Positions 1 to 64,000 of a DNA stretch of 64,000 nt are shown piece after piece. How positions within the stretch are numbered: the stretch's first letter is position 1; every line of letters starts with the position of its first letter. A program made the translations under genes and the position numbers. Below the pieces are notes generated by a model. The model was not told where the DNA came from. It did no database searches and saw nothing but the letters and a program-made list of their open reading frames with translations. The DNA comes from Pseudoalteromonas rubra (GTDB lineage Bacteria > Pseudomonadota > Gammaproteobacteria > Enterobacterales > Alteromonadaceae): assembly GCF_005886805.2 (NCBI RefSeq), contig NZ_CP045430.1:1178001-1242000 (forward strand), read 5' to 3'.

Positions 1-273
1 AGCCAGGCCATCAAAGGACTCAGGCTCACCGCTGAAGCCAAGAGTATCGGCGACTATTACCTGAGCGTAGAAAATACCGATACTTACTCGGGCTATACGG
101 TGTTTAACCTCAAGGCTAACTACCGGCTCAACAAGCGCGTGAAACTTCACGCCCGAATTGCCAACCTTACCGACAAAACCTATGCGCTGCAAAACGAGGA
201 GCGCTTTGGCAGAACCCGTATCCAACCCGGCATGCCACGTACGGCATATGTCGGGATCAGCTATGATTTCTAG
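1..273 (+). CDS. TonB-dependent receptor, C-terminal end (partial)
   Basis: Frame 1 is open from the window edge to a TAG at 271-273, giving 90 residues. The segment ends in alternating beta-strands with the phrase NLTDKTYAL and a terminal aromatic residue (SYDF), which is the signature of the last strands of an outer-membrane TonB-dependent receptor barrel. Such receptors import siderophores, cobalamin or oligosaccharides using energy from TonB-ExbBD. The plug domain and TonB box lie outside the window, so the substrate cannot be named. The stop codon overlaps the start of the next gene, which suggests one transcript. Confidence 0.85.
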   Translation, partial: SQAIKGLRLTAEAKSIGDYYLSVENTDTYSGYTVFNLKANYRLNKRVKLHARIANLTDKTYALQNEERFGRTRIQPGMPRTAYVGISYDF

Positions 274-697
274 CCACAGATACACGGCCCCCGCCTGCAC
301 CCTGATGTTACTCACATCAGGGCCGCTCGCGGCAGAGCACGTTCAGTTTGAGACAGGTTCATACAGAAACAAATCTGTATTGTATTACGATCATCAAATG
401 TTGAGCCTGAGTAAAGTCGACTCAGGCAAAACCACCTCTGTGTGTGAACAACGCATTTCCGCGGAAACACTCAGCCACACATTGACCTTTTTCAAAACCC
501 TGGATATTCAGAGCTGGCAGCCCCGTTACTTTAGCGAGGGGCTCATGGATGGCAGTACCTTCACCCTTGATATTCAGATCGCCAACATCAGTGTCCAAAG
601 TGCGGGTCATAGTCACCTTGCACCAGCCGGGTATGACAAAATCACCCGGTATTTTAATCAAGTGCTCATCGTCAATAGTTGCCCGGCAATCCAGTAA
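263..697 (+). CDS. Small exported protein, unknown function
   Basis: I place the start at the ATG at 263, which overlaps the end of the receptor gene by 11 bases. The same frame is open further upstream, but that part is a shadow of the receptor. The 144-residue product begins with a hydrophobic segment ending in LAAEH that looks like a signal peptide. It contains two cysteines in the mature part (CEQR and NSCP) that could form a disulfide. I do not recognise the family. The overlap suggests translational coupling to the receptor and a possible accessory role at the envelope, which is inference. Confidence 0.6.
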   Translation: MISSHRYTAPACTLMLLTSGPLAAEHVQFETGSYRNKSVLYYDHQMLSLSKVDSGKTTSVCEQRISAETLSHTLTFFKTLDIQSWQPRYFSEGLMDGSTFTLDIQIANISVQSAGHSHLAPAGYDKITRYFNQVLIVNSCPAIQ

Positions 698-710
698 ACC
701 CGAAGCCTTG

Positions 711-1175
711 CTACCACAGCTCCCTGATCAAGCTGATTTTACCTTCTTTAAAACCAAATACGGCAAGCCTAGGTTCTTGCCGTTGCCAGCTGCCATCAGT
801 TTGGTTAAAACCGTAAGCATACTCTACAGCAATGTGGTTTTTACCCGGGATCGTGCGTAGTACCCTGATCTCACGGTTGGTGTCACTATCGTACCGGCCA
901 CTTTCATAGTTACGTAAGAATGCGCGTCGCCAGCTTGCTTTATCAAAATTAGCCAAATATTCCACGTGCTCGTATTTAACCTCGTCGTGCATCAGACCAA
1001 TCAGGGCATCAATATTCGCAACCGTAGAACCTTTATACGAAACAGTATCCAGCGCATCAAAATACTGGTTCACTTTGCTCAACTGACACTGTGAGCCACA
1101 TTGGATATCTGCGAATACTGATGAAGAAAATGAGAATAAACTTCCCCACATCAACACGTTTATTATATTTTTCAT
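711..1175 (-). CDS. Exported SnoaL/NTF2-fold-like protein
   Basis: The 154-residue product starts with a clear Sec signal peptide (MKNIINVLMWGSLFSFSSSVFA) and a short CGSQC motif just after the cleavage site. The rest reads like a SnoaL/NTF2-like cone fold: an early helix (NQYFDAL), the phrase IDALIGLMHDEVKYEH, and a C-terminal strand pair ending in ISLIRELW. Such proteins are small-ligand binders or enzymes with varied substrates, so no reaction can be assigned. It lies convergent to the small exported protein, with only 13 bases between them. Confidence 0.65.
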   Translation of the reverse strand: MKNIINVLMWGSLFSFSSSVFADIQCGSQCQLSKVNQYFDALDTVSYKGSTVANIDALIGLMHDEVKYEHVEYLANFDKASWRRAFLRNYESGRYDSDTNREIRVLRTIPGKNHIAVEYAYGFNQTDGSWQRQEPRLAVFGFKEGKISLIRELW

Positions 1176-1632
1176 TTTATTTTCCTGTCATTAAAGTCAT
1201 TAAATGAGTTCATTATTTCCCTTAAACCGAACTCAACGGGAAAAAGACTACCCACACCATAACAGCTGAACTATACCTTTGACGACAAATACTTTAGCGT
1301 TCAATGCTAGACAACCTCAGAAAGCGCCACCCATCAAGAAAAACCCTATCCCGTAGTCAATATTTCATATTACCCAAGTAAGGTAATAGCGCTCAAAAAC
1401 AGTATAAAAAGGGAGCACTGTTAATAAAAAACTAAGCAAAACTTGTTCGGTGATAGTTACTTAACAATTTAAAAAACAAGGAGAACAAAGGATTAAAACA
1501 GACTTAAAAAAGGAATGAAAAGGGAAATTGACTTGAAATGCAGCCATTAATTCAGTCTATAAAGTTGCGTTATCCCGTTGTATTTCCAACCAAACACTTA
1601 GCTTTAATTAACAAACAAGGTTCACTACAAAA
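1176..1632. other. Intergenic region without a recognised gene
   Basis: This AT-rich stretch separates the divergent SnoaL-like and metalloprotease genes and must carry both promoters. I see no convincing ORF, RNA gene or repeat. An AAGG about 10 bases before the protease ATG is a weak ribosome binding site. Confidence 0.5.
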
Positions 1633-3369
1633 ATGATTACAAATAAAAAACTTTTTTTACTCGGTGCCATATTCATACCCACACTCTCAATGGCCTCTAC
1701 AGCCCCTCTCAACAACAGTCAGCCTGAAAATACCGGTACACCAGAGTACCTAATAGATGGCGATATGGTATTGGACAGTGTAAGTGAATTCCACACGTTT
1801 TCTGCCAATCGCGCGGCTAATACGTCCGGTTTAGACAGCGCTGTAGGCTGGCCAAACGGCATCGTCCCGTTCCAGCTAGTTGGTATCGCCAGCGGCAGTC
1901 AGAATGAAAAAAACATTCTTGAGGCAATGGAGGAGATAGAACGCGCTTCTCGGGTGAATTTCGTCCATAAAACGTCAAGTCATTCTAACTATCTCACTAT
2001 TTATGGTCATGCCCTTGATGATGAGAGGGAAAAAAACAAAATCTGCTCTGCGAATATAGGTTATGCAAATGGCGGTCGCCGTCAGGCATGGATCCCCAGC
2101 TACTGTAGTGTAGGCACAGCCATTCACGAGTTATTGCATATTCTGGGTTATCGCCATGAGCACCAGCGTACCGACCGCGACTATCACACACGAGATGGTC
2201 AACGCTACTCCCTTACAGTGAATGACCGCTATGTACCTTGTACTTTGCAAAGTGCATTCAGAACATCATCCCTGATATCACGCTCGCGGCCATATGATTT
2301 TCAATCCATCATGCATTACAGTAATAGCGACAGAACAGGGTGCACCTCAGGTGCCACAGGCAAGGCCTTCAGCTATCAAAACCTCGACACTGGGGCAGCA
2401 ATAAACACTCTGGGCAATTTTCGCATGTCAAATGGTGACCTGCAGTCGTTACGTGATGGATATGGTCGTAATCGGTCGCAAACGCCTGTATTTCTGGGGT
2501 CTAGCCACAAAGATGAAACAAGCTTACGTATTTCAGTGGTCTGGTATCAAGTCCACGATTACCCTGACTACTTCAGAGTAAATGAAACATCTGAAGAGTT
2601 CATTGATATCAACCGAAACGGTAGATTAGATGTGGGCACGCCTATGACGTACCGTATTAGCGCTTCGAACTATTGGAGAGATGCGTTTGAAATTTACTTT
2701 GGAGACTCTCTTCCCGAGAAAAAAAATGGATACCGCTACCGTTTCACGGTGGAGGCATGCTGGGATGGCGGTGCATGTTCAAGCGAATCTGCAGCTCAAA
2801 CAATCTCCGTACTGCAACGTGCTCGTGAACCAGAACCATACATTGAGGATAATGTTTCAACAGACAAAGAGTTCTATGTTCGTTGGAACAGCCAGCCACA
2901 AGTGCAATACTTCAAAGCTTACCGCAATGGTTCATACTTAGGACAAATCACCGGCAATTCACTCAAACAATCTCTGCCTTCCGGCACCTACAAATATGAA
3001 ATTCAAGCGTGTAATGCTCGAGGATGCAGTGACAAAGCAACGCTAACACATAAGCATTCAGTAAAGATCGAAGGCGTGCCAACTTCGGCCCCACGCATTG
3101 ATGACCTTATTGATTCTGATTGGGACAATATTGCTGAGTTTGGGTTTTACAAGGTTGCTCGCGCAACTGAGTATCGCTTCCGTATAGCAGGGCAAGGTTT
3201 AGTATACACTGGAAGTATTCAAACCCCTTATCAAGATACAGACGGTGGCTATAAGTCTATTTACAGGAAAGCACCTGATGGCAGATATCAAGTATCCATT
3301 ACCGCATGTAATATCAATGGATGTGGTCCTACCGCTACAGAAACAGTGAGCGTCTGGAGTGACTTTTAA
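1633..3369 (+). CDS. Secreted astacin-type zinc metalloprotease with C-terminal FnIII-like modules
   Basis: The 578-residue protein has a signal peptide cleaved near residue 21 (LSMAS). Residues 165-176 read HELLHILGYRHE, the extended zinc-binding motif of astacins (family M12A), with three histidines, the catalytic glutamate and the family-specific final glutamate. SIMHY at 225-229 is the Met-turn with the tyrosine zinc ligand. Cysteines near 138, 158, 203 and 237 are placed for disulfides. From about residue 283 the sequence becomes beta-rich, with three repeats of a pattern like YRFTVEACWDGGACS / YKYEIQACNARGCS / YQVSITACNINGCG. These resemble fibronectin type III modules and would bind substrate or surface. 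It is probably an exported protease acting on proteins outside the cell. Confidence 0.9.
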   Translation: MITNKKLFLLGAIFIPTLSMASTAPLNNSQPENTGTPEYLIDGDMVLDSVSEFHTFSANRAANTSGLDSAVGWPNGIVPFQLVGIASGSQNEKNILEAMEEIERASRVNFVHKTSSHSNYLTIYGHALDDEREKNKICSANIGYANGGRRQAWIPSYCSVGTAIHELLHILGYRHEHQRTDRDYHTRDGQRYSLTVNDRYVPCTLQSAFRTSSLISRSRPYDFQSIMHYSNSDRTGCTSGATGKAFSYQNLDTGAAINTLGNFRMSNGDLQSLRDGYGRNRSQTPVFLGSSHKDETSLRISVVWYQVHDYPDYFRVNETSEEFIDINRNGRLDVGTPMTYRISASNYWRDAFEIYFGDSLPEKKNGYRYRFTVEACWDGGACSSESAAQTISVLQRAREPEPYIEDNVSTDKEFYVRWNSQPQVQYFKAYRNGSYLGQITGNSLKQSLPSGTYKYEIQACNARGCSDKATLTHKHSVKIEGVPTSAPRIDDLIDSDWDNIAEFGFYKVARATEYRFRIAGQGLVYTGSIQTPYQDTDGGYKSIYRKAPDGRYQVSITACNINGCGPTATETVSVWSDF

Positions 3370-3441
3370 GTTTTAAAATAGCGTGATTGAGAGCGCTAAA
3401 TTTAATCTCAGTGGCGCTTAGTGCCATGTACATCCAGTGAT

Positions 3442-3487
3442 GAATAGCCTGGGAGGCACTTTGAATAGCGGCTTCCCAGGCTATTTT
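3442..3487 (+). terminator. Long-stem terminator after the astacin gene
   Basis: A 12-base arm (AATAGCCTGGGA) at 3442 pairs perfectly with TCCCAGGCTATT at 3474-3485 and is followed by a short T/C run. The loop is about 20 bases. Confidence 0.65.
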
Positions 3488-3666
3488 CCAACTATAGAAG
3501 GCAGCTAAAGCAACTCATTTCACCATGTGTAAAGCAACATACGGCTACAAAGCAACTAAATGAGAGGTGACGCTCACTCTGCTTTTATCAAACGTAGCAA
3601 GAAATATCAAAAACTCACACATGTAACCTTTTACACTAGCTTCACTATCAATTCCTGGAGCTAATC

Positions 3667-4164
3667 ATGAAGATCACCAAATCAATCATCATTAATAAAT
3701 CGGCAGAACAAGTTTGGGATTTAGTCGCCCATCAATTTGATAAAGCACATCTATGGATGGGACCTATACCCTACTCTGAAGCACTCGGTAAAGGCAGCAG
3801 CCGCCTAGGCGCCCCAATGGAAGGGCGAGTTTGCAATTTAAGTGACAATCCAAATGGTGCGAAAGTCAAAGAGGTCATTACCGAATTCAGTGAAACGGAC
3901 AAGAGCATCGCTTTTAATGTGCTGCCAGTTAACAACCCTGCCATTGTGCCTATTCGGCAGAACCACGTTATGATGTCAGTGCAGCCGGTTGGTAAAAACC
4001 AAAGCAAGGTGATCTGGACAGCCTCGCCACAGCTTAAATGGTTTGCCTACCTGTTTTACCCACTGCTTCGGCTGGTGTTTCCCATTGCCTTTGGCAAACT
4101 ATTAGCAGGGTTAAAACGGTACGCGGAAGATAACCTTGTTCAACCAGCACCGGTCAGCGTGTGA
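3667..4164 (+). CDS. SRPBCC-family (START-like) protein
   Basis: The 165-residue product opens with KITKSIIINKSAEQVWDLV, the typical first strand and helix of polyketide cyclase/SRPBCC proteins. These form a deep hydrophobic cavity for a lipid or aromatic ligand. A C-terminal hydrophobic helix (FAYLFYPLLRLVFPIAFGKLL) may close the cavity or touch the membrane. No substrate can be named. The stop codon lies close before the AraC-family regulator start, so the two genes are likely co-transcribed. AGGAG-like sequence (CTGGAGC) precedes the ATG. Confidence 0.75.
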   Translation: MKITKSIIINKSAEQVWDLVAHQFDKAHLWMGPIPYSEALGKGSSRLGAPMEGRVCNLSDNPNGAKVKEVITEFSETDKSIAFNVLPVNNPAIVPIRQNHVMMSVQPVGKNQSKVIWTASPQLKWFAYLFYPLLRLVFPIAFGKLLAGLKRYAEDNLVQPAPVSV

Positions 4165-4196
4165 CTATACCCATCAAGATAAAAGAGGACTGTGGG

Positions 4197-5051
4197 ATGG
4201 ATCGTTTTTTTAAAAGTATCGACTACATTGAAACGCATTTGCATGAAAAAATCAGCGTGCATGAAATCGCAGCGGCATCCCACTATTCAACATATCACTA
4301 CAGTAGGATTTTCAAAGCTTTGGTAGGCGACACCCCAAAAGAGTACCTTCGCAAACGCAGATTGACCCTAGCTGCAAAGCGACTGTTAACAGACGATGTG
4401 AGCATATTAACCCTGGCCCTGGACTGTCAGTTTGATTCTCAAGAAGCATTCACTCGGGCATTTAAGGCACTATTCGATATGACACCCGCACAATATCGCA
4501 AAATAAACGAACCATTTCGCTTGTTATACAAAAAGCCATTTAGTCCTGACGATCTGGCATTTTTGCAAAACAACATCAGTATGGAACCCGAGATCATTGA
4601 ACAACCTGCGATGAAAATCGTGGGGATTGCCAATGTATACGAAGATGGAGATCTCAGCTTGCCCAAGCTTTGGTCAGGCTTTCGCCCCTATCGTGACAAA
4701 ATCCCCAATCGGGTAGGCGATCACTTTTTTGGTATCTATGAAAACTATCAGGAAGACGGAGACGTCACTCGATTTGTTTATATTTGCTCAGCCCAGGTTG
4801 AAAATTTTGATGACGTGCCGGATGGTCTAATCACACGAGAACTGGCTGCACAAACCTATGCCAGATTTACACATACAGGGCCCATCGCAAACCTGGAAGA
4901 AACCCTGAGGTATATTTGGGGGAGCTGGCTGCCAAAGAGCCGTTATGAGTACGCTGACAAGCCCGATTTCGAGTTATTGCCGGGCGGCTTTAATGACGCG
5001 GATCCCAACAATAAAGTGTACCTAAATATCCCGGTAACACTAAAAGCCTGA
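4197..5051 (+). CDS. AraC-family regulator with GyrI-like ligand domain
   Basis: I choose the ATG at 4197 (MDRFFKSIDYIE), preceded by AGAGGA at good spacing. A GTG at 4161 would overlap the previous stop and lacks a good site. The 284-residue protein has an N-terminal AraC/XylS double helix-turn-helix over about residues 5-105 (ISVHEIAAASHYSTYHYSRIF, then the second motif ending in PAQYRK). A GyrI-like/Rob-type effector-binding domain follows from about 125. This order is that of SoxS/Rob-like multidrug-sensing regulators. It probably controls the upstream SRPBCC gene and perhaps the SDR gene downstream. Confidence 0.85.
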   Translation: MDRFFKSIDYIETHLHEKISVHEIAAASHYSTYHYSRIFKALVGDTPKEYLRKRRLTLAAKRLLTDDVSILTLALDCQFDSQEAFTRAFKALFDMTPAQYRKINEPFRLLYKKPFSPDDLAFLQNNISMEPEIIEQPAMKIVGIANVYEDGDLSLPKLWSGFRPYRDKIPNRVGDHFFGIYENYQEDGDVTRFVYICSAQVENFDDVPDGLITRELAAQTYARFTHTGPIANLEETLRYIWGSWLPKSRYEYADKPDFELLPGGFNDADPNNKVYLNIPVTLKA

Positions 5052-5067
5052 ACTATCAGGCTTTTTT
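5042..5067 (+). terminator. Terminator overlapping the AraC-gene stop
   Basis: AAAGCCTGA and TCAGGCTTT form a hairpin with a 3-4 base loop followed by TTTTTT. The left arm includes the last codons of the regulator gene. Confidence 0.8.
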
Positions 5068-5177
5068 ATACCCCGGCAATACACATTCAATACCGCAAGA
5101 AATATCAAAAGCAACAACGCGCTTTTCGCTAATCTGGTCTCATAAACTCAACACCCGAATTAAGAAAGAGGCACATT

Positions 5178-6089
5178 ATGATCACCCGCGTATTAATCAC
5201 TGGCGCAAATGCAGGTTTAGGTAAAGAGGCAGCAAAGCAGATTGCAGCGTATCCGGACATTAAAAAGATCTACCTGGGATGTCGCAACCGTGACAAAGCA
5301 GAAGCAGCTAAAATGGCACTGGAACAACAAACAGGCAAGCGTATTTTTGAGATTGTCCAGCTCGATGTCAGCAATTTAAGCTCGGTGCGATCCGCCGTAC
5401 AACAGCTACCAGAGAGTATTGATGCACTGATCATGAATGCCGGAGGCACGGGCGGTAAACAATTTAACAAACTGAATGAACAGGGCGTCACCGAGATATT
5501 TGCAGTTAATCTGCTGGGGCACAGCGTACTGACAGAAGAGCTTATTAAGGCGCAGAAACTTACTCAGGTTGTCCTCTATGCAGGCTCAGAAGCCGCCCGG
5601 GGCGTGAAGGAAATGGGCATGAAGCGTCCGGAGCTAAACATCTCGTCGGTCGAGGAGTTTGCTTCTGTCTGTGACGGGTCGTTCTTTGGCTCCACCACAG
5701 ATGCGACCATACCTTACGGGCCAATCAAATATATGGGGGCATTATGGATGTCGGCAATGGCCAGACGCCATCCACAGCTGAAATTCATCACCATGAGCCC
5801 AGGTGCGACTACAGGCACTGATGGCTTTAACTCTCTCTCCTTTGTAAAGCAATATGTTATGAAGAGCATGATGCAAGTTATGCTATGGCTCGGCAAAGTC
5901 CATAAAGTTGAAGAGGGCGCGAAACGCTATCTGATGGGGTTGTTTGATGAAGAATTAAAAAGTGGCACATTTTACGCCAGTCAGAAAGGGTTAACGGGCC
6001 CTATCGGGGATCAAGCGGAGCTATTTGAAGACCTGAACAATCAGCAGTATCAGGACAATGCCTACCAGGCAATTCAACGCTTTGTATAG
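5178..6089 (+). CDS. Short-chain dehydrogenase/reductase
   Basis: The 303-residue protein begins VLITGANAGLGKEAA, the TGxxxGxG cofactor-binding motif of classical SDRs. It continues with LDVSNL (adenine-ring contact) and LIMNAGG (the NAG motif). The catalytic serine lies in YAGSEAARG and the YxxxK pair in YGPIKYM. Length and motifs suit an extended classical or retinol-dehydrogenase-like NAD(P)-dependent oxidoreductase. The substrate is unknown. A ribosome binding site (AAGAGGC) precedes the ATG. The AraC/SRPBCC pair just upstream may be functionally related, but the terminator between them argues for a separate transcript. Confidence 0.88.
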   Translation: MITRVLITGANAGLGKEAAKQIAAYPDIKKIYLGCRNRDKAEAAKMALEQQTGKRIFEIVQLDVSNLSSVRSAVQQLPESIDALIMNAGGTGGKQFNKLNEQGVTEIFAVNLLGHSVLTEELIKAQKLTQVVLYAGSEAARGVKEMGMKRPELNISSVEEFASVCDGSFFGSTTDATIPYGPIKYMGALWMSAMARRHPQLKFITMSPGATTGTDGFNSLSFVKQYVMKSMMQVMLWLGKVHKVEEGAKRYLMGLFDEELKSGTFYASQKGLTGPIGDQAELFEDLNNQQYQDNAYQAIQRFV

Positions 6090-6184
6090 CGCCAGATACA
6101 CTGAACAGCGCTCTGGGCGAAAGAGCTTCACCCAGAGCAAAGACCTCAACAAGACGAGTGTGAGTTAGCTTCTTTCTTATCAGA

Positions 6185-6520
6185 CTACCAACGAGTGTCT
6201 ACACTCACCCAGGCGATGGAGCAACCCTGGGAGCTTTCGTGAATACGCGCCTGCACTTTCTTATTGGCTGCCAGCGCATAAATTAAAGTTGAATACATTT
6301 GGTTTTTGTTTTTTGCTTCAGGTCTTAAGGTAAAGTAAACACCACTTTGCGGCGTGCAGTTTGCCAGCTTTTCATCGGCCGGAAATCCAACGTAGATGTT
6401 GCCATTTTCACTGGTATAAAGTGTTTCAATGACGCTTGTACAGCCTATACTGCTACAGGTATTGGCCTGTGCGCCTAAAGAAGTCAGAGCTAAAGCAACT
6501 GATAAAATGAGCTTTTTCAT
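6185..6520 (-). CDS. Small exported cysteine-containing protein, paralogue of the gene at 45.5 kb
   Basis: The 111-residue product has a strong signal peptide (MKKLILSVALALTSLGAQA) and four cysteines in the mature part. Its C-terminal half (MYSTLIYALAANKKVQARI, then GCSIAWVSVDTRW) follows the same pattern as the protein at 45522-45860 (HYSTLLAAFMAGRNIAIFG, then CFSGF...VQAINVYR). The two are therefore likely members of one small periplasmic family, seen here by direct comparison. I know of no function for it. Confidence 0.7.
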   Translation of the reverse strand: MKKLILSVALALTSLGAQANTCSSIGCTSVIETLYTSENGNIYVGFPADEKLANCTPQSGVYFTLRPEAKNKNQMYSTLIYALAANKKVQARIHESSQGCSIAWVSVDTRW

Positions 6521-6824
6521 TATAATAATCCTTATTTAATATATGCTAAGTAAATAGTAAACCCCTGTAGGGGCATTGTTTTTTATAACTTTTTGTTATT
6601 GCTATTCAAAACTCTATAGTAACAACCTTATCGGTACAATGTGAACATGTTTGCTCTGAACTTGTTCTGACTCACATCGTGGAATGGCTTAATGATAAAT
6701 CGGCCCCTCAGACCTTAAAAAGTAGTCTAAATTCAGCGAAAGCAGCGTACTTTACCTTGCTCAATGACCGCACTGAACTATCGGAACTGGACTCACATCG
6801 ACCACCAAATCCTGATAACCAGGT

Positions 6825-7320
6825 CAACGAGCGGGGGCGCCGAGTCTGCTATGATTAAGATACGAGTGGCAATACTGATTAGCGCACAGTGCAAGTCCAG
6901 CTAAAACGGCTCGTTTCACCTTGCGCAAAGGCCGCGCTAAAGCACGACTTTGCACGACACATCCATGAAAAGCGTTCGCAGTGCGGGGACGCCGAGTCTG
7001 CGATAATTCTTAATCATCGGTCGCTTAACGTACGAGTGGAAATACGTCCCTGTAGGGGGCTCCCGGCTTTTCATCCATGAAAAGCGTTCGCAGCGCTGCG
7101 ATGATTCTTAATCATCGGTCGCTTAACGTACGAGTGGAAATACGTCCCTGTAGGGGGCTCCCGGCTTTTCATCCATGAAAAGCGTTCGCAGCGCTGCGAT
7201 GATTCTTAATCATCAGTCGCTTAACGTACGAGTGGAAATACATCCCTGTAGGGGGCTCCCGGCTTTTCATCCATGAAAAGCGTTCGCAGCGCTGCGATGA
7301 TTCTTAATCATCGGTCGCTG
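6825..7320. repeat. 98-bp tandem repeat array with REP-like palindrome
   Basis: Three near-identical steps of exactly 98 bases are visible (AAAAGCG at 7080, 7178 and 7276). An upstream copy at 6968 is longer by 14 bases, and a decayed piece lies near 6831-6880. Each unit carries a palindrome of the type CGATGATTCTTAATCATCG (7001, 7099, 7197 and 7295), the string GTACGAGTGGAAATAC and CCCTGTAGGGGGCTCCCGGC. On the minus strand the palindrome reads GACCGATGATTAAGAATCATC. A related element occurs at 28259-28431. The last unit runs into the coding end of the cytochrome gene and supplies its stop codon. There is no coding potential despite a short ORF across it. Confidence 0.85.
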
Positions 7321-8972
7321 CTCACCCAATCAAGTTGCATGTCCCATTGGTGTTGGTTTTCTGCTTTTAGCGGAGCCTGGGAGTCGTCTACTTGTTGCAG
7401 TACGTTACTTGCTTCTACCAGCGTTGCGTCGCGGCCGAACAGGTAGCTTTGCTCTTCCACTATGGTTCTGTATGCTTTATTCAGTGCCAGTGCGCGCTCT
7501 TTTGACGGGGTGATCAACTCGTACAGGTTCTCTGCCGACTCCACTTTTTCTTTGTCGACCGTGCCATCTGCTTTGAACCACTTTTGCAGCATTTCGCGGT
7601 TCTGGCGGAATTCGTCGCCACCACCGACCCGGTTCATGTATGTCAGGAACTCGCCGAGTGTTTCGCCTTTGTTGGGGACATCTTTCATTTCTTTAAGGTT
7701 GATATAGCCCCAGCCGCGTGCGCCTTCTACTTTGCGGGCAAACGAGAAGGTCTGATCATAGGTTGAGCCGATGGTTTTGTGACAACCGTTACAAAATGCC
7801 AGCTCCTGCTTATGCTGTGGTCTCAGGTTACCTTGTTTGTCCTCAATATAACCATTGATGGTCCAGCCAAAGGTGTTGTTGATACCCTGATCGCCCAGAT
7901 ACAGGGTTTGCGGCAGATTTTCGAATTCTTTCTCTTTTTCTTCACGGTGATATGAAGAATTCAGTGACTGGCGAGTCTTAAACCTGTGCTTTTTCATGTA
8001 GCGTACTTCTTTCATACGCGGCGCGTTGTAAATACCACCATTTTCGTCTACACCAATGTAACGTACGGTATGCAGGAACTCAGTTTCCTGGGGGTACAGC
8101 ATATGCGCCAGTGCATCTGTGGCATCACCTACATAATGTGATTGCCTAGTTATCTCGCTGATTTTGGTAAGCTGATTATCGCCATTTAAATCCTGGCCAA
8201 TGCGTTGTTCTGAGATTAATGGTGTTGAGATCTTATCTAAGCCCTTTAATGCCAGTTCAACCAGACTCAGGTTTGCCAGGTACACATCCTGATTATACAC
8301 GCCGCCTTTTGAGCGAAACGCTTCGGGCAAACGGATCATCACATCACCCGTGGAGCCGTTGGTGGGCCAAAACGTCGACGGGAAGGGCTTGTAGTTAAAC
8401 GCCACCCAGCCGCTGCCATCTCTGGCAAAGCCCATCTCATCAAAGGCTTTTTCCGGATAGGCCAGATTTTCCAGCGGAGTTATTTCACCGCGCCATTGCT
8501 TGTCTTGTTTCAGCTTTTCGATAAACGGGGTGTAATTATCCTGATTGATCCACGCCATGATCTCTTTATCTGGCACACCTGCGATCAAATCTGTCCGGTC
8601 AACAAAGAGGTTTTTCCAGTGGTTTTTCAGGCCCAAGTCAGAGAATTCATACACGCCCTGCAAATGCCCATCGCGCATCGCGTTGGGTCTTTTTGGCTCT
8701 TGCTGATAAGACTGATGGCAGGCATAACACGGATTATTTACACCATCGGTTTTAGTGTAACACTGAGGTGGGATCACCGACTCGGGGTTATAGACCTCAT
8801 CGTGTTCCATGTAAGCGGTTGCCGGAATATTATCACCTGGTTTGTACGGTGCAGCTTTATGCGCTGACTGCGAGGCGATTAGTTCGACAGCTTGAGTATG
8901 ATGTTGTGATTCTTCGCAGCCGGTCAATGCCAGGCCAGTGAGTACCGCCAGGCCGATTACTTGGTATTTCAT
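7308..8972 (-). CDS. Cytochrome c-type lipoprotein with two CxxCH haem sites
   Basis: I start at the ATG at 8972 (MKYQVIGLAVLTGLALTGC), which gives a proper lipoprotein signal with the lipobox LTGC. The frame is open a further 17 codons upstream without signal character. The 554-residue mature form has haem-binding CYACH at about residues 82-86 and CNGCH at about 394-398, so it binds two c-type haems in the periplasm, anchored by lipid. I do not recognise a named family. It is encoded downstream of the PhoX-like gene in the same direction with a 65-base gap, suggesting a shared transcript. The final residues SSDR and the TGA come from the repeat array that abuts the gene. Confidence 0.8.
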   Translation of the reverse strand: MKYQVIGLAVLTGLALTGCEESQHHTQAVELIASQSAHKAAPYKPGDNIPATAYMEHDEVYNPESVIPPQCYTKTDGVNNPCYACHQSYQQEPKRPNAMRDGHLQGVYEFSDLGLKNHWKNLFVDRTDLIAGVPDKEIMAWINQDNYTPFIEKLKQDKQWRGEITPLENLAYPEKAFDEMGFARDGSGWVAFNYKPFPSTFWPTNGSTGDVMIRLPEAFRSKGGVYNQDVYLANLSLVELALKGLDKISTPLISEQRIGQDLNGDNQLTKISEITRQSHYVGDATDALAHMLYPQETEFLHTVRYIGVDENGGIYNAPRMKEVRYMKKHRFKTRQSLNSSYHREEKEKEFENLPQTLYLGDQGINNTFGWTINGYIEDKQGNLRPQHKQELAFCNGCHKTIGSTYDQTFSFARKVEGARGWGYINLKEMKDVPNKGETLGEFLTYMNRVGGGDEFRQNREMLQKWFKADGTVDKEKVESAENLYELITPSKERALALNKAYRTIVEEQSYLFGRDATLVEASNVLQQVDDSQAPLKAENQHQWDMQLDWVSSDR

Positions 8973-9037
8973 TTTTATGACGCCCATTTTTGGATAAAAA
9001 AATGCGGTGCCACGAACGGGCACCGCGAGTCTTACAA

Positions 9038-10915
9038 TTACTTAGAGTTAGGATCGTACAACCACAGGGTGTTATTTTCCTGGATACCGTCTTCACCAAT
9101 GATGATGCGGCCGTCCTGCATAACAATCACGTTATCAGGCTGAGATAGCTGATTGACATCACACTTTTGTGCACCAGTCAGGCTAGAGCGGTGCGTACCA
9201 CCCATAACAACAGGCTCAATACGAGTCAGGTTGTAGTTGTTATCGATGTGGGCACGGTAAACACCACCACAATCTTTAACACGCGCAGACAGTTGAATAT
9301 CACCTTCCGGATCAGTCATCGTGTTATCAATGTCTGCAACGCCGATATACATGTATGCCTGCTCAACCACTTCGCCAGGAACCATGTCCTGACCAGTTAC
9401 GGCTTCTACTACGCGATCGTAGTTGATGCTGATCCCTTCCAGCTTACGCCATTCTGCCGTTGCGCCTAATTGTCTTGCCGCCTGACGAGACTCCAGGAAT
9501 GCTGAACGGTTATCCATTGGCTTGCCCGCCGTAACCAGACCACCACCTTGCGCCAGTGTTGGGTAAGTTTCTGCACCATCTGCCCATGCTTTTACGTCAG
9601 CCACAGAAAGATAGCTTGTCTGGCCTTCAACGAAGTCTTCAGTGTCGATCTCATCGTACTCAGCAACCCAGGCTTCAATTTCGGCATTGGTGCCCGATGC
9701 AATTTCAACCCACTCAACATCAAAACCAGTCACAGCCGGATCGTTCAGGCCCTTGTCCTGAGTCAACTTCGCACCATAAAGCGTACCTGAGCTCAGGTCT
9801 TTAGGTTGATCTGCAACGAACTTAAACAGTACACCGCCGGTATCATCCTGAGAAGAGTACACTGTGCGTTCATCAGGCATAACTAAGGAGTTTTCATGCT
9901 CGTAACGACCAATGGTGAAATGCTTCACAACATCTGGTGTATCAGAAAGCGGATTTTGCACTTCAGCAATATAACCGTAGCGGTAAGGGTTAGGGAATTC
10001 AGGCGTAACCAACTCTTTCATTCTGTCTATACGCGTGAAGGCCGGGTCATTCCACTCAGCATGTTGAGTAGTGTCGACGTCAGATCTTACAATCCACTCT
10101 TCAGACGTTAGCGGTGTGCCCCATGGAGATACTGAGCCAAAACAGTTTGCCGCGGTGCCTTTGACTCCATCAAAGTCGAGCATCATGGCTTCTTCAATGT
10201 TCCATGTACCTGCGTCGCTCTTGCTCATTTTAAGACGGCTCATGCCACCTGGGTATGATTCCCAGTTAGTAAACAGATAACCTGTATTTTCTTCGTCAGC
10301 ACTTGGAATAAAACCATTGAAGTCCGGGTTATCATTTTCAATGATCTTGTCACCAGATGTGATACCGTAGTGCACACCTAAGCCACCGGCCAGGCCTTTT
10401 TCGCCCAGGTCGGCATACACATCACCGGTCTGACCCAGGATCTGATATTGACCAATCGCAGTCACAACCGTTTGCATCTCAAACTCTGTCGCTGGAACAG
10501 GTGAGCTCACAATATTACGTGGTAACTCGTTGAAATTAACACCCGTTAATACACCCACAGTACCACCGTTGTAAGGGCGTTCGTTTCCATCTTCCAATGT
10601 ATTCGCATCGCTTGGGTGCTGAACATTGAAGAACAAATCACCTTGCTCAGTCAGGAACAAACCTGTGACTTCAGCACCTGCTGGCACAGTGGCGATACGG
10701 ATTAGGCCTGAACCACCGTTTTGACCATCTTTGCCTGCAACACCATCAGTGCCGTTTGTACCATTAGTACCGTTAGTGCCTTGCTCTCCCTGAACACCTT
10801 GCTCACCCTGAACACCTTGCTCGCCCTGAGGGCCTTGTTTACCATCATCACCATCACAGGCGGTCAATGCCACTGTGACGGCAGCGGCGATCAACGAATA
10901 TGCTATGCGCTTCAT
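9038..10915 (-). CDS. PhoX/DUF839-like phosphatase lipoprotein with collagen-like N-terminal stalk
   Basis: The 625-residue product has a lipoprotein signal ending in LTAC (cysteine 20). Residues about 25-70 are Gly-X-Y repeats (GPQGEQGVQGEQG, then GTNGTNGTNG), a collagen-like stalk. The remaining ~550 residues have PhoX/DUF839 character: TGYLFTNWESYPGG, a Glu/Asp-rich strand set, YEHENSLVMPDERTVYSSQDD, GVLFKFVADQ, and near the end DNVIVMQDGRIIIGEDG. PhoX enzymes are calcium/iron alkaline phosphatases that release phosphate from organic esters in the periplasm or at the surface. The stalk may hold the enzyme away from the membrane or trimerise it, which is inference. GAGTAACT just before the ATG on the coding strand is a plausible ribosome binding site. 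Confidence 0.82.
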   Translation of the reverse strand: MKRIAYSLIAAAVTVALTACDGDDGKQGPQGEQGVQGEQGVQGEQGTNGTNGTNGTDGVAGKDGQNGGSGLIRIATVPAGAEVTGLFLTEQGDLFFNVQHPSDANTLEDGNERPYNGGTVGVLTGVNFNELPRNIVSSPVPATEFEMQTVVTAIGQYQILGQTGDVYADLGEKGLAGGLGVHYGITSGDKIIENDNPDFNGFIPSADEENTGYLFTNWESYPGGMSRLKMSKSDAGTWNIEEAMMLDFDGVKGTAANCFGSVSPWGTPLTSEEWIVRSDVDTTQHAEWNDPAFTRIDRMKELVTPEFPNPYRYGYIAEVQNPLSDTPDVVKHFTIGRYEHENSLVMPDERTVYSSQDDTGGVLFKFVADQPKDLSSGTLYGAKLTQDKGLNDPAVTGFDVEWVEIASGTNAEIEAWVAEYDEIDTEDFVEGQTSYLSVADVKAWADGAETYPTLAQGGGLVTAGKPMDNRSAFLESRQAARQLGATAEWRKLEGISINYDRVVEAVTGQDMVPGEVVEQAYMYIGVADIDNTMTDPEGDIQLSARVKDCGGVYRAHIDNNYNLTRIEPVVMGGTHRSSLTGAQKCDVNQLSQPDNVIVMQDGRIIIGEDGIQENNTLWLYDPNSK

Positions 10916-11158
10916 TAGTTACTCCGAGTTAGTTGCTACGATTGCTACAGTTATTGTTATAAAGCGCACAATAGGTTGGAGTGAACCGGTTACAGATACA
11001 TTGCTTAAATGTTAAGGTTTTCAGTCATTTATAAGTCAATCAAAAGACACAAGGAATAAATTATTGCTATCCCTTGATGTAAAGGGGGTTTACACAGGAT
11101 TGAATAACAAAAACAGGTATAATGCGTTTAGCATTTGCATACACCTTTTTTAGAGATC

Positions 11159-11701
11159 ATGAATTTACCAACTTACGGATTTGGCGCAGAGCAAGGTTTG
11201 CTGGCCATTTATGTCGAGCACCCGCCAAAACTTTCAGAATTTCAAAAGTTAAATAAAGTCATAGCCTTACAGACTGGAGAAATTAATTACATCAACCAGC
11301 AATGTGGTAATGGTTGGCGCAAGGTGTTTAATGTGTATGCCAAATTTATAGCAGAACTCAGTCACCCAGATCACGATTTTACTAACCAGCCAGAACATTA
11401 CTCAAGCTGGCAAAAATACCGGGATAAGCGACTGTTACAGCAGGGATGTCAGGAGGCTTTGCTGTTTTCTGCGCCAGATCTGGCAGCAAATCGCTATGAC
11501 TGGCACATTATAGCGGGCCGCACCTATGCAAAGGCATTGCTCCGGGATCATATTTTTACTAACTCTTTGCACTGGCTGGATGAGGAGTTTGCCATTGATC
11601 CCGTCAATAAGTTGCTGATCTGCCCGTATTTGGATTATCGCCAGCTTAGTAATATTAAGATCTCAAAATTAGTTGAGTTGCTCAATACAGGCCATGCCTG
11701 A
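11159..11701 (+). CDS. DUF6942-like hypothetical protein
   Basis: I prefer the ATG at 11159 (MNLPTYGFG). An in-frame ATG lies 24 bases upstream. The ~180-residue soluble protein has no signal or membrane segment. It is rich in aromatic residues and contains the phrases GNGWRKVFNVYAKF and DWHIIAGRTYAKALL. I associate this pattern with a Vibrio/Pseudoalteromonas family of unknown function (DUF6942), from memory and not verified. It is convergent with the methyltransferase gene, with a one-base gap between stop codons. Confidence 0.6.
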   Translation: MNLPTYGFGAEQGLLAIYVEHPPKLSEFQKLNKVIALQTGEINYINQQCGNGWRKVFNVYAKFIAELSHPDHDFTNQPEHYSSWQKYRDKRLLQQGCQEALLFSAPDLAANRYDWHIIAGRTYAKALLRDHIFTNSLHWLDEEFAIDPVNKLLICPYLDYRQLSNIKISKLVELLNTGHA

Positions 11702-11702
11702 C

Positions 11703-12368
11703 TTATTGCCTGACGCAAGTTAAGCCACTGAATCCAAGGGCTTTAAAGAACATATGCGCGGACGAAAAGCCACTTTCATCCAACAGCTCTGCCAGCCGGA
11801 TCCGGTCGAGTGGGTAAAATTCGTGCTCCAGATTGTAGCGCATACGTTCTTCACCAACCGCAGTCAGCCCCATAGCGCGGCAATGCTTAAGCTGAGACTC
11901 GCGCTCAAACTGGGTTTCGGGCTTCATCAAGTCTGCCAGTAGCAGCTGTTTACCAGGTTTGAGATTGCTATGAATTGACGCCAATAGTGCCAGCTTAGCG
12001 CCATTATCCGGCACAAAATGCATCACCAGCAGACACAGTGCGACATCAGCCTGATATTGTCCGGACTCCAATGGTCCCGAATGTATGGTCACGCGCTCCG
12101 AGAGCCCGGAGTTAGTAAAATTTTGATCTGCGATGGCCAACATGTCGTCAGAGACATCTTGTACGATGAAAGTCCAGTGTGGATTGCTATGGGCCAGCTG
12201 TAATACTTCTTTGCCCGTACCAGCTCCCACGATCAAAATTTGCGCTTCCTGAGGGAGCACAGTCTGTAATTGTGCCTGCACCAATTCATGAAGCAGCTGA
12301 TAACCGGGCACCAGGCGCTCAATACGGCTGTCGTAATGGGTTGCTTCATCCTGTGTAAAACTGGGCAT
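11703..12368 (-). CDS. Class I SAM-dependent methyltransferase
   Basis: The 221-residue protein has a classical Rossmann methyltransferase core. Motif I is ILIVGAGTGKEVLQL (about residues 44-58), followed by the acidic end of strand 2 (FIVQDVS) and a motif IV-like segment (VALCLLVMHFVPDNG). The substrate is not evident. The C-terminal part (LDRIRLAELLDESGF) is like small-molecule methyltransferases such as those in the tRNA cmo5U carboxy-SAM synthase group. It follows sbcC by only 9 bases in the same direction and is probably co-transcribed with sbcDC. Confidence 0.8.
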   Translation of the reverse strand: MPSFTQDEATHYDSRIERLVPGYQLLHELVQAQLQTVLPQEAQILIVGAGTGKEVLQLAHSNPHWTFIVQDVSDDMLAIADQNFTNSGLSERVTIHSGPLESGQYQADVALCLLVMHFVPDNGAKLALLASIHSNLKPGKQLLLADLMKPETQFERESQLKHCRAMGLTAVGEERMRYNLEHEFYPLDRIRLAELLDESGFSSAHMFFKALGFSGLTCVRQ

Positions 12369-12377
12369 GGTATGTCC

Positions 12378-15300
12378 TTATCGTTCACTGATGGTGACCG
12401 ACGAATACCCGCCAGCCTGTTTCTGTACTTTAATTTGTGTAGCGACTCGCTCCGTCATTTCGGCCACATGAGAAATCACGCCCACTTTGCGCCCTTGTGA
12501 CTGCAATGCATCGAGCGCGTCCAGTGCCACGCTGAGCGTTTGTGGATCCAAAGTGCCGAACCCTTCGTCGATAAACAGCGAATTGATTTGCACCTGATTT
12601 GAAGACAGAGACGCCAGACCCAATGCCAGCGCCAGGGAAACCAGGAAGGACTCACCACCGGACAAAGTGTTTACACTGCGCTGTTCATCGGCCATATCAC
12701 GGTCAATAATGGCGATCTCCAGCGACTGACCGATGACGGTCAGGCGATAACGATGACTCAGACTGCCAAGGTGATGATTAGCATATTGCAACAAGATCCT
12801 GAGCGTTTGTGTTTGAGCCAGATTACGCATGGTTTTGCCCGTGGCGTCACCCAATAAGCGATTTAACAGGTGCCAGTGCTCGTATTCGGCCTGCTGCGCC
12901 TGAAGTGCCTCATATTGCTCGGCCAGATAAGCCTGGTTATCCTCATGCTGTTTCAGTACTGCATTTACACTGATCAACTGCGCCTGATTGGCATCGCGCG
13001 CTTGTTGCAACTGAACCAGTCGCTCGGTAAGGTGTGCCTGGGCTTGCTCGGTCACAGGCTTAGCGCGCAAAGATGCGAGTTCTTCTTGCAGGTGAGCGTG
13101 TTTATTCTGTGCACTATGTAATGCTTTATTCACAGCCTCATATTCGGCCAGCAAAGCTTGCCACTGCGATTTATCCCACTGTAACAGCGCCTCAACATCC
13201 GCTTCTGTGAGCGTGTCGAACTGAGTTTGCAGCTCCGCCAGCCAACTCTGGTAACGAGTTTGAACTTTTGCCAGCGACGCTTGCAGCTGCTGCTTTGATT
13301 GCTGCTTGTGTGCCAGCGTCAGTGCCTGTGATTCCTGCGCCTGACGCAGATCTGAGACTCGTTGTGTTGCCTGAGCTAGCAAACTCTCAGCTTGCTGTTG
13401 TTCATCCAATAAAGACTGATGCCAGTTGTCTGCACTGATCTCAAGTGGCTGGATCGCTGTTCGTTCACGGGTCAGTACGTCCCCTTTTTCAGTCAGAGCG
13501 TGGCGGGCTTGCGCCGTTTTATAAAGCTGTGCCTGTTTATCCTGACTTTGCTGGCGTAGCAGTTTAGCCTGCTGTTCACCTTCATCAATCTTTTGCTGTA
13601 ATTCACTGAGCTGTTGCAGTTGCTGCTGCCTGACATGCACTTGCTCGCCCAATTGAGTGATAGCTTGATCCGGTGATTGCTCAAACACCTGCCACCATGC
13701 AGAGGTTGAATATATCTGCCGGACCTGCGACAGGGTTTCTTGCTGCTCTGTCGCAAGCTCTGTTTGCCGGGTTTGGGCATAAGCCATTGCCTGTGAGGCA
13801 CGTTCGAGCTGACTTTGTAACTGTTGGTTTTGTTGTTCCAGTTGCTGTATGTCGCGCTGAGCTGTCTGCTGTTGCTGCCAAAGCTGTTGCTGTGTTTTAC
13901 TCAGCTGGCTGTAGGTTTGTAGCTTGTGATCCAACTGAGCCAGCAACGCCTGAGGGTCCGGGGTATCGCGCAACTCAACAGGCAACTGCGCCAGTAATTC
14001 GGCAATTTGCGCAAACTTGCTATTGAGTTGTGCTTCATGTTGCAGTGCCGCCTGTAACTGACCATTGCATTGCTCAGCCTGACCAACCAGGTCATGGTAA
14101 CGTTGCTGCGACTGCGCGCGGGCTTGTTCAGCAGCCTGATATTGCGATTCAAAATCAGCAATCAGGGTTTGCCAGTGACTGTCGATGTGATCTACACCAT
14201 AAGGGTGCTCCGTCGAGCCACACACCATGCACTCCTGGCCCGCAACCAGCTGCGTTCTCAGTTTACTCACACTGTCACTGGCCCGAAAGCGGACTTGCTG
14301 CAAATTTTCCTGAGTCAGCAACACCCGCTGTCTGGTCAGTTCATCTTGCTGCTCAGTGTCTTTAAGTTGCTGTTGCAGGCTGTGATGTTGATGCCGCAGA
14401 CGATCAATGTGAAGCCGGTGCTCACCCTGCTCCTGTTGCAGCTGGGCATGCTGTGATTGGTTTTGCTGCGCCTGAATTAACTGAGTACGCTGAAATTGTA
14501 ATGTCTCATAATCCAGCTCACTCAACTGCGACTGAGTCGTGCTCAGGTTTTGCTGAATATCGGCTAATTGTTGATGTAATTCTGTCAGTCTGGGTTGCAG
14601 CGCCTGTTGCGTTTGTGTGTCTTTGTCTGCACAGGCTTGTGTGTGTTGTTGCTCATCCGCCAGTTTACCAAGCTGTGCCTGACATGCCTGCCAGTGTTTT
14701 AATACACCGCTGATCTGTGACCACTGCTCACTCACACGCGTCAGATCCAGGTCTGTCTGGCAGTCTTGCTGCAATCGAGCAACCTGCTGACCATCTTTTT
14801 GTAGCTGAGCCCCCAGCGTTTCACTGCGCTGTTGCAATGCTTCATGCTGCTCACGCTGCTCGTTATGTTCTGCACTGTTTTGTGCCAGCAGCTGTTTGTT
14901 GGCTTCGCGCTGCTGGTCCAGCTCACGTAATGATTGCAGGGCAGGGGTACTGATCTGCAACTGGCTTTTTGCCTCACTAAGTCGTGTCTGAGCGGCCTGT
15001 AGTTGATCTTGTGCAATGCGGATCTGCGGCGCGTATTCCTGCTGTTGCAACTGGCTGATATCAAGCTCTAGTTGCTTAAGCTGGGCAGTCATATCCCGAG
15101 CCTGAGCCCGGTTATCTGCGATCACCTCGACAGCTTTGGCGCGCCTCGCTTTATCAAAGTCATGGGCTTGCATAGTCAGTCGCTGCTGGCAATCGGCCTG
15201 TTCCTGCTCAGCCTGATGACATTGCTCGGCCAGCTTGTCACAAGCCTGATACCATTGAATGCCTTGCTCCAGATGCTTTTCTTCATCACGAGCCGTGGCA

Positions 15301-16034
15301 ATGGCAGCGGTCAAATCGGCTGCGTTTTGCTGATTTTCGGCCAGAGCTTCATCGCTGAGTAAAGTGACATGGTTAAGTGATTGCTTACGCTGTTCCAGCG
15401 CATCTTGCTTTGCTTTATGATGCTCAAATATGGCTTTACCTATCACGCTGAACTTAGCCGTGCCGGTAAGCGTTTCGAGCAACTGCGCCCGCTCATCACT
15501 GTTGGCTTTCAAAAATGCAGCAAATTCATGTTGTGCGAGAAGCACCGCACGAGAAAACTGTTCAAAGTTCAGGCCCAGTAACTGTTCCAGCAGTTGTTTG
15601 GCCTCGGTGGTTTTGGTAGCCAGTACCGTATCATCAGCAAGGCGCACCACCTGATGTTCAGCTTCTTTAATACGGCCATCCAACTTATTCCGGGCGCGGC
15701 CGACACGCCAGCTGGCACGGTATTGATCGCCATCCTGACCACAAAACGTTACTTCGGCGCGGGCGCTGACACAGCCACGGCGCAGCAGGTTTCGGGGATC
15801 ATTGAGTTTCAGCTCATCGCCGTTGAGCATCACTTTGTTTTTTGCATCAGCCTTGAGTCGAGCGGTTTTACCGTACAATGCCAGACATATTGCATCCAGC
15901 AAGGTGCTTTTACCCGCGCCAGTATCGCCGGTGATGGCAAACAGGCCGGTGTCTTTTAACGGTGGCTGGGTAAAATCAATGTCGGCATCCGCCAGTGACG
16001 CCAGGTTTTGCACCTGGATCCCTAGTAGTTTCAT
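12378..16034 (-). CDS. sbcC: Exonuclease subunit SbcC
   Basis: I start at the ATG at 16034 (MKLLGIQVQNLAS), which overlaps the sbcD stop in an ATGA arrangement. The ~1218-residue SMC-like ATPase has Walker A GDTGAGKST at about residues 33-41. Very long glutamine-rich coiled coils flank a zinc hook (CMVCG near the middle). The C-terminal ABC signature LSGGESFLVSLALALG and Walker B SLFIDEGFGTLD follow. SbcC pairs with SbcD to form the bacterial Mre11-Rad50 complex, which cleaves DNA hairpins and protein-blocked ends. Hairpins at long palindromes and inverted repeats are its typical target. Confidence 0.97.
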   Translation of the reverse strand: MKLLGIQVQNLASLADADIDFTQPPLKDTGLFAITGDTGAGKSTLLDAICLALYGKTARLKADAKNKVMLNGDELKLNDPRNLLRRGCVSARAEVTFCGQDGDQYRASWRVGRARNKLDGRIKEAEHQVVRLADDTVLATKTTEAKQLLEQLLGLNFEQFSRAVLLAQHEFAAFLKANSDERAQLLETLTGTAKFSVIGKAIFEHHKAKQDALEQRKQSLNHVTLLSDEALAENQQNAADLTAAIATARDEEKHLEQGIQWYQACDKLAEQCHQAEQEQADCQQRLTMQAHDFDKARRAKAVEVIADNRAQARDMTAQLKQLELDISQLQQQEYAPQIRIAQDQLQAAQTRLSEAKSQLQISTPALQSLRELDQQREANKQLLAQNSAEHNEQREQHEALQQRSETLGAQLQKDGQQVARLQQDCQTDLDLTRVSEQWSQISGVLKHWQACQAQLGKLADEQQHTQACADKDTQTQQALQPRLTELHQQLADIQQNLSTTQSQLSELDYETLQFQRTQLIQAQQNQSQHAQLQQEQGEHRLHIDRLRHQHHSLQQQLKDTEQQDELTRQRVLLTQENLQQVRFRASDSVSKLRTQLVAGQECMVCGSTEHPYGVDHIDSHWQTLIADFESQYQAAEQARAQSQQRYHDLVGQAEQCNGQLQAALQHEAQLNSKFAQIAELLAQLPVELRDTPDPQALLAQLDHKLQTYSQLSKTQQQLWQQQQTAQRDIQQLEQQNQQLQSQLERASQAMAYAQTRQTELATEQQETLSQVRQIYSTSAWWQVFEQSPDQAITQLGEQVHVRQQQLQQLSELQQKIDEGEQQAKLLRQQSQDKQAQLYKTAQARHALTEKGDVLTRERTAIQPLEISADNWHQSLLDEQQQAESLLAQATQRVSDLRQAQESQALTLAHKQQSKQQLQASLAKVQTRYQSWLAELQTQFDTLTEADVEALLQWDKSQWQALLAEYEAVNKALHSAQNKHAHLQEELASLRAKPVTEQAQAHLTERLVQLQQARDANQAQLISVNAVLKQHEDNQAYLAEQYEALQAQQAEYEHWHLLNRLLGDATGKTMRNLAQTQTLRILLQYANHHLGSLSHRYRLTVIGQSLEIAIIDRDMADEQRSVNTLSGGESFLVSLALALGLASLSSNQVQINSLFIDEGFGTLDPQTLSVALDALDALQSQGRKVGVISHVAEMTERVATQIKVQKQAGGYSSVTISER

Positions 16035-17251
16035 GCTTCCTGCTCCTGTACACTGGCCAGTACCTGCATCAGGCAATCTTGCAAAGCTTGCGGCACGGCT
16101 TGTTCACTGTCTATCTGTGCCCGATACGCCAACTCTAATAAACTCACGGGTTCCAGTTTCTCAACCTGCCCCAGGTCTTCAAAATGCGGCATGTCTGCGC
16201 TCTGTTGCGTATTACTCACACGCTCAATGCCACAGAAGTGCACTTGTTTATCCGTCAGTGCCTGTTCAATCTTAGTGCGAAACTGACTATCGGTGTCACT
16301 GGCATTGAGCCGCAGCCTCAGGTAGGGCGTTGCTGCGCCCTGGCTCTGGTATTGCGATAAGTCGAGTTCGTTGAGCAAGGCAATGAGCTCATCCAACGTC
16401 GCCCCACCGCGCTCGGGCAGTAAAATCACCGGTTTAAGGCGCGGCACGTCAAGGGGCTTTACACTGCTAAGCTTGTTATCAGAAAACTCGACCAACAGTA
16501 CCTGATGACGATAATTACGCTCAGAAAACGACATCGGCAGGGGTGTACCGCAATAGCGAATAGCCTCACTGCCAGCGACTTTTTGCGCTTTATGTAAGTG
16601 TCCAAGTGCAACATAATCGGGACGTTCCCCAAATACATCCGCAGTAATGGCATCAAACCCGCCAATGGTGATATTGCGCTCTGAATCGCCGGAAATACTG
16701 CCACCTTTGGCATGTAAATGACCCATAGCCAGCACCGGGAGTTGTGCATCTACCCCCTGGTAAGCGGCCTGGTATGCGCGTTCAACGCCACGTTGATAGG
16801 CCAAAGGATCATCGGCTTGAGTATCCAGATCGGCGCTGCGTAAAAACGGCATGGCCACAACCTGCAAAGTGCCAAGGTCAGTATTGAGGGTTTTTACCAC
16901 ATCCTGGGGATTATGCTTATCAAACCGGCCGACAACATGGGTGTCGAATTGACTCAGCAGTGGTTTAGCCGTTTCTATTCGATTCGCTGAATCATGATTA
17001 CCCGCGGTGATCACAATGTGTAAGTCTGGATTATCGGCTTTTGCACGCCTGATAAAGGCATACAGCTGCTGCTCAGCCACCGCCGAAGGCGTAGCACTGT
17101 GATAAATGTCGCCACTGACAATCAGTACATTAATTTGATGAGAAGTGAGTGTATCGCACAGCCAGTCCAGAAAATGCTGATGTTCAGCATGACGGCTGTG
17201 CTCGTAAAACTGTTGACCCAGATGCCAGTCGGATGTGTGTAAAACCTTCAT
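16031..17251 (-). CDS. sbcD: Exonuclease subunit SbcD
   Basis: The 406-residue protein shows the Mre11-type phosphoesterase motifs in order: HTSDWHLGQ at the N-terminus, VSGDIYHS, TAGNHDS, MGHLHA and ALGHLHKAQ. These bind two manganese ions for nuclease activity. It is the nuclease partner of SbcC, whose start codon overlaps its stop. The ATG is preceded on the coding strand by AAGGAACGC, a good ribosome binding site. Length and motif order are normal for the family. Confidence 0.96.
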   Translation of the reverse strand: MKVLHTSDWHLGQQFYEHSRHAEHQHFLDWLCDTLTSHQINVLIVSGDIYHSATPSAVAEQQLYAFIRRAKADNPDLHIVITAGNHDSANRIETAKPLLSQFDTHVVGRFDKHNPQDVVKTLNTDLGTLQVVAMPFLRSADLDTQADDPLAYQRGVERAYQAAYQGVDAQLPVLAMGHLHAKGGSISGDSERNITIGGFDAITADVFGERPDYVALGHLHKAQKVAGSEAIRYCGTPLPMSFSERNYRHQVLLVEFSDNKLSSVKPLDVPRLKPVILLPERGGATLDELIALLNELDLSQYQSQGAATPYLRLRLNASDTDSQFRTKIEQALTDKQVHFCGIERVSNTQQSADMPHFEDLGQVEKLEPVSLLELAYRAQIDSEQAVPQALQDCLMQVLASVQEQEA

Positions 17252-17304
17252 GCAGCGTTCCTTAACCTTAATGCCGGTTAATATACACTGCTTAGCTTAA
17301 TAGG

Positions 17305-17535
17305 TTAATGGCTGAGTTGACGCCAGGCGAAAATCATCACAGGGATCACAAGTAACCACAGCGCGCGAAGATAACGGTTCTGTCTGCCATTCAGACGTTT
17401 CAGTGCCGATTTCTCGTTACACGCAGCCACTTTATCAACATAAAAGTAGCCGTTATCCAGATACTCTTTACAGTTCTGTTCGTCCGCCGGTATGGCAACG
17501 AGTTTCTCTTGTTTTTTTAGTATGTAGAAATCCAT
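17305..17535 (-). CDS. Small membrane-anchored protein, unknown
   Basis: The likely start is the ATG at 17535 (MDFYILKKQEKLVAIPADEQN); a start 12 bases upstream is also in frame. The ~76-residue product has a charged N-terminal part and one C-terminal transmembrane helix (YLRALWLLVIPVMIFAW), so it would be tail-anchored with most of the protein in the cytoplasm. I do not recognise the family. It lies 53 bases after the start of sbcD in the same direction, so it may be a leading gene of that operon. Confidence 0.5.
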   Translation of the reverse strand: MDFYILKKQEKLVAIPADEQNCKEYLDNGYFYVDKVAACNEKSALKRLNGRQNRYLRALWLLVIPVMIFAWRQLSH

Positions 17536-17547
17536 ACTGCTCACCAC

Positions 17548-17970
17548 ATTTTTTGCTAAACGGGTACTTTGTACAGAGCAAAACCAACGCCAGTTTTACT
17601 CGCCGATTGAAAAGTCCGCGATTTTACTGGGAATTTAGTTCCGATTTCAACCATTGAATTTGGCTTTTTTAATTTATTTGTAAAATAGAGACAATAAATT
17701 TGCAAAATGGGAACTTGGCACGAAAATTTATTGTTATTTTGACATCATCACTATACTCATTTTATCACGCCCAAAACACGGGGTGAGTTACGTTTCGTGA
17801 CAATATAGACGAATGAGGCAAAATGACCATATATGCAAATCACTCAAAAGCAAAACGTACGCACTGCACACCGATTATTTCAATCCAGATAACAAGCTCA
17901 GCAGTAAAATAACAATAATTCCGCTCAATTCGCGGTATGATAAGACCCGAACACAACCAAGGGGTACCAC
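17548..17970. other. Intergenic region, nothing recognised
   Basis: This stretch is AT-rich, between divergent small genes. It includes ATTTATTTGTAAAATAGAGA-like tracts but no ORF of interest, RNA gene or repeat that I can support. It presumably contains the promoters of both neighbours. Confidence 0.45.
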
Positions 17971-18465
17971 ATGAGGGATCGGCTGATTGCCGCACTGGCA
18001 TTAATTTGGGCAAACACAGCAACAGCGCACCAAATAAAAGCTGCAATGACGACTGTACTGGTTGACTCGGGTAACGAGCAGATCGAATTAATGCACCGGT
18101 TTTACCTGCACGATACCGAGCATGCGGTGGAAGACTTGTTTGGTGAAGACGCCGACCTGTTTCAAAACCAATCTGACAGAGCCCGCTTTGCAGAATATGT
18201 GCATGACACAGTGGAATTAAAGGATGAAGCTGGCCAAGCCATTCCCTTGACGCTATACAATGGCAGTATTGACGGGCAATTTTTCTGGGTTATCCAGCGC
18301 GCCCCTATGCCAGTTAAATTGAGCCGCTTACAGATGCGTCATGATGCACTCAGAGATATCTGGCCAACCCAGGTCAATATGGTCAACTTCAAAACTCAGC
18401 ACGCTGTTCAGACTCTGCATTTTAACGGCGACGATACCTGGCTGTGGGTGAGGTTTTCTCAGTAA
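17971..18465 (+). CDS. DUF6702-like exported protein
   Basis: The 164-residue product starts with a signal peptide (MRDRLIAALALIWANTATA) cleaved before HQIKAAMTTV. The opening HQ, a histidine-rich early region (MHRFYLHDTEHAVEDLFG) and closing LWVRFSQ fit the DUF6702 family of periplasmic proteins, which is often found near metalloproteases or phosphatases. This is pattern recognition from memory. No function is established. The GGGGTACCAC before the ATG is a poor ribosome binding site. Confidence 0.6.
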   Translation: MRDRLIAALALIWANTATAHQIKAAMTTVLVDSGNEQIELMHRFYLHDTEHAVEDLFGEDADLFQNQSDRARFAEYVHDTVELKDEAGQAIPLTLYNGSIDGQFFWVIQRAPMPVKLSRLQMRHDALRDIWPTQVNMVNFKTQHAVQTLHFNGDDTWLWVRFSQ

Positions 18466-18614
18466 ACCCCAACAACTAACACTTTGCCCCAGTCACTAAA
18501 TAGCACACCAATCAGTTACACCTTGACACTTACTCTGCAGCGCGTTTAGAGAAGAAGGTAGGCATATGTTAGCCAGGTTATCGCCACCGAATCATCAAGT
18601 GGCAACCAGTGCAC

Positions 18615-20066
18615 TCACCGTACAATCTGGCACAGAGCTTTACCTTGTTGTGCCAGCTTACTGCCACAGTCGAGGAATACTTGGCCCTGAGTGTTATAAA
18701 ACTGCCCCTGCCATTGATCGTCCTCTTCCAGCTTAATGGAGATGTAACCAAACTCTCCCTGAGTGTTCCCCTGCGCGCGCTTACCATCAATTTGAGTACT
18801 GAACCCGCTGTTTGCACCGGTTGAACTCAGGCTAACACCACTGTTGCCGACCACCAATTGAGGTGGACGATCACTGCCCTTACCAAAAGCCAGCGACTGG
18901 TAAATATGCATATGACCAGATAGAGACAAGCTGACCTCAGACGGTAGCTGCTGCGATACAGTCGTCTTCAGCGCCGTTTGCAGCATATCTGTGATTGAAG
19001 GAGTGCCAACCGGTCCGCTTTGTCCCCAAATAGGTCTATGCGTCATCATCCATAACGGGGTTTTTACCCGAGAAGCCAGCCGCTGCAATTGAGAATACTG
19101 GTCACGATACTGGCGCGTGAGTGTTTGTGGCGAGCGTGAATCGCAAGCATTGGCAGAATCCATCACCCACAATGCCAGCGACTCCAGTTCAAGCAAATAG
19201 GGGTCTAGCATCACAATATGGTCGCTTGCTTCGCTGGGTGGCTGGCTGAATTCCCCCTGATAAGGGCATGACTGCTGTGCAACGCCCCCCGGTAAGTCAG
19301 AGCCAGGTCCCAGGAAATAAAACCAGCCGGGACCTGCACGGCTACACAGCTCATGATTACCGCGGGCAAATACCCAAGGTGCACTGGCCAGCAAAGACTT
19401 AGCCGGTGCAAACAAATCAGCCTGCCAACTCTGCCAGGTATCGGGTTTTGGACTGCCGCTGGCATTTTGCGAGTAATACGTCTCTGTTAGACCACATGAC
19501 GGACCACCGTAACCACCATCTCCCGCATCGTACGCGTAAATATCTTTACTGATGCTGCCCGACGTACCGCGGTAGTTGAAATCCCCCATATGTAGGATCA
19601 ACTGTTTGCTTTGCCTGGCACCCAGGTCCGCCAGCTGAGCAAAAGGTTGCGCAGCACTTGCTCCTTCACATACTGAACTCTTACATCCGGAGTCTCCAAA
19701 TACCTGAATTTGCTCTGGAGCCAGGTTGACGGGAGCCAGTTCAACCCCGCCATAAGAAAGACGATACTGAGTATCTGGACGGATCACGGCTTCACAAACT
19801 GTGACTGGAAAATGAACGGGATCCGGATTTAATCGCCTGGCCCGGGTTTTTATCGCCTGTTCACCCGCGTGTATTAGCTGCGGACATTGCTGATCATTAA
19901 TATGTGCGCCGTCGACAATGGCTCTGGCATAAACTTGCACACCCCCACCCTGTGCGGGGGCCAGCATAGTATAAGCGGCATGAACGAGTGGATCGTGTGC
20001 TGCACTGTCGGCAGTGCCCGTGCAACCAGAGAGTAAAACGACGAGAGGAAGCATATATTTGCGCAT
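18615..20066 (-). CDS. Exported metallophosphoesterase (purple acid phosphatase-like lipoprotein)
   Basis: The 483-residue protein begins with a lipoprotein signal (MRKYMLPLVVLLSGC). Calcineurin-like metallophosphoesterase motifs appear in order: QVFGDSGCKS, LHMGDFNYRG, FARGNHELC, MMTHRPIWG and LSGHMHIYQ. These supply the metal-binding Asp, Asn and His residues of a di-metal centre that hydrolyses phosphate esters. Many cysteines suggest disulfides in an exported protein. Together with the PhoX-like and PhoD-like enzymes nearby, it points to use of organic phosphate. Confidence 0.88.
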   Translation of the reverse strand: MRKYMLPLVVLLSGCTGTADSAAHDPLVHAAYTMLAPAQGGGVQVYARAIVDGAHINDQQCPQLIHAGEQAIKTRARRLNPDPVHFPVTVCEAVIRPDTQYRLSYGGVELAPVNLAPEQIQVFGDSGCKSSVCEGASAAQPFAQLADLGARQSKQLILHMGDFNYRGTSGSISKDIYAYDAGDGGYGGPSCGLTETYYSQNASGSPKPDTWQSWQADLFAPAKSLLASAPWVFARGNHELCSRAGPGWFYFLGPGSDLPGGVAQQSCPYQGEFSQPPSEASDHIVMLDPYLLELESLALWVMDSANACDSRSPQTLTRQYRDQYSQLQRLASRVKTPLWMMTHRPIWGQSGPVGTPSITDMLQTALKTTVSQQLPSEVSLSLSGHMHIYQSLAFGKGSDRPPQLVVGNSGVSLSSTGANSGFSTQIDGKRAQGNTQGEFGYISIKLEEDDQWQGQFYNTQGQVFLDCGSKLAQQGKALCQIVR

Positions 20067-20152
20067 GGTTATTCCTTGTTTGCGGCTCCATTAGCTTCCT
20101 TAGTGTAGACCACAATAAAGCGGTGTTGATATTACCCCGCATTTCACACTGC

Positions 20153-20989
20153 TCAGCGTGGCACGCTGTGATGGGTATAGCGCTCAACCAACTCATCGAT
20201 ATCTGGACGAAGGCGCTCTATTGCGCCATTAAAACGCGCCAATTGTGCTGCATCGAACAACCCTTTGCGCAATAAAAAATGCACCTGGTTGTTGTGGACT
20301 GGATAGTCCCAAATATAAAAGTTTTTAATGCCCAGCTTACGCGCCATGAAACGCCCGAGTATCTCGTCTTCGATGATGAAATCGACCCGCTTTTTTGCCA
20401 ACATTTCAATACGCTGAGGGCTGCCAGAAATCCCCACCAACAAATGGCCAAAATTGGGGTTTTCGGCAAGATTTTTGAGCTCATCACCATAATAAGAACC
20501 TATGCTCAGGCCGATACGATAGCCCAACCGCAACAAAGCTTTTAAATCAATGGCCATACGGGGCTGACGCAATGAAAAAAGTCGCATTTTTTCCCAGCGA
20601 TAGGGGGCTGAAAACACCCCTAACTCAGCACGTTCCTGTACATAACTGACCATCAATAAGACATCGACCGTCCCCTTACCCAGCTGATCTAAACTTCGGG
20701 CAGAGGTAGGCAAGCGCAAAAATCGAGGGCACATGTTCAGCTGTGCGAACACCTTACGTGCTATTTCCACATCCAACCCGTACGCCCCACGCTCATCGAC
20801 CGCTGTCAGCGGCGGCCAGTCAGCGACGACGCCAATTTTAACTTCGCTGGTACACAGTTGCTGTGCACTGACTTGTGACCCATAAAAAAAAGCACCGGCA
20901 ATAAAAAAACACCACATTCTGAGATACAACCTGATACCAATCACTCTCACCTGCTTATTCTCTGACCTGTATCTTTTAGTTATAGCCAT
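20153..20989 (-). CDS. Periplasmic solute-binding protein (SBP_bac_3 family)
   Basis: The 278-residue protein has a basic N-terminus, a hydrophobic export signal (MWCFFIAGAFFYGSQVSAQ) and then the amino-acid-type solute-binding fold. Its features are VKIGVVADWPPLTAVDERGAYG, LDVEIARKVF and a ligand-loop FSAPYRWEKMRLF. No permease or ATPase genes are adjacent. Orphan proteins of this type in Alteromonadales often act as sensors or scavengers rather than ABC transporter subunits. The ligand is unknown. A start at the internal ATG (20917) is possible and would give a more compact signal peptide. Confidence 0.75.
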   Translation of the reverse strand: MAITKRYRSENKQVRVIGIRLYLRMWCFFIAGAFFYGSQVSAQQLCTSEVKIGVVADWPPLTAVDERGAYGLDVEIARKVFAQLNMCPRFLRLPTSARSLDQLGKGTVDVLLMVSYVQERAELGVFSAPYRWEKMRLFSLRQPRMAIDLKALLRLGYRIGLSIGSYYGDELKNLAENPNFGHLLVGISGSPQRIEMLAKKRVDFIIEDEILGRFMARKLGIKNFYIWDYPVHNNQVHFLLRKGLFDAAQLARFNGAIERLRPDIDELVERYTHHSVPR

Positions 20990-21119
20990 TATCGCGCCAG
21001 TTTTAAATCAAAGATGTCAGATTGGCCACCTCACTGGTTAAATGTAATATTTTTGTTGTATAAAATTAACATGAACACGTTTAAATACGGCCCAAAAATG
21101 ATAATTAGAGTATTTACTT

Positions 21120-22697
21120 ATGAGCCTATCCCGTCGCGATTTCTTTAAAACCAGCCTAATGCTGTCAACTGTTCCCCTTACCTTAGGACTGAGTGGCTGT
21201 ACTTTTTCTCAGAGCCCGTTCAGCCATGGCGTTGCCAGTGGCGACCCATTGGATGATCGAGCGATCTTATGGACCCGCATTACCATTCCACCTGAAGTGC
21301 AGGAGCGGGTGGATATGAATACACTCAGTGTCAAAGCACTCTGGCAGGTTAGTGCAGATCCGCAGTTTTCTCACCTGATTGCTGAGGGCTATGAAATCAC
21401 CGATAAACAACGCGACTTTACCGTTAAGGTCGATGCAACCGGGCTGGCACCTGATACTCGCTATTTTTATCGCTTTATCATCGATGAATTGGATGAGCCA
21501 GTTATCTCGCCAACAGGCCGGACTAAAACGCTGCCAGCCTACGATGTTAGCCAGGTAAAACTGGCCATGACATCCTGCTCGCACTTTAGCTATGGTTACT
21601 TTAACGTGTATGCACGTATCGCCGAAATTGAAGACCTGGATGCGGTGCTGCACCTTGGTGATTACCTGTACGAATACGGCAATAAAGATGTGTACCGCAA
21701 CCCGTTCTTATGGAATCGTAAAGTTCAGCCCGCCCACGAAATGGTGACCCTGGATGACTACCGGGTTCGTCATGCCTGTTATAAAACTGACGAAGACTTG
21801 CAAACCCTGCATCAGACTCACCCGATGATCTGTATCTGGGATGACCACGAATTCACCAACGATACCTGGTCGGGCGGGGCAGAGAACCACAATGACGGTG
21901 AGGGTGACTGGCAAACCCGTAAAGCGGCTGCCATTAAAGCCTATTATGAGTGGATGCCGATCCGTGAACCCAGCGATAACAACCGGGAACGATCTTATCG
22001 CCGCTTCCAGTTTGGATCTTTGCTGGATCTGAATATGCTCGACACTCGCCTGATCGGTCGCGATCAGCAAGTTGAGATCAAAGATCCTGCCCGACTTGAT
22101 GAATCGCGAACTTTACTGGGTTATGCGCAGGAGCAATGGTTATACGACAACCTGTTTGAGGCTAAACAAAATGGCGTGCAGTGGAAGTTATTGGGCCAGC
22201 AAGTGCAGATGATGCAAATTCAGATGCTGGGTAAACCCATTAATGGTGATGCCTGGGACGGTTACCCGGCCGCACGTCATCGCCTGTTAGACTTTATCGA
22301 ACAAAACCAGATAGATAACGTGGTATTCTTAACCGGTGACGTACACTCTTCCTGGGCCGCCAACATCTGTAAAAACCCTTATGACTGGCACGAATACAAC
22401 CGCTTCACTCATGAAGGGGCCATCGCAGTAGAGATCGTGACTTCCTCGGTGACATCACCATCTATTCCGGTACCGGGCTTGCAGCAGCTGGTAGGTGATG
22501 TTGGTAAAATTTTGATCCCAGAGAATCCTCACATCCGCTATGTCGACCTCGCCAATCGCGGTTTTGTAACCCTGGACATCACTCGGGACGAGCTCAACGC
22601 CAGCTGGCACCATGTGCCGTTTGTCGGCTTTAAAAATGACCAGTCGCATATTGGCAAACGTTATACCGTTAAGGCAGGCAAAGCCAAACTGGTTTAA
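21120..22697 (+). CDS. phoD: PhoD-like alkaline phosphatase (Tat-exported)
   Basis: The 525-residue protein begins with the twin-arginine signal LSRRDFFKTS and a lipobox-like LSGC near residue 26. It then shows PhoD-family features: SGDPLDDRAILWTRI, RYFYRFI, MTSCSHFSYG, HLGDYLYEYG, WDDHEFTND and LTGDVHSSW. These supply ligands for the calcium/iron centre of PhoD phosphomono/diesterases. Export by Tat is consistent with a metal loaded in the cytoplasm. The gene is monocistronic here, with the duplicated hsp20 region directly downstream. Confidence 0.93.
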   Translation: MSLSRRDFFKTSLMLSTVPLTLGLSGCTFSQSPFSHGVASGDPLDDRAILWTRITIPPEVQERVDMNTLSVKALWQVSADPQFSHLIAEGYEITDKQRDFTVKVDATGLAPDTRYFYRFIIDELDEPVISPTGRTKTLPAYDVSQVKLAMTSCSHFSYGYFNVYARIAEIEDLDAVLHLGDYLYEYGNKDVYRNPFLWNRKVQPAHEMVTLDDYRVRHACYKTDEDLQTLHQTHPMICIWDDHEFTNDTWSGGAENHNDGEGDWQTRKAAAIKAYYEWMPIREPSDNNRERSYRRFQFGSLLDLNMLDTRLIGRDQQVEIKDPARLDESRTLLGYAQEQWLYDNLFEAKQNGVQWKLLGQQVQMMQIQMLGKPINGDAWDGYPAARHRLLDFIEQNQIDNVVFLTGDVHSSWAANICKNPYDWHEYNRFTHEGAIAVEIVTSSVTSPSIPVPGLQQLVGDVGKILIPENPHIRYVDLANRGFVTLDITRDELNASWHHVPFVGFKNDQSHIGKRYTVKAGKAKLV

Positions 22698-22827
22698 TAA
22701 CAAATACAATTGGCACTTTTGCGTTATCAGGGCGCATCCGTGCCACTTTTTAGCCTTACCAACCAAAAATAAAAGTCAATTAAAATCAGAGACATAAAAA
22801 ACACTCAAACTTTTTTCAAAAAACTTG

Positions 22828-22856
22828 CTTGAAAAGCGTTTACCCCGGCCATAGAT
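22828..22856 (+). promoter_or_regulatory. Possible sigma-32 promoter of hsp20
   Basis: CTTGAAA at 22828-22834 matches the -35 of heat-shock promoters. A CCATAGAT at 22849 is a partial match to the -10 CCCCATNT at a spacing of 14. The same elements occur in copy 2 at 28637-28665. One of the three differences between copies lies immediately before the -35 box. Confidence 0.4.
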
Positions 22857-23007
22857 AGATTTGTGAGGACGCCGACAGGGTCCAAAACCAAACTAAGACT
22901 TTGTTTTAAAAGCCTTTATTTAAGTAATGTTAGAATTAAAAACCCGCTATTTACTGGTTTATTGCAAAGAGTAAATGGCTTAATTATCGCTTTATGAGGA
23001 TACGATT

Positions 23008-23454
23008 ATGCGTACAGTAGATTTATCACCCCTTTACCGTTCATTCATCGGTTTCGATCACCTTGCATCTATGATGGATGCGGCGCAGCGTAGCAGCGAA
23101 AAACAGCCCAGCTACCCGCCATACAACATCGAAGCCTTAGCTGAAGACAAGTACCAGATTACCATGGCGGTGGCCGGCTTTACGGAGCAGGAGTTATCGC
23201 TGGAGTCGGAAAACAACACGCTGAGCGTCAAGGGCGAGAAGCAAAATAAAGAAGACAAAACCGACCGAAAGTTTATTCACCAGGGCATTGCCGAGCGCAA
23301 CTTTGAGCGCAAATTCCAGCTGGGCGATCATGTAAAAGTGATTGGCGCTTCGCTTGAAAACGGCCTGTTGTTGATTGACCTGGAGCGCGAAGTACCGGAA
23401 GCGTTAAAGCCAAGAAAAATTGAAATTGGCACCGGTAAGCTGATTGAAGGTTAA
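23008..23454 (+). CDS. Hsp20/IbpA-type small heat shock protein, copy 1
   Basis: The 148-residue protein is a bacterial class A alpha-crystallin-type chaperone. It has the N-terminal LSPLYRSFIGFDHLA, the alpha-crystallin domain (YNIEALAEDKYQITMAVAGF, then LSLESENNTLSVKGEK), IAERNFERKFQL and a C-terminal tail with KPRKIEIG carrying the I-x-I anchor. It binds unfolding proteins in the cytoplasm and passes them to DnaK/ClpB. An identical protein is encoded at 28817-29263. GAGGAT before the ATG is the ribosome binding site. Confidence 0.95.
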   Translation: MRTVDLSPLYRSFIGFDHLASMMDAAQRSSEKQPSYPPYNIEALAEDKYQITMAVAGFTEQELSLESENNTLSVKGEKQNKEDKTDRKFIHQGIAERNFERKFQLGDHVKVIGASLENGLLLIDLEREVPEALKPRKIEIGTGKLIEG

Positions 23455-23515
23455 TACCTGAAGAGTAGTAATTACTCACTCCCTTTTCCTTTTATTACAT
23501 TGTTGAATTCCCACC

Positions 23516-23540
23516 AGCCGCCCGAAAGGGCGGCTTTTTT
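23516..23540 (+). terminator. hsp20 terminator, copy 1
   Basis: AGCCGCCC-GAAA-GGGCGGCT followed by five or more T: a strong intrinsic terminator. The identical hairpin ends repeat copy 2. Confidence 0.9.
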
Positions 23541-23559
23541 GTGTGCTGTAAGAGATTAT

Positions 23560-23964
23560 CTAAATTGCCACGCCCAGTGCCTCGGCCACCCGTGTGGCAT
23601 GTGGACCTAACCAGCCCAGCACCGGAGTAAAACGCTCGACCAACTTTTCACTATGGCTGGCAAAGCTTTCAGCCTCTTTGGCTATTTTAGCCGCACGGGC
23701 CAGCGACTCCGCTACCTCAACCTTATCAGGCTGCGCCTGTTCGATTTCTTCTTGTGCCTCCTCCAGCGCATTATTCAGTTTGCGCGACTGCGCAATACCA
23801 AGCTCACCCAACGCTGTGGCTAACTCACCCAGCGCCCGCTGAATATCCACTGTCTGGGGCTCAGGCATTGTGATGTTGGGAGCGGCATAAATCTGATTCT
23901 GATCACCTGTGTTTATCACCGCGCCATTGGCATTGCCACCCACCTGTATTGTCCTGTCTGTCAT
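23560..23964 (-). CDS. Small partner protein sharing the GDxNQ tag with the STAND NTPase
   Basis: The 134-residue protein opens with VGGNANGAVINTGDQNQI (residues 8-25), which is the same motif as the N-terminus of the NTPase gene just upstream (VQGSANQSIIITGDHNQV). A helical, Glu/Ala-rich middle (LEEAQEEIEQAQPDKVEVAESLARAA) is likely a coiled coil. The C-terminal FTPVLGWLGPHATRVAEALGV is amphipathic or weakly hydrophobic. The gene starts 6 bases after the NTPase stop with a good AGGAG site, so the two are one operon. The shared tag suggests homotypic interaction. I know no function. Confidence 0.7.
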   Translation of the reverse strand: MTDRTIQVGGNANGAVINTGDQNQIYAAPNITMPEPQTVDIQRALGELATALGELGIAQSRKLNNALEEAQEEIEQAQPDKVEVAESLARAAKIAKEAESFASHSEKLVERFTPVLGWLGPHATRVAEALGVAI

Positions 23965-23970
23965 GGGATA

Positions 23971-26862
23971 TTACTCCTGTTTTAATTCATTGAGTTTTTC
24001 GATAATTGGGTTTACCAGTTCAATATCCGGCTCCTGCTCTGCGCCCTCACAATAATCAAGGTAGTTGCTCAGCATCAATTTTACCCTCGATCCATACGCC
24101 TCTGGCCATCTAAGAAAGTAGGGAGAAAATAGCTGTACAGCTTCCTGCGAACTAGCCACCGCAGCTTCGTGCTGACCTAATTTGCTTTGTAAGACTGCAA
24201 GGTTATTCAGTGACATGGCCAGGTCAGGCGAATAAATATCGGGACTCATTTGAACCAACGAACTGAAGTGTTCAACGGCTTTCTGCGAAGTGTTTAGGGC
24301 GGCTTCGTACTGACCTAGCTCGCCTTGTAAGACTGCGAGGTTATTCAGTGACATGGTCAGGTCAGACAAATAAACATCGGGACTCGTTTGAACCAACGAA
24401 CTGAAGTATTCAACGGCTTCCCGCAAAGTGTTTAGGGCCGCTTCGTGCTCGCCCAGCTCGCTGTATCGGCTAGCAAGATTGTTCAGTGACATAGCCAGGT
24501 CAGGCAAAAAGGCATCGGGACTCTTCTGAGTTAGCACTCTACGCAATTCAACAGCTTCTTTTGCGGAGGCCAGCGCGGCTTCGCACTGGCCAGACTCACT
24601 TTGCAGGTTAGCAAGATTATTCAGTACAGAGGCTAGATTGGGCAAAAAGGCATCGGGGCTCACCTGAGCGAGTGCTCTGCTGTGTTCAACGGCTTCCATT
24701 GCGGTGGTCAGGGCCGCTTCGTGCAAGCCCAACGAGCTTTGCCGAGTAGCAAGGTTATTCAGAGCCGTGGCCAGATTGGGCAAATAGGTATCAGGGTGAG
24801 CCTGAACTAGTTTTCTTCTTAGTTCAACAGCTTCCAGCGCTGTGGCCAGCGCCGCTTCGTGCTGTTCCAGATCGCTTTGCCGGTTAGCAAGGTTATTCAG
24901 TGAAGCCGCTAAGTTTGGCAAATAGACACCGGGATGGTCCTGAGCCAGCCTTCTTCTTAGTTCAACAGCTTTTTGTGCGCTGGTAAGGGCTGCTTCGCGA
25001 TGGCCTAGTCTACTTTGCCGATTAGCAAGAGTATTCAGAGCCGCAGCCAGGTTGGATAAGAAAGCACTAGGGTTCACCTGACTGAGTGCTTTGAAGTGTT
25101 CAACTGCTTCCAGCGCACAGGACAGAGCGGCTTCGTGCTTACCCAAAGCGCTTTGCCGATTAGAAAGATTATTCAGAGCAATAGCCAAATGTTCCGAATA
25201 GGCATCGGGGCGAGTCTTAGTGAGCGCTCTACAATGCTCAACAGCTTCAAGCGCAGTGGTCAGTGCGGCTTCACGTTGACCCAAGTTGCTTTGTCGGTTT
25301 GCAAGCGTGTTCAGCGACATGGCTAATCTGGATAACACGATCTCACTGGTCTGCTGCTCGGCAAGAACCAGATCTTGCTGATATGAGATGGTTGCCAATT
25401 TACAGGCTAATTCTGCCAGAGCGATAGAGCTGTGCGGTATGGCATCATTGAGTAACTCTACCAGCTCCAAATTGTGTCGGCTATCATCAACCAACTGCTC
25501 TGCCCACTTTAACAAGTGGGCCTGTTGATCGGTTAGCTGGCTGACCGGACAGGCAAAATCCTGTAACAGACGAACCAGCGTAGCGGCGGCCAGCTCCTGA
25601 CCGTATTCAAGGGTACGAGCCAGGATGTCGGGCGCTTTTAAGCTTCGCTCTCTGTCACTTTGCAGCAGCTGTATACACATGGCCTCAGCGATCAGGTCTG
25701 GCTGAGTGGTTGACAGTCTGACTGTTTCGTCTCCGTCTTCCGCTGGCGGAAACGCCTGCTGCAACGCCAGTAACTCTTTATCCAGGCTTGGACTGTGCCA
25801 GCCCATGGCGATCAACTCAGCGCTGAGTGTCTGGCGCATATCGGCAATATGGAGACCGCCACACAGCAAATGAAAGCACAGGCAATGAGCCAGCTTAGTG
25901 GCATCGCCCCCTTCGCCAAAACACTTATTAAAGCGGTCGATTTCTCGCTGCGCCAGTTTTTCGGCCGCGGCCAGATAATGCAATGATAAAGCCGCGCGCG
26001 GCAACATGTCCCGGCACAGAATACCGGCCATAACCAGCGCCAGTGGATTACCAAATTGCGGGTCGGCCAGAGCAGTATCAAAGTCGGCTTGTTCATTAGC
26101 TTCGGGGATTGCGCTGGCTCGAGGGCTCGACACCAGCGCTTGCGCAGCATTCAGTGCTGCACACAATACAGCTCTCCTGATGGTGATATCACTCAGCCCG
26201 GCCAGTGCATAGGGCTCGTGCTGAATAAACAGGTCAAGCCGCGCCTGGTCGCTGCCTAAAGCGGAGCCTGTTAACGTGTGCCACCAACCGGCCTCTTTAC
26301 TGGCTTCGCGTTCCAGCAGCAAGATACGCACCCGGATGCCATCGGCCAGCTCGTCGAGCTGAGACAGGGCATCTAGCCATTGCGCCAGTGCCTTCGCATT
26401 GGCGCCGGCGTAATCAACCACCAGCAATAAAGAATGAGACCAGTTTGCCTGGGCAAATTTAAAGGCATGCGCCAGCTGTGCCAAGTCGTCGCTACGTACA
26501 AAACCCGCTGCCCAACCCGGTTGCTGCTCTGCCTGTTCGCACAGCTCAATGGCCAGTCGCGTTTTGCCACTGCCTGCAGAGGCAGTGATGGCAAAGACGG
26601 AAATATCCCTGTCGTCACTTAGCCATTCATTGAGTAACTTTAGCTCGTGCCCCCGGCCCAGCAATTTCAGTGCTTTGTTGTGCGCGCTGAGAATATCAAG
26701 CACATTCGGTGGGGTTTGCGGACCTCGACGCCGCCGGGCAGGGGTATGATGGCGCACCAGCGGAATGCGAAATTCCACCGCGCCTCCCACCTGATTATGA
26801 TCGCCGGTAATAATAATGCTCTGATTGGCACTGCCCTGCACTGACACGCTGCGCTCAGCCAT
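23971..26862 (-). CDS. STAND-like P-loop NTPase with nine 46-residue TPR repeats
   Basis: I start at the ATG at 26862 (MAERSVSVQG), behind GGGAGAG; a GTG lies two codons earlier. Order of parts, numbered from that GTG: an N-terminal tag VQGSANQSIIITGDHNQV (about 10-27), a linker with RRRRG, a P-loop domain with Walker A ASAGSGKT (about 96-103) and Walker B LLLVVDYAG, a helical middle, and a C-terminal solenoid. The solenoid has nine repeats of the form LAxxLNNLANRQSxLGxHEAAL..AVE..R.L....PDxYLPN, each 46 residues. The layout is that of bacterial STAND/NACHT-type switches used in signalling or anti-phage defence, where the repeats sense and the N-terminus recruits an effector. The exact class is inferred. 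The gene lies between two direct repeats. Confidence 0.78.
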   Translation of the reverse strand: MAERSVSVQGSANQSIIITGDHNQVGGAVEFRIPLVRHHTPARRRRGPQTPPNVLDILSAHNKALKLLGRGHELKLLNEWLSDDRDISVFAITASAGSGKTRLAIELCEQAEQQPGWAAGFVRSDDLAQLAHAFKFAQANWSHSLLLVVDYAGANAKALAQWLDALSQLDELADGIRVRILLLEREASKEAGWWHTLTGSALGSDQARLDLFIQHEPYALAGLSDITIRRAVLCAALNAAQALVSSPRASAIPEANEQADFDTALADPQFGNPLALVMAGILCRDMLPRAALSLHYLAAAEKLAQREIDRFNKCFGEGGDATKLAHCLCFHLLCGGLHIADMRQTLSAELIAMGWHSPSLDKELLALQQAFPPAEDGDETVRLSTTQPDLIAEAMCIQLLQSDRERSLKAPDILARTLEYGQELAAATLVRLLQDFACPVSQLTDQQAHLLKWAEQLVDDSRHNLELVELLNDAIPHSSIALAELACKLATISYQQDLVLAEQQTSEIVLSRLAMSLNTLANRQSNLGQREAALTTALEAVEHCRALTKTRPDAYSEHLAIALNNLSNRQSALGKHEAALSCALEAVEHFKALSQVNPSAFLSNLAAALNTLANRQSRLGHREAALTSAQKAVELRRRLAQDHPGVYLPNLAASLNNLANRQSDLEQHEAALATALEAVELRRKLVQAHPDTYLPNLATALNNLATRQSSLGLHEAALTTAMEAVEHSRALAQVSPDAFLPNLASVLNNLANLQSESGQCEAALASAKEAVELRRVLTQKSPDAFLPDLAMSLNNLASRYSELGEHEAALNTLREAVEYFSSLVQTSPDVYLSDLTMSLNNLAVLQGELGQYEAALNTSQKAVEHFSSLVQMSPDIYSPDLAMSLNNLAVLQSKLGQHEAAVASSQEAVQLFSPYFLRWPEAYGSRVKLMLSNYLDYCEGAEQEPDIELVNPIIEKLNELKQE

Positions 26863-27022
26863 ATCCACTCTCCCTGGTTGCTGCTTACTTTTTAATGCTA
26901 TTTCAGCAATGCAGCTCAGGCAAGGGTTAAATTTTTACCCAGCTCTGTAAGCTCGTGTAACTGGCACACCACAGATTGTGTTCCATACTTGCTCTCGGAA
27001 ACCACAATCCGGGAGGATAACT

Positions 27023-28267
27023 ATGCTGGACTCAACCCCACTGACCACCAAACAAGACACCACCTTTGTACAAAGTTATGGCATACATACGGGCTTTATA
27101 CCCCGCTCACAACTGGTGAAGAAACACTGGATGCTGGCAGGCGATGACTATGCAAAATTGCAGGGACACTGGCACGATAACGCGCTCACTGCCATTTACG
27201 GCAACTATTTTGTGGTAGATAAAATCAACGGCGTTGAGGTCAGCGATGCCCAGGCACAGGCGACCCTTGAGGAATTAAGCCGGGTCACTCTGGCACAGCA
27301 ATTTGGTCCTCAGTACAGTAATAACATCAGCTTGTTTGCCTCAGACCGCAGTGTCGGCTGGGAATACCCCGTGCTCACGCCTTCACAGGCCAAGGAAATC
27401 AGCACCAGCCCGGATGTGATAGCCTACAACAAGGTGTTGCGGTATGCGTTTGCCTCAGCCTATGCCTACAGCCTGGAACCCGGTGGCTCATTTGCCTATC
27501 ATGATGACCCTTTGTATCAAAAGTTAATGCTGACAAACGGTAAGCTGGAGATTATTGATTCATTGCTCAATGTAGACGGCGTTTATGCCTTCGCTGTCAA
27601 AGTGCCCGCCATTGCATCTGAAAATCTGGAAGAAGAAGTCATCATTGCCTACAAGGGTACCAATCCGTTTAACACCGGTGACCTGTACGAAGACTTTAAA
27701 CTATTTTTTGCTAACCTGGCCGAAACCGACATCGCCTGGCAACGCACTGCGTATGAGTTTTGTCAGCGCATTTTGGATCAGTATCCACCCAATCAGGCAT
27801 CTATTGCCACCGGCTATCAAATACCCGAAACGACAAATAGCCATAATGTAGTGCTAACCGGCCATAGCCTCGGCGGCTATACCGCAGTCGACTCAGGCGT
27901 ACGCACTGGCATTCAAACCCGTGTTTTTGCCTCACCTGGTACAAAGATAATCGACACTTATGCCCGTTATTTCGCTAACACCATGCGCCTGCGTAATGTG
28001 ATCAACTTCCGCACTGACTATGATCCTATTTCCTCTTCGGCTTTGCGCCACGATGAAAACGAAGTCGAATTCCCGGCTTTCCCGGGTAAAAACCTCTTTG
28101 TGAATCATTTGCTTGAAAATATGATCAAGGAACGCCTTATCCCGCTCTACCATAACTGGCAAGACCCAACAGCCCGCCCGAGCCAACTGTTCATCACCCC
28201 GGATGCCAGCATAGGCGCAGGCCTAAAATTCCGCACAAATGTTTGGGGGCCAAGCCAGGACCGGTGA
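27023..28267 (+). CDS. Lipase-like alpha/beta hydrolase (class 3 type)
   Basis: I choose the ATG at 27023 (MLDSTPLTTKQ), preceded by GGGAGGA; the frame extends 15 codons upstream without support. The ~414-residue protein contains EEVIIAYKGTNPF, typical of class 3 lipases, then the nucleophile elbow TGHSLGGYTA with the catalytic serine. FRTDYDPISS (candidate aspartate) and a late FVNHLLENM (candidate histidine) follow. There is no signal peptide. It is divergent from the STAND operon and lies in the same segment between the direct repeats, so it might act with it, for example on membrane lipids; that link is speculative. Its stop lies in a REP-like repeat. Confidence 0.8.
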   Translation: MLDSTPLTTKQDTTFVQSYGIHTGFIPRSQLVKKHWMLAGDDYAKLQGHWHDNALTAIYGNYFVVDKINGVEVSDAQAQATLEELSRVTLAQQFGPQYSNNISLFASDRSVGWEYPVLTPSQAKEISTSPDVIAYNKVLRYAFASAYAYSLEPGGSFAYHDDPLYQKLMLTNGKLEIIDSLLNVDGVYAFAVKVPAIASENLEEEVIIAYKGTNPFNTGDLYEDFKLFFANLAETDIAWQRTAYEFCQRILDQYPPNQASIATGYQIPETTNSHNVVLTGHSLGGYTAVDSGVRTGIQTRVFASPGTKIIDTYARYFANTMRLRNVINFRTDYDPISSSALRHDENEVEFPAFPGKNLFVNHLLENMIKERLIPLYHNWQDPTARPSQLFITPDASIGAGLKFRTNVWGPSQDR

Positions 28268-28440
28268 TTAATTATCACCGCAGCGTGGCTTGGCGCGAGC
28301 CCTGGATGGGCGACGAAAGACCGACGATTAAGTATCGTCGCAGCTTGAGGAGATGAGCGCACGGATGCGCGATGGACATAACTACAGGGACGTACTTTAC
28401 TCCCAGCTTTAACGATTAAGTATCGTCGCAGGCTCGGCGC
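28259..28440. repeat. REP-like palindromic repeats overlapping the lipase stop
   Basis: Three palindromes occur: GACCGGTGATTAATTATCAC at 28259, GACCGACGATTAAGTATCGT at 28319 and AACGATTAAGTATCGTCGCA at 28411. Between the second and third is the string ACTACAGGGACGTA, a partial inverse of the 7-kb array string CCCTGTAGGG. They belong to the same family as the array at 6825-7320. Confidence 0.75.
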
Positions 28441-28816
28441 CCCCGCTTGAGAATAATAACGAGTAGCCTCCATCATCTCGGCTTCGCCTCCGTCATACCG
28501 GCCTTGAGCCGGGCCGGGAACCACTCGCAGCAAAACGGTGGCTGACCTGAGCAAAGATCCATAGCAAATAACCAAAAATAAAAGTCAATTAAAATCAGAG
28601 ACATAAAAAACACTCAAACTTTTTTCAAAAAACTTCCTTGAAAAGCGTTTGCCCCGGCCATAGATAGATTTGTGAGGACGCCGACAGGGTCCAAAACCAA
28701 ACTAAGACTTTGTTTTAAAAGTCTTTATTTAAGTAATGTTAGAATTAAAAACCCGCTATTTACTGGTTTATTGCAAAGAGTAAATGGCTTAATTATCGCT
28801 TTATGAGGATACGATT

Positions 28817-29263
28817 ATGCGTACAGTAGATTTATCACCCCTTTACCGTTCATTCATCGGTTTCGATCACCTTGCATCTATGATGGATGCGGCGCAGCGT
28901 AGCAGCGAAAAACAGCCCAGCTACCCGCCATACAACATCGAAGCCTTAGCTGAAGACAAGTACCAGATTACCATGGCGGTGGCCGGCTTTACGGAGCAGG
29001 AGTTATCGCTGGAGTCGGAAAACAACACGCTGAGCGTCAAGGGCGAGAAGCAAAATAAAGAAGACAAAACCGACCGAAAGTTTATTCACCAGGGCATTGC
29101 CGAGCGCAACTTTGAGCGCAAATTCCAGCTGGGCGATCATGTAAAAGTGATTGGCGCTTCGCTTGAAAACGGCCTGTTGTTGATTGACCTGGAGCGCGAA
29201 GTACCGGAAGCGTTAAAGCCAAGAAAAATTGAAATTGGCACCGGTAAGCTGATTGAAGGTTAA
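28817..29263 (+). CDS. Hsp20/IbpA-type small heat shock protein, copy 2
   Basis: The 148-residue sequence is identical to the product of 23008-23454, and I found no base difference in the coding region. The alpha-crystallin domain and I-x-I tail are intact, so both copies should be functional. The lack of synonymous changes points to a very recent duplication or to ongoing gene conversion. The promoter region differs at three positions only. Two copies would raise heat-shock expression. Confidence 0.95.
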   Translation: MRTVDLSPLYRSFIGFDHLASMMDAAQRSSEKQPSYPPYNIEALAEDKYQITMAVAGFTEQELSLESENNTLSVKGEKQNKEDKTDRKFIHQGIAERNFERKFQLGDHVKVIGASLENGLLLIDLEREVPEALKPRKIEIGTGKLIEG

Positions 29264-29324
29264 TACCTGAAGAGTAGTAATTACTCACTCCCTTTTCCTT
29301 TTATTACATTGTTGAATTCCCACC

Positions 29325-29349
29325 AGCCGCCCGAAAGGGCGGCTTTTTT
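29325..29349 (+). terminator. hsp20 terminator, copy 2
   Basis: Same AGCCGCCC-GAAA-GGGCGGCT hairpin and T-run as in copy 1. Confidence 0.9.
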
Positions 29350-29417
29350 ATGCTTATGACACCTCGTAACGCCAAATCAAATCGGTAATAGTTATTACGA
29401 CGTGCGACTTTTTCAAC

Positions 29418-29519
29418 TCAAAACCCAACCCAGAATAGCACCCAAATCAATGCAGCCCAGGCCATCATCAAATAAACACCACCACTCATGTGGCTCTTTT
29501 GCGGGCCAATCAGATTCAT
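29418..29519 (-). CDS. Candidate 33-residue single-pass membrane protein
   Basis: On the minus strand an ATG at 29519 opens a frame of 33 codons ending in TGA at 29418-29420. The product starts MNLIGPQKSHMSGG, continues into a single hydrophobic helix (VYLMMAWAALIWVLFWV) and ends in GF. The upstream GAAGTG is a weak ribosome binding site, and TTATACT further up resembles a -10 box. It is too short for routine gene finding. I do not recognise a family, so this call rests only on composition and the clean start and stop. Confidence 0.4.
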   Translation of the reverse strand: MNLIGPQKSHMSGGVYLMMAWAALIWVLFWVGF

Positions 29520-29723
29520 AACACTTCGAGTATAACTGCCTATAAATACGGTAAATTCATACTATAAAACCCATGCCACGGCGCATTTCTGTTGCTATTT
29601 TGATGTAGAACATAGTCAGCGTAGATACCCGGAACTTAGATTGATTTTTGCGTGGTGAGTTGTGAAGCTGACGACCATCAAGATCACGCTTGTAAGCCAT
29701 TGAACGTGAAAAAAGGAGGTGCA

Positions 29724-31448
29724 ATGCCAGATCTGAGTTTTATCCACCTGTCTGCTTTTTATGAACTCACTGCGCTGGTGGTATTAGCCGCGGCACTGGG
29801 TTTTATCGGCGTGTTGCTGCGCCAGCCTATGATTGTCAGCTTTATTGCCGTAGGGGTGATAGCCGGTCCTTCGGCGTTGAATATTGTTCAATCCCATGCA
29901 CACATAGAACTGCTTGCCGAACTGGGCATTGCTGTACTGCTATTTCTGGTTGGCCTTAAGCTCGACCTTAAACTCATTCGCACACTCGGGCCGGTCGCAC
30001 TGGCCACCGGACTGGGACAGGTTGCGTTTACCTCTGCCATTGGCTTTGTACTCGGAAAAATGCTGGGGCTGGATACCGTTACCGCTGTGTATGTGGCCGT
30101 CGCGCTGACCTTCTCCAGTACCATTATCATAGTTAAACTGCTATCCGATAAACGCGAAGTCGACTCCCTGCATGGACGCATAGCTGTGGGCTTTTTGATA
30201 GTTCAAGATTTAGTAGTGGTACTGGCCATGATGGTGCTCTCGGCCATGGGCATAGGGGCACAGTCGGGCGGCACGCAATCCGCCCTGGCTCAGGTTGGCA
30301 GTGTACTGCTTTATGGGTTGATCATGCTGGCATTTGTCCTGGTGTTTATTCGCTATCTGGCAACGCCACTGGTCAGCCGAATAGCACGCTCTCAGGAGCT
30401 ACTCATCACCTTTGCTATCGGCTGGGCCACCTTACTGGCGGCGATAGGCAGCCAACTGGGCTTTAGTAAAGAGCTGGGCGGCCTGCTGGCAGGTATCTCT
30501 TTGGCATCTACCCCATTCAGAGAAGCCATTGTTGCCCGCTTAGCCTCATTACGCGACTTTCTGTTACTGTTTTTCTTTATCGCCCTGGGCACCCAGCTGG
30601 ATCTCAGCTTACTTGGCTCACAAGTTTTCCCAGCGCTGATACTCTCTTTATTTGTGTTAATTGGCAACCCAATTATTGTGATGGTGATCATGGGGCTTAT
30701 GGGCTATCGCAAACGCACCGGCTTTCTGGCGGGATTAACCGTCGCACAGATCAGTGAGTTCTCCCTGATCTTTATGGCCATGGGACTCACCATAGGTCAT
30801 GTCACAGCCGACTCTTTAGGACTGGTCACGCTGGTGGGCCTGATCACTATCGCGATGTCGGTATATATGATCACCTATTCTCACGGTTTGTATAACAAGC
30901 TGGAACGCTGGTTAAGTGTGTTTGAACGCGACCAGCCATTCAGAGAAGCTGCGCTGGAAAACCAGCCCTCGTCTGAGCAGGCTTACGATGTCATTCTGTT
31001 TGGTCTTGGCCGTTACGGTAAGGCACTGGCTCACTACCTGCAAAAAGAAGGATTCAGTCTGCTGGCTGTGGACTTTAACCCCGACGAAGTCAGACGCTGG
31101 CGCAACGATGGCCACCTGGTGATGTATGGCGATGCCAGTGATCCAGCTTTTGTGAACGACCTGCCGCTACAAGGTGTTAAGTGGGTGGTATCAGCCATGC
31201 CACAACATGATTTGGGGGTAACACATGAAGACCCCCGTCTGGCGCTACTGGATGGGTTGAAACAACAACATTATAGCGGCGGTATTGCCATTTCAACCCA
31301 GCACCAGCATGACCAACCCCTGTTAGAAGAAAGAGGCGCAACCCTGGTACTGATGCCATTTCATGACGCCGCTGAACGGGCGGTAGAGCGGGTAAAAGCA
31401 GCGACCCCAGCCAGCACTCATACAGAGGTGAATAATGACACGATTTAA
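29724..31448 (+). CDS. Kef/CPA2-type cation:proton antiporter with RCK (TrkA-N) domain
   Basis: The start is the ATG at 29724 (MPDLSFIHLSAFYELTALV), directly after the perfect site AAGGAGGTG. The ~574-residue protein has about twelve membrane segments over residues 10-395, including ELGIAVLLFLVGLKLDL and the FSSTIIIVKLLSDK segment of CPA2 exchangers. A cytoplasmic Rossmann domain follows with ILFGLGRYGKALA (GxGxxG) for NAD(H) or nucleotide sensing. It probably exports K+ or Na+ in exchange for protons. The downstream Usp gene overlaps its end by 14 bases, so the stress protein is translated with it. Confidence 0.9.
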   Translation: MPDLSFIHLSAFYELTALVVLAAALGFIGVLLRQPMIVSFIAVGVIAGPSALNIVQSHAHIELLAELGIAVLLFLVGLKLDLKLIRTLGPVALATGLGQVAFTSAIGFVLGKMLGLDTVTAVYVAVALTFSSTIIIVKLLSDKREVDSLHGRIAVGFLIVQDLVVVLAMMVLSAMGIGAQSGGTQSALAQVGSVLLYGLIMLAFVLVFIRYLATPLVSRIARSQELLITFAIGWATLLAAIGSQLGFSKELGGLLAGISLASTPFREAIVARLASLRDFLLLFFFIALGTQLDLSLLGSQVFPALILSLFVLIGNPIIVMVIMGLMGYRKRTGFLAGLTVAQISEFSLIFMAMGLTIGHVTADSLGLVTLVGLITIAMSVYMITYSHGLYNKLERWLSVFERDQPFREAALENQPSSEQAYDVILFGLGRYGKALAHYLQKEGFSLLAVDFNPDEVRRWRNDGHLVMYGDASDPAFVNDLPLQGVKWVVSAMPQHDLGVTHEDPRLALLDGLKQQHYSGGIAISTQHQHDQPLLEERGATLVLMPFHDAAERAVERVKAATPASTHTEVNNDTI

Positions 31449-32412
31449 CAGAATTTTATGTGTGGTAGACCCAGAAGCAACAATGGACGCCGCCGTGGTA
31501 CAGGCGCTCCGCCTCGCACAAGATAATCAGGCAGACATCACTTTTATTTCAGTACTGAAAGAGGTCAAACACTGGCGCACCTTCTTTACCAGTAAAGCGG
31601 AGTATGCCAGTAAGCTTACTGAGCTGCTTGCCAATAAGCGGGCCGCTATCGATGCGAAAGTTAAAGCACAGGATAACGACCAGGATCCCAATATCATCGT
31701 TTGCACCGGGATCGGCTTTATCGAGATCATCAGGCGCGCGATCGATGAACAATGCGATCTGGTGGTAAAATGCGCCGAAGACGCAGACTGGATGGATCGC
31801 ATGCTTGGCAGTGAAGACATGCACTTATTGCGCAAATGCCCCTATCCCGTATTGATGCTAAAACCCGGCCAGCTTGATGCCTTTGGCAAGATCCTGGCCA
31901 CGGTCGACGTGAACGACAGCTTCAGAGAGCTGGATGATGAACAAGTGCAGGACAAACTCAATCAGGCCGTGATGGAATACAGCGTGTCGTTAAGCCTGCC
32001 TGAGCTGTCTGAGCTGCATGTGGGCAGCGCCTGGGATGCTTACGCCGAAGACTGGCTGCGTTACGGCACCTTTGCCCATCAGTCGGACGAACAGGTGGAT
32101 GACTATGTAGAACAGGGGCGCAGAGACTGTGCCACTAAGCTAGCCCGGCTGGTGACAAAAATGGATGCACGGTTCGACAAGTCTGCCGTTCAGTACCTGC
32201 AACCCAGACTGCATCAGGTCAAAGGCAAAGCCAGCAAAGAGATCCCCCTGCTGGCACAAAAACACCAAATCGACTTAATTGTGATGGGCACAGTCGGCCG
32301 TGTCGGCATTCCGGGTTTGATCATAGGCAACACCGCCGAATCTATACTGGAGCAAACCCAGTGCTCCATACTGGCCATAAAGCCCAAAGGCTTTCAGACG
32401 CCAATCAAGTAA
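31435..32412 (+). CDS. Tandem-domain universal stress protein
   Basis: The 325-residue protein comprises two UspA folds, about 1-145 and 150-320. The first begins FNRILCVVDPEATMDAAV. The second ends with IVMGTVGRVGIPGLIIGNTAE, the G-2x-G-9x-G-N/T nucleotide-binding loop, so it should bind ATP. This is the UspE-like arrangement. The overlap with the antiporter gene (ATG inside the antiporter's last codons) indicates coupled translation and suggests that the Usp protein regulates the exchanger, as reported for some transporter-Usp pairs. Confidence 0.9.
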   Translation: MTRFNRILCVVDPEATMDAAVVQALRLAQDNQADITFISVLKEVKHWRTFFTSKAEYASKLTELLANKRAAIDAKVKAQDNDQDPNIIVCTGIGFIEIIRRAIDEQCDLVVKCAEDADWMDRMLGSEDMHLLRKCPYPVLMLKPGQLDAFGKILATVDVNDSFRELDDEQVQDKLNQAVMEYSVSLSLPELSELHVGSAWDAYAEDWLRYGTFAHQSDEQVDDYVEQGRRDCATKLARLVTKMDARFDKSAVQYLQPRLHQVKGKASKEIPLLAQKHQIDLIVMGTVGRVGIPGLIIGNTAESILEQTQCSILAIKPKGFQTPIK

Positions 32413-32639
32413 CCAGGTTAACTCTGTGGTCCACCGGCTGACGAGTCGTGGGCCATTTTTCTGGCTTTTCTCACTTCGCCGACGCCAATACTGCTATCGA
32501 GCTTTTATCCTCGTACAGTCAAACTGTACTCAATGGGCAAAAGCTATCCCATTGTCATACATCACAAAATACCGTTTAATAAAGGTATAAAACCCCATAT
32601 CAGAATCATGCGGGGTTAAGCAGTTTAAAAGGAATATTG

Positions 32640-34316
32640 ATGTCAGAACACAATCCCGAACTATCCCCAGAGATCCAAGCACTGTATGAGCAAGCCCAAA
32701 GTGGCGATGCCGAGGCACAAAATGAGTTGGGCGATGCCTATTATTTTGGTGAGGGAGTCGAGCAAAATTATGAGAGAGCCGCTTATTGGTTTGGACTATC
32801 CGCAGAACAGGGATACGCAGATGCCCAGTGCAACTTGGGCTTTATGTACGAACAAGGAACAGGCATAGCGCAAAGTGATGAGAAGTCGTTTGTATACTAT
32901 CAACTAGCTGCAGAGCAGGGAAACGCAAATGGTCAGTACAATTTGGGTGTGATGTATAGAAATGGTGTAGGCGTAGCGCAAAGTAATGAAAAAGCAGTTG
33001 AATACTACCAGTTGGCCGCAGAGCAGAGACATGTCGATGCCCAATGCAACTTGGGCTTTATGTACGAACATGGAAAAGGCATAGCGCAAAGTGATAAGAA
33101 AGAAGTTCATTACTATCGGTTAGCTGCGCAGCAGGGACATGCACTCAGTCAGTGCAATCTGGGTTTTATGTATGAGTTCGGCAAAGGTGTCAGAAAAAAT
33201 TGTAAGAAAGCCGTCGAATATTACAAGTTAGCCGCGAAGCAAGAACACCCCCGCGCTCTAATCTTGCTGGCCCATTGTTACTTTGAAGGGGGAGTGGTTG
33301 TTCAAAGCTTTACAAAGGTAAAAACTCTGTGCGAGCAAGTAGTTAAAGACATTAAAGACACCGAACTAAGCTTTGAAGCCTATGAACTCTGCGATAGAGC
33401 AGAGCGCTTCGAAAAATCAGTGTCGATTAGTACCTTGAGAGAGGAAATACTCTCCTATCTTGAAGTCAGTAAAAACCTCTCAATGACCCACTACACCTCA
33501 TTTGAAGTAGGCCAAGCAATTTTACTTGAAAAAAGCCCTTTCAGGCTGGGACATATTAATGCTGTAAATGATCCCAATGAAGGCAAACTACTTTGGCATG
33601 AACTAGGTTATGAGCCAATAGAAGGGAATCCTGTTTTCATAGGCTGCTTTTTACCCAAGAGCGATAACCTGAACATGTGGCGTTTTTACAGCAAGAATCA
33701 TTTAAATGATGATGCCTGTGGCTGCGCCATTACCTTTAACCCACAAGACTTTTTCAATTATCGTTTATTAGAGGAACAGGGTTCTTTCTCCGAACAGTTA
33801 GAAGCAAAAAAGGCATTTGCTAATACAGGTCAATCACCACAGGAAAGTGCTGCGTTTTACCGAGTGCTCTACGTGCAAGATCAATTTGAGTTTGAAGATG
33901 ATGACGAAAACAAAGTAAGTTCACTCTTTGCAAAGCTGAAAAAAGAAATTACTAAGTTTGTCGGTAAGAACCCGACGCCCGAAAAGCTGCAAATACTTGC
34001 CTGGCTGCTTGGCCCGCTGCCTTATTTGTTAAAAGATGCCAACTATAAAGATGAGCAGGAACACAGAGTGATCGTCTCGCATCTGGACTATGGTGCAAAA
34101 GAAATTAAAAGCGAGGACCCGGACTTTGCCACAGGCACTGCCCCGCGTTTGTATCTGGAGCTGCACAGAGACGACCATCTGGCCCCGATTGAGTACGTGA
34201 CGCTCGGCCCTAAAGCCCCCAACAAAGAGATGATGGCACCGTACTGGCGCCACCAATTAGCCAGCAAGTTTTCTGCAAAGCTGGATATTCGCCCCTCACG
34301 CTGCGCTTATAAGTAG
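32640..34316 (+). CDS. Sel1-repeat protein fused to a DUF2971-like domain
   Basis: I start at the ATG at 32640 (MSEHNPELSPE), since the preceding TTG codon is less likely. AAAAGGAA lies 8-12 bases upstream. The 558-residue protein has about six Sel1 repeats over residues 18-200, each of the form A..NLGxMYExGxGIAQSxEKAVxYYxLAAxQGxA. A C-terminal part from about 275 begins MTHYTSFEVGQAILLEKSPFRL and then AVNDPNEG, the pattern of DUF2971 proteins. DUF2971 is common in defence and accessory islands but has no assigned activity. The Sel1 part probably mediates protein contacts. There is no signal peptide. Confidence 0.75.
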   Translation: MSEHNPELSPEIQALYEQAQSGDAEAQNELGDAYYFGEGVEQNYERAAYWFGLSAEQGYADAQCNLGFMYEQGTGIAQSDEKSFVYYQLAAEQGNANGQYNLGVMYRNGVGVAQSNEKAVEYYQLAAEQRHVDAQCNLGFMYEHGKGIAQSDKKEVHYYRLAAQQGHALSQCNLGFMYEFGKGVRKNCKKAVEYYKLAAKQEHPRALILLAHCYFEGGVVVQSFTKVKTLCEQVVKDIKDTELSFEAYELCDRAERFEKSVSISTLREEILSYLEVSKNLSMTHYTSFEVGQAILLEKSPFRLGHINAVNDPNEGKLLWHELGYEPIEGNPVFIGCFLPKSDNLNMWRFYSKNHLNDDACGCAITFNPQDFFNYRLLEEQGSFSEQLEAKKAFANTGQSPQESAAFYRVLYVQDQFEFEDDDENKVSSLFAKLKKEITKFVGKNPTPEKLQILAWLLGPLPYLLKDANYKDEQEHRVIVSHLDYGAKEIKSEDPDFATGTAPRLYLELHRDDHLAPIEYVTLGPKAPNKEMMAPYWRHQLASKFSAKLDIRPSRCAYK

Positions 34317-34327
34317 TAGAAGAGCTC

Positions 34328-35218
34328 CTATGTGGTTGCTGTCGGACGTTTTGCCGTTTCAACCACCAACAGGCCACTGGCGACGGCGACTGGCAGCCAC
34401 ATCGCCATTCGCGCTCTGAGTACAGCTGGTTCCATCCCCTGACGACGGGCGCTGTGTGCCAGCGCCTGTTCAAACGAGGCCGCATGATTGCAATGACTTA
34501 ACAGATCTGCCTGCCAGTGAGTCAAAGGTTGGGCGATCAGCTGGCCATTTTGCTTGGTCAGGGCAATATAACGGGTTTCTCTGGCTGGCATGGCAGGCGA
34601 TTCGGCGCCTTTCGTTTGACGATTTTCCAGCTGAGATAATAGGGGGAGTATATCGTACTCACTCACCAGTAAACGCACACAGTCAGGCACCATAATGTTC
34701 AGTGATGCACCGCCGCCCAGCAGTTCAAACTCGTTCAGTGCGAATTCTGCTGGTGGAATTTGCTCAGATCCTTTGGCAGCCAGCACTTCGGCTTTGGCAC
34801 GTTCAAAACGGGCCAGCTCCACATACACCTCAAACAGCGTACTTTGGCTGGCGTTGAATTTACCTTGCGGCCAGGAGTTAGCCAAAAACCGTACAAACGC
34901 TTTACCCAAAGTATGAAAGGTCAAGGCCTGAGATGGTAAAGCCATCACGCATGCCTTGGCGAACACGTCAAAAACATCTTCGCCCATCAAGGCACATAGC
35001 AAACTAAATTCATCTTTCAGACACGCCTTCAGCCGCTTTGCATGTGCTGCGGAATACGTTTGCTGTTGATGTTCTGCGGCTAAATGAGATGCTGCTTTAG
35101 CGCCTTGTTTTAAAGACAGGCCAGATGTGAGCCACTTTTGTGACACATCACCATGAGAATTTGAAACATGAGACAACCAGTACTGCAACTGGCTGAGCTC
35201 CGGGGTTGAGTACGTCAT
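34328..35218 (-). CDS. HvfC-like (DUF2063) protein without its partner
   Basis: The 296-residue protein has the N-terminal DUF2063/HvfC-type putative DNA-binding domain (LKACLKDEFSLLCALMGEDVFDVFAKACV, here shown by its phrases EFSLLCALMGEDVF and FVRFLANSWP). The C-terminal half is winged-helix-like (ALTKQNGQLIAQPLTHWQ). HvfC normally assists HvfB (DUF692) in modifying copper-binding RiPP precursors (HvfA, bufferins). No hvfA or hvfB gene is adjacent, so it is an orphan or a diverged copy. Its gene is convergent with the Sel1-DUF2971 gene. Confidence 0.6.
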   Translation of the reverse strand: MTYSTPELSQLQYWLSHVSNSHGDVSQKWLTSGLSLKQGAKAASHLAAEHQQQTYSAAHAKRLKACLKDEFSLLCALMGEDVFDVFAKACVMALPSQALTFHTLGKAFVRFLANSWPQGKFNASQSTLFEVYVELARFERAKAEVLAAKGSEQIPPAEFALNEFELLGGGASLNIMVPDCVRLLVSEYDILPLLSQLENRQTKGAESPAMPARETRYIALTKQNGQLIAQPLTHWQADLLSHCNHAASFEQALAHSARRQGMEPAVLRARMAMWLPVAVASGLLVVETAKRPTATT

Positions 35219-35482
35219 TTTGCTACCGGTTTTAACTGTGTGCTAGGTCTGAGTGTTGATGCATTTCCCATACCATCAGCGTATAAAATAGCACCAATAT
35301 TCACTAACCCATAACTATCAAAGGGTTCTGGTCTTTGCGTCTCTTTGTCTTAGAGTTCAAACCAGTCAAGCGACGGGTTATTGGCGTTTGATATCAGACA
35401 CACTGATACGCCAGACGTCAAAATAAGCTGGTGGCGCTAAAGAAGAATCGGAAGGAAAAAGTCACGGCAATAAAAAGCCGGA

Positions 35483-35875
35483 TCAGCGGCGTCGTTCAAT
35501 CTCACATAAATCAGACGCGTGCTCGTCGCATTCATGCTGCTGCTTTGATTGAGGCACAGAGGTATCAGCACTCAGCTTGCGCTCGGCGTCTATATCAATG
35601 CCATTTGCCAGGCAGGCCTCTTTATAAGCCTGATGTTCTTGTGCGTTAACCACACCGTTGGACAAAGCCAGTGCCAGACCACCTGCCAGTTCGAGTTCGT
35701 GAGCGACCAGGTTACTGGCGGCACGCGGCGCCATTTTGATACTGGTAGATTCTTTGTAAACGCCACAATACTCATCAAAACTCACTTCGGTATGAGGCAC
35801 AAAAACACAGCCCGACAAAAACACAGCACTGATTCCTGCTAAGGTGTATTTCCCTGACAACATAGTCATTATCAT
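35483..35875 (-). CDS. Small lipoprotein, unknown
   Basis: The 130-residue product has a lipoprotein signal (MLSGKYTLAGISAVFLSGC), with several possible ATG starts within five codons. The mature part has conserved-looking cysteines (EYCGVYK, KEACLANG, HECDEHASDLCE) and a strongly charged tail ending in ERRR. I do not recognise the family. It stands alone between the HvfC-like gene and malate synthase. Confidence 0.55.
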   Translation of the reverse strand: MIMTMLSGKYTLAGISAVFLSGCVFVPHTEVSFDEYCGVYKESTSIKMAPRAASNLVAHELELAGGLALALSNGVVNAQEHQAYKEACLANGIDIDAERKLSADTSVPQSKQQHECDEHASDLCEIERRR

Positions 35876-36031
35876 CCATATTTATCACTTTCAGGTAAGA
35901 GTATGCACTGCACTAAAATAATACAACGGGTTATGACATAAATCTGACGCAATCTTACATCTGCTGACATTTTGCCGGGCAACAGAGCGTAAAGCCCCTT
36001 TACACTCTATTACCCAAACCAACCATATATC

Positions 36032-38203
36032 CTACTGAGCAAGTTGCTTATATTGACGTCGGTACGCATGTAACAGAGGTTCAGTGTAACCATTCGGTTG
36101 TGCCTTACCGTCAAGCACTAACGCCAGGGCAGCCGAAAACGCCAGATTGTCCGCCATATTTTCGCCACTCATAGGCACATAGTGAGGATCATGACTATTT
36201 TGCTCGTCAACAATGGTCGCCATACGGACAAACGTACGCTTAACCTGTTCTTCGGTACAAATGCCATGATGCAGCCAGTTGGCAATGTGCTGACTGGAAA
36301 TACGCAGAGTCGCTCTGTCTTCCATCAGGCCGATGTGATTAATGTCAGGGACTTTAGAACAGCCAATGCCCTGATCAATCCAGCGCACCACATAACCCAG
36401 AATGCCCTGCGCGTTGTTGTCCAGTTCAGTCTGAATATCCTCTTCGCTTAGCTGGCGCTCACCCAGCAATGGCGGTGTCAGCAGATCATCCAGGCTCGCC
36501 ATCTGGCGCTGTGCAATTTGCTGTTGTAATGTGGCCACTTTCACATCGTGATAGTGCATCGCATGCAAGGTGGCAGCTGTGGGTGAGGGCACCCAGGCGG
36601 TATTCGCACCGGATTTAGGGTGAGCTAGCTTTTGCTCCATCATTAGCGCCATTTTGTCTGGCATCGGCCACATACCTTTGCCTATTTGTGCCTTACCGAC
36701 AAACCCTGATGCCAGGCCTATATCTACGTTACGATCTTCATAAGCTGCTATCCAGGGTTGGGCTTTTATTTCGCCTTTAGGCAATACCGGACCTGCGAGC
36801 ATCGAAGTGTGAATTTCGTCGCCGGTTCTGTCTAAAAACCCGGTATTGATAAACACCACACGGGATTGAGCTGCATTGATGCAGGCCTGCAAATTAACCG
36901 AAGTACGGCGCTCTTCATCCATGATCCCCATTTTCAGGGTATTAGCAGGCAAACCCAGCAACTCTTCAACGGCATCGAACAACTCACCGGTAAAGGCAAC
37001 TTCTTCGGGGCCATGCATTTTGGGTTTAACGATATTGACACTTTGCGCACTGGAGTTTTTCAGTGCACCATCACCGTGCAGATCATGCAGCGCCGCAGTT
37101 GCGGTGATCACCGCGTCAACAATGCCCTCAAAGACTTCTTCTCCTTGCTCGTCTAAAATCGCCGGCGTGGTCATCAGGTGACCCACGTTACGCACAAACA
37201 TCATCGCCCGGCCCTTGAGCGTAAGCGATCCTCCATCAGGCGTCAGGTATGTCTTATCTGCGTTTAGCGAGCGCACAACGGATTGACCGCCTTTTACAAA
37301 CACCTCTTTGAGCGTGCCCTGCATCAGGCCCAGCCAATTGCGATAAACCTGCACTTTATCTTCGGCGTCTACCGCAGCCACTGAATCTTCACAATCCATA
37401 ATGGTAGTCAGGGCCGATTCCAGAATAATGTCTTTGATCCCGGCCTTATCAGCCTCTCCGATCGGATCCTGAGGATCGATTAGGATCTCAAAATGCAGAT
37501 CATTATGCTTAAACAACAGTGCCATCGGATTCTGTGGTTGTCCGTTATATCCGACAAACTGTGCGGGCTCCATCAACTTAACCTGACTGGAGTCATTGAG
37601 CGTGATGATCAGCTCACCCTGAACCACTGCGTAGTTGGTACTTTCAATATGAGAGCCATGCGCAAGCGGCAACATACGATCCAACAATTGGCGGCCATAA
37701 GCCATTACTTTAAAGCCGCGCACCGGGTTGTAAGCACTCGCGCGCTCCGCGCCGTCTTCTTCGGATAGTACGTCGGTACCATAGAGTGCGTCGTATAGAG
37801 AGCCCCAGCGGGCATTTGCCGCATTCAATGCAAAGCGAGCATTACTCACAGGCACCACCAGCTGAGGACCGGCGATACGGGCAATTTCGGGTTCAACCTG
37901 CGCTGTGGTAATGCTCTGTGCTTCAACCGCAGGCACCAAATAACCTATGTCGGTCAGAAATGTCCGATATTTTTCAGCATCCCAGCCAGGGTTGGCTAAA
38001 TGGTAGTCATCAATTTGCTTTTGCAATTTATCGCGCTTTTCCAACAGTGCACGGTTTTTGGGGGTGAGCGTACGAATAATATTGGCAAAGCCAGACCAGA
38101 AGTCGTCTGCGTTAATTCGGGTGCCAGGCAACAGCGCCTGATCGACAAAGTCAAACAGGCGCGTATCGATACGTAAACCGGCCTGTAAAATATGAGAGCT
38201 CAT
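36032..38203 (-). CDS. glcB: Malate synthase G
   Basis: The 723-residue protein matches malate synthase isoform G in length and order: [19 protein letters not shown] at the start, the [17 protein letters not shown] region, [20 protein letters not shown] core ([12 protein letters not shown]) with the catalytic arginine and metal-binding Glu/Asp, and the C-terminal [16 protein letters not shown]. It condenses glyoxylate with acetyl-CoA to malate in the cytoplasm. It is transcribed divergently from isocitrate lyase across a 232-base gap, so the glyoxylate shunt is encoded here as a divergent pair that probably shares control. No aceK gene is present. Confidence 0.97.
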
Positions 38204-38435
38204 GTGAGTGATCCTTGATCGGGTTTGAACGGGTCACTTTAAAATAAGCCAAATTCGGTAAAAACAAACCCCTTTTACCATTCACAATAAATATACTGGT
38301 AATAACAACTATAAATTTAAAAAATTCCACTGGTCGGTCTAGTGTTTATTTAAACGCCAGCAAGCACTCTCACACTCGCAACCTGGCGAACATACATAAA
38401 CCAGTTAGCTTAAACCCGTTCGAAGGAATTTTGTT

Positions 38436-40040
38436 ATGAGCAGTTATACCTCTCAAATTGATCGTCTTACTACACTGTGCCAGTCTCAGGGCAATGCATG
38501 GCAGGGCATTAACCCTGAATTTGCAACCCGCATGCATTTACAAAACCGCTTTAAAACGGGTCTGGATATCGCCAAATATACCGCAAAAATCATGCGCGAA
38601 GACATGGCGGCTTATGATGCTGACAGCAGTCAGTATACGCAGTCTCTGGGTTGCTGGCATGGCTTTACTGCTCAGCAAATGATGATGGCTATCAAACGTC
38701 ACAATAAAACCACTAAGCGCTCTTATGTATACCTGAGTGGCTGGATGGTCGCCGCGCTTCGCTCTGAATTCGGCCCGCTGCCTGATCAGAGTATGCACGA
38801 AAAAACCGCTGTGCCTAAACTGATTGAAGAGATCTACACCTTCTTAAAACAAGCCGATGCACGTGAACTCGACCACCTCTACAAGGCACTGGATGAAGCC
38901 AAGGCACAGGGCGGTGATGTGCAAGCAATCACAGCACAAATCGATAATTTTGAAACCCATGTGGTGCCTATCATTGCAGATATCGATGCCGGTTTTGGTA
39001 ACGAAGAAGCCACTTATCTGCTGGCCAAACAAATGATTGAAGCGGGTGCCTGTGCCATCCAGATTGAGAACCAGGTATCGGATGCCAAACAATGTGGCCA
39101 CCAGGCAGGTAAAGTCACAGTACCTCATGAAGACTTCCTGGCGAAAATTAATGCAGTACGTTACGCCTTCCTCGAGCTGGGCGTAGAAGAGGGCATTATT
39201 GTTGCCCGCACTGACTCTTTAGGTGCCAGCCTGACTCAGAAAATTCCGGTCTCGAAAACGCCTGGCGATCTGGCCAGCCAGTACAATGCGTTCCTGGATA
39301 CCACAGTGATCTCAAGCGTAGCCGACCTGGAAGAGGGAGATATGGTGATTAAACAGGAAGGTGAGCTGCGTAAGCCGGTGCGTCTCGACAATGGCCTGTA
39401 CCAATTTAAAGAAGGTACCGAAAAAGACCGCGTGGTACTCGATTGCGTTACCAGCTTACAATCAGGCGCCGATCTGTTGTGGATTGAAACCGAAAAGCCC
39501 AATGTAGAGCAAATTGCCGAGCTGGTTAACCGCGTGCGTGAGCAAGTACCGAACGCCAAACTGGTTTATAACAATTCTCCGTCATTCAACTGGACCCTGA
39601 AATTCCGTGAACAGGTTTATGCACAGTGGCAGGCACAGGGTAAAGACTTGTCTGCATATCCGGATCCCAGCCAAGATCCCAAAGCATTAATGGCACCAGA
39701 GCTGGATCAGTCAGAACTGGCAGCTGAAGCGGATACAAAAGTACGTACCTTCCAGCGTGATGGGGCTGCTCAGGCCGGTATTTTCCATCACCTGATCACT
39801 TTACCTACGTATCACACAGCGGCACTGAGTACCGACATTCTTGCAGAAGGCTATTTTGGCGACCTGGGTATGCTTGCATACGTCCGCGATGTTCAAAGAC
39901 AAGAGATCCGCCGCGAACAAGCGTCAGTGAAGCATCAGGATCTGGCAGGCTCTAACATAGGTGATACGCACAAAGAGTACTTCAGCGGTGAGAATGCGCT
40001 GAAAGCCGGTGGCGAAGCCAACACCATGAACCAGTTTTAA
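38436..40040 (+). CDS. aceA: Isocitrate lyase (long gammaproteobacterial form)
   Basis: The 534-residue protein has PIIADIDAGFGNEEATYLL with metal-binding aspartates and the catalytic loop KQCGHQAGK, the KxCGH motif of isocitrate lyases. It belongs to the ~530-residue class found in Pseudomonas and Alteromonadales rather than the ~435-residue E. coli class. It splits isocitrate into glyoxylate and succinate and feeds the divergent malate synthase G, allowing growth on acetate and fatty acids. GAAGGAATT before the ATG is a good ribosome binding site. Confidence 0.97.
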   Translation: MSSYTSQIDRLTTLCQSQGNAWQGINPEFATRMHLQNRFKTGLDIAKYTAKIMREDMAAYDADSSQYTQSLGCWHGFTAQQMMMAIKRHNKTTKRSYVYLSGWMVAALRSEFGPLPDQSMHEKTAVPKLIEEIYTFLKQADARELDHLYKALDEAKAQGGDVQAITAQIDNFETHVVPIIADIDAGFGNEEATYLLAKQMIEAGACAIQIENQVSDAKQCGHQAGKVTVPHEDFLAKINAVRYAFLELGVEEGIIVARTDSLGASLTQKIPVSKTPGDLASQYNAFLDTTVISSVADLEEGDMVIKQEGELRKPVRLDNGLYQFKEGTEKDRVVLDCVTSLQSGADLLWIETEKPNVEQIAELVNRVREQVPNAKLVYNNSPSFNWTLKFREQVYAQWQAQGKDLSAYPDPSQDPKALMAPELDQSELAAEADTKVRTFQRDGAAQAGIFHHLITLPTYHTAALSTDILAEGYFGDLGMLAYVRDVQRQEIRREQASVKHQDLAGSNIGDTHKEYFSGENALKAGGEANTMNQF

Positions 40041-40065
40041 TTGTCATAAAGTTCCTTAATCAAGC

Positions 40066-40087
40066 AAGGGCCTCCGGGCCCTTTTTT
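40066..40087 (+). terminator. aceA terminator
   Basis: AAGGGCC and GGCCCTT pair around a 4-base loop and are followed by a T-run. Confidence 0.85.
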
Positions 40088-40394
40088 AGATCAAGTTTTT
40101 ACCAGCTTTGGGGCGTCACGGTTGCCTATGCTCCCAACTCCCCACATCGAGAGTCAATGCTCAGCGAGCTGACTTCTATTATTACCAGCCAGATAAATGA
40201 CGGATCAACATTTTACCTGCGCGGGCAATCGAGATCAGGATTTTATCAGCAAAGCGTTATTCAGGAGTTTTCCGATAAAAAAAGCGAAAAGAAGCAGGTT
40301 GTACACCCAGTTTCGGTTTAAAAAGTGGTAAAAACCACGCATTTTTAGCTGAAAAATTCGACTAGACGCAATAATAAACACGCCTTAGGCCACA

Positions 40395-40500
40395 TTTTTA
40401 CTAACTCCGGTGTCCATAAATCAAATTTTTACTAAGTCAGCATCGAGATAAAACAAAATTTTACTAACTAGACAAACAACAAATCATTTTTTTACCAACT
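40395..40500 (+). repeat. Remote Rep-box (iteron-like) cluster
   Basis: Four 12-base boxes lie in direct orientation: TTTTTACTAACT (40395), TTTTTACTAAGT (40426), ATTTTACTAACT (40458) and TTTTTACCAACT (40489). The spacings are 31, 32 and 31 bases, about three helical turns, so all boxes face the same side of the DNA. The same box occurs in the origin and operator of the rep gene at 54400-54775. The cluster lies in a non-coding stretch between the aceA terminator and the histidine kinase gene. It looks like a replication-control (incompatibility/titration) site, which is inference. Confidence 0.7.
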
Positions 40501-40589
40501 CAGCAAACTGTAAACCCCCTTTACAACTCCATAATTGCACCACAATTATTTCATACTCTGAAAAAAGTCTTATGTGCCACTTAAAAATT

Positions 40590-42686
40590 ATGAAAAAAAT
40601 ACTGCTTCAATCAGCTTTTGCGTTACTCAGTATAGTCTCTGTAAATGCTCAGGCTACCAGCTCGACAATCACTTTGCAGGAAATCAAAAAGCTTGAACTA
40701 TCGGGCAATTACGAGCAAGCACTCAGCAGTCTGACCCCGTTTTATAACCATGCAGACTCACAAAAGCAATTGAATGCGCGCTTTCTTGAAGCATACATCT
40801 ATCGGAAAAAAGGCAGCCACCAGCAGGCCGTTGATAAGCTTGAAAACCTGCATAGAAAGTTTCAATTGGATAATGAAAACCAGTTTCAACTTTATAAGGA
40901 GTTAGGTATTAATTATCGGCGGATGGGCAAGTTAGAACTAGCAGAAAAAAATTACAGACTGGCACTAGAAACTGCTAAAGCGATGAATAACAAAGACTTG
41001 ATAGGTCAGAGTTATTCTAATTTGGGTACTCTATACGATTTCAGAAATGAACTCGCTGTTGGCATGCAGTTCCAGTTAAAAGCCAGAGATGCTCTGAAAG
41101 GCAGTCAAAATCACGGTATTGTTGCAAACAACTACTACAACCTGGGTGACATGGCAGTTCGCTTCAATGATCTTGAGCAGGCTGAGTTCTTTTTTACTAA
41201 GGCATTAATCGCAGATAAAAAAGCGGGTGAACTTAACCATATTGCCGGCACTGCATTACGGCTTGCTCAGGTGACCTTCAAACGAAAAAACTACTTACAG
41301 GCAGTTGAAAAAACCACTGAGGCAATTGAACTACTTGAGCAAATTCCAGCCAATGTCAGCCTAGCCCGTGCACATCAGCAACTCAGTCAAGCCTATATAA
41401 AACTTGAAAAGGGAGTTCAGGCAGAAGAACATGCGAAACTCGCAATGCACTATGCCTCTCAAAGCGATAACGTGATCCAAACTTTTCACGCTCACGTCAA
41501 CATGGCAAGAGCGTACTTTTATCAAAAAAAGCCTGAGCTCGCGCAACCACACTATGAATGGTTGACACGTTTTATGGCAAAAGAAAGTGTGAATGATTAC
41601 CTATCTCAGCATTATTATAATCTGAAAGCCAAATTTGACTTTCAGCAAGGTCGTCATCAGGAAGCATATGAAGCTCTGAGTCAGGCAAATACTTTTTTTG
41701 CCCAAAATATTGAAAAAGCCAACTCTGAGCAGGCACTTACCCACAAGCGCACCATAGATACGGTGATGCAGCAGCAACGTCTGGATGACTCAGAACATCA
41801 CCGCAAGCTGACGGAAAGCCAGTTACGCAATGCGCAGCTCATGCAGCGTATGTGGCTATTTGTTGCCCTGACCTGCTTATTGCTGGGTATTTTAATCAGT
41901 TATATTTTGTATAGTAAAAATAAAACGGCACGCCTGAAAGCCAACCTGTATCAACAGAACCTCAAACAAAAAGATCAAATGCTGGCCGACATTTCTCACG
42001 AACTAAGAACCCCGTTGAGTGTACTCAAACTGCATATTGAGGCTTTGGAATATAACCTGCTTGATGACGATACTCTGGCATACAGCAAAATCAATGAGAA
42101 AATATCCCAGCTTAATCACCTGATCTCAGACGTTTATCAACTTTCTCAGGCTGATAACCAGGCCATGGTCGTCAATAACCAACCTTATTGCACCCGAACG
42201 CTTGCCGACAGTTACTGTTATGATATTAAGCGGCTGGTGAAAAGCAATGGGTTGCATTTTAGTGCCGATATTTCGATCCCAACAGGTGCCAGTGTATTAA
42301 TAGACAAACCCAAACTGGACAGAGTCATAGATAACCTGGCAAAAAATGCCTGCTTGTACACAGACAAGCCAGGCCAGGTGCGTGTAAAAATTCGACAAAA
42401 CTGTGAAGGGTTAATCATTCAATTGGAAGACTCATCTCCTGGCGTATCAGACAATGAGAAACCACGCTTGTTCGAGCGGTTATACCGAGTAGAAAGCTCA
42501 CGAAGTCGCGCAACAGGCGGGTCAGGTCTGGGACTATCTTTATGTAAAAGCCTGGTGGAATCCATGTCAGGCGAAATTGAGCTCAGGGATAGCAGACTAG
42601 GGGGCCTATCTGTGCGGGTTACATTGCGACAAGTAGCGTCTGAATTACCAGCCAAAAAGCACAGCAGCAGTCAGGTCAATGCATGA
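40590..42686 (+). CDS. TPR-containing membrane sensor histidine kinase
   Basis: The likely start is the ATG at 40590 (MKKILLQSAFALLSIVSVNA), a signal peptide; an in-frame ATG lies 18 bases upstream. The ~700-residue protein has a periplasmic TPR domain of about six repeats (YSNLGTLYDFRNEL, YYNLGDMAVRFNDL), one membrane helix near 425 (MWLFVALTCLLLGILISYIL), a HisKA helix with phospho-accepting histidine in DISHELRTPLSVL, and a HATPase with NAC and GGSGLGLSLCKSL. It would sense a periplasmic or peptide signal through the TPRs. No regulator gene is adjacent; an orphan OmpR-type regulator lies 5 kb away. Confidence 0.9.
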   Translation: MKKILLQSAFALLSIVSVNAQATSSTITLQEIKKLELSGNYEQALSSLTPFYNHADSQKQLNARFLEAYIYRKKGSHQQAVDKLENLHRKFQLDNENQFQLYKELGINYRRMGKLELAEKNYRLALETAKAMNNKDLIGQSYSNLGTLYDFRNELAVGMQFQLKARDALKGSQNHGIVANNYYNLGDMAVRFNDLEQAEFFFTKALIADKKAGELNHIAGTALRLAQVTFKRKNYLQAVEKTTEAIELLEQIPANVSLARAHQQLSQAYIKLEKGVQAEEHAKLAMHYASQSDNVIQTFHAHVNMARAYFYQKKPELAQPHYEWLTRFMAKESVNDYLSQHYYNLKAKFDFQQGRHQEAYEALSQANTFFAQNIEKANSEQALTHKRTIDTVMQQQRLDDSEHHRKLTESQLRNAQLMQRMWLFVALTCLLLGILISYILYSKNKTARLKANLYQQNLKQKDQMLADISHELRTPLSVLKLHIEALEYNLLDDDTLAYSKINEKISQLNHLISDVYQLSQADNQAMVVNNQPYCTRTLADSYCYDIKRLVKSNGLHFSADISIPTGASVLIDKPKLDRVIDNLAKNACLYTDKPGQVRVKIRQNCEGLIIQLEDSSPGVSDNEKPRLFERLYRVESSRSRATGGSGLGLSLCKSLVESMSGEIELRDSRLGGLSVRVTLRQVASELPAKKHSSSQVNA

Positions 42687-43350
42687 TCTAATCATAAATC
42701 AGGTCGCCATGTATCTGACGACCTAATCAATCCGCAGTGAGTCTCAGCTTTGCGTTTACTTTGACAAAAATCGCACCAGAGTAGCAACCCTGTATTTTTC
42801 TGATATTTAATGGCTTGTACGTCACTGCCAAACCTCTATACATTGCACTACTGACTTACAGCACCAGCTGGGCATGATGGTGTTGTAAGTCCCTTCGACA
42901 AGTTTTATTTCATGCTGATTCAGAAGGGTATCAGGCAGCCCGTGACTCTTTTTCATACTAACTTTGCTCACTGTCTGATTGTTATAGCAACACACCCAAG
43001 GCTTGCAGACACAGCAACCTATGCACCAGCCAGTTCAACCAAACGACAAAAACTAACATCATTGTCGCTCATGAGCTCCCTCCGTTAAAGTGTGCAGGCT
43101 GGAATCAACCATAAGGTATAGATGATTGTCATTTATTATCTGTGGGTATGACTGGCAGAATTATTTAAGTACCAAAGAAACCCTATTGATAATCGTCACC
43201 AGAAAAACCATGTCCATTTCTTGCACACCACATAAACAATACAAATTAATCTTTTCTTAACTGCTCCGATCAGAGAGAACACAAGATGGCCTCCATTTTC
43301 TTTCCACAATGATTGGTTTTAATAAGCAATATACACGGGAGGAATAGTCT
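42687..43350. other. 664-base intergenic region, nothing recognised
   Basis: No ORF with a plausible start, no repeat related to others in the window and no RNA gene that I can identify. A small inverted pair (AGGTCG / CGACCT at about 42702-42724) lies just after the kinase stop but lacks a T-run. Confidence 0.45.
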
Positions 43351-43830
43351 ATGACACAGCGTACTATGAAACACAATGAATGGGTAAAAATTGTTGAATC
43401 CAGACATCGTCAAAAAAAGCAAAACACGACAGTAAAAACCACATTACCAATCTGGTCTATGTTACTGGGTGGCTTTATCATTCTTTCTGCTGCATGGTCT
43501 TATTTTGTTGATAGCTCATCTGAAGAAGTTCAGATCGCAGCGATTGATTCAAGCGCCCAAAAACGTATTACGCGCTACTTTTCTAAGCAGTTCATGATGG
43601 GCAGCTGGAAATTCAATAATATTGATTTTAAAAGCGGCGAGCTAAATGTATTTATTCAGATCCCAACCAAATTGGCGATGTCTAAAAATGAAGTTAAGGA
43701 ATATATCCGCAACTCATTATGTCCTGCAGCCAACAGTCGAGTGTGGCAAGATGTACAAAATAACGACATGTATATTTATTTATATACAGACATGCCTCGC
43801 AGGGGCGAGTACGCTTTGTGTAATAGCTGA
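43351..43830 (+). CDS. Single-pass membrane protein, unknown
   Basis: The 159-residue product has a basic cytoplasmic N-terminus (RHRQKKQN), one transmembrane helix near residues 34-50 (IWSMLLGGFIILSAAWSYFV) and a periplasmic domain with two cysteines (LCPAANS and ALCNS). The family is not recognised. GGGAGGAA precedes the ATG. The gene's terminator has been split by insertion of the IS4-family element 20 bases after the stop codon, so its transcripts may now run into the IS in antisense. Confidence 0.65.
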   Translation: MTQRTMKHNEWVKIVESRHRQKKQNTTVKTTLPIWSMLLGGFIILSAAWSYFVDSSSEEVQIAAIDSSAQKRITRYFSKQFMMGSWKFNNIDFKSGELNVFIQIPTKLAMSKNEVKEYIRNSLCPAANSRVWQDVQNNDMYIYLYTDMPRRGEYALCNS

Positions 43831-43869
43831 TCATACGTAAATAAAAAGGGGCCTGATGGCTAATGCCAG

Positions 43870-45198
43870 TCAGTTAAGCTGACTGGCATTGTTTTTTCTA
43901 GCTGGGTACTTACTTGGCTTTGGTTTTATGGCTCGAGGATAGACCCGATCTTCTCGTCGTGTCGGCAGCTCAAAGTGACCCAATGTTTGTATTAACATCT
44001 CATAGTGTTTTGGGATGTTTCCCGGGCTGGCGAGGGGGAGTCGCCCTAAGTAACTTAATATCGCGTTGGCGCAATTACTAAAGCTTAATTGGTTGGCCCA
44101 TATTCCTTTACGAGATGCCGCTTGAGTCATCACCTGACGCAGCAAGTTGTACCCCAGGAGTAAGCCCCACAGCTCTTGCTCAACCATATCTGATTTTTTG
44201 CTTCTCAGCGTATATTCATTGTTTAAAAGTGTCTGCTTGATTTCTCTATAACCCAATTCTATTTCCCAGCGGTGGCTGTAAAGCTCAACTATTTCTTCTC
44301 CAGGAAACCTCTGTGCATCTATCATCGATGTGAGTATTTGATATTCTTTGTTTTTAATTTTCTTCGTCACTAGCCGAGCTTCTACATAAGCAGGTAAATC
44401 AGGTGATTGCTTATGAGATTGTGGAGTTGTTTTCAAGCGCACCAACTTGTCTAAGCGACCATTAGATTTAATCACTTCAAACTGAAGCCCTTTCTTAACC
44501 GGTATTAACCAGTGCCTCTGCGTGCCATGTGTTTGCCATTGGTGGAGTAGGTTTAGTGAGTAGAACCCTTTATCGAACATCGTGAGGCTGTGGTCTGGCG
44601 TGGTGCCAACTAATTTGTCTGCCAGCTTCATTTCATTGGTTTTATATCCGCTGAACGCACTGCTGATAAGTTGATGGCTGGTCAGCTCCATATGACACAC
44701 CATCCGAATTTGGGGAAAAGCGGTTTCACCATGCTGATTGCTGGGGGAACCAAAACGTTCACGATTTTCAGGCGTGTCTTGAGCTCGCCAAGTAACACCG
44801 TCGACGGCCAGAAGGTTTAACCCGCACCAAGTTTCAAAGTTTGCTTGCTGATAATAGTGCGCAGCCATCATTTCAAAGGCATTTTTGACACTGTCTTTAC
44901 CGAGTCTTCGCCTCCCCTGAACAAGTGCGCTTGGGGCGATTAATTTGTTATCTCCAGGCAGAGCAATTTCCATGTGGGAAGCTAAATCCCAAACTGACTG
45001 TTGGCGAAAGAAGCTCATACCAATCACAGTCCACATCACAGCCTCAAGTGGAAGTCTGCGTTTTCTGATAGTTGCAACGCCAGCGCGTTGAAAGGCTTGC
45101 TCCAGTATTTCTGCATCCAGAAAGTGATTAAGCTTTTCAAAGGTAACACTTTCGGGCAGTTGCTCAAACGCACTGCAAAAGGCTTGTTCTAAAGACAT
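43870..45198 (-). CDS. IS4-family transposase
   Basis: I start at the ATG at 45198 ([15 protein letters not shown]); the frame extends four codons to a TTG inside a hairpin. The ~442-residue enzyme has the DDE catalytic triad: [11 protein letters not shown] (first Asp), [10 protein letters not shown] (second Asp) and the [16 protein letters not shown] segment with the IS4 Y-2-R-3-E-6-K signature. The C-terminus is basic ([12 protein letters not shown]). It performs cut-and-paste transposition through hairpin intermediates. The frame is intact, so the element may be active. Confidence 0.95.
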
Positions 45199-45201
45199 AA
45201 A

Positions 45202-45233
45202 AAAATCCAATATCAGAAATGATATTGGATTTT
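45202..45233. promoter_or_regulatory. Hairpin at the 5' end of the transposase gene
   Basis: AAAATCCAATATCA and TGATATTGGATTTT form a perfect 14-base stem with a GAAA loop, ending 4 bases before the transposase ATG. A transcript entering from outside would fold here and hide the translation start. Confidence 0.7.
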
Positions 45234-45521
45234 GAAGCCTTTAAAAGATCGGTCAACTGATCTATTTAATTCTTAACTGATCGGCATTAGGCCTGATGGC
45301 CCCTTTTTATTGTCTTAAATATCAGGTTAACGTCATTTATCTACTAAAAAATAAAACCATAACTTAACAGCTACATCGAAAACTACTCTATATCTGCGGA
45401 AGGTGCGCTCCAGACTAGAGCAAGGACCATAAGCGGAAGGGCTGGAAAGTAATAACGCTTAAGACTGGGCGCATTACACAGCTTATTAAATTACCTGATA
45501 CTAAAAATGCCACCTGCTTAT

Positions 45522-45860
45522 TTATCGATAAACGTTGATAGCCTGAACTTTCGGGTAACTCGTTCCAAAGCCCGAAAAGCAACCATTTCCGAATATCGCA
45601 ATATTTCTACCGGCCATAAACGCGGCTAGCAACGTAGAATAATGTCTCTTTCCACTTTCTGTATTGGTATCTATCCAGACAATTTGTTTTTGAGCACAGC
45701 CTATGCTGTTGGCATCGTTTGCAGTTATATAAACCCTCACACCCATGGGCTCTGAGTTTATAAAGTCGACACGTGCACTTCTATCTTTTGTTACCCAGCC
45801 CGAAGAGAGCGCGCTAAAACTTGTTACGGCGAATAAAGCGCCAAAAATTGCTTTTTTCAA
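45522..45860 (-). CDS. Small exported protein, paralogue of the gene at 6.2 kb
   Basis: The 112-residue product has a signal peptide (MKKAIFGALFAVTSFSALSSG) and the same plan as the protein at 6185-6520: an N-terminal strand region ending in VRVYIT, a cysteine near the middle (IGCAQKQ), HYSTLLAAFMAGRNI and a closing strand after a second cysteine. Function unknown. It stands alone next to the IS insertion. Confidence 0.7.
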   Translation of the reverse strand: MKKAIFGALFAVTSFSALSSGWVTKDRSARVDFINSEPMGVRVYITANDANSIGCAQKQIVWIDTNTESGKRHYSTLLAAFMAGRNIAIFGNGCFSGFGTSYPKVQAINVYR

Positions 45861-45963
45861 AATTGTTCCTTATTTATATTATCGACAAAGATTCGCAGAA
45901 AATAATATCGTAATTATAAAAGGTACACAAAATTAAAAGTGGTTGTTGTGACCTGATCGTCTA

Positions 45964-47427
45964 TCACTCCAACTCAAGCTTCGCTTTTTCAGTTAACTCG
46001 CTCGGTAATTCGCGAGACACTGAGACACCCAGCTCTTTAAACTCCGAAGCCTGTTTAATCAAGTTCCCTTTTCCGCTGTACAGCTGTGCCATGGCTTTAT
46101 CGTACCCTTCCCGAGCTTTATCAAGTTGTTTGCCAACGCTTTCTAAGCTATGTAAAAATGCATTTAGTTTGCTGTAAAATTTTTCAGCACGTAGCGCCAG
46201 TTCTTTACTGTGTTTACTCTGTTCTTCAAAACGCCATAACTGCTTGACGATATTCAGGCTCGTTAATAATGTTGTCGGCGTAGCAATCAATACTTTGTTC
46301 TCAAGCGCATACTGATATAAATCGGGTGCATATTTGATGGCCTCAACAAAAGCAGATTCAACCGGAATAAACATAATCACCACTTCTGGCGAATTCAATC
46401 CGGGTAAGCGCTCATAAGATTTATCCCCGAGCTCTTTTACCCTTGCCTTTACCGCTTCGACGTGAGCGACAATCGCCTGATTTGCGTCGCTATCTCGCTC
46501 TGCGTTTACGTAACGGGTATAAGCGTTCAGAGAGGTTTTAGCATCAACAACAAGATGACGTTCCTGGGGCAGATAAACAATCACATCGGGGCGATATTTG
46601 CCTTCTTCGGTAGAAAAACTCACTTCGCGCTGATAGTCATTACCCGGGCGCAAACCGGCACTATCCAGCACGTTCTCTAACATTAGTTCACCCCAATTAC
46701 CTTGAGTTTTCTTTTGCCCCTGTAACGCATTGGTAAGTTTGCTGGCCTGCTCGGTGATGGCCTGATTATTTGCCTGTAAGTGCAATAACTCGGTACGTAA
46801 CGCTGCTCTTTGTTTCAGCTCTTCGCTATGAATAGCCTCCATTTTATCCCGAAAGCCTTTAAGCTCTCCCTGAACGGGCTGTAATAATTGAGAAATTTTA
46901 TCCTGACTATGGCGAGCAAACTTTTCGCTTTTATCTTCAAAAATCTGTGTGGCCAGGTTTTCGAACTCCTGTTTAAGAACTAACTTAGACTGCTCCAGCT
47001 GTGCCAGCTGCGCATCAAAAGACTGCTGCTTCTGTACCAGCGTGGTTTTGACATCGGTTAGTTCAAGCTCAAGGCGATGCGCATAAGCTTGTGTATCCTG
47101 CGCCATGTCTTCAGCTTTTTGCCAGCGCGTCTGTAATTCGTTGATCTGGTTTTGCTTTTCAGCCAGTTTCGCTTGAAGCTGTTGGCAGTCTCCGTGTAGT
47201 TGCCAGTGTTGAGCCTGTGCCTGTTTTAGCTCATCGCTACGCAGCACGAGCTGCGCCTGTAACTGCTCGCTTTGCATCTCGAGCTGTTGCCGAAATGCCG
47301 TACTTCTCTGCCGAAACAAAAAATAGAGCGGAGCAAAAATACATGAAGCAAGTACTGCGCCCGTACCAAGCAAAGTAAAAATATGAGCAGGAGAGAGGGA
47401 GACCAAACTAGACCAAAACATAGGCAT
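45964..47427 (-). CDS. rmuC: RmuC family DNA recombination protein
   Basis: I place the start at the ATG at 47427 (MPMFWSSLVSLSP), preceded by AAGAGA; the frame extends 11 codons upstream. The ~487-residue protein has one N-terminal membrane helix, a long coiled coil (about 40-190) and the RmuC core with GNWGELMLENVLDSAG, REVSFSTEEGKYRPDVIVYL and DAKTSLNAYTRY. The core resembles a PD-(D/E)xK-type nuclease (PDVIVYL, DAK). RmuC limits inversions between short inverted repeats and has been linked to restriction of foreign DNA. Confidence 0.93.
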   Translation of the reverse strand: MPMFWSSLVSLSPAHIFTLLGTGAVLASCIFAPLYFLFRQRSTAFRQQLEMQSEQLQAQLVLRSDELKQAQAQHWQLHGDCQQLQAKLAEKQNQINELQTRWQKAEDMAQDTQAYAHRLELELTDVKTTLVQKQQSFDAQLAQLEQSKLVLKQEFENLATQIFEDKSEKFARHSQDKISQLLQPVQGELKGFRDKMEAIHSEELKQRAALRTELLHLQANNQAITEQASKLTNALQGQKKTQGNWGELMLENVLDSAGLRPGNDYQREVSFSTEEGKYRPDVIVYLPQERHLVVDAKTSLNAYTRYVNAERDSDANQAIVAHVEAVKARVKELGDKSYERLPGLNSPEVVIMFIPVESAFVEAIKYAPDLYQYALENKVLIATPTTLLTSLNIVKQLWRFEEQSKHSKELALRAEKFYSKLNAFLHSLESVGKQLDKAREGYDKAMAQLYSGKGNLIKQASEFKELGVSVSRELPSELTEKAKLELE

Positions 47428-47539
47428 TCTCTTGATGTGACTATGCTTAGATAATATCAATTACACAGCCTAAATGCCTATTATATTGTGCTTTTCTAGA
47501 AATTAGTTTTGACAAGATGCGGCGCATGCGCGCCGTCAT

Positions 47540-48232
47540 TTATGCGTCGAGCTGTTGCTCATTGAAGCGATAACCTGCACCATAGACTGATTCGACTATC
47601 TTGGGCGAACAATCGATTTGCTTTATCTTTTTTCGAATATTTTTGATGTGGCTATCGATAACGCGATCGGAGATATCAAAGTTATCGGGCTGAATATGGT
47701 CCAGGATTTGTTGACGCGAAAACACTCTGTTTGGAGACTGGTACAACATGGCAAACACATCGAATTCAACCTTAGTCAAAGACAGAGTATTGCCTTTGAT
47801 AGCCACAATAAGCTGATCAACATCGACTACAATTGCAGCTTCCTGAGAGACGCTAGGAGCGCCCTGACAGCGACGTAGTATCGCTTTGATGCGCATAACT
47901 AGTTCAGCGGCACTGAATGGCTTACAGACGTAATCATCGGCACCAAACTCCAACCCCTTCAAACGGTCTGCCTCAGATACCTTAGCGGTCAGCATAACGA
48001 TAGGGACCATAGAGAACTCACGGATCTGACGCATGCATTCAACACCATCCTGATTTGGCAGCATGATATCCATTAGAATGGCTTCCGGGTTGTTTGCTCT
48101 CACCCAGTCGACCACCAGCGCACCATCAGCAATATGAGAAATTTCGAATCCAGAAGCTTTAAAAAACAGCATTACCTGCTCTGCAATATCGTAATCATCC
48201 TCAACGATAAGAATATGGTGCTTAGAAGTCAT
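47540..48232 (-). CDS. OmpR/PhoB-type response regulator
   Basis: The 230-residue protein has a receiver domain with the acidic pocket EDD (11-13), phospho-acceptor Asp55 in AILMDIMLPNQDG, Thr82 and Lys104 (YVCKPFS). A C-terminal winged helix follows (LTKVEFDVFAMLYQSPNRVFSRQQILD and GYRFNEQ). No kinase gene is adjacent. The TPR histidine kinase at 40.6-42.7 kb is the nearest candidate partner, and the IS element now lies between them. Its ATG directly follows the stop codon of the 88-residue upstream gene, so the two are co-translated. Confidence 0.92.
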   Translation of the reverse strand: MTSKHHILIVEDDYDIAEQVMLFFKASGFEISHIADGALVVDWVRANNPEAILMDIMLPNQDGVECMRQIREFSMVPIVMLTAKVSEADRLKGLEFGADDYVCKPFSAAELVMRIKAILRRCQGAPSVSQEAAIVVDVDQLIVAIKGNTLSLTKVEFDVFAMLYQSPNRVFSRQQILDHIQPDNFDISDRVIDSHIKNIRKKIKQIDCSPKIVESVYGAGYRFNEQQLDA

Positions 48233-48499
48233 TTAGCCTCTCGATTTAGCCTTAAGTTGTGAAAGCTGCCTTTTAACCTGACCTTTTAATTTATCCGACA
48301 GTGTTTCGTCAAACAGCAGCATGGTCAGAATACTCGCCAGATCTTCTGAACTGGCTACCTCATTCAGTAGATCATAATCACACTGTGACTGAGGTTCAAT
48401 AAAGTTTAACTGTGAAATTGAATTTTCGTAGCACAACATAGCTCGCCCCTTGAGTCCATCACGTCCTAATTCGCCAATATGGTCATTAAAGTAAAACAA
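48233..48499 (-). CDS. Small hypothetical protein upstream of the response regulator
   Basis: The 88-residue acidic, helical protein (LLNEVASSEDLASILTMLLFDETLSDKLK) ends exactly before the ATG of the response regulator, with TAA adjacent to ATG. It has no signal or membrane segment and no family that I recognise. The tight coupling suggests a modulator of the regulator, which is inference. Confidence 0.6.
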   Translation of the reverse strand: MFYFNDHIGELGRDGLKGRAMLCYENSISQLNFIEPQSQCDYDLLNEVASSEDLASILTMLLFDETLSDKLKGQVKRQLSQLKAKSRG

Positions 48500-48529
48500 T
48501 ATGGATCAAATATGGAACAGCTTAAAAAT

Positions 48530-48563
48530 GCGCAAAAAAAAGCCGGTTAACAGTTAACCGGCT
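48530..48563 (-). terminator. Terminator of the SNF2 helicase gene
   Basis: AGCCGGTTAA-CAG-TTAACCGGCT is a perfect 10-base stem. On the minus strand it is followed by a run of seven or more T. Confidence 0.88.
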
Positions 48564-48677
48564 CGATACAATACTTGTATTTAATAGGGGGAAATCAACA
48601 ATATGCTTACTACACACTAGGCGTTAACAACAAGCATAATGATAGACCTCACCGGGTTCTAAAAAGTTCAGAAAAAA

Positions 48678-51600
48678 TTAGTTTTTTATCATTTCGAGCA
48701 TTTGCGCTTCATTGAACTGGGTCAAATTCACTCCAGCATCGGCAAATAATGCATCGACCAACGCCTGCTTGTCTTTTTGCATTTGATAGACCTTCTGCTC
48801 AATCGAGTTAGCAATGATCAGCTTATAGACGAATACAGGCTTATCCTGGCCAATTCGATAGGCTCTGTCTGTTGCCTGATTCTCAACGGCAGGGTTCCAC
48901 CAGGGATCAAAATGGATCACAGTATCTGCCTGAGTCAGGTTCAGACCCGTTCCACCCGCTTTTAGGCTGATCAGGAAAACATCGACCTCTCCTTCAGTGA
49001 ACTTTGCAATCACCTTGTCCCGCTGGCGCGTTTGCCCCGTAAGCATAGTGAACGGGATGTTTAACCCGTCACAATGGCTGGCTATCATATCGAGTACACT
49101 GGTAAACTGGCTGAAAATAATCACCTTACGACCTTCTTCGAGGAAAATCGGTAAGTGGCCAGACAACCAATCGAACTTTGCACTGTTAAATGAGCGCGTT
49201 TTGTCTACGAGGCTTGGATGACAGCAGATCTGACGAAGCTTTAATAATGCATCCAAAAAAGCCAGTTTGCTGCGCTCTACACCTTGCTCTTTGAACAAAT
49301 CAAGTAAACTAGACTCAACTTTAGCCTGAACCTGGTGGTACATATCAGCCTGATCACCGCTAAATTCAAGCTTCTTAACCAACTCTGTTTTCGCTGGCAA
49401 CTCACGCACAACCTCAGACTTCGTCCGACGCAAAATAAAAGGCGCAATCAGAGACTGTAGCTCTTTCGCGCGCCGGGTATCATTTTCTTTCTCAATGGGA
49501 TGCTGAAAATAATGCTTAAATTGTTGTTTTGTACCCAGTACATCTGGCATCACAAAGTCGAGCAGCGATTTAAGTTCGAGCAAATTATTCTCAACAGGAG
49601 TACCACTGAGACACAGCTTAAACTCCGCGGACAGTTGTTTAACACACTTGGAGATTTGCGCCGTCTCATTTTTGATATACTGCGCTTCGTCGAGCACAAT
49701 AGAGTCAAACTCCAGCTCGGAATAGTGCGCCAAGTCGCGCTTTAGTAACGGGTAAGTGGTAATGATAAACCGTGCGTTAGCCACCTGGTTGAGTTGTTTG
49801 TCGCGCTGAGCACCATGCACCGTCAACAAGGGAAGATGGGGCGCAAAGCGACGGAATTCGTTTTGCCAGTTACCGACCAAACTGGTTGGACACACTATCA
49901 GAGAAGGTTTTGTCACCAGAGTGTTGTGCTGGGAAATGAAATAAGCAATCACCTGGAGGGTTTTGCCCAGACCCATGTCGTCGGCAAGGATCCCCCCAAG
50001 CTGATGTCGGTTCAGGAACCTTAACCAATCAACGCCCTGAACCTGATAATCACGTAGCGTGAAATATTCACCCGTGCCAGATACTCCCTTAGCGTCAGTC
50101 GTCTCAGGTCTACTCAGCTCCTCCAGGTAATCAAGCAGACGCGGATCGTCTGATACACTTTGAACTGCCGTGAGATCAAACAGCTTACTTGCGTAGGAGA
50201 GCGGGAACTTGAACTGGGAGCTTGAAAGGTAATAGCTAAACCGGGCTTTAAGCTGTAATAATTCATCGTAAACCGCTTTAGGGATAGCATAAAATTGTTC
50301 TGCGATATTGATGTACTGGTAAACATTAGCCAGAGAATTCACTTCATGAGACGGTACTTTGTCCCAATCAAGCGTAACCAGTTTGTCATCGAACAACACA
50401 CGGCCAATAACATGATGTTTTTTATCCCGTTTAAGCACCAAGGTCACTTTTGGGGTTAATACCGGACGGCCGCCTTGTAGTTCATCAACCTGCCATAGCT
50501 TACTTTGCAGGTAGGGGCGGACTTCGCTATTAAACCAATGATATGTAACATCATCATCATGTGGCAGTACAAAGTGGTTTTGCTGTGCTGAAAACCCAAG
50601 CCCATTCAGCATTTTTTCACAACGATTCAGTTGTTTGGCTTTTGAATAACGGCCTTCTTTATCGAGCAGAGACAATGCCAGCTTCAACGGGGCACCAGGC
50701 TCAATGCTCAATTTAGCAACCAATTTATCTTTGTTTACCAGGTGTTCGTGCCCCTGAGGCGGTGGGACTATGTTATCGGCGAAGACATCCTGAAAGCGTT
50801 TTATCACTGCTTCAATCTTTGTCGCGTTGATAAGCGGCATGGTATGCAAATGCGCAATTTCCTGAGCACTTAACTCAGATTCAATTCGCCCCAAAACCAT
50901 ATTCTCAGTATCCAGATAAACAGGCGGATCGGTTTTTATCAGTTGCCACTGTTCTACTCCGGTTAAATGACTGGTGAGGCGATATTCGTCTCGCTCCTGT
51001 TCCCAATCAAACTCCAGATGCTGCTTGTGGCCAAATGTCAGAGGCTTACGACTGCTTTGATAGAAACAACGCTTACTCTGCACTAACTGCTGCAACGCAG
51101 AAAATCCCCAACTCCCGGAGAGTTCGAAGTGACCGGGTGTATTTTGCGAGCGGATCCAAGAAAATAATCTGAAATCGCTCTCCAATATATCCTTTGGCGG
51201 CACCTGGCTGTTTAGTTGATGTTCGGTGAGTGCACGACCGAGCGGATATACTCCATCCGGTTTTTGTGGTGTGGTCTTAGGATTAACCAACAACTCATTT
51301 CCACGTGATTCAAGCACAAATAACAATACGTTGGTTACATCAAGATCATTGGCCTGTTGTAGTTGAGCCAGCTCATTAAACCAATCATTGACCAGATAAG
51401 ACTCACCAAAGCCGCCTGAATGATCAATTTTTAACTTAAGCAATACTGCTGCGATATGACGACACTTCGGATTGTTAGAACACGTACATTGTGCCTCTAC
51501 GGATGGGGTACCCTTGACTTGTTCAATCTTAATATGCTGAGTGAAGGTGTTGCCAAAATTGCCCATGACCTGAGCGTCAATTTTTGTAAAATCTTCAGAG

Positions 51601-51773
51601 TGCTCTAAAAAGCAGATCTGCTCGTCGTGCAAATACTGTTTGGCCTTGCTTAACAAGGCAGCATTAAAATACTGTTTGAGGAATCGCTCTGACAATGGAA
51701 ACTGAGTCGATTGTTCCTGCTTAATTTCCTCAAATAGTGCTAGAAGTTGCTCTTTAGATAACTGCGAAGACAT
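48678..51773 (-). CDS. SWIM zinc-finger SNF2-family helicase
   Basis: The 1031-residue protein has an N-terminal SWIM zinc finger (CTCSNNPKCRHIAAVLL, CxC...CxH, near residue 95). The SNF2 ATPase has ILADDMGLGKTLQ (motif I), VLDEAQYIKN (motif II), LSGTPVENN (motif III) and, in the second lobe, LISLKAGGTGLNLTQAD and QATDRAYRIGQ (motif VI). Such proteins translocate on double-stranded DNA and remodel bound protein, perhaps RNA polymerase or repair complexes. The exact role in bacteria is not established. There is no neighbouring methyltransferase or nuclease, so it is unlikely to be a DISARM or restriction component. Confidence 0.92.
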   Translation of the reverse strand: MSSQLSKEQLLALFEEIKQEQSTQFPLSERFLKQYFNAALLSKAKQYLHDEQICFLEHSEDFTKIDAQVMGNFGNTFTQHIKIEQVKGTPSVEAQCTCSNNPKCRHIAAVLLKLKIDHSGGFGESYLVNDWFNELAQLQQANDLDVTNVLLFVLESRGNELLVNPKTTPQKPDGVYPLGRALTEHQLNSQVPPKDILESDFRLFSWIRSQNTPGHFELSGSWGFSALQQLVQSKRCFYQSSRKPLTFGHKQHLEFDWEQERDEYRLTSHLTGVEQWQLIKTDPPVYLDTENMVLGRIESELSAQEIAHLHTMPLINATKIEAVIKRFQDVFADNIVPPPQGHEHLVNKDKLVAKLSIEPGAPLKLALSLLDKEGRYSKAKQLNRCEKMLNGLGFSAQQNHFVLPHDDDVTYHWFNSEVRPYLQSKLWQVDELQGGRPVLTPKVTLVLKRDKKHHVIGRVLFDDKLVTLDWDKVPSHEVNSLANVYQYINIAEQFYAIPKAVYDELLQLKARFSYYLSSSQFKFPLSYASKLFDLTAVQSVSDDPRLLDYLEELSRPETTDAKGVSGTGEYFTLRDYQVQGVDWLRFLNRHQLGGILADDMGLGKTLQVIAYFISQHNTLVTKPSLIVCPTSLVGNWQNEFRRFAPHLPLLTVHGAQRDKQLNQVANARFIITTYPLLKRDLAHYSELEFDSIVLDEAQYIKNETAQISKCVKQLSAEFKLCLSGTPVENNLLELKSLLDFVMPDVLGTKQQFKHYFQHPIEKENDTRRAKELQSLIAPFILRRTKSEVVRELPAKTELVKKLEFSGDQADMYHQVQAKVESSLLDLFKEQGVERSKLAFLDALLKLRQICCHPSLVDKTRSFNSAKFDWLSGHLPIFLEEGRKVIIFSQFTSVLDMIASHCDGLNIPFTMLTGQTRQRDKVIAKFTEGEVDVFLISLKAGGTGLNLTQADTVIHFDPWWNPAVENQATDRAYRIGQDKPVFVYKLIIANSIEQKVYQMQKDKQALVDALFADAGVNLTQFNEAQMLEMIKN

Positions 51774-51897
51774 TCGTTTACAATAAAAAAGACGTAAAAG
51801 AGCAGTATATGAAATTACGTATTTGAGCTAAAGGGGCAAATGGCGATAAATTGGGAAAAAGTGACTGGTTGGATGACAACTGTATCGGGAAAGTACG

Positions 51898-51923
51898 AAA
51901 AACGGCCGATAAATCCGGCCGTT
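51898..51923 (-). terminator. parAB terminator
   Basis: AACGGCC (51901) pairs with GGCCGTT (51917). On the minus strand it is followed by TTTTTCG, just past the parB stop codon. Confidence 0.8.
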
Positions 51924-51928
51924 AGTGA

Positions 51929-52891
51929 CTAATTGAAACTTGCGAGCAATTTCTCTAATTGTTCCAGGCGTTTTTCTGTAATCACACGATCGTCAATTTT
52001 TACAGTAATAGCGCCACTTTTAATGTTTTTTTGCACTTTGACATAGTCATTCTCAAGTAACGCGACGTTTCTGGCTTCAGCCTTGGAAAAGGTTGTCAGA
52101 TAGTTGGTAAGTAACACAGCACGCTTTTCATCGCTAACCATTTCTGTTGTGAGTTTATCAGAGTCGTATTCAGCCACTTTCTGTTTAAAGGCTTCGTTAT
52201 GCTCCTGAATCGCCGCAATGAGCTTTTTGGCAGCTTCCCGACCTAAGTGATTTGCTGTTGGATAGAGGCTCACTACATCAACTGGAATTTGCTCATAGGC
52301 TTTTAACGAATCTGCAATGGCTGTGTGAGACAACCCTTCAATCGCTGCAATCTCTCGATATGAACCTTTCTTTCCTTGCCGAATTAGCGCCTGTTTAGTC
52401 TGAGAAAATGCTTTTCCCTGTTCCCACAAACTGGGTGCGATATATTGATCTGAAGAGACAGAAAGCACTTTCGCATCTTCGTCGGTAAAATCCGCTGAAG
52501 TTAAAATTACATAATCAGCACCACCCAATAAGCAGGCTTTTCTGCGTCTGGAGCCCGATAAAACTTCATGCACAGAACCTTTTTCCCAACATAAGGCTGG
52601 ATGCAAATTACGCTTATCAGACTGTATAGCTGGCAAAATATCAGCAACTGAACGCTCATTCAGTAATGTTTGGTCACGACGATTATCACCATACACTTTT
52701 GTGATCTGATCAATCTCATTGTGTTTGATCACTTTACAGATCAGGGTGATCGTCCTGTTTGGATCGCTAGGAGCCGGCATAGTGATCACATCGCCAACTT
52801 TGGCCTGATCTAAAAGATCATCCAGGCTACTTCCTTCAACGGGAGTTGCAAATGGGTCGATGCGTGTGTCGTTTTTACGTTTTCTAGCCAT
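51929..52891 (-). CDS. parB: ParB-type partition protein
   Basis: The 320-residue protein has the ParB/Sulfiredoxin-like CTP-binding region (AILPAIQSDKRNLHPALCW, GSRRRKACLLGG with the Arg-rich box) and a central helix-turn-helix (YREIAAIEGLSHTAIADSL). A C-terminal dimerisation part follows (EKRLEQLEKLLASFN). Its size is that of P1 ParB and F SopB. It binds a centromere (parS/sopC-like) and stimulates ParA. It starts 16 bases after parA. I could not identify its centromere with certainty. Confidence 0.93.
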   Translation of the reverse strand: MARKRKNDTRIDPFATPVEGSSLDDLLDQAKVGDVITMPAPSDPNRTITLICKVIKHNEIDQITKVYGDNRRDQTLLNERSVADILPAIQSDKRNLHPALCWEKGSVHEVLSGSRRRKACLLGGADYVILTSADFTDEDAKVLSVSSDQYIAPSLWEQGKAFSQTKQALIRQGKKGSYREIAAIEGLSHTAIADSLKAYEQIPVDVVSLYPTANHLGREAAKKLIAAIQEHNEAFKQKVAEYDSDKLTTEMVSDEKRAVLLTNYLTTFSKAEARNVALLENDYVKVQKNIKSGAITVKIDDRVITEKRLEQLEKLLASFN

Positions 52892-52907
52892 GAAATAGTT
52901 TACCTGC

Positions 52908-54140
52908 TTACTGATCGAGAGATGACTGAGTTGAAGGCCAATTTGAACGGATCAACATCTCAAGTTCATCGACCACGTCTTTAATATTTTCCTGAGATTT
53001 GATCAGAGACTCACGACTTGCCAATGAATCTGACGTTTTCTGATCGAATATCGTATTGAACGAAGAGGAACTCGCTGTAATCGCTGAGCTATGGTTGATA
53101 GGATAACTCATTACCTGACGGCCAAAGGCACTACGCACATCTTTGACGATGTCACGCTGAGAATGGTTACCTTTAACATAATTGGTTACCAGGAATTGCA
53201 TAAAATCCCAGCCTTCATGTCCAAGCGCAGCAACTGTATGGTAAATCTCACCCAATCGTTTTAGATACTTATTATTTGCATCAAAGTCGACGGCTTCTGG
53301 ATGTACAGGTATCAACATAGCTGTAGACGCCATCAATGCATTGTAGAACATGAAATTAAGAGAAGGAGCAGTATCTATCAGGATAATATCAAATTGCTCT
53401 GAAACTGGCTCTATGACTTTCTCCTTCAATTTATGATAGTGACGAGTCTGAGCATAGCTTGATGATTCTTTTAGTTCAGTGGCGGTCTCATGCTCAAAAT
53501 AAAAATCATCCATGCCTGACGGTAAAACGCGAATATTAGGAATGTGTGTTTCTCTAAATGCATCTGACACCAACTGGTCCCATGTTTCATCTTCATCAAG
53601 TTCAATACAATCTCGCATTAGATCACCTACGGTGATGGGCTCAGGATCTTGTGAAGGAAAAAAGCTTGATGATGATCCTTGGGGATCAAGATCAATGATC
53701 CCAATACGGTATCGCTTGATATTTGTTGTCGCTAAGGCTGCTGCGATATTGACAAGACTGGTTGTTTTACCACAACCACCTTTTAAACTATTGATGACGA
53801 TAACTTGAAGTTTGTCGTCTGATTTTCTGTGATCAGCTTGGATCCCTAAGATTTCAGCCATTGAAAAAATATTAGCCAATGTATAGGCATAATGACCATT
53901 TGCCCCTTTTTGAATTGCTAAATGGTCAAAATCGCCTTGATCATGGCGTCTTTTTAGTGTTCTGTTGTTTACACCAAGTAAGTCTGCTGCTGCTTTTTGC
54001 GTATAAGTGCGAAGTTCTTTATCTTCGCTTTTAAGATGTGCACGATAATGCTGAATTCGGCCTTCAAGGGACTTTTCAGCTACTTCAGCGGTTGCTTTCA
54101 GCAGCCGATAGGTTGAGAGCGCATTGCTATTGATAGACAT
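52908..54140 (-). CDS. parA: ParA-type partition ATPase with N-terminal HTH (type Ia)
   Basis: The 410-residue protein has a helix-turn-helix near residues 50-66 (AADLLGVNNRTLKRRH), then a deviant Walker A (KGGCGKTTSLVNIAAAL), Walker A' IGIIDLDPQGSSS and Walker B FDIILIDTAPSLNFM. The HTH and length place it with P1 ParA and F SopA, which also repress their own operon. It segregates the replicon by ATP-dependent patterning on the nucleoid. AAGGAAA lies 9 bases before the ATG. It is divergent from rep, so partition and replication are controlled from one intergenic region. Confidence 0.95.
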   Translation of the reverse strand: MSINSNALSTYRLLKATAEVAEKSLEGRIQHYRAHLKSEDKELRTYTQKAAADLLGVNNRTLKRRHDQGDFDHLAIQKGANGHYAYTLANIFSMAEILGIQADHRKSDDKLQVIVINSLKGGCGKTTSLVNIAAALATTNIKRYRIGIIDLDPQGSSSSFFPSQDPEPITVGDLMRDCIELDEDETWDQLVSDAFRETHIPNIRVLPSGMDDFYFEHETATELKESSSYAQTRHYHKLKEKVIEPVSEQFDIILIDTAPSLNFMFYNALMASTAMLIPVHPEAVDFDANNKYLKRLGEIYHTVAALGHEGWDFMQFLVTNYVKGNHSQRDIVKDVRSAFGRQVMSYPINHSSAITASSSSFNTIFDQKTSDSLASRESLIKSQENIKDVVDELEMLIRSNWPSTQSSLDQ

Positions 54141-54168
54141 ACGTTATTTCCTTCAAATGATGGTTATT

Positions 54169-54197
54169 ATTATAATGTCCATTACTTTTGCAGTAAA
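54169..54197 (-). promoter_or_regulatory. parAB promoter
   Basis: On the minus strand TTTACT (54192-54197) and TATAAT (54169-54174) are separated by exactly 17 bases. The parA ATG lies about 30 bases downstream. Confidence 0.7.
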
Positions 54198-54399
54198 CAT
54201 AAAAAAACAAAGACATCTATATTGATAGCTTACTTAAAGAATAAATAAATAAGATTAGAATTGGTTAGATCTATAGGTATTAAAGGTTAGAAGGGTTTAA
54301 TACGATGGTATCTATTTGTTTTTATTGAATATATTGGCATTGGAGTGGATCACAATAATACTTGGTTAAGATCAGATCCTTGTGTACTCATAGATCGTG

Positions 54400-54411
54400 T
54401 TTTTACCAACC
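54400..54411 (+). promoter_or_regulatory. Rep-type box in the origin
   Basis: TTTTTACCAACC, preceded by GATCGTG. A second box, ATTTTACTAAGT, lies at 54483-54494 in the same orientation. Both match the boxes at 40.4 kb and in the rep operator. Confidence 0.6.
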
Positions 54412-54452
54412 TTATTTTCAAAACTTCTCATGCTCACAGTTTACACACAGAG

Positions 54453-54461
54453 TTATCCACT
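54453..54461 (+). promoter_or_regulatory. DnaA box
   Basis: TTATCCACT, one base off the best DnaA box. A related TTATACACT lies at 54507. Confidence 0.6.
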
Positions 54462-54600
54462 TTTAATGGTGCGCAGATCTATATTTTACTAAGTAATTTC
54501 ATGAAGTTATACACTTTTGTTAGATCCTTAGCTGATTTTAATAGGTAAGGATCTGATCTCTACTTGGCATAGATCGGATCCTTACTAGCTGGATTGTGTT

Positions 54601-54609
54601 TTATCCACA
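54601..54609 (+). promoter_or_regulatory. DnaA box (perfect)
   Basis: TTATCCACA, identical to the strongest E. coli DnaA site, lies in the middle of the GATC-rich origin region. Confidence 0.75.
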
Positions 54610-54686
54610 ACGACTCAAAGATACGATGATTTTTGGCCGAATTGAACATGAAATCCAGTACGTGTAAGCAGATTTTGAGCAGTAGT

Positions 54687-54695
54687 TGGTATAAT
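54687..54695 (+). promoter_or_regulatory. rep promoter (extended -10)
   Basis: TGGTATAAT is a perfect extended -10 element. The inverted Rep-box operator lies 20 bases downstream, between promoter and gene. Confidence 0.65.
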
Positions 54696-54714
54696 ATGGA
54701 TCCAAAATCATGTC

Positions 54715-54777
54715 TAAGTTAGTAAAAAAATGATCTCATCTTGGTTTTTTTGTCCAGATCACTTTTTTACTAACTTA
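54715..54777. promoter_or_regulatory. Inverted-repeat operator of rep
   Basis: Two 22-base arms (54715-54736 and 54756-54777) are reverse complements at 21 of 22 positions, with a 19-base centre. Each arm contains a full Rep box (TTTTTACTAACT) and a GATC. An inverted pair of iteron-like boxes before a rep gene is the usual operator bound by Rep dimers for self-repression. Confidence 0.8.
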
Positions 54778-54841
54778 AACAATTAACTTTTGATCGTGAA
54801 TGTGTTGTCATTAACCGTCACAAAATTCTGGAAGTAATAAA

Positions 54842-56056
54842 ATGAGCCGCAAGGTAAACATCTCCGTTGATAATTTACCTGATTCCCTTAGAGGTCAGAT
54901 CCATGGTGTTGAAAGTGCAACCGATAACGAGAGTTTAGCGTTGTTTACTGATAACAAAGATGTACGCGTTTCGCTGGAAAGTCCTAATCATGGTTTGCGA
55001 GCTTACTCAAATACTTTCAATCATTACGACCTTTGGGGGCGATTCGTTCGTTCGGGCTATAAAAAGTTGCCTTTAGAAGAAGCACCAAAGAAAACAATTA
55101 TTTCCAGACGTATTTCGGAAAAGGTCGATGGCATACTGTACGATGGTGAATTAAAAATCACTCCAGCGGTTGTGAGTAGTAAAAAGGATGGCGAAGAAGC
55201 TGAGTTTTTAGTTTGGCCATCAGACAGAGAAGAGAAGGTTGAGCGGGCATTAATTCGTCTTGCTTCAAAAGGCAAGATAGTTAAAATCAATTTTAAGTCC
55301 GGTATTCAATATGCGGTAATTTTCTCTATGAATGAGCTGGCTCAAGAGCTAAAAGCTGTTGGTCAATCAATGCCTTATCCACAGATTAAAGAGTCATTGG
55401 AAGCCCTTCAAGGGTCGAAACTTTCGTTCAAATATAGGGCTACGGATACCAAAAGCACAGATATCGATGACTCTTTTTACGAGTCAAATATGAACTTTTT
55501 GTCCTCATTGCATTTTAGTGGTAAGAAAGGTCAGGGTGGAAACGTTAAATGTGTGGCCTGCCTTAATGCTTTTGTTCATAACATGATCGATAATCTAGAA
55601 TACAAGGGTTATTACTTCAATAGCGCGCAAGAGCTTAAGCGAGGCTTATCTCGCTGGATGATGCTACGTTTGTATCACTTGTGGCGATATGCAGCTCCTG
55701 GTAAAACTTACCATTTTCGGCTTTTGTCCATTATGGAAAAGTACGGTTCTATTTACCCAGATGATGAAATAACCGACAATAAACTGAAAGCGTTACGTCG
55801 AGATATGACGACAACAATGAAAGATCTGATCGAAAAAGGCGCTATATCTGAGTACCATATTTCAAATGTAAAAGATGATAAAAGTGGTAAAATCATTGAT
55901 TATGTGTACGAAATGCATCCATCTGCACAGTTCTGTGATGAGATATTAGCACTAAATAAACATAATAAACGCATCGAAATTCAAGGTGGTAAGCGGATCG
56001 TTGAAAATGCGGAAGTTATTGATGAAGATACACTCGAAGAAATAGTGAAAAAGTAG
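54842..56056 (+). CDS. Plasmid-type replication initiator protein (Rep)
   Basis: The 404-residue protein lies between parAB and the repeat array. GGAAG is the ribosome binding site, 7 bases from the ATG. It has no ATPase motifs. The C-terminal part (residues about 270-380: SRWMMLRLYHLWRYA, KLKALRRDMTTTMKDLIEKGAI) resembles the winged-helix domains of iteron-binding initiators, and a similar winged-helix-like region lies near 125-190. Position, operator and iterons support its role as initiator. It should bind the TTTTTACTAACT boxes, as dimers at the operator and as monomers at the origin. The gene is not recognised by a specific symbol. Confidence 0.82.
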   Translation: MSRKVNISVDNLPDSLRGQIHGVESATDNESLALFTDNKDVRVSLESPNHGLRAYSNTFNHYDLWGRFVRSGYKKLPLEEAPKKTIISRRISEKVDGILYDGELKITPAVVSSKKDGEEAEFLVWPSDREEKVERALIRLASKGKIVKINFKSGIQYAVIFSMNELAQELKAVGQSMPYPQIKESLEALQGSKLSFKYRATDTKSTDIDDSFYESNMNFLSSLHFSGKKGQGGNVKCVACLNAFVHNMIDNLEYKGYYFNSAQELKRGLSRWMMLRLYHLWRYAAPGKTYHFRLLSIMEKYGSIYPDDEITDNKLKALRRDMTTTMKDLIEKGAISEYHISNVKDDKSGKIIDYVYEMHPSAQFCDEILALNKHNKRIEIQGGKRIVENAEVIDEDTLEEIVKK

Positions 56057-56107
56057 CCGTTTAATAAAATAAACAATGTTTTTTGGCTTTACTCTTAGAA
56101 CGCTTTA

Positions 56108-56118
56108 TTATGTTAAAT
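56108..56118 (+). other. XerD-type half-site (weak dif candidate)
   Basis: TTATGTTAAAT is identical to the XerD arm of dif sites. The 11-base XerC arm expected 6 bases upstream (ACTCTTAGAAC) is a poor match. The same 11 bases occur inverted at 61711-61721. Confidence 0.2.
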
Positions 56119-56242
56119 AGTCAGGCGTTCTCTAATATTTTACTAATTCCCCTAAAAGATTGCGCATTTTTTCTCTTTGCCTTGTTAAAAACTCTTTTAA
56201 TAATGTAGGTCGAGTTGTGTTTTTAGGAGTTTATTGAGTTTT

Positions 56243-58450
56243 ATGATGTGTTCTTTTTTGTGCGTTGCTTATTCCTTTGGTTGGCCAGGTAAGAATGCTC
56301 CTTACTAATTTGTCTCTTCTCTCGGGCTCAAAAGAACGATGATTTGGTCAGCCTTTTTAAACTGGCGAAATGATTTATGGTGAATATGTGCCATTTAATT
56401 CCTAAATTAATGATGTGTTCTTTTTCTGTGTGTTATTTATCTCATTGGTTGACGGAAAAGGGTTGGCCTGTGTGAGAATGCCCCTTACTCTTTTCACGGG
56501 GTCAAAAGAACAACGATTTGGTATGCTTTTTAAACTAAAGAATTGGTGCATAGTGAGTATCGAATCTGTATTTGTATCTTAATTTAATGATGTGTTCTTT
56601 TTATGTGTTATCTGTTCCTTTGGTTGATGGAATTGGGTTGGCCCGGGTGAAAATGCACCTCACTAGTTTGTCCCTGATCACGGGGTCAAAAGAACGATGA
56701 TTTGGTGAGCCTTTTTAAACTGACGAGATGATGTATGGTGAGTATTGAACCTGTATTCGTGTCTTAATTTAATGATGTGTTCTTTTTCTGTGTATTATCT
56801 ATCTTATTGGTTGAAGGAAAAGGGTTGGCTTGTGTGAGAATGCCCCTTACTAGTTTGTCTTTTTTCACAAGGTTAAAAGAACAACGATTTGGTATGCTTT
56901 TTAAACTAAAGAATTGGTGCATAGTGAGTATCGAATCTGTATTTGTATCTTAATTTAATGATGTGTTCTTATTGATGTTTTGCCTATGCCTTCATTTGAC
57001 GAAAATGGGGTTGGCCCGGGTGAAAATGCGCCTCACTAGTTTGTCCCTGGTCATCGGGTCAAAAGAACGATGATTTGGTGAGCCTTTTTAAACTGACGAG
57101 ATGATGTATGGTGAGTATTGAACCTGTATTCGTGTCTTAATTTAATGATGTGTTCTTTTTCTGTGTATTATCTATCTTATTGGTTGAAGGAAAAGGGTTG
57201 GCTTGTGTGAGAATGCCCCTTACTAGTTTGTCTTTTTTCACAAGGTTAAAAGAACAACGATTTGGTATGCTTTTTAAACTAAAGAATTGGTGCATAGTGA
57301 GTATCGAATCTGTATTTGTATCTTAATTTAATGATGTGTTCTTATTGATGTTTTGCCTATGCCTTCATTTGACGAAAATGGGGTTGGCCCGGGTGAAAAT
57401 GCGCCTCACTAGTTTGTCCCTGGTCATCGGGTCAAAAGAACGATGATTTGGTGAGCCTTTTTAAACTGACGAGATGATGTATGGTGAGTATTGAACTTGT
57501 ATTTGTGTCTTAGTTAAATGATGTGTTCTTTTTATGTGTTATCTGTTCCTTTGGTGATGGAATTGGGTTGGCCCGGGTGAGAATGTGCCTCGCCAGTTTG
57601 TCCCTGGTCACCGGGTCAAAAGAACGATGATTTGGTCAGCCCTTTTAAACTGACGAGATGATGTATGGTGAGTATTGAACTTGTATTTGTGTCTTAATTA
57701 AATGATGTGTTCTTATTGGTGTTTTGCCTATGCCTTCATTTGACGAAAATGGGGTTGGCCCGGGTGAGAATGCGCCTCACTTATTTGTCACTTCTCACGG
57801 GGTCAAAAGAACGATGATTTGGTCAGCTTTTTTAAACTGACGAGATGATGTATGGCGAGTATTGAACTTGTATTTGTGTCTTAATTAAATGATGTGTTCT
57901 TTTTATGTGTTATCTGTTCCTTTGGTTGATGGAACTGGGCTTGCCCGGGTGAGAGTGCGCCTCGCTAGTTTGTCCTTGGTCACCGGGTCAAAAGATTGAT
58001 GATTTGGTCAGCTTTTTTAAACTAAAGAGATGATCAATGATGAATATTGAACACTTACTTCCTTAATAAATGATGTGTTCTTTTATTGTGTGTTATTTAT
58101 CCCTTCGGCTGACGGAAATGGGTTGGCCTGTTGGGTGAGAATGCGCCTCACCAATTTGTCACTTCTCACGGGGTCAAAAGAACGATGATGTGGTCAGCTT
58201 TTTCATCTGACGAGATGGTCTATGATGAATACTGAACATTTACTTCCAAAACAAATGAAGTGTTCTTTTGTTGAGTGTTATTTATCTCTTTGGTTGACGG
58301 AAATGGGTTGGCCCAGGTGGTAATTCTTCTTACTAATTTGTCTTTACTCATGGGACCAAAGGAACATTGATTTGTTAAGCCTTTCAAACTGACGATCTGT
58401 TTTATGATGAGTATCGAATATTCACTTTGTAACTTAATGAAGTGTTCTCG
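56243..58450. repeat. About 13 tandem units of ~185 bp; Ter-like array
   Basis: Units start with ATGATGTGTTCTT at 56243, 56410, 56587, 56772, 56958, 57145, 57331, 57518, 57702, 57889 and 58070. Two decayed starts (ATGAAGTGTTCT) lie at 58255 and 58437. The steps are 167-187 bases. Most units also hold the inverse motif AAAAGAACGATGATTTGGT about 90 bases on, so GTTCTTTT sites alternate in orientation every ~92 bases. Neighbouring units form a ~373-base higher-order repeat (56958, 57331). There is no open frame. The array lies between the rep gene and the Tus-like gene and may be a replication fork barrier or, less likely, the centromere. Confidence 0.88.
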
Positions 58451-59243
58451 GCTCGGCGAGATATTTCCATTTTTGACTCAGTTGCTATCAGGTCTGTGTG
58501 ATTGCTTGGTAGGAAGGGACTGACGTTAGACTGTTTTACTTATTTATGGTGTGTTCCTGTTGGGTGAGATTCATACCACAGTAAGTTTCCGTTGTAAGGA
58601 GACCTGTTGCGCTACATACCAACCAGAGATGGGAGGACAGATCTGTTTTAACTAATATCAATAATATGTTCCTAAAATAAAAGCTCTTGTAACCTTGAAA
58701 TGTCACACGATGATAGGCTTTAGTTTCTTGATGATACTGTTTCTTTAATGCATGTTAGTTGGTACTTACACATGACTTATGCTAATCACTTTTTGATTTT
58801 AAAGCAGAATAGTAATCGAGCTCAGATGAAACTTGATTAATCAAAGCTTGGATATCGTTTCGGTAATAAAGAAAATAGACAAAAATGAACACGCACACCA
58901 TTTATGAAAGCTATTTAAATGTATGTGTGTACTTACTTGTACTTATTGGATGTTTACAATCACTTCCAGCAAAATAGTTTTTGATTTAAAAAAAGAATCC
59001 TGTTTGTGCAAACTAAGTTTAAGTTACTTTCAACTAGAGCTAAAAGATATCCAGTTGTATAGATAAGAGCGAAATCTAACGCAGTTTTCTGAGACTTTTG
59101 GTATGTGGTAAAAACGATAGTTTCTGTTGCGTTAGATTCTAATCAAAAATATATGACTTCCCTCGAGTCCATCAGTGAAAAGTAAATACGGCCGGCACTC
59201 TTAACCGAAGTGATGTTTATCGCATTTAAAGCATAAATTAGAA
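58451..59243. other. Non-coding flank of the array
   Basis: No ORF is supported. Two decayed copies of the array motif (ATGGTGTGTTCCTGT near 58546 and ATAATATGTTCCTAA near 58661) suggest that the array once extended further. The remainder is AT-rich sequence downstream of the Tus-like gene. Confidence 0.5.
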
Positions 59244-60116
59244 TCAACCATTAATCGTTTCTAAATAGATTCTCTCGATCAGGTAATTGTATTCTTTTTT
59301 CCTTGGATCATTGCCATCACGACTGTAATTTTTTAATTCACCAATTTTTGTTTCTTTTTGAGGGTTTAGCAAAATGAAAGGTAACGCACCGCTTACGTGA
59401 TACCTATTTTTTGCGCTAAAACGAACGTTTACTTCCGGGCTCACTCGAGTTGGGCGTCTGATCCTCAACTTTGCAGAGTCAGATAGACTTGAAACTCTAA
59501 CACGTTCTTGCTCTACAATTGACTGCCAATTATTCTGATCAATTGCTCTGGGGTTTGTGTATTGGGAAGACCGTTGAAGTATATCAAGAGCTGCTTTTTT
59601 TGAGAGTGTTTTGGTAGAGTGTTTTGTCATCCAGGTGAAACGTACAGAGTAGGGAACAGCTTGCTCGAAATGTATTTTTCTATATGCTGCTAGAGTAACT
59701 AAACTGGGGACCGCACTGTGCACAGCTTCAAATCTTGCATCATTATTTGTGATTTCAAGAATAAGTTCTTTGAAGGCATCTTTTGCTAAATTTATTTCTA
59801 CCAGTCTATTTCGTATCTCGTTTTTGGGATCATTTACTAAAAGTATCCCTGGATGTCTGGTGAGTACCTTGCCACTTTCTTTTTTGTCAATAAAGAGATC
59901 TTTGTAGGAAGAGATACAATGGCTGAATGCATCCTGACCTGTTAGTTTTTCTACATGAACACTATCTGGCGCAGAGAGTTCATCTTTCTTTTGTACTGGA
60001 GGTAATTTGAAATAGTAAGCTTGAGTTATGTCTGCTTGCTTAATTTCTTCACAAAATAATGAGATTTGCTCAAAAAGGTAATCAAAATGAGAGCGTATGG
60101 AAAGCTTACTTTTCAT
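59244..60116 (-). CDS. tus: Tus-like replication terminus site-binding protein
   Basis: I start at the ATG at 60116 (MKSKLSIRSHFDYLFEQ), because the upstream in-frame ATG (60158) lies before the likely transcription start and adds nothing seen in Tus. The ~290-residue protein follows E. coli Tus along its length as I recall it: FKLPPVQKKDE, GQDAFSHCISSYKDLFI, RHPGILL, VPSLVTLAAYRK (E. coli LPGLITLNAYRT), VRFTWMTKH (LRFGWANKH), SAKLRIRRPTRV (NAKLKIKRPVKV) and IGELKNY (VGELLNY). Tus binds Ter sites and stops forks from one side by locking on to DnaB and a flipped cytosine. It sits about 4.5 kb from the origin, next to the repeat array. Confidence 0.9.
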   Translation of the reverse strand: MKSKLSIRSHFDYLFEQISLFCEEIKQADITQAYYFKLPPVQKKDELSAPDSVHVEKLTGQDAFSHCISSYKDLFIDKKESGKVLTRHPGILLVNDPKNEIRNRLVEINLAKDAFKELILEITNNDARFEAVHSAVPSLVTLAAYRKIHFEQAVPYSVRFTWMTKHSTKTLSKKAALDILQRSSQYTNPRAIDQNNWQSIVEQERVRVSSLSDSAKLRIRRPTRVSPEVNVRFSAKNRYHVSGALPFILLNPQKETKIGELKNYSRDGNDPRKKEYNYLIERIYLETING

Positions 60117-60149
60117 AATCAAGAGCCTAATTGCATAGAACAGATGCGT

Positions 60150-60178
60150 ATTATACACCTTGTTAGTAAAAAAATTAA
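60150..60178 (-). promoter_or_regulatory. tus promoter containing a Rep-type box
   Basis: On the minus strand TATAAT (60150-60155) lies 17 bases from a weak -35 (TTAATT, 60173-60178). The spacer is almost filled by the Rep box TTTTTACTAACA (60161-60172). A 14-base string, GTTAGTAAAAAAAT, is shared exactly with the rep operator arm at 54718. Confidence 0.6.
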
Positions 60179-60253
60179 TGAGCTTAGTTTTTTGGTCGGC
60201 GTTATTGTAGTTTTTACTCGGTGCTTTTATTCAACGTATACATTAAAATTAGT

Positions 60254-60268
60254 ATGATGTGTTCCTTT
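60254..60268 (+). promoter_or_regulatory. Isolated array (Ter-like) motif upstream of tus
   Basis: ATGATGTGTTCCTTT lies about 100 bases upstream of the tus promoter, outside the array, in the same orientation as the unit starts. In E. coli a Ter site lies in the tus promoter and mediates self-repression. Confidence 0.55.
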
Positions 60269-60690
60269 TTATAATAAAGATTTATCTCTACTTAAGCAAC
60301 ATTAATTAATGTTTATCCCACTTTTATGATTACTTTTTATATGTTTTTCAATCAATTATCAAAAATTACGTCTTGGTTGAGGAGAGAGTTACGCTTCATC
60401 TCGAAATCAACAAATAAACCGTAAGGGGTATCTCTATGGCAAATATTAAAGCCCCAGTTTCGGGGACCGGATATATAATACTAGCGATCTAGTGCAGTAT
60501 TTATCCAAATTTTAATAGAACATTTTCTCATGTATAGGTTAAAAGGGTAGTTCATAGTAAAGTTTGAAAATTCAAGGCAGCTCAAATTGTGTTATATCCG
60601 CTTTGTTGATTAATAGCGTTGTTTCCTAAATCATTGAACTCATCTAACCTTGTGTGATCAGATCTCAAAAGCAAACACCGAGACTGAACT
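60269..60690. other. Intergenic region between tus and the IS5 remnant
   Basis: AT-rich. A short frame at 60436-60492 (MANIKAPVSGTG, 18 codons, with AAGGGG before it) looks like a truncated gene start left by the IS5 insertion or decay. Nothing else is supported. Confidence 0.4.
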
Positions 60691-61549
60691 TTGAAAGAAA
60701 AGCGTATCACCTGCTGGCTCGATTACAACAAACCCCTTATCGCCAGAGGTAACATCCAACTTTGGTTTTCCCAGGATGCAATTGTGCAGTGGAACAACAC
60801 GCAACATCACGGCGGTAAAGGGCGATTTATTCATTTCTCTGAGCTGGCGATTGAGACCTGCCTGACTTTGCGCGCTGTATTTCGCTTGTCTCTTCTCTGA
60901 TATCAATGATGAAACTTGGTTTGTAAACGCCAACTTATAGTTGTTTTTGCAAGCGAAGTGCTGAGCTGGCAGTTCGTTACAGACCGAGCTCTAGTGCATC
61001 CGCGGGTAATAGCACAGGCTTGAAGGTGTACGGAAATGGTGAGTGGCATGCAAGAAAACATGGTGCGAATAAACGCCGAACCTAGCGAAAGTTACATCTG
61101 GCTTTTGATGAAAATATGCGCCAAATCGTGGGTGCTGAGTTGTCTACAATCTCCGTATGTGATCCAGAGGTTCTGGGTGACTTGCTCAGATCAGTTCGGT
61201 AAAAGCGGATGGCGCTTATGATACCCGAGGCTGTTATGCCGAAATGGCAGCCAAAATGGCCGACGCGGTGATCCCACCAAGGCGCAATGCTCAGTTTTGG
61301 GAGGATGGGCATGCTCGAAACAGCGCGGTCCTTTTAATAAAGCACATAGGTAGCAGTGTGTGGAAAAAGTGTGTGAACTCCCATCAATGCTCACTGTCGG
61401 AAACAGCAATGTATCGTTGTAAACAGCTAATGGGTGACAAGCTGGTTAGTCGTGGATTCAATAAGCAGCACATTGAAGCGATTATCAAAGTGAAAGTGCT
61501 CAATAGAATGACTGGGCTAGGTATGCCTGAATATCAGGGAAACAGCTGA
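60691..61549 (+). pseudogene. Decayed IS5-family transposase
   Basis: Three pieces of one transposase are readable. 60691-60900 encodes the N-terminus (WLDYNKPLIARGNIQLWFSQ, HHGGKGRFIHFSELAIE). About 61010-61190 encodes STGLKVYGNGEWHARKHGAN with an in-frame TAG at 61083-61085 where a Trp codon would be expected. About 61210-61549 encodes DGAYDTRGCYAEM, VIPPRRNAQFWEDG, then SETAMYRCKQLMGDKL and GMPEY. The catalytic Asp of GAYD and the C-terminal Glu region remain, but a central segment is missing and at least one frameshift is present near 61200. The element is inactive. Confidence 0.85.
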
Positions 61550-61953
61550 AATCGCAGTGTTGCCTAAGCTATTTGGATTTGATCAACAAGGCTCTGCTTA
61601 ATTGAAATTATCAATATGTTCATCGATTGCTAAAGCTTTTAGAAACTATCATATGGTACAGGCATTATCTGATTTGCCTAGTTAGGGTGAGCCAGGTAAA
61701 AGCAATGCAAATTTAACATAATTCATATGTAAGATAACACAGCTTTAATTAGAACTACCAGAGACAAAACGTTAGCTCTTTGATAGCTTTTTAAATTTAA
61801 AAGATAGTTGTGAAGTAATTAGATTCGGTTAAAGTGTATGATGTGTTCTTTGTTTTTTGAATTATCCTTTAAATTCTTCGAAAGATCCTTGAAGCCTCAG
61901 CGTCTATAAGGTACCTTGCCTTTGAGGTAACTAATGAGGAATGAGGAAAATAT
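61550..61953. other. Intergenic region before the DAHP synthase gene
   Basis: It contains one more array motif at 61838 (ATGATGTGTTCTTTG), 116 bases before the DAHP synthase ATG. It also holds an inverted XerD-type half-site (ATTTAACATAA at 61711-61721). There is no ORF. Confidence 0.5.
61838..61852 (+). promoter_or_regulatory. Isolated array (Ter-like) motif
   Basis: ATGATGTGTTCTTTG, identical over 14 bases to the unit starts of the array 3.4 kb away and in the same orientation. It marks the right edge of the motif's distribution in this window. Confidence 0.5.
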
Positions 61954-63309
61954 ATGAAGCCTTGGAGTCCAGATAGCTGGAGAGATCATCCGATAGTTCA
62001 GCAACCTGAATACCCGGATAAAATTGCGCTTGAGTCAGTTGAGAAGCAAATCAACGCGGCGCCACCTTTAGTATTTGCAGAGGAAACACGCAGCCTTTAT
62101 AAAAGTCTTGCTGATGTTTGTGAAGGCAAAGCTTTCTTATTGCAGGGTGGAGATTGTGCAGAGTCCTTTGCTGATTTTAGTGCTACTAATATCAGAGACA
62201 CTTTCAAAACACTGTTGCAGATGGCAGTTGTTCTGACTTATGGCGGAAAGTGCCCAGTTGTCAAAATAGCAAGAATGGCTGGTCAATATGCTAAGCCAAG
62301 ATCATCTGATTTCGAGACCATCAATGGCGTTGCGTTACCATCTTACAGAGGCGACATCGTAAATAGTTTTGAGTTTACAGAAGAGGCACGCATACCGGAT
62401 CCTAAAAGGTTGCTGACAGCTTATCACCACAGTGCATCGACACTGAACCTGCTTAGAGCATTTGCACAGGGTGGCCTTGCAGACTTACATCAGGTTAGTC
62501 GATGGAATATGAGCTTCGTTGCAGCTAACCCAATGAAAGAAAAGTTTCAACAGTTGGCAAACAGGATCCAGGAAGCTTTAGAGTTTATGGAAGTGTGCGG
62601 AATCGATTCATCCGTCGCGCCAAGCCTTAAAGAAACACATTTATATACTTCACATGAAGCTTTATTGTTAGGGTATGAACAAGCACTCACGCGTCGCGAC
62701 CATCTAAGTGGAGACTGGTACGATTGTTCCGCGCATTTTGTCTGGATCGGTGAAAGGACTAGACAATTAGATCATGCACATATTGAATTCTTTAGAGGAA
62801 TTAAAAACCCGATTGGTGTAAAGGTTGGCCCTGGTATGAAACCAGACGAGCTTATCCAACTTATCGACGCGCTCAACCCAGAGAATATCCCGGGCAGACT
62901 TACTTTGATCACGCGAATGGGGGCAGACATCTTGCCAGAAAAGCTACCAGCCTTGGTGAGAAAAGTTCAGGAAGAAGGACGTAAAGTAGTTTGGAGTTCA
63001 GATCCAATGCATGGCAATACTGAAAAAGCCAGCACAGGATATAAAACTCGAAGCTTCAATAATATACTACGTGAAATCAGTCAGTTCTTCGCTGTACATA
63101 AAGCTGAAGGGTCCTACCCAGGCGGTGTACACCTGGAAATGACAGGTCAGCACGTTACGGAATGTATCGGCGGAGCTTATGGACTTTCAGACGAGGACTT
63201 AGCTCAGCGCTATCGAACACAATGCGATCCGCGCTTGAACGCAGATCAAGTCTTAGAGCTAGGCTTCCTGGTTGCAGACTTGTTGAAAGACGCAAGAAAC
63301 CGAGTTTAA
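61954..63309 (+). CDS. Class II 3-deoxy-7-phosphoheptulonate synthase (DAHP synthase)
   Basis: The 451-residue protein is the plant/Mycobacterium-like class II enzyme: [20 protein letters not shown] at the start, [14 protein letters not shown] with the metal-binding cysteine, [47 protein letters not shown] and [10 protein letters not shown]. It condenses phosphoenolpyruvate with erythrose-4-phosphate, the first step of the shikimate pathway. The N-terminal extension typical of allosteric class II enzymes is short here. GAGGAAAA precedes the ATG. The gene is convergent with ppsR; both concern phosphoenolpyruvate supply or use. Confidence 0.96.
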
Positions 63310-63315
63310 AACAAT

Positions 63316-63339
63316 AAAAAGGCCCAGATGGGCCTTTTT
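63316..63339. terminator. Two-way terminator between DAHP synthase and ppsR
   Basis: AAAAAGGCCC-AGAT-GGGCCTTTTT: a symmetric hairpin with A-run and T-run, serving both convergent genes. Confidence 0.92.
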
Positions 63340-63340
63340 A

Positions 63341-64000
63341 TCAATATTTACGCCTTTCTAAGTTTGTCTCTGACATTATCTTTGCAGAAATTTCTTCAAC
63401 AGAAAACTTGGTAGAGTTCAGGTAGGGGATCCTGTTCTTTTTAAACAGCATTTCAACTTCCCGTACTTCAATCCTGCATTGGCGAATAGAAGCGTATCGC
63501 GAGTTAGCCATGCGCTCTTGCCTGATTGCAGACAGTCGCTCCGGATCTATGGTCAAACCGAATATTTTATGTTTGAACGGAGTTAAACACTTAGGTAGTG
63601 TGCCTTTTTCCAAATCGTCTTCTGTCATAGGATAATTTGCTGCTTTAATGCCGTACTGTAGAGCAAGATAAAGACTGGTTGGTGTCTTTCCGCTTCGGCT
63701 TACGCCGACCAGAATTATATCCGCCTTTTCGTAATCTTTGACATTTGCACCATCGTCGTTGGCCAACGCATAGTTGACAGCATCAATTCTGAAATCATAA
63801 GTCGCTTCATGAATACTGTGTGTTCTGTGTACTTTTGGAACAGGTGCTACTTTTAGCTCTCTTTTTACAATTTCACTAGAATAAGATAGGAAGTCATAGC
63901 AAACGCCATCGGACGCCAAAATGATATCTGACAAAACCGGGTTTACAAAAGTGAAAAATACTAGCGGTTTTTCGCCACTGGTTGCCGCTGTCTCATTGAT
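63341..64000 (-). CDS. ppsR: PEP synthetase regulatory kinase/pyrophosphorylase PpsR (5' part outside the window)
   Basis: The frame is open from the window end through TAA at the left, giving about 219 residues of a protein usually ~270 long, so the start is missing. An internal TTG at 63934 is not a real start, because the homologous sequence continues upstream (KPLVFFTFVNPVLSDI). Family features are HRTHSIHEATYDFRIDAVNYALANDDG, the P-loop VGVSRSGKTPTSLYLA and LTIDPERLSAIRQERMANSRYAS, shown here in part. PpsR inactivates PEP synthase by ADP-dependent phosphorylation and reactivates it by phosphorolysis, linking pyruvate and PEP levels. No ppsA is in view. Confidence 0.94.
   Translation of the reverse strand: MNETAATSGEKPLVFFTFVNPVLSDIILASDGVCYDFLSYSSEIVKRELKVAPVPKVHRTHSIHEATYDFRIDAVNYALANDDGANVKDYEKADIILVGVSRSGKTPTSLYLALQYGIKAANYPMTEDDLEKGTLPKCLTPFKHKIFGLTIDPERLSAIRQERMANSRYASIRQCRIEVREVEMLFKKNRIPYLNSTKFSVEEISAKIMSETNLERRKY

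Follow-up and report, generated by a model that had tools for sequence, protein, structure and literature searches.

The chromid of Pseudoalteromonas rubra carries, within a few kilobases, a probable replication origin, a tandem array of short motifs, and a gene for a homologue of the replication terminator protein Tus. This arrangement raises the question of which DNA sites such a Tus would recognize and which of them would stop replication forks. A preliminary description of the locus had assigned both roles to the array. We analysed the surrounding 64,000-nucleotide stretch of the chromid (hereafter, the window), along with genomes of the genus and of other genera of the family.

Origin region and Tus homologue

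The relevant features, in window positions except for the last one, are as follows.

51929..52891, minus strand: ParB-like partition protein (PRK13698, 9.2e-29, under that model's cut-off)
52908..54140, minus strand: ParA-like partition ATPase (AAA_31, 1e-26; partition_RepA, 1.8e-63, under that model's cut-off)
54141..54841, no strand: probable ori2, GATC-rich intergenic region with 15 GATC, one DnaA-like box, and inverted repeats
54842..56056, plus strand: chromid initiator gene rep (Pseudoalteromonas RepA type), 91% identity to its P. donghaensis counterpart
56243..58556, plus strand: 14 Ter-like cores in tandem, none of them with G6, in units of about 186 bp
59244..60158, minus strand: tus homologue (PF05472, 1.4e-74); ATG at 60116 is the likely start, GTG at 60158 a possible one
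60252..60264, plus strand: solitary candidate Ter site with G6 (AGTATGATGTGTTCC; word GTATGATGTGTTC), lying 136 bp before the ATG of tus
61836..61848, plus strand: second solitary candidate Ter site with G6 (GTGTATGATGTGTTC)
C2:1248543-1248555, plus strand: third solitary candidate Ter site, beyond the window, 8.7 kb further on

The cumulative GC skew turns at about 53-54 kb of the window, i.e., near the probable ori2, and the E. coli dif pattern is found nowhere in the 64-kb window. Rep has no match in Pfam or NCBIfam at E <= 1; its P. donghaensis counterpart is a 404-aa protein encoded between tus and a ParA-like gene of the chromid. The function of this class of initiator genes has been tested in P. 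tunicata and P. spongiae (Xie 2021; PMC7858055).

The claim that the product of the gene at 59244..60158 follows Tus along most of its length is borne out. Counted from the likely ATG, this product has 290 aa; a profile search returned the Pfam Ter family (PF05472), matched over residues 21-299 with 251.3 bits versus a cut-off of 22, and E. coli Tus (PDB 1ecr) matches the protein at 3.6e-28. A predicted structural model (mean pLDDT 82, pTM 0.73) matches four E. coli Tus-DNA entries in the PDB (3e-25 to 8.5e-24, TM about 0.7) and no other PDB fold at E <= 0.001. The NCBIfam equivalog models TIGR02648 and NF002810 are matched under their cut-offs (120.1/178.3 and 240.8/323 bits, respectively); judged by its sequence, this protein is homologous to Tus but falls beyond what these two models delimit. 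The pocket that accepts C(6) in E. coli Tus consists of I79, F140, H144, G149, and L150. In 19 aligned Pseudoalteromonas sequences, F140 and H144 are found in 19/19, L150 in 17/19, G149 in 4/19, and I79 in 3/19. R139, F140, and H144 are invariant in Pseudoalteromonas Tus, position 150 is either L or V, and I79 and G149 are unconserved. These two unconserved positions were counted against an E. coli-like Tus-Ter reading.

Candidate Ter sites

The Ter site of Pseudoalteromonas Tus is likely the 13-letter word GTAWGATGTGTTC. The left half of this candidate is the AGTATG.TGT of E. coli TerB (in the K-12 MG1655 sequence), including G6, whereas its right half has GTTC where the E. coli site has AACTAA. 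The E. coli 17-mer, with its TTGTAAC right half, finds its best window matches at 5 mismatches, none of them at the candidate sites. The preliminary description covered a range that ended at 60268, which included the first solitary site and missed the second.

The association of these sites with tus extends well beyond the window. A survey of 79 tus loci, from which 7 loci of Enterobacteriaceae were left out, revealed the core at most 1.5 kb upstream of tus in 70 of the remaining 72 loci with a Pseudoalteromonas-type tus; the two exceptions, as well as genomes G044 and G099, where the core is likewise absent upstream of tus, all have a divergent Tus type. A G at position -2 (G6) is present in 221 of the 224 sites upstream of tus, and also, by construction of the search, in the 41 sites from main chromosomes and the G044 chromid. 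Of the 65 non-array loci with sites, 64 show a site no more than 100 bp from the tus start, and in 42 of these it is co-oriented with tus, as in E. coli. In the window, the nearest site, the one at 136 bp, has the orientation opposite to the E. coli TerB arrangement. Many chromids carry a minus-oriented site beside tus, but the group to which the window belongs has none there; lock-competent solitary sites are found beyond tus in every unidirectional-type chromid examined.

The word GTAWGATGTGTTC is present in all 31 Pseudoalteromonas genomes of <=3 contigs (158 matches, against 1 for the reversed word) and in 2 of 57 genomes from other genera of the family, with one match each. Tus itself is encoded in 107 of 108 Pseudoalteromonas genomes and in 3 of those 57. 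Nearly all word matches fall at a few terminus or tus sites and are not scattered over the replicons. In most chromids, the sites adjoin tus/ori2. Two large chromids without sites at tus (G044 and G099) have their pair roughly opposite tus/ori2, with its centre at 876 and 794 kb, respectively; in the G044 chromid, dif2 lies within the opposed pair, and the GC skew flips its sign across it.

Opposed sites around dif on the main chromosome

On the main chromosome, 24 of the 31 genomes have a minus-oriented site on the left and a plus-oriented site on the right, 22.8-143.8 kb apart (one member of the G003 pair is a one-letter variant), which flank dif with their permissive ends outward, in a fork-trap layout. 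The dif site is located within the pair in 24/24 cases, 17 of them by a whole-genome dif search and 7 by a search restricted to the pair interior. The GC skew is positive to the left and negative to the right of the pair in 19/19 main chromosomes fetched, which represent 19 of the 24 pairs (G003, G082, G095, G097, and G107 were left out), and the maximum of the cumulative GC skew falls within the pair in 7/7 fully covered main chromosomes. The location of dif and of the skew change inside the pair therefore points to a "let in, not out" polarity, as in E. coli. In its sequence layout, the pair resembles the fork trap of E. coli, and forks are predicted to be held there. Four other main chromosomes (G046, G085, G100, and G102) are one-sided, and three (G044, G060, and G099) have no site; that of G044 contains a single one-mismatch word, far from its dif.

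In the main chromosome of the window's genome, the E. coli dif pattern was not found with up to 3 mismatches allowed; dif1 of this genome was found with the genus form of dif, in a search of the pair interior. This pair is located at 2.261-2.284 Mb. The single PF05472 match in this genome is the chromid tus, although its main chromosome is of the fork-trap layout.

The tandem array

The array of repeated short motifs, estimated earlier at ~2.2 kb, is real. All 14 of its GTGTTC cores are in the plus orientation; 11 of them are exact copies of ATGATGTGTTC, two are ATGAAGTGTTC, and one is ATGGTGTGTTC, with G6 in 0/14. The window contains ATGATGTGTTC 13 times, always in the plus orientation; 100 shuffles gave 0.07 copies on average and never as many as 13. 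Eleven of these 13 copies are inside the array, and the other two, at 60254 and 61838, are solitary and, unlike the array copies, preceded by GT. The core is the sole 6- to 8-letter word that occurs at least 5 times in each of four compared arrays. Such arrays are seen in the P. rubra group only; there, all nine loci have them at the same position and in the same orientation, despite differing unit sequences. Across these nine distinct loci, all 109 exact cores share one orientation, and G6 is found in 0/109.

In E. coli, the G that pairs with C(6) is required for the Tus-Ter lock (PMC8707476). The absence of G6 from the array cores is certain, and on this ground the array was rejected as a conventional Ter array. 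Active avoidance of G6 is only moderately supported, because G is scarce in the array flanks (6.5%); going by G frequency, such absence has a 0.1% expectation, for copies that are not independent. Since the core is kept and the G that would pair with the flipped C(6) is missing, the array likely binds Tus without locking it. The array group is devoid of the promoter-proximal Ter that other species have, and for this reason we favor a role of the array as a Tus reservoir, which would set the level of free Tus and hence tus expression, over that of a hard barrier.

GC skew of the chromids

In the window's chromid, the GC skew ranges from -0.038 to -0.090 in 21 of 23 20-kb samples and is close to zero in the two that surround the origin, a layout that is compatible with one-way copying. 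The third-position GC skew 5-10 kb past tus is negative in 32 of the 33 chromids that have Ter next to tus and positive in 4/4 chromids that do not. These classes are based on Ter near tus and not on replication measurements, and the two sets may contain different genes. The third-position skew is mixed at 10-29 kb and weak to the left of ori.

The turning point of the raw GC skew was also considered as a map of fork stops. It lies at the outermost Ter (within about 1.7 kb) in 4/4 chromids of the array group only. In 10 haloplanktis-type chromids, the raw skew turns at 6.4-9.8 kb and the exact sites end at 0.2-1.2 kb; in 7 other chromids, the respective ranges are 20-23 kb and 7.8-11.9 kb, and the turning points of both these sets have no one-mismatch site. 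At 1,249 kb, where the raw skew of the window's chromid turns, the genes also switch orientation. Given the agreement with the outermost Ter in the array group only and the confounding by gene orientation, this map was rejected.

Proposed mechanism and alternatives

Taken together, the sequence comparisons make it quite probable that Tus acts at GTATGATGTGTTC sites, stopping the second fork by the chromid origin and holding forks in the terminus of the main chromosome. Tus would bind the candidate sites and, given an E. coli-like polarity, would block a fork that reaches the AGTATG end, so that plus-oriented sites such as 60252 would block rightward forks. In the window's chromid, two forks would start at ori2, of which the leftward one would copy nearly the whole circle. 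The rightward fork would likely be halted at the sites at 60252, 61836, or 8.7 kb beyond, where the leftward fork would meet it before reaching the origin, no more than about 20 kb from dif2. The array cores, having no G6, would likely bind Tus unlocked, storing it and setting its free level. A broader scheme starts from a second chromosome of plasmid origin: Tus encoded on its ori2 side would make a two-way origin yield a one-way replicon and would provide the main chromosome, in trans, with a two-site fork trap enclosing dif, and the array of the P. rubra group would be a Tus store that replaces promoter autoregulation. This scheme stands in our estimate at about an even chance. If true, one Tus serves both replicons, the small chromosome being copied one way and forks being trapped on the large one, and the main chromosome is predicted to depend on a second-chromosome gene for a bounded terminus.

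The earlier proposal that the array and Tus form a barrier by the origin is upheld with respect to the Tus homologue, the Ter-like cores in one orientation, and the one-way layout, but the array is probably the wrong element, because the G partner of C(6) is missing from its cores; the two solitary sites at 60252 and 61836 and the third one beyond are the likely barrier. The array could still act if its 14 weak, unlocked Tus sites jointly brought the rightward fork to a halt at about 2-4 kb from ori2. All cores are indeed oriented to block rightward forks, given the E. coli polarity, and the conserved position and orientation of the arrays despite differing units would fit such a role. However, G6 is missing throughout the 109 cores, the half-life of E. 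coli Tus-TerB is 315 s unlocked versus 4367 s locked, and E. coli sites unable to lock failed to arrest forks (both from the available part of PMC8707476). Species outside the P. rubra group manage without an array, and in tus, past the array, the third-position skew is still +0.191, as after rightward copying, all of which makes a joint barrier improbable.

Theta plasmids often replicate one way, and ori2 might similarly fire a single, R1-type fork, with the Ter sites ending its full circle or shielding the origin. The choice between one and two forks is left open in the available part of Xie 2021 (PMC7858055), and the minus-oriented site beside tus in many chromids would stop a leftward fork at the end of the round. 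In the window's group, which has no such site by tus, the plus-oriented sites would let the arriving leftward fork pass. Furthermore, the third-position skew of rep is positive in 26 of 32 chromids, as if copied rightward; in related chromids that have no Ter near tus, Ter is found opposite the origin and the skew past tus is positive, as if an origin of the same kind fired in both directions; and two-way copying has been measured in P. spongiae (Xie 2021; PMC7858055). We consider a single-fork ori2 rather unlikely. Far less likely still is that the word is a target of some FtsK-, MatP-, or Xer-related protein and is close to tus by coincidence. Its main-chromosome copies do flank dif, and its cluster on the chromid is near dif2, but the word shares AGTATG.TGT with E. 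coli TerB, lies within 100 bp upstream of tus in nearly all non-array loci with sites, has almost all its matches confined to a few terminus or tus sites, and is nearly missing from those genera of the family in which this Tus does not occur.

With the genus-wide list of sites, whether ori2 fires one fork or two can be tested directly. The chromids with sites beside versus opposite the origin form a natural series from a one-way plasmid to a two-way chromosome, and the array offers natural sites predicted to bind Tus without the C(6) lock, which would be useful for separating binding from arrest.

Relationship to known systems

The location of tus beside ori2 and one-way replication of the chromid have been published (Galli 2019, PMC6549158; Xie 2021, PMC7858055). 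Of the two options that Xie 2021 gives, one is that the second fork is blocked at ter2, and the paper describes a Ter search with the E. coli consensus as unsuccessful (PMC7858055), and a diagram in PMC10331603 carries a question mark for ter. The earlier proposal is, in its basic idea, not new: tus at ori2 and one-way copying were on record, and what is new here is the identity of the sites, the main-chromosome trap pair, and the lock-less array. The chromids of Xie 2021 and Galli 2019 share with that of the window the cluster of parAB, repA, tus, and helicase genes, one-way replication, and tus beside ori2, but the available text of these papers identifies no Ter sites, reports none on the main chromosome, and does not describe the array.

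The E. coli Tus-Ter fork trap has in common with the one proposed for Pseudoalteromonas the protein family, the left half of the site with G6, the opposed pair around dif, and a Ter upstream of tus. In contrast to E. coli, Pseudoalteromonas has tus on the second replicon, from which it would serve the main chromosome in trans, as well as an additional cluster of sites by the chromid origin and, in one group, the lock-less array. R1-type plasmids, as presented in the accessible part of PMC10331603, likewise combine a Ter beside the origin with one-way replication, but the chromid has its own tus, is >1 Mb in size, and shares its sites with the main chromosome. The type I fork trap of Edwardsiella and Dickeya is also narrow, with few sites and one of them upstream of tus; unlike Pseudoalteromonas, its hosts have a single chromosome and, according to the available parts of PMC8707476 and PMC10331603, no origin-proximal set.

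In the main texts of the open-licence PMC literature, we found no earlier description of Pseudoalteromonas Ter sites, and none of the 19 open-licence PMC papers that contain the 11-letter word is, by title, on Tus or Pseudoalteromonas. In a paper on plasmid replicons (PMC9455977), to judge from its available part, the word lies within a primer.

Tus and the origin region of the chromid

The window corresponds to bases 1,178,001-1,242,000 of the chromid C2 (1,348,119 bases); the two-contig genome (5.94 Mb) also includes the main chromosome, C1 (4,595,233 bases). In the window, genes and origin follow the sequence helicase, parB, parA, ori2, rep, tus, an arrangement already given for Pseudoalteromonas chromids by Xie 2021 (PMC7858055). 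The relevant features, in window coordinates, are as follows.

54141-54841, probable chromid origin, ori2
54842-56056 (+), rep
56243-58556 (+), array of tandem Ter-like cores in units of ~186 bp
59244-60158 (-), tus
60252 and 61836 (+), solitary candidate Ter sites; a third lies outside the window (C2:1248543-1248555)

The preliminary description took the 290-residue product of the last gene to be a Tus homologue, and both profile and structural comparisons bear this out. The protein matches PF05472 with an E value of 1.4e-74 and E. coli Tus (1ecr) with 3.6e-28, its predicted model retrieves only Tus-DNA entries from the PDB at E <= 0.001, and the genome contains no other PF05472 match. The closest named tus loci are those of Pseudoalteromonas rubra S2676 and S2599, sp. 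OOF1S-7, and sp. XMcav2-N (Tus identity, 88-89%). When window positions 56162-61836 are compared with P. rubra-group relatives, DNA matches longer than 1.5 kb end near the end of rep and restart at the second solitary Ter; thus, the cassette between these points diverges faster than its flanks. To the right of the first solitary Ter, a DDE transposase fragment (60691-60900, +; PF13737, 7.5e-12) is followed only by short open pieces, so that it looks like an insertion sequence remnant between two Ter sites.

A candidate Ter word

The word ATGATGTGTTC occurs 13 times in the window, always on the plus strand, versus 0.07 copies expected. Genome-wide there are 16 exact copies, 2 on C1 and 14 on the chromid, the latter all in plus orientation and all within 1,234,243-1,248,555. 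In relatives, GT precedes the word in its solitary copies (GT-ATGATGTGTTC). E. coli TerB (K-12 MG1655) is AATAAGTATGTTGTAACTAAAGT; the two words share the left part, AGTATG.TGT, but differ in the right part, a difference that accounts for the failure of searches made with the E. coli consensus. The pattern GTAWGATGTGTTC is found in all 31 Pseudoalteromonas genomes of at most 3 contigs (158 matches, versus 1 for the reversed word) and in only 2 of the 57 genomes from other genera of the family, with one match each.

Several of the E. coli Tus residues A173, Q250, V234, K229, and T136 contact the right half of Ter. All five are substituted in each of the 19 aligned Pseudoalteromonas sequences (T136 by Asn in 16 and Lys in 3), which would fit the changed right half of the site, whereas R139, F140, H144, P148, K175, and R232 (E. 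coli numbering) are invariant.

Paired sites around dif

On the main chromosome, an exact minus-left, plus-right pair is present in 23 genomes; G003, whose pair includes a one-letter variant, brings this to 24 of 31. The pairs span 22.8-143.8 kb (G037 has an extra second plus site), and dif lies within the pair in 24/24 main chromosomes, with 17 dif sites placed by whole-genome pattern search and seven by a search restricted to the pair interior. For 12 main chromosomes plus the chromid of G044, the chance of dif falling inside every pair, judged by interval length, is ~10^-22. On C1, the minus and plus sites stand at 2,261,470 and 2,284,279, respectively, and a dif-like site lies between them at 2,268,672. 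In 20-kb samples, GC skew is positive to the left and negative to the right of the pair in all 19 main chromosomes fetched and in the G044 chromid, the only chromid pair so compared; the cumulative skew maximum lies inside the pair in 7/7 fully covered cases. Since blocking in the opposite sense would keep forks out of the terminus, the layout supports an E. coli-like polarity of these candidate sites. However, four main chromosomes (G046, G085, G100, and G102) carry one-sided sites only and those of G044, G060, and G099 have no exact site, both of which count against the pair reading.

Sites beside tus and the direction of chromid copying

A core is found within 1.5 kb upstream of tus in 70 of the 72 loci read that have a Pseudoalteromonas-type tus. 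In many species, a minus site co-oriented with tus, as TerB is in E. coli, lies 2-22 bp from the tus start and is followed ~100 bp on by a plus site; together, the two are predicted to form a ~100-bp trap. The minus site is missing from the window's group, whose plus sites stand at distances of 136 bp, 1.7 kb, and 10.4 kb from the start of tus. When the locus is drawn so that tus is on the minus strand and rep lies left of it, plus sites would stop rightward forks from ori2. No site was found near tus in the four loci with divergent Tus (G044, G099, G096, and G062). The chromids of two of these have pairs on roughly the far side of the circle from the origin, as would be expected if replication ran in both directions: 825,066 (-) and 926,045 (+) with dif2 between them in G044 (1.62 Mb), and 737,392 (-) plus a variant at 849,851 (+) in G099 (1.60 Mb).

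On the window's chromid, GC skew is -0.038 to -0.090 in 21 of 23 20-kb samples, the two around the origin giving +0.005 and -0.002; such near-uniform negative skew points to a leftward fork that copies almost the entire circle. At third codon positions, used to allow for gene strand, skew is +0.110 in rep and +0.191 in tus and approximately -0.09 to -0.11 elsewhere on both strands. When the chromids sampled are classed by their Ter sites rather than by measured replication, 32/33 of those with tus-adjacent Ter have negative third-position skew at 5-10 kb past tus, and 4/4 of those lacking it have positive skew there. This pattern fits two forks, the rightward one of which would be halted near tus. 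The fit has its limits: third-position skew is positive for rep in 26/32 chromids but mixed for tus (15 positive, 16 negative) and in the 10-29 kb range, and the raw-skew maximum tracks the outermost Ter in the array group only.

The preliminary description called a complete origin-plus-terminus cassette of this design not a standard description; the idea itself has precedents. Already published are the location of tus next to ori2, seen in every member of the Pseudoalteromonadaceae examined (Galli 2019, PMC6549158), and one-way chromids, seen by deep sequencing (Xie 2021, PMC7858055); the TAC125 chromid again shows a single slope (PMC13342612, 2026). Xie 2021 looked for ter without finding it and left one versus two forks undecided, PMC8347550 offers Ter in the tus promoter as speculation, and PMC10331603 draws Ter with a question mark. 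Searches of open-licence PMC papers turned up none that reports the Pseudoalteromonas Ter sites, a main-chromosome Tus trap in this genus, or the P. rubra-group array.

The array

In all nine P. rubra-group loci read (the window, L045, L058, L066, and L179-L183; <96% alike in long flanks), the interval from rep to tus contains 8-16 exact cores, and the total of 109 cores share a single orientation. Apart from the core, no word of 6-8 letters is repeated five or more times in every one of the four arrays compared. The G that pairs with C(6), the base needed for the E. coli Tus-Ter lock, is present in 0/109 array cores versus 221/224 sites upstream of tus in the named loci. Its absence from the array is certain; active avoidance is only moderately supported because the array flanks contain little G (6.5%). 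For E. coli, where locking requires C(6), the Tus-TerB lifetime is given as 315 s non-locked versus 4367 s locked (PMC8707476). A Ter at most 100 bp from the start of tus is present in 0 of 5 named array-group loci (nearest, 118-133 bp), versus 64 of 65 other site-bearing loci; in the window's genome and three relatives, the nearest is at 119-136 bp. On these grounds, we propose that the array would hold Tus without locking and buffer its level.

Phyletic distribution of Tus

Tus is present in 107 of 108 Pseudoalteromonas genomes and in 3 of 57 from other genera of the family. The sole exception in the genus, G003 (one contig, 3.6 Mb), nevertheless has a Ter pair around dif; its chromid was either recently lost or is absent from the assembly. 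P. rhizosphaerae RA15 has a tus locus with Ter sites (L231) on a 730-kb contig; this species is classed as chromid-less in PMC12053903. Second, divergent Tus copies are found in several Pseudoalteromonas on small contigs, likely plasmids, including the C3 contigs of G005, G007, G013, and G037. A Tus relative is also encoded in 2669 records of a plasmid collection, mostly from Klebsiella.
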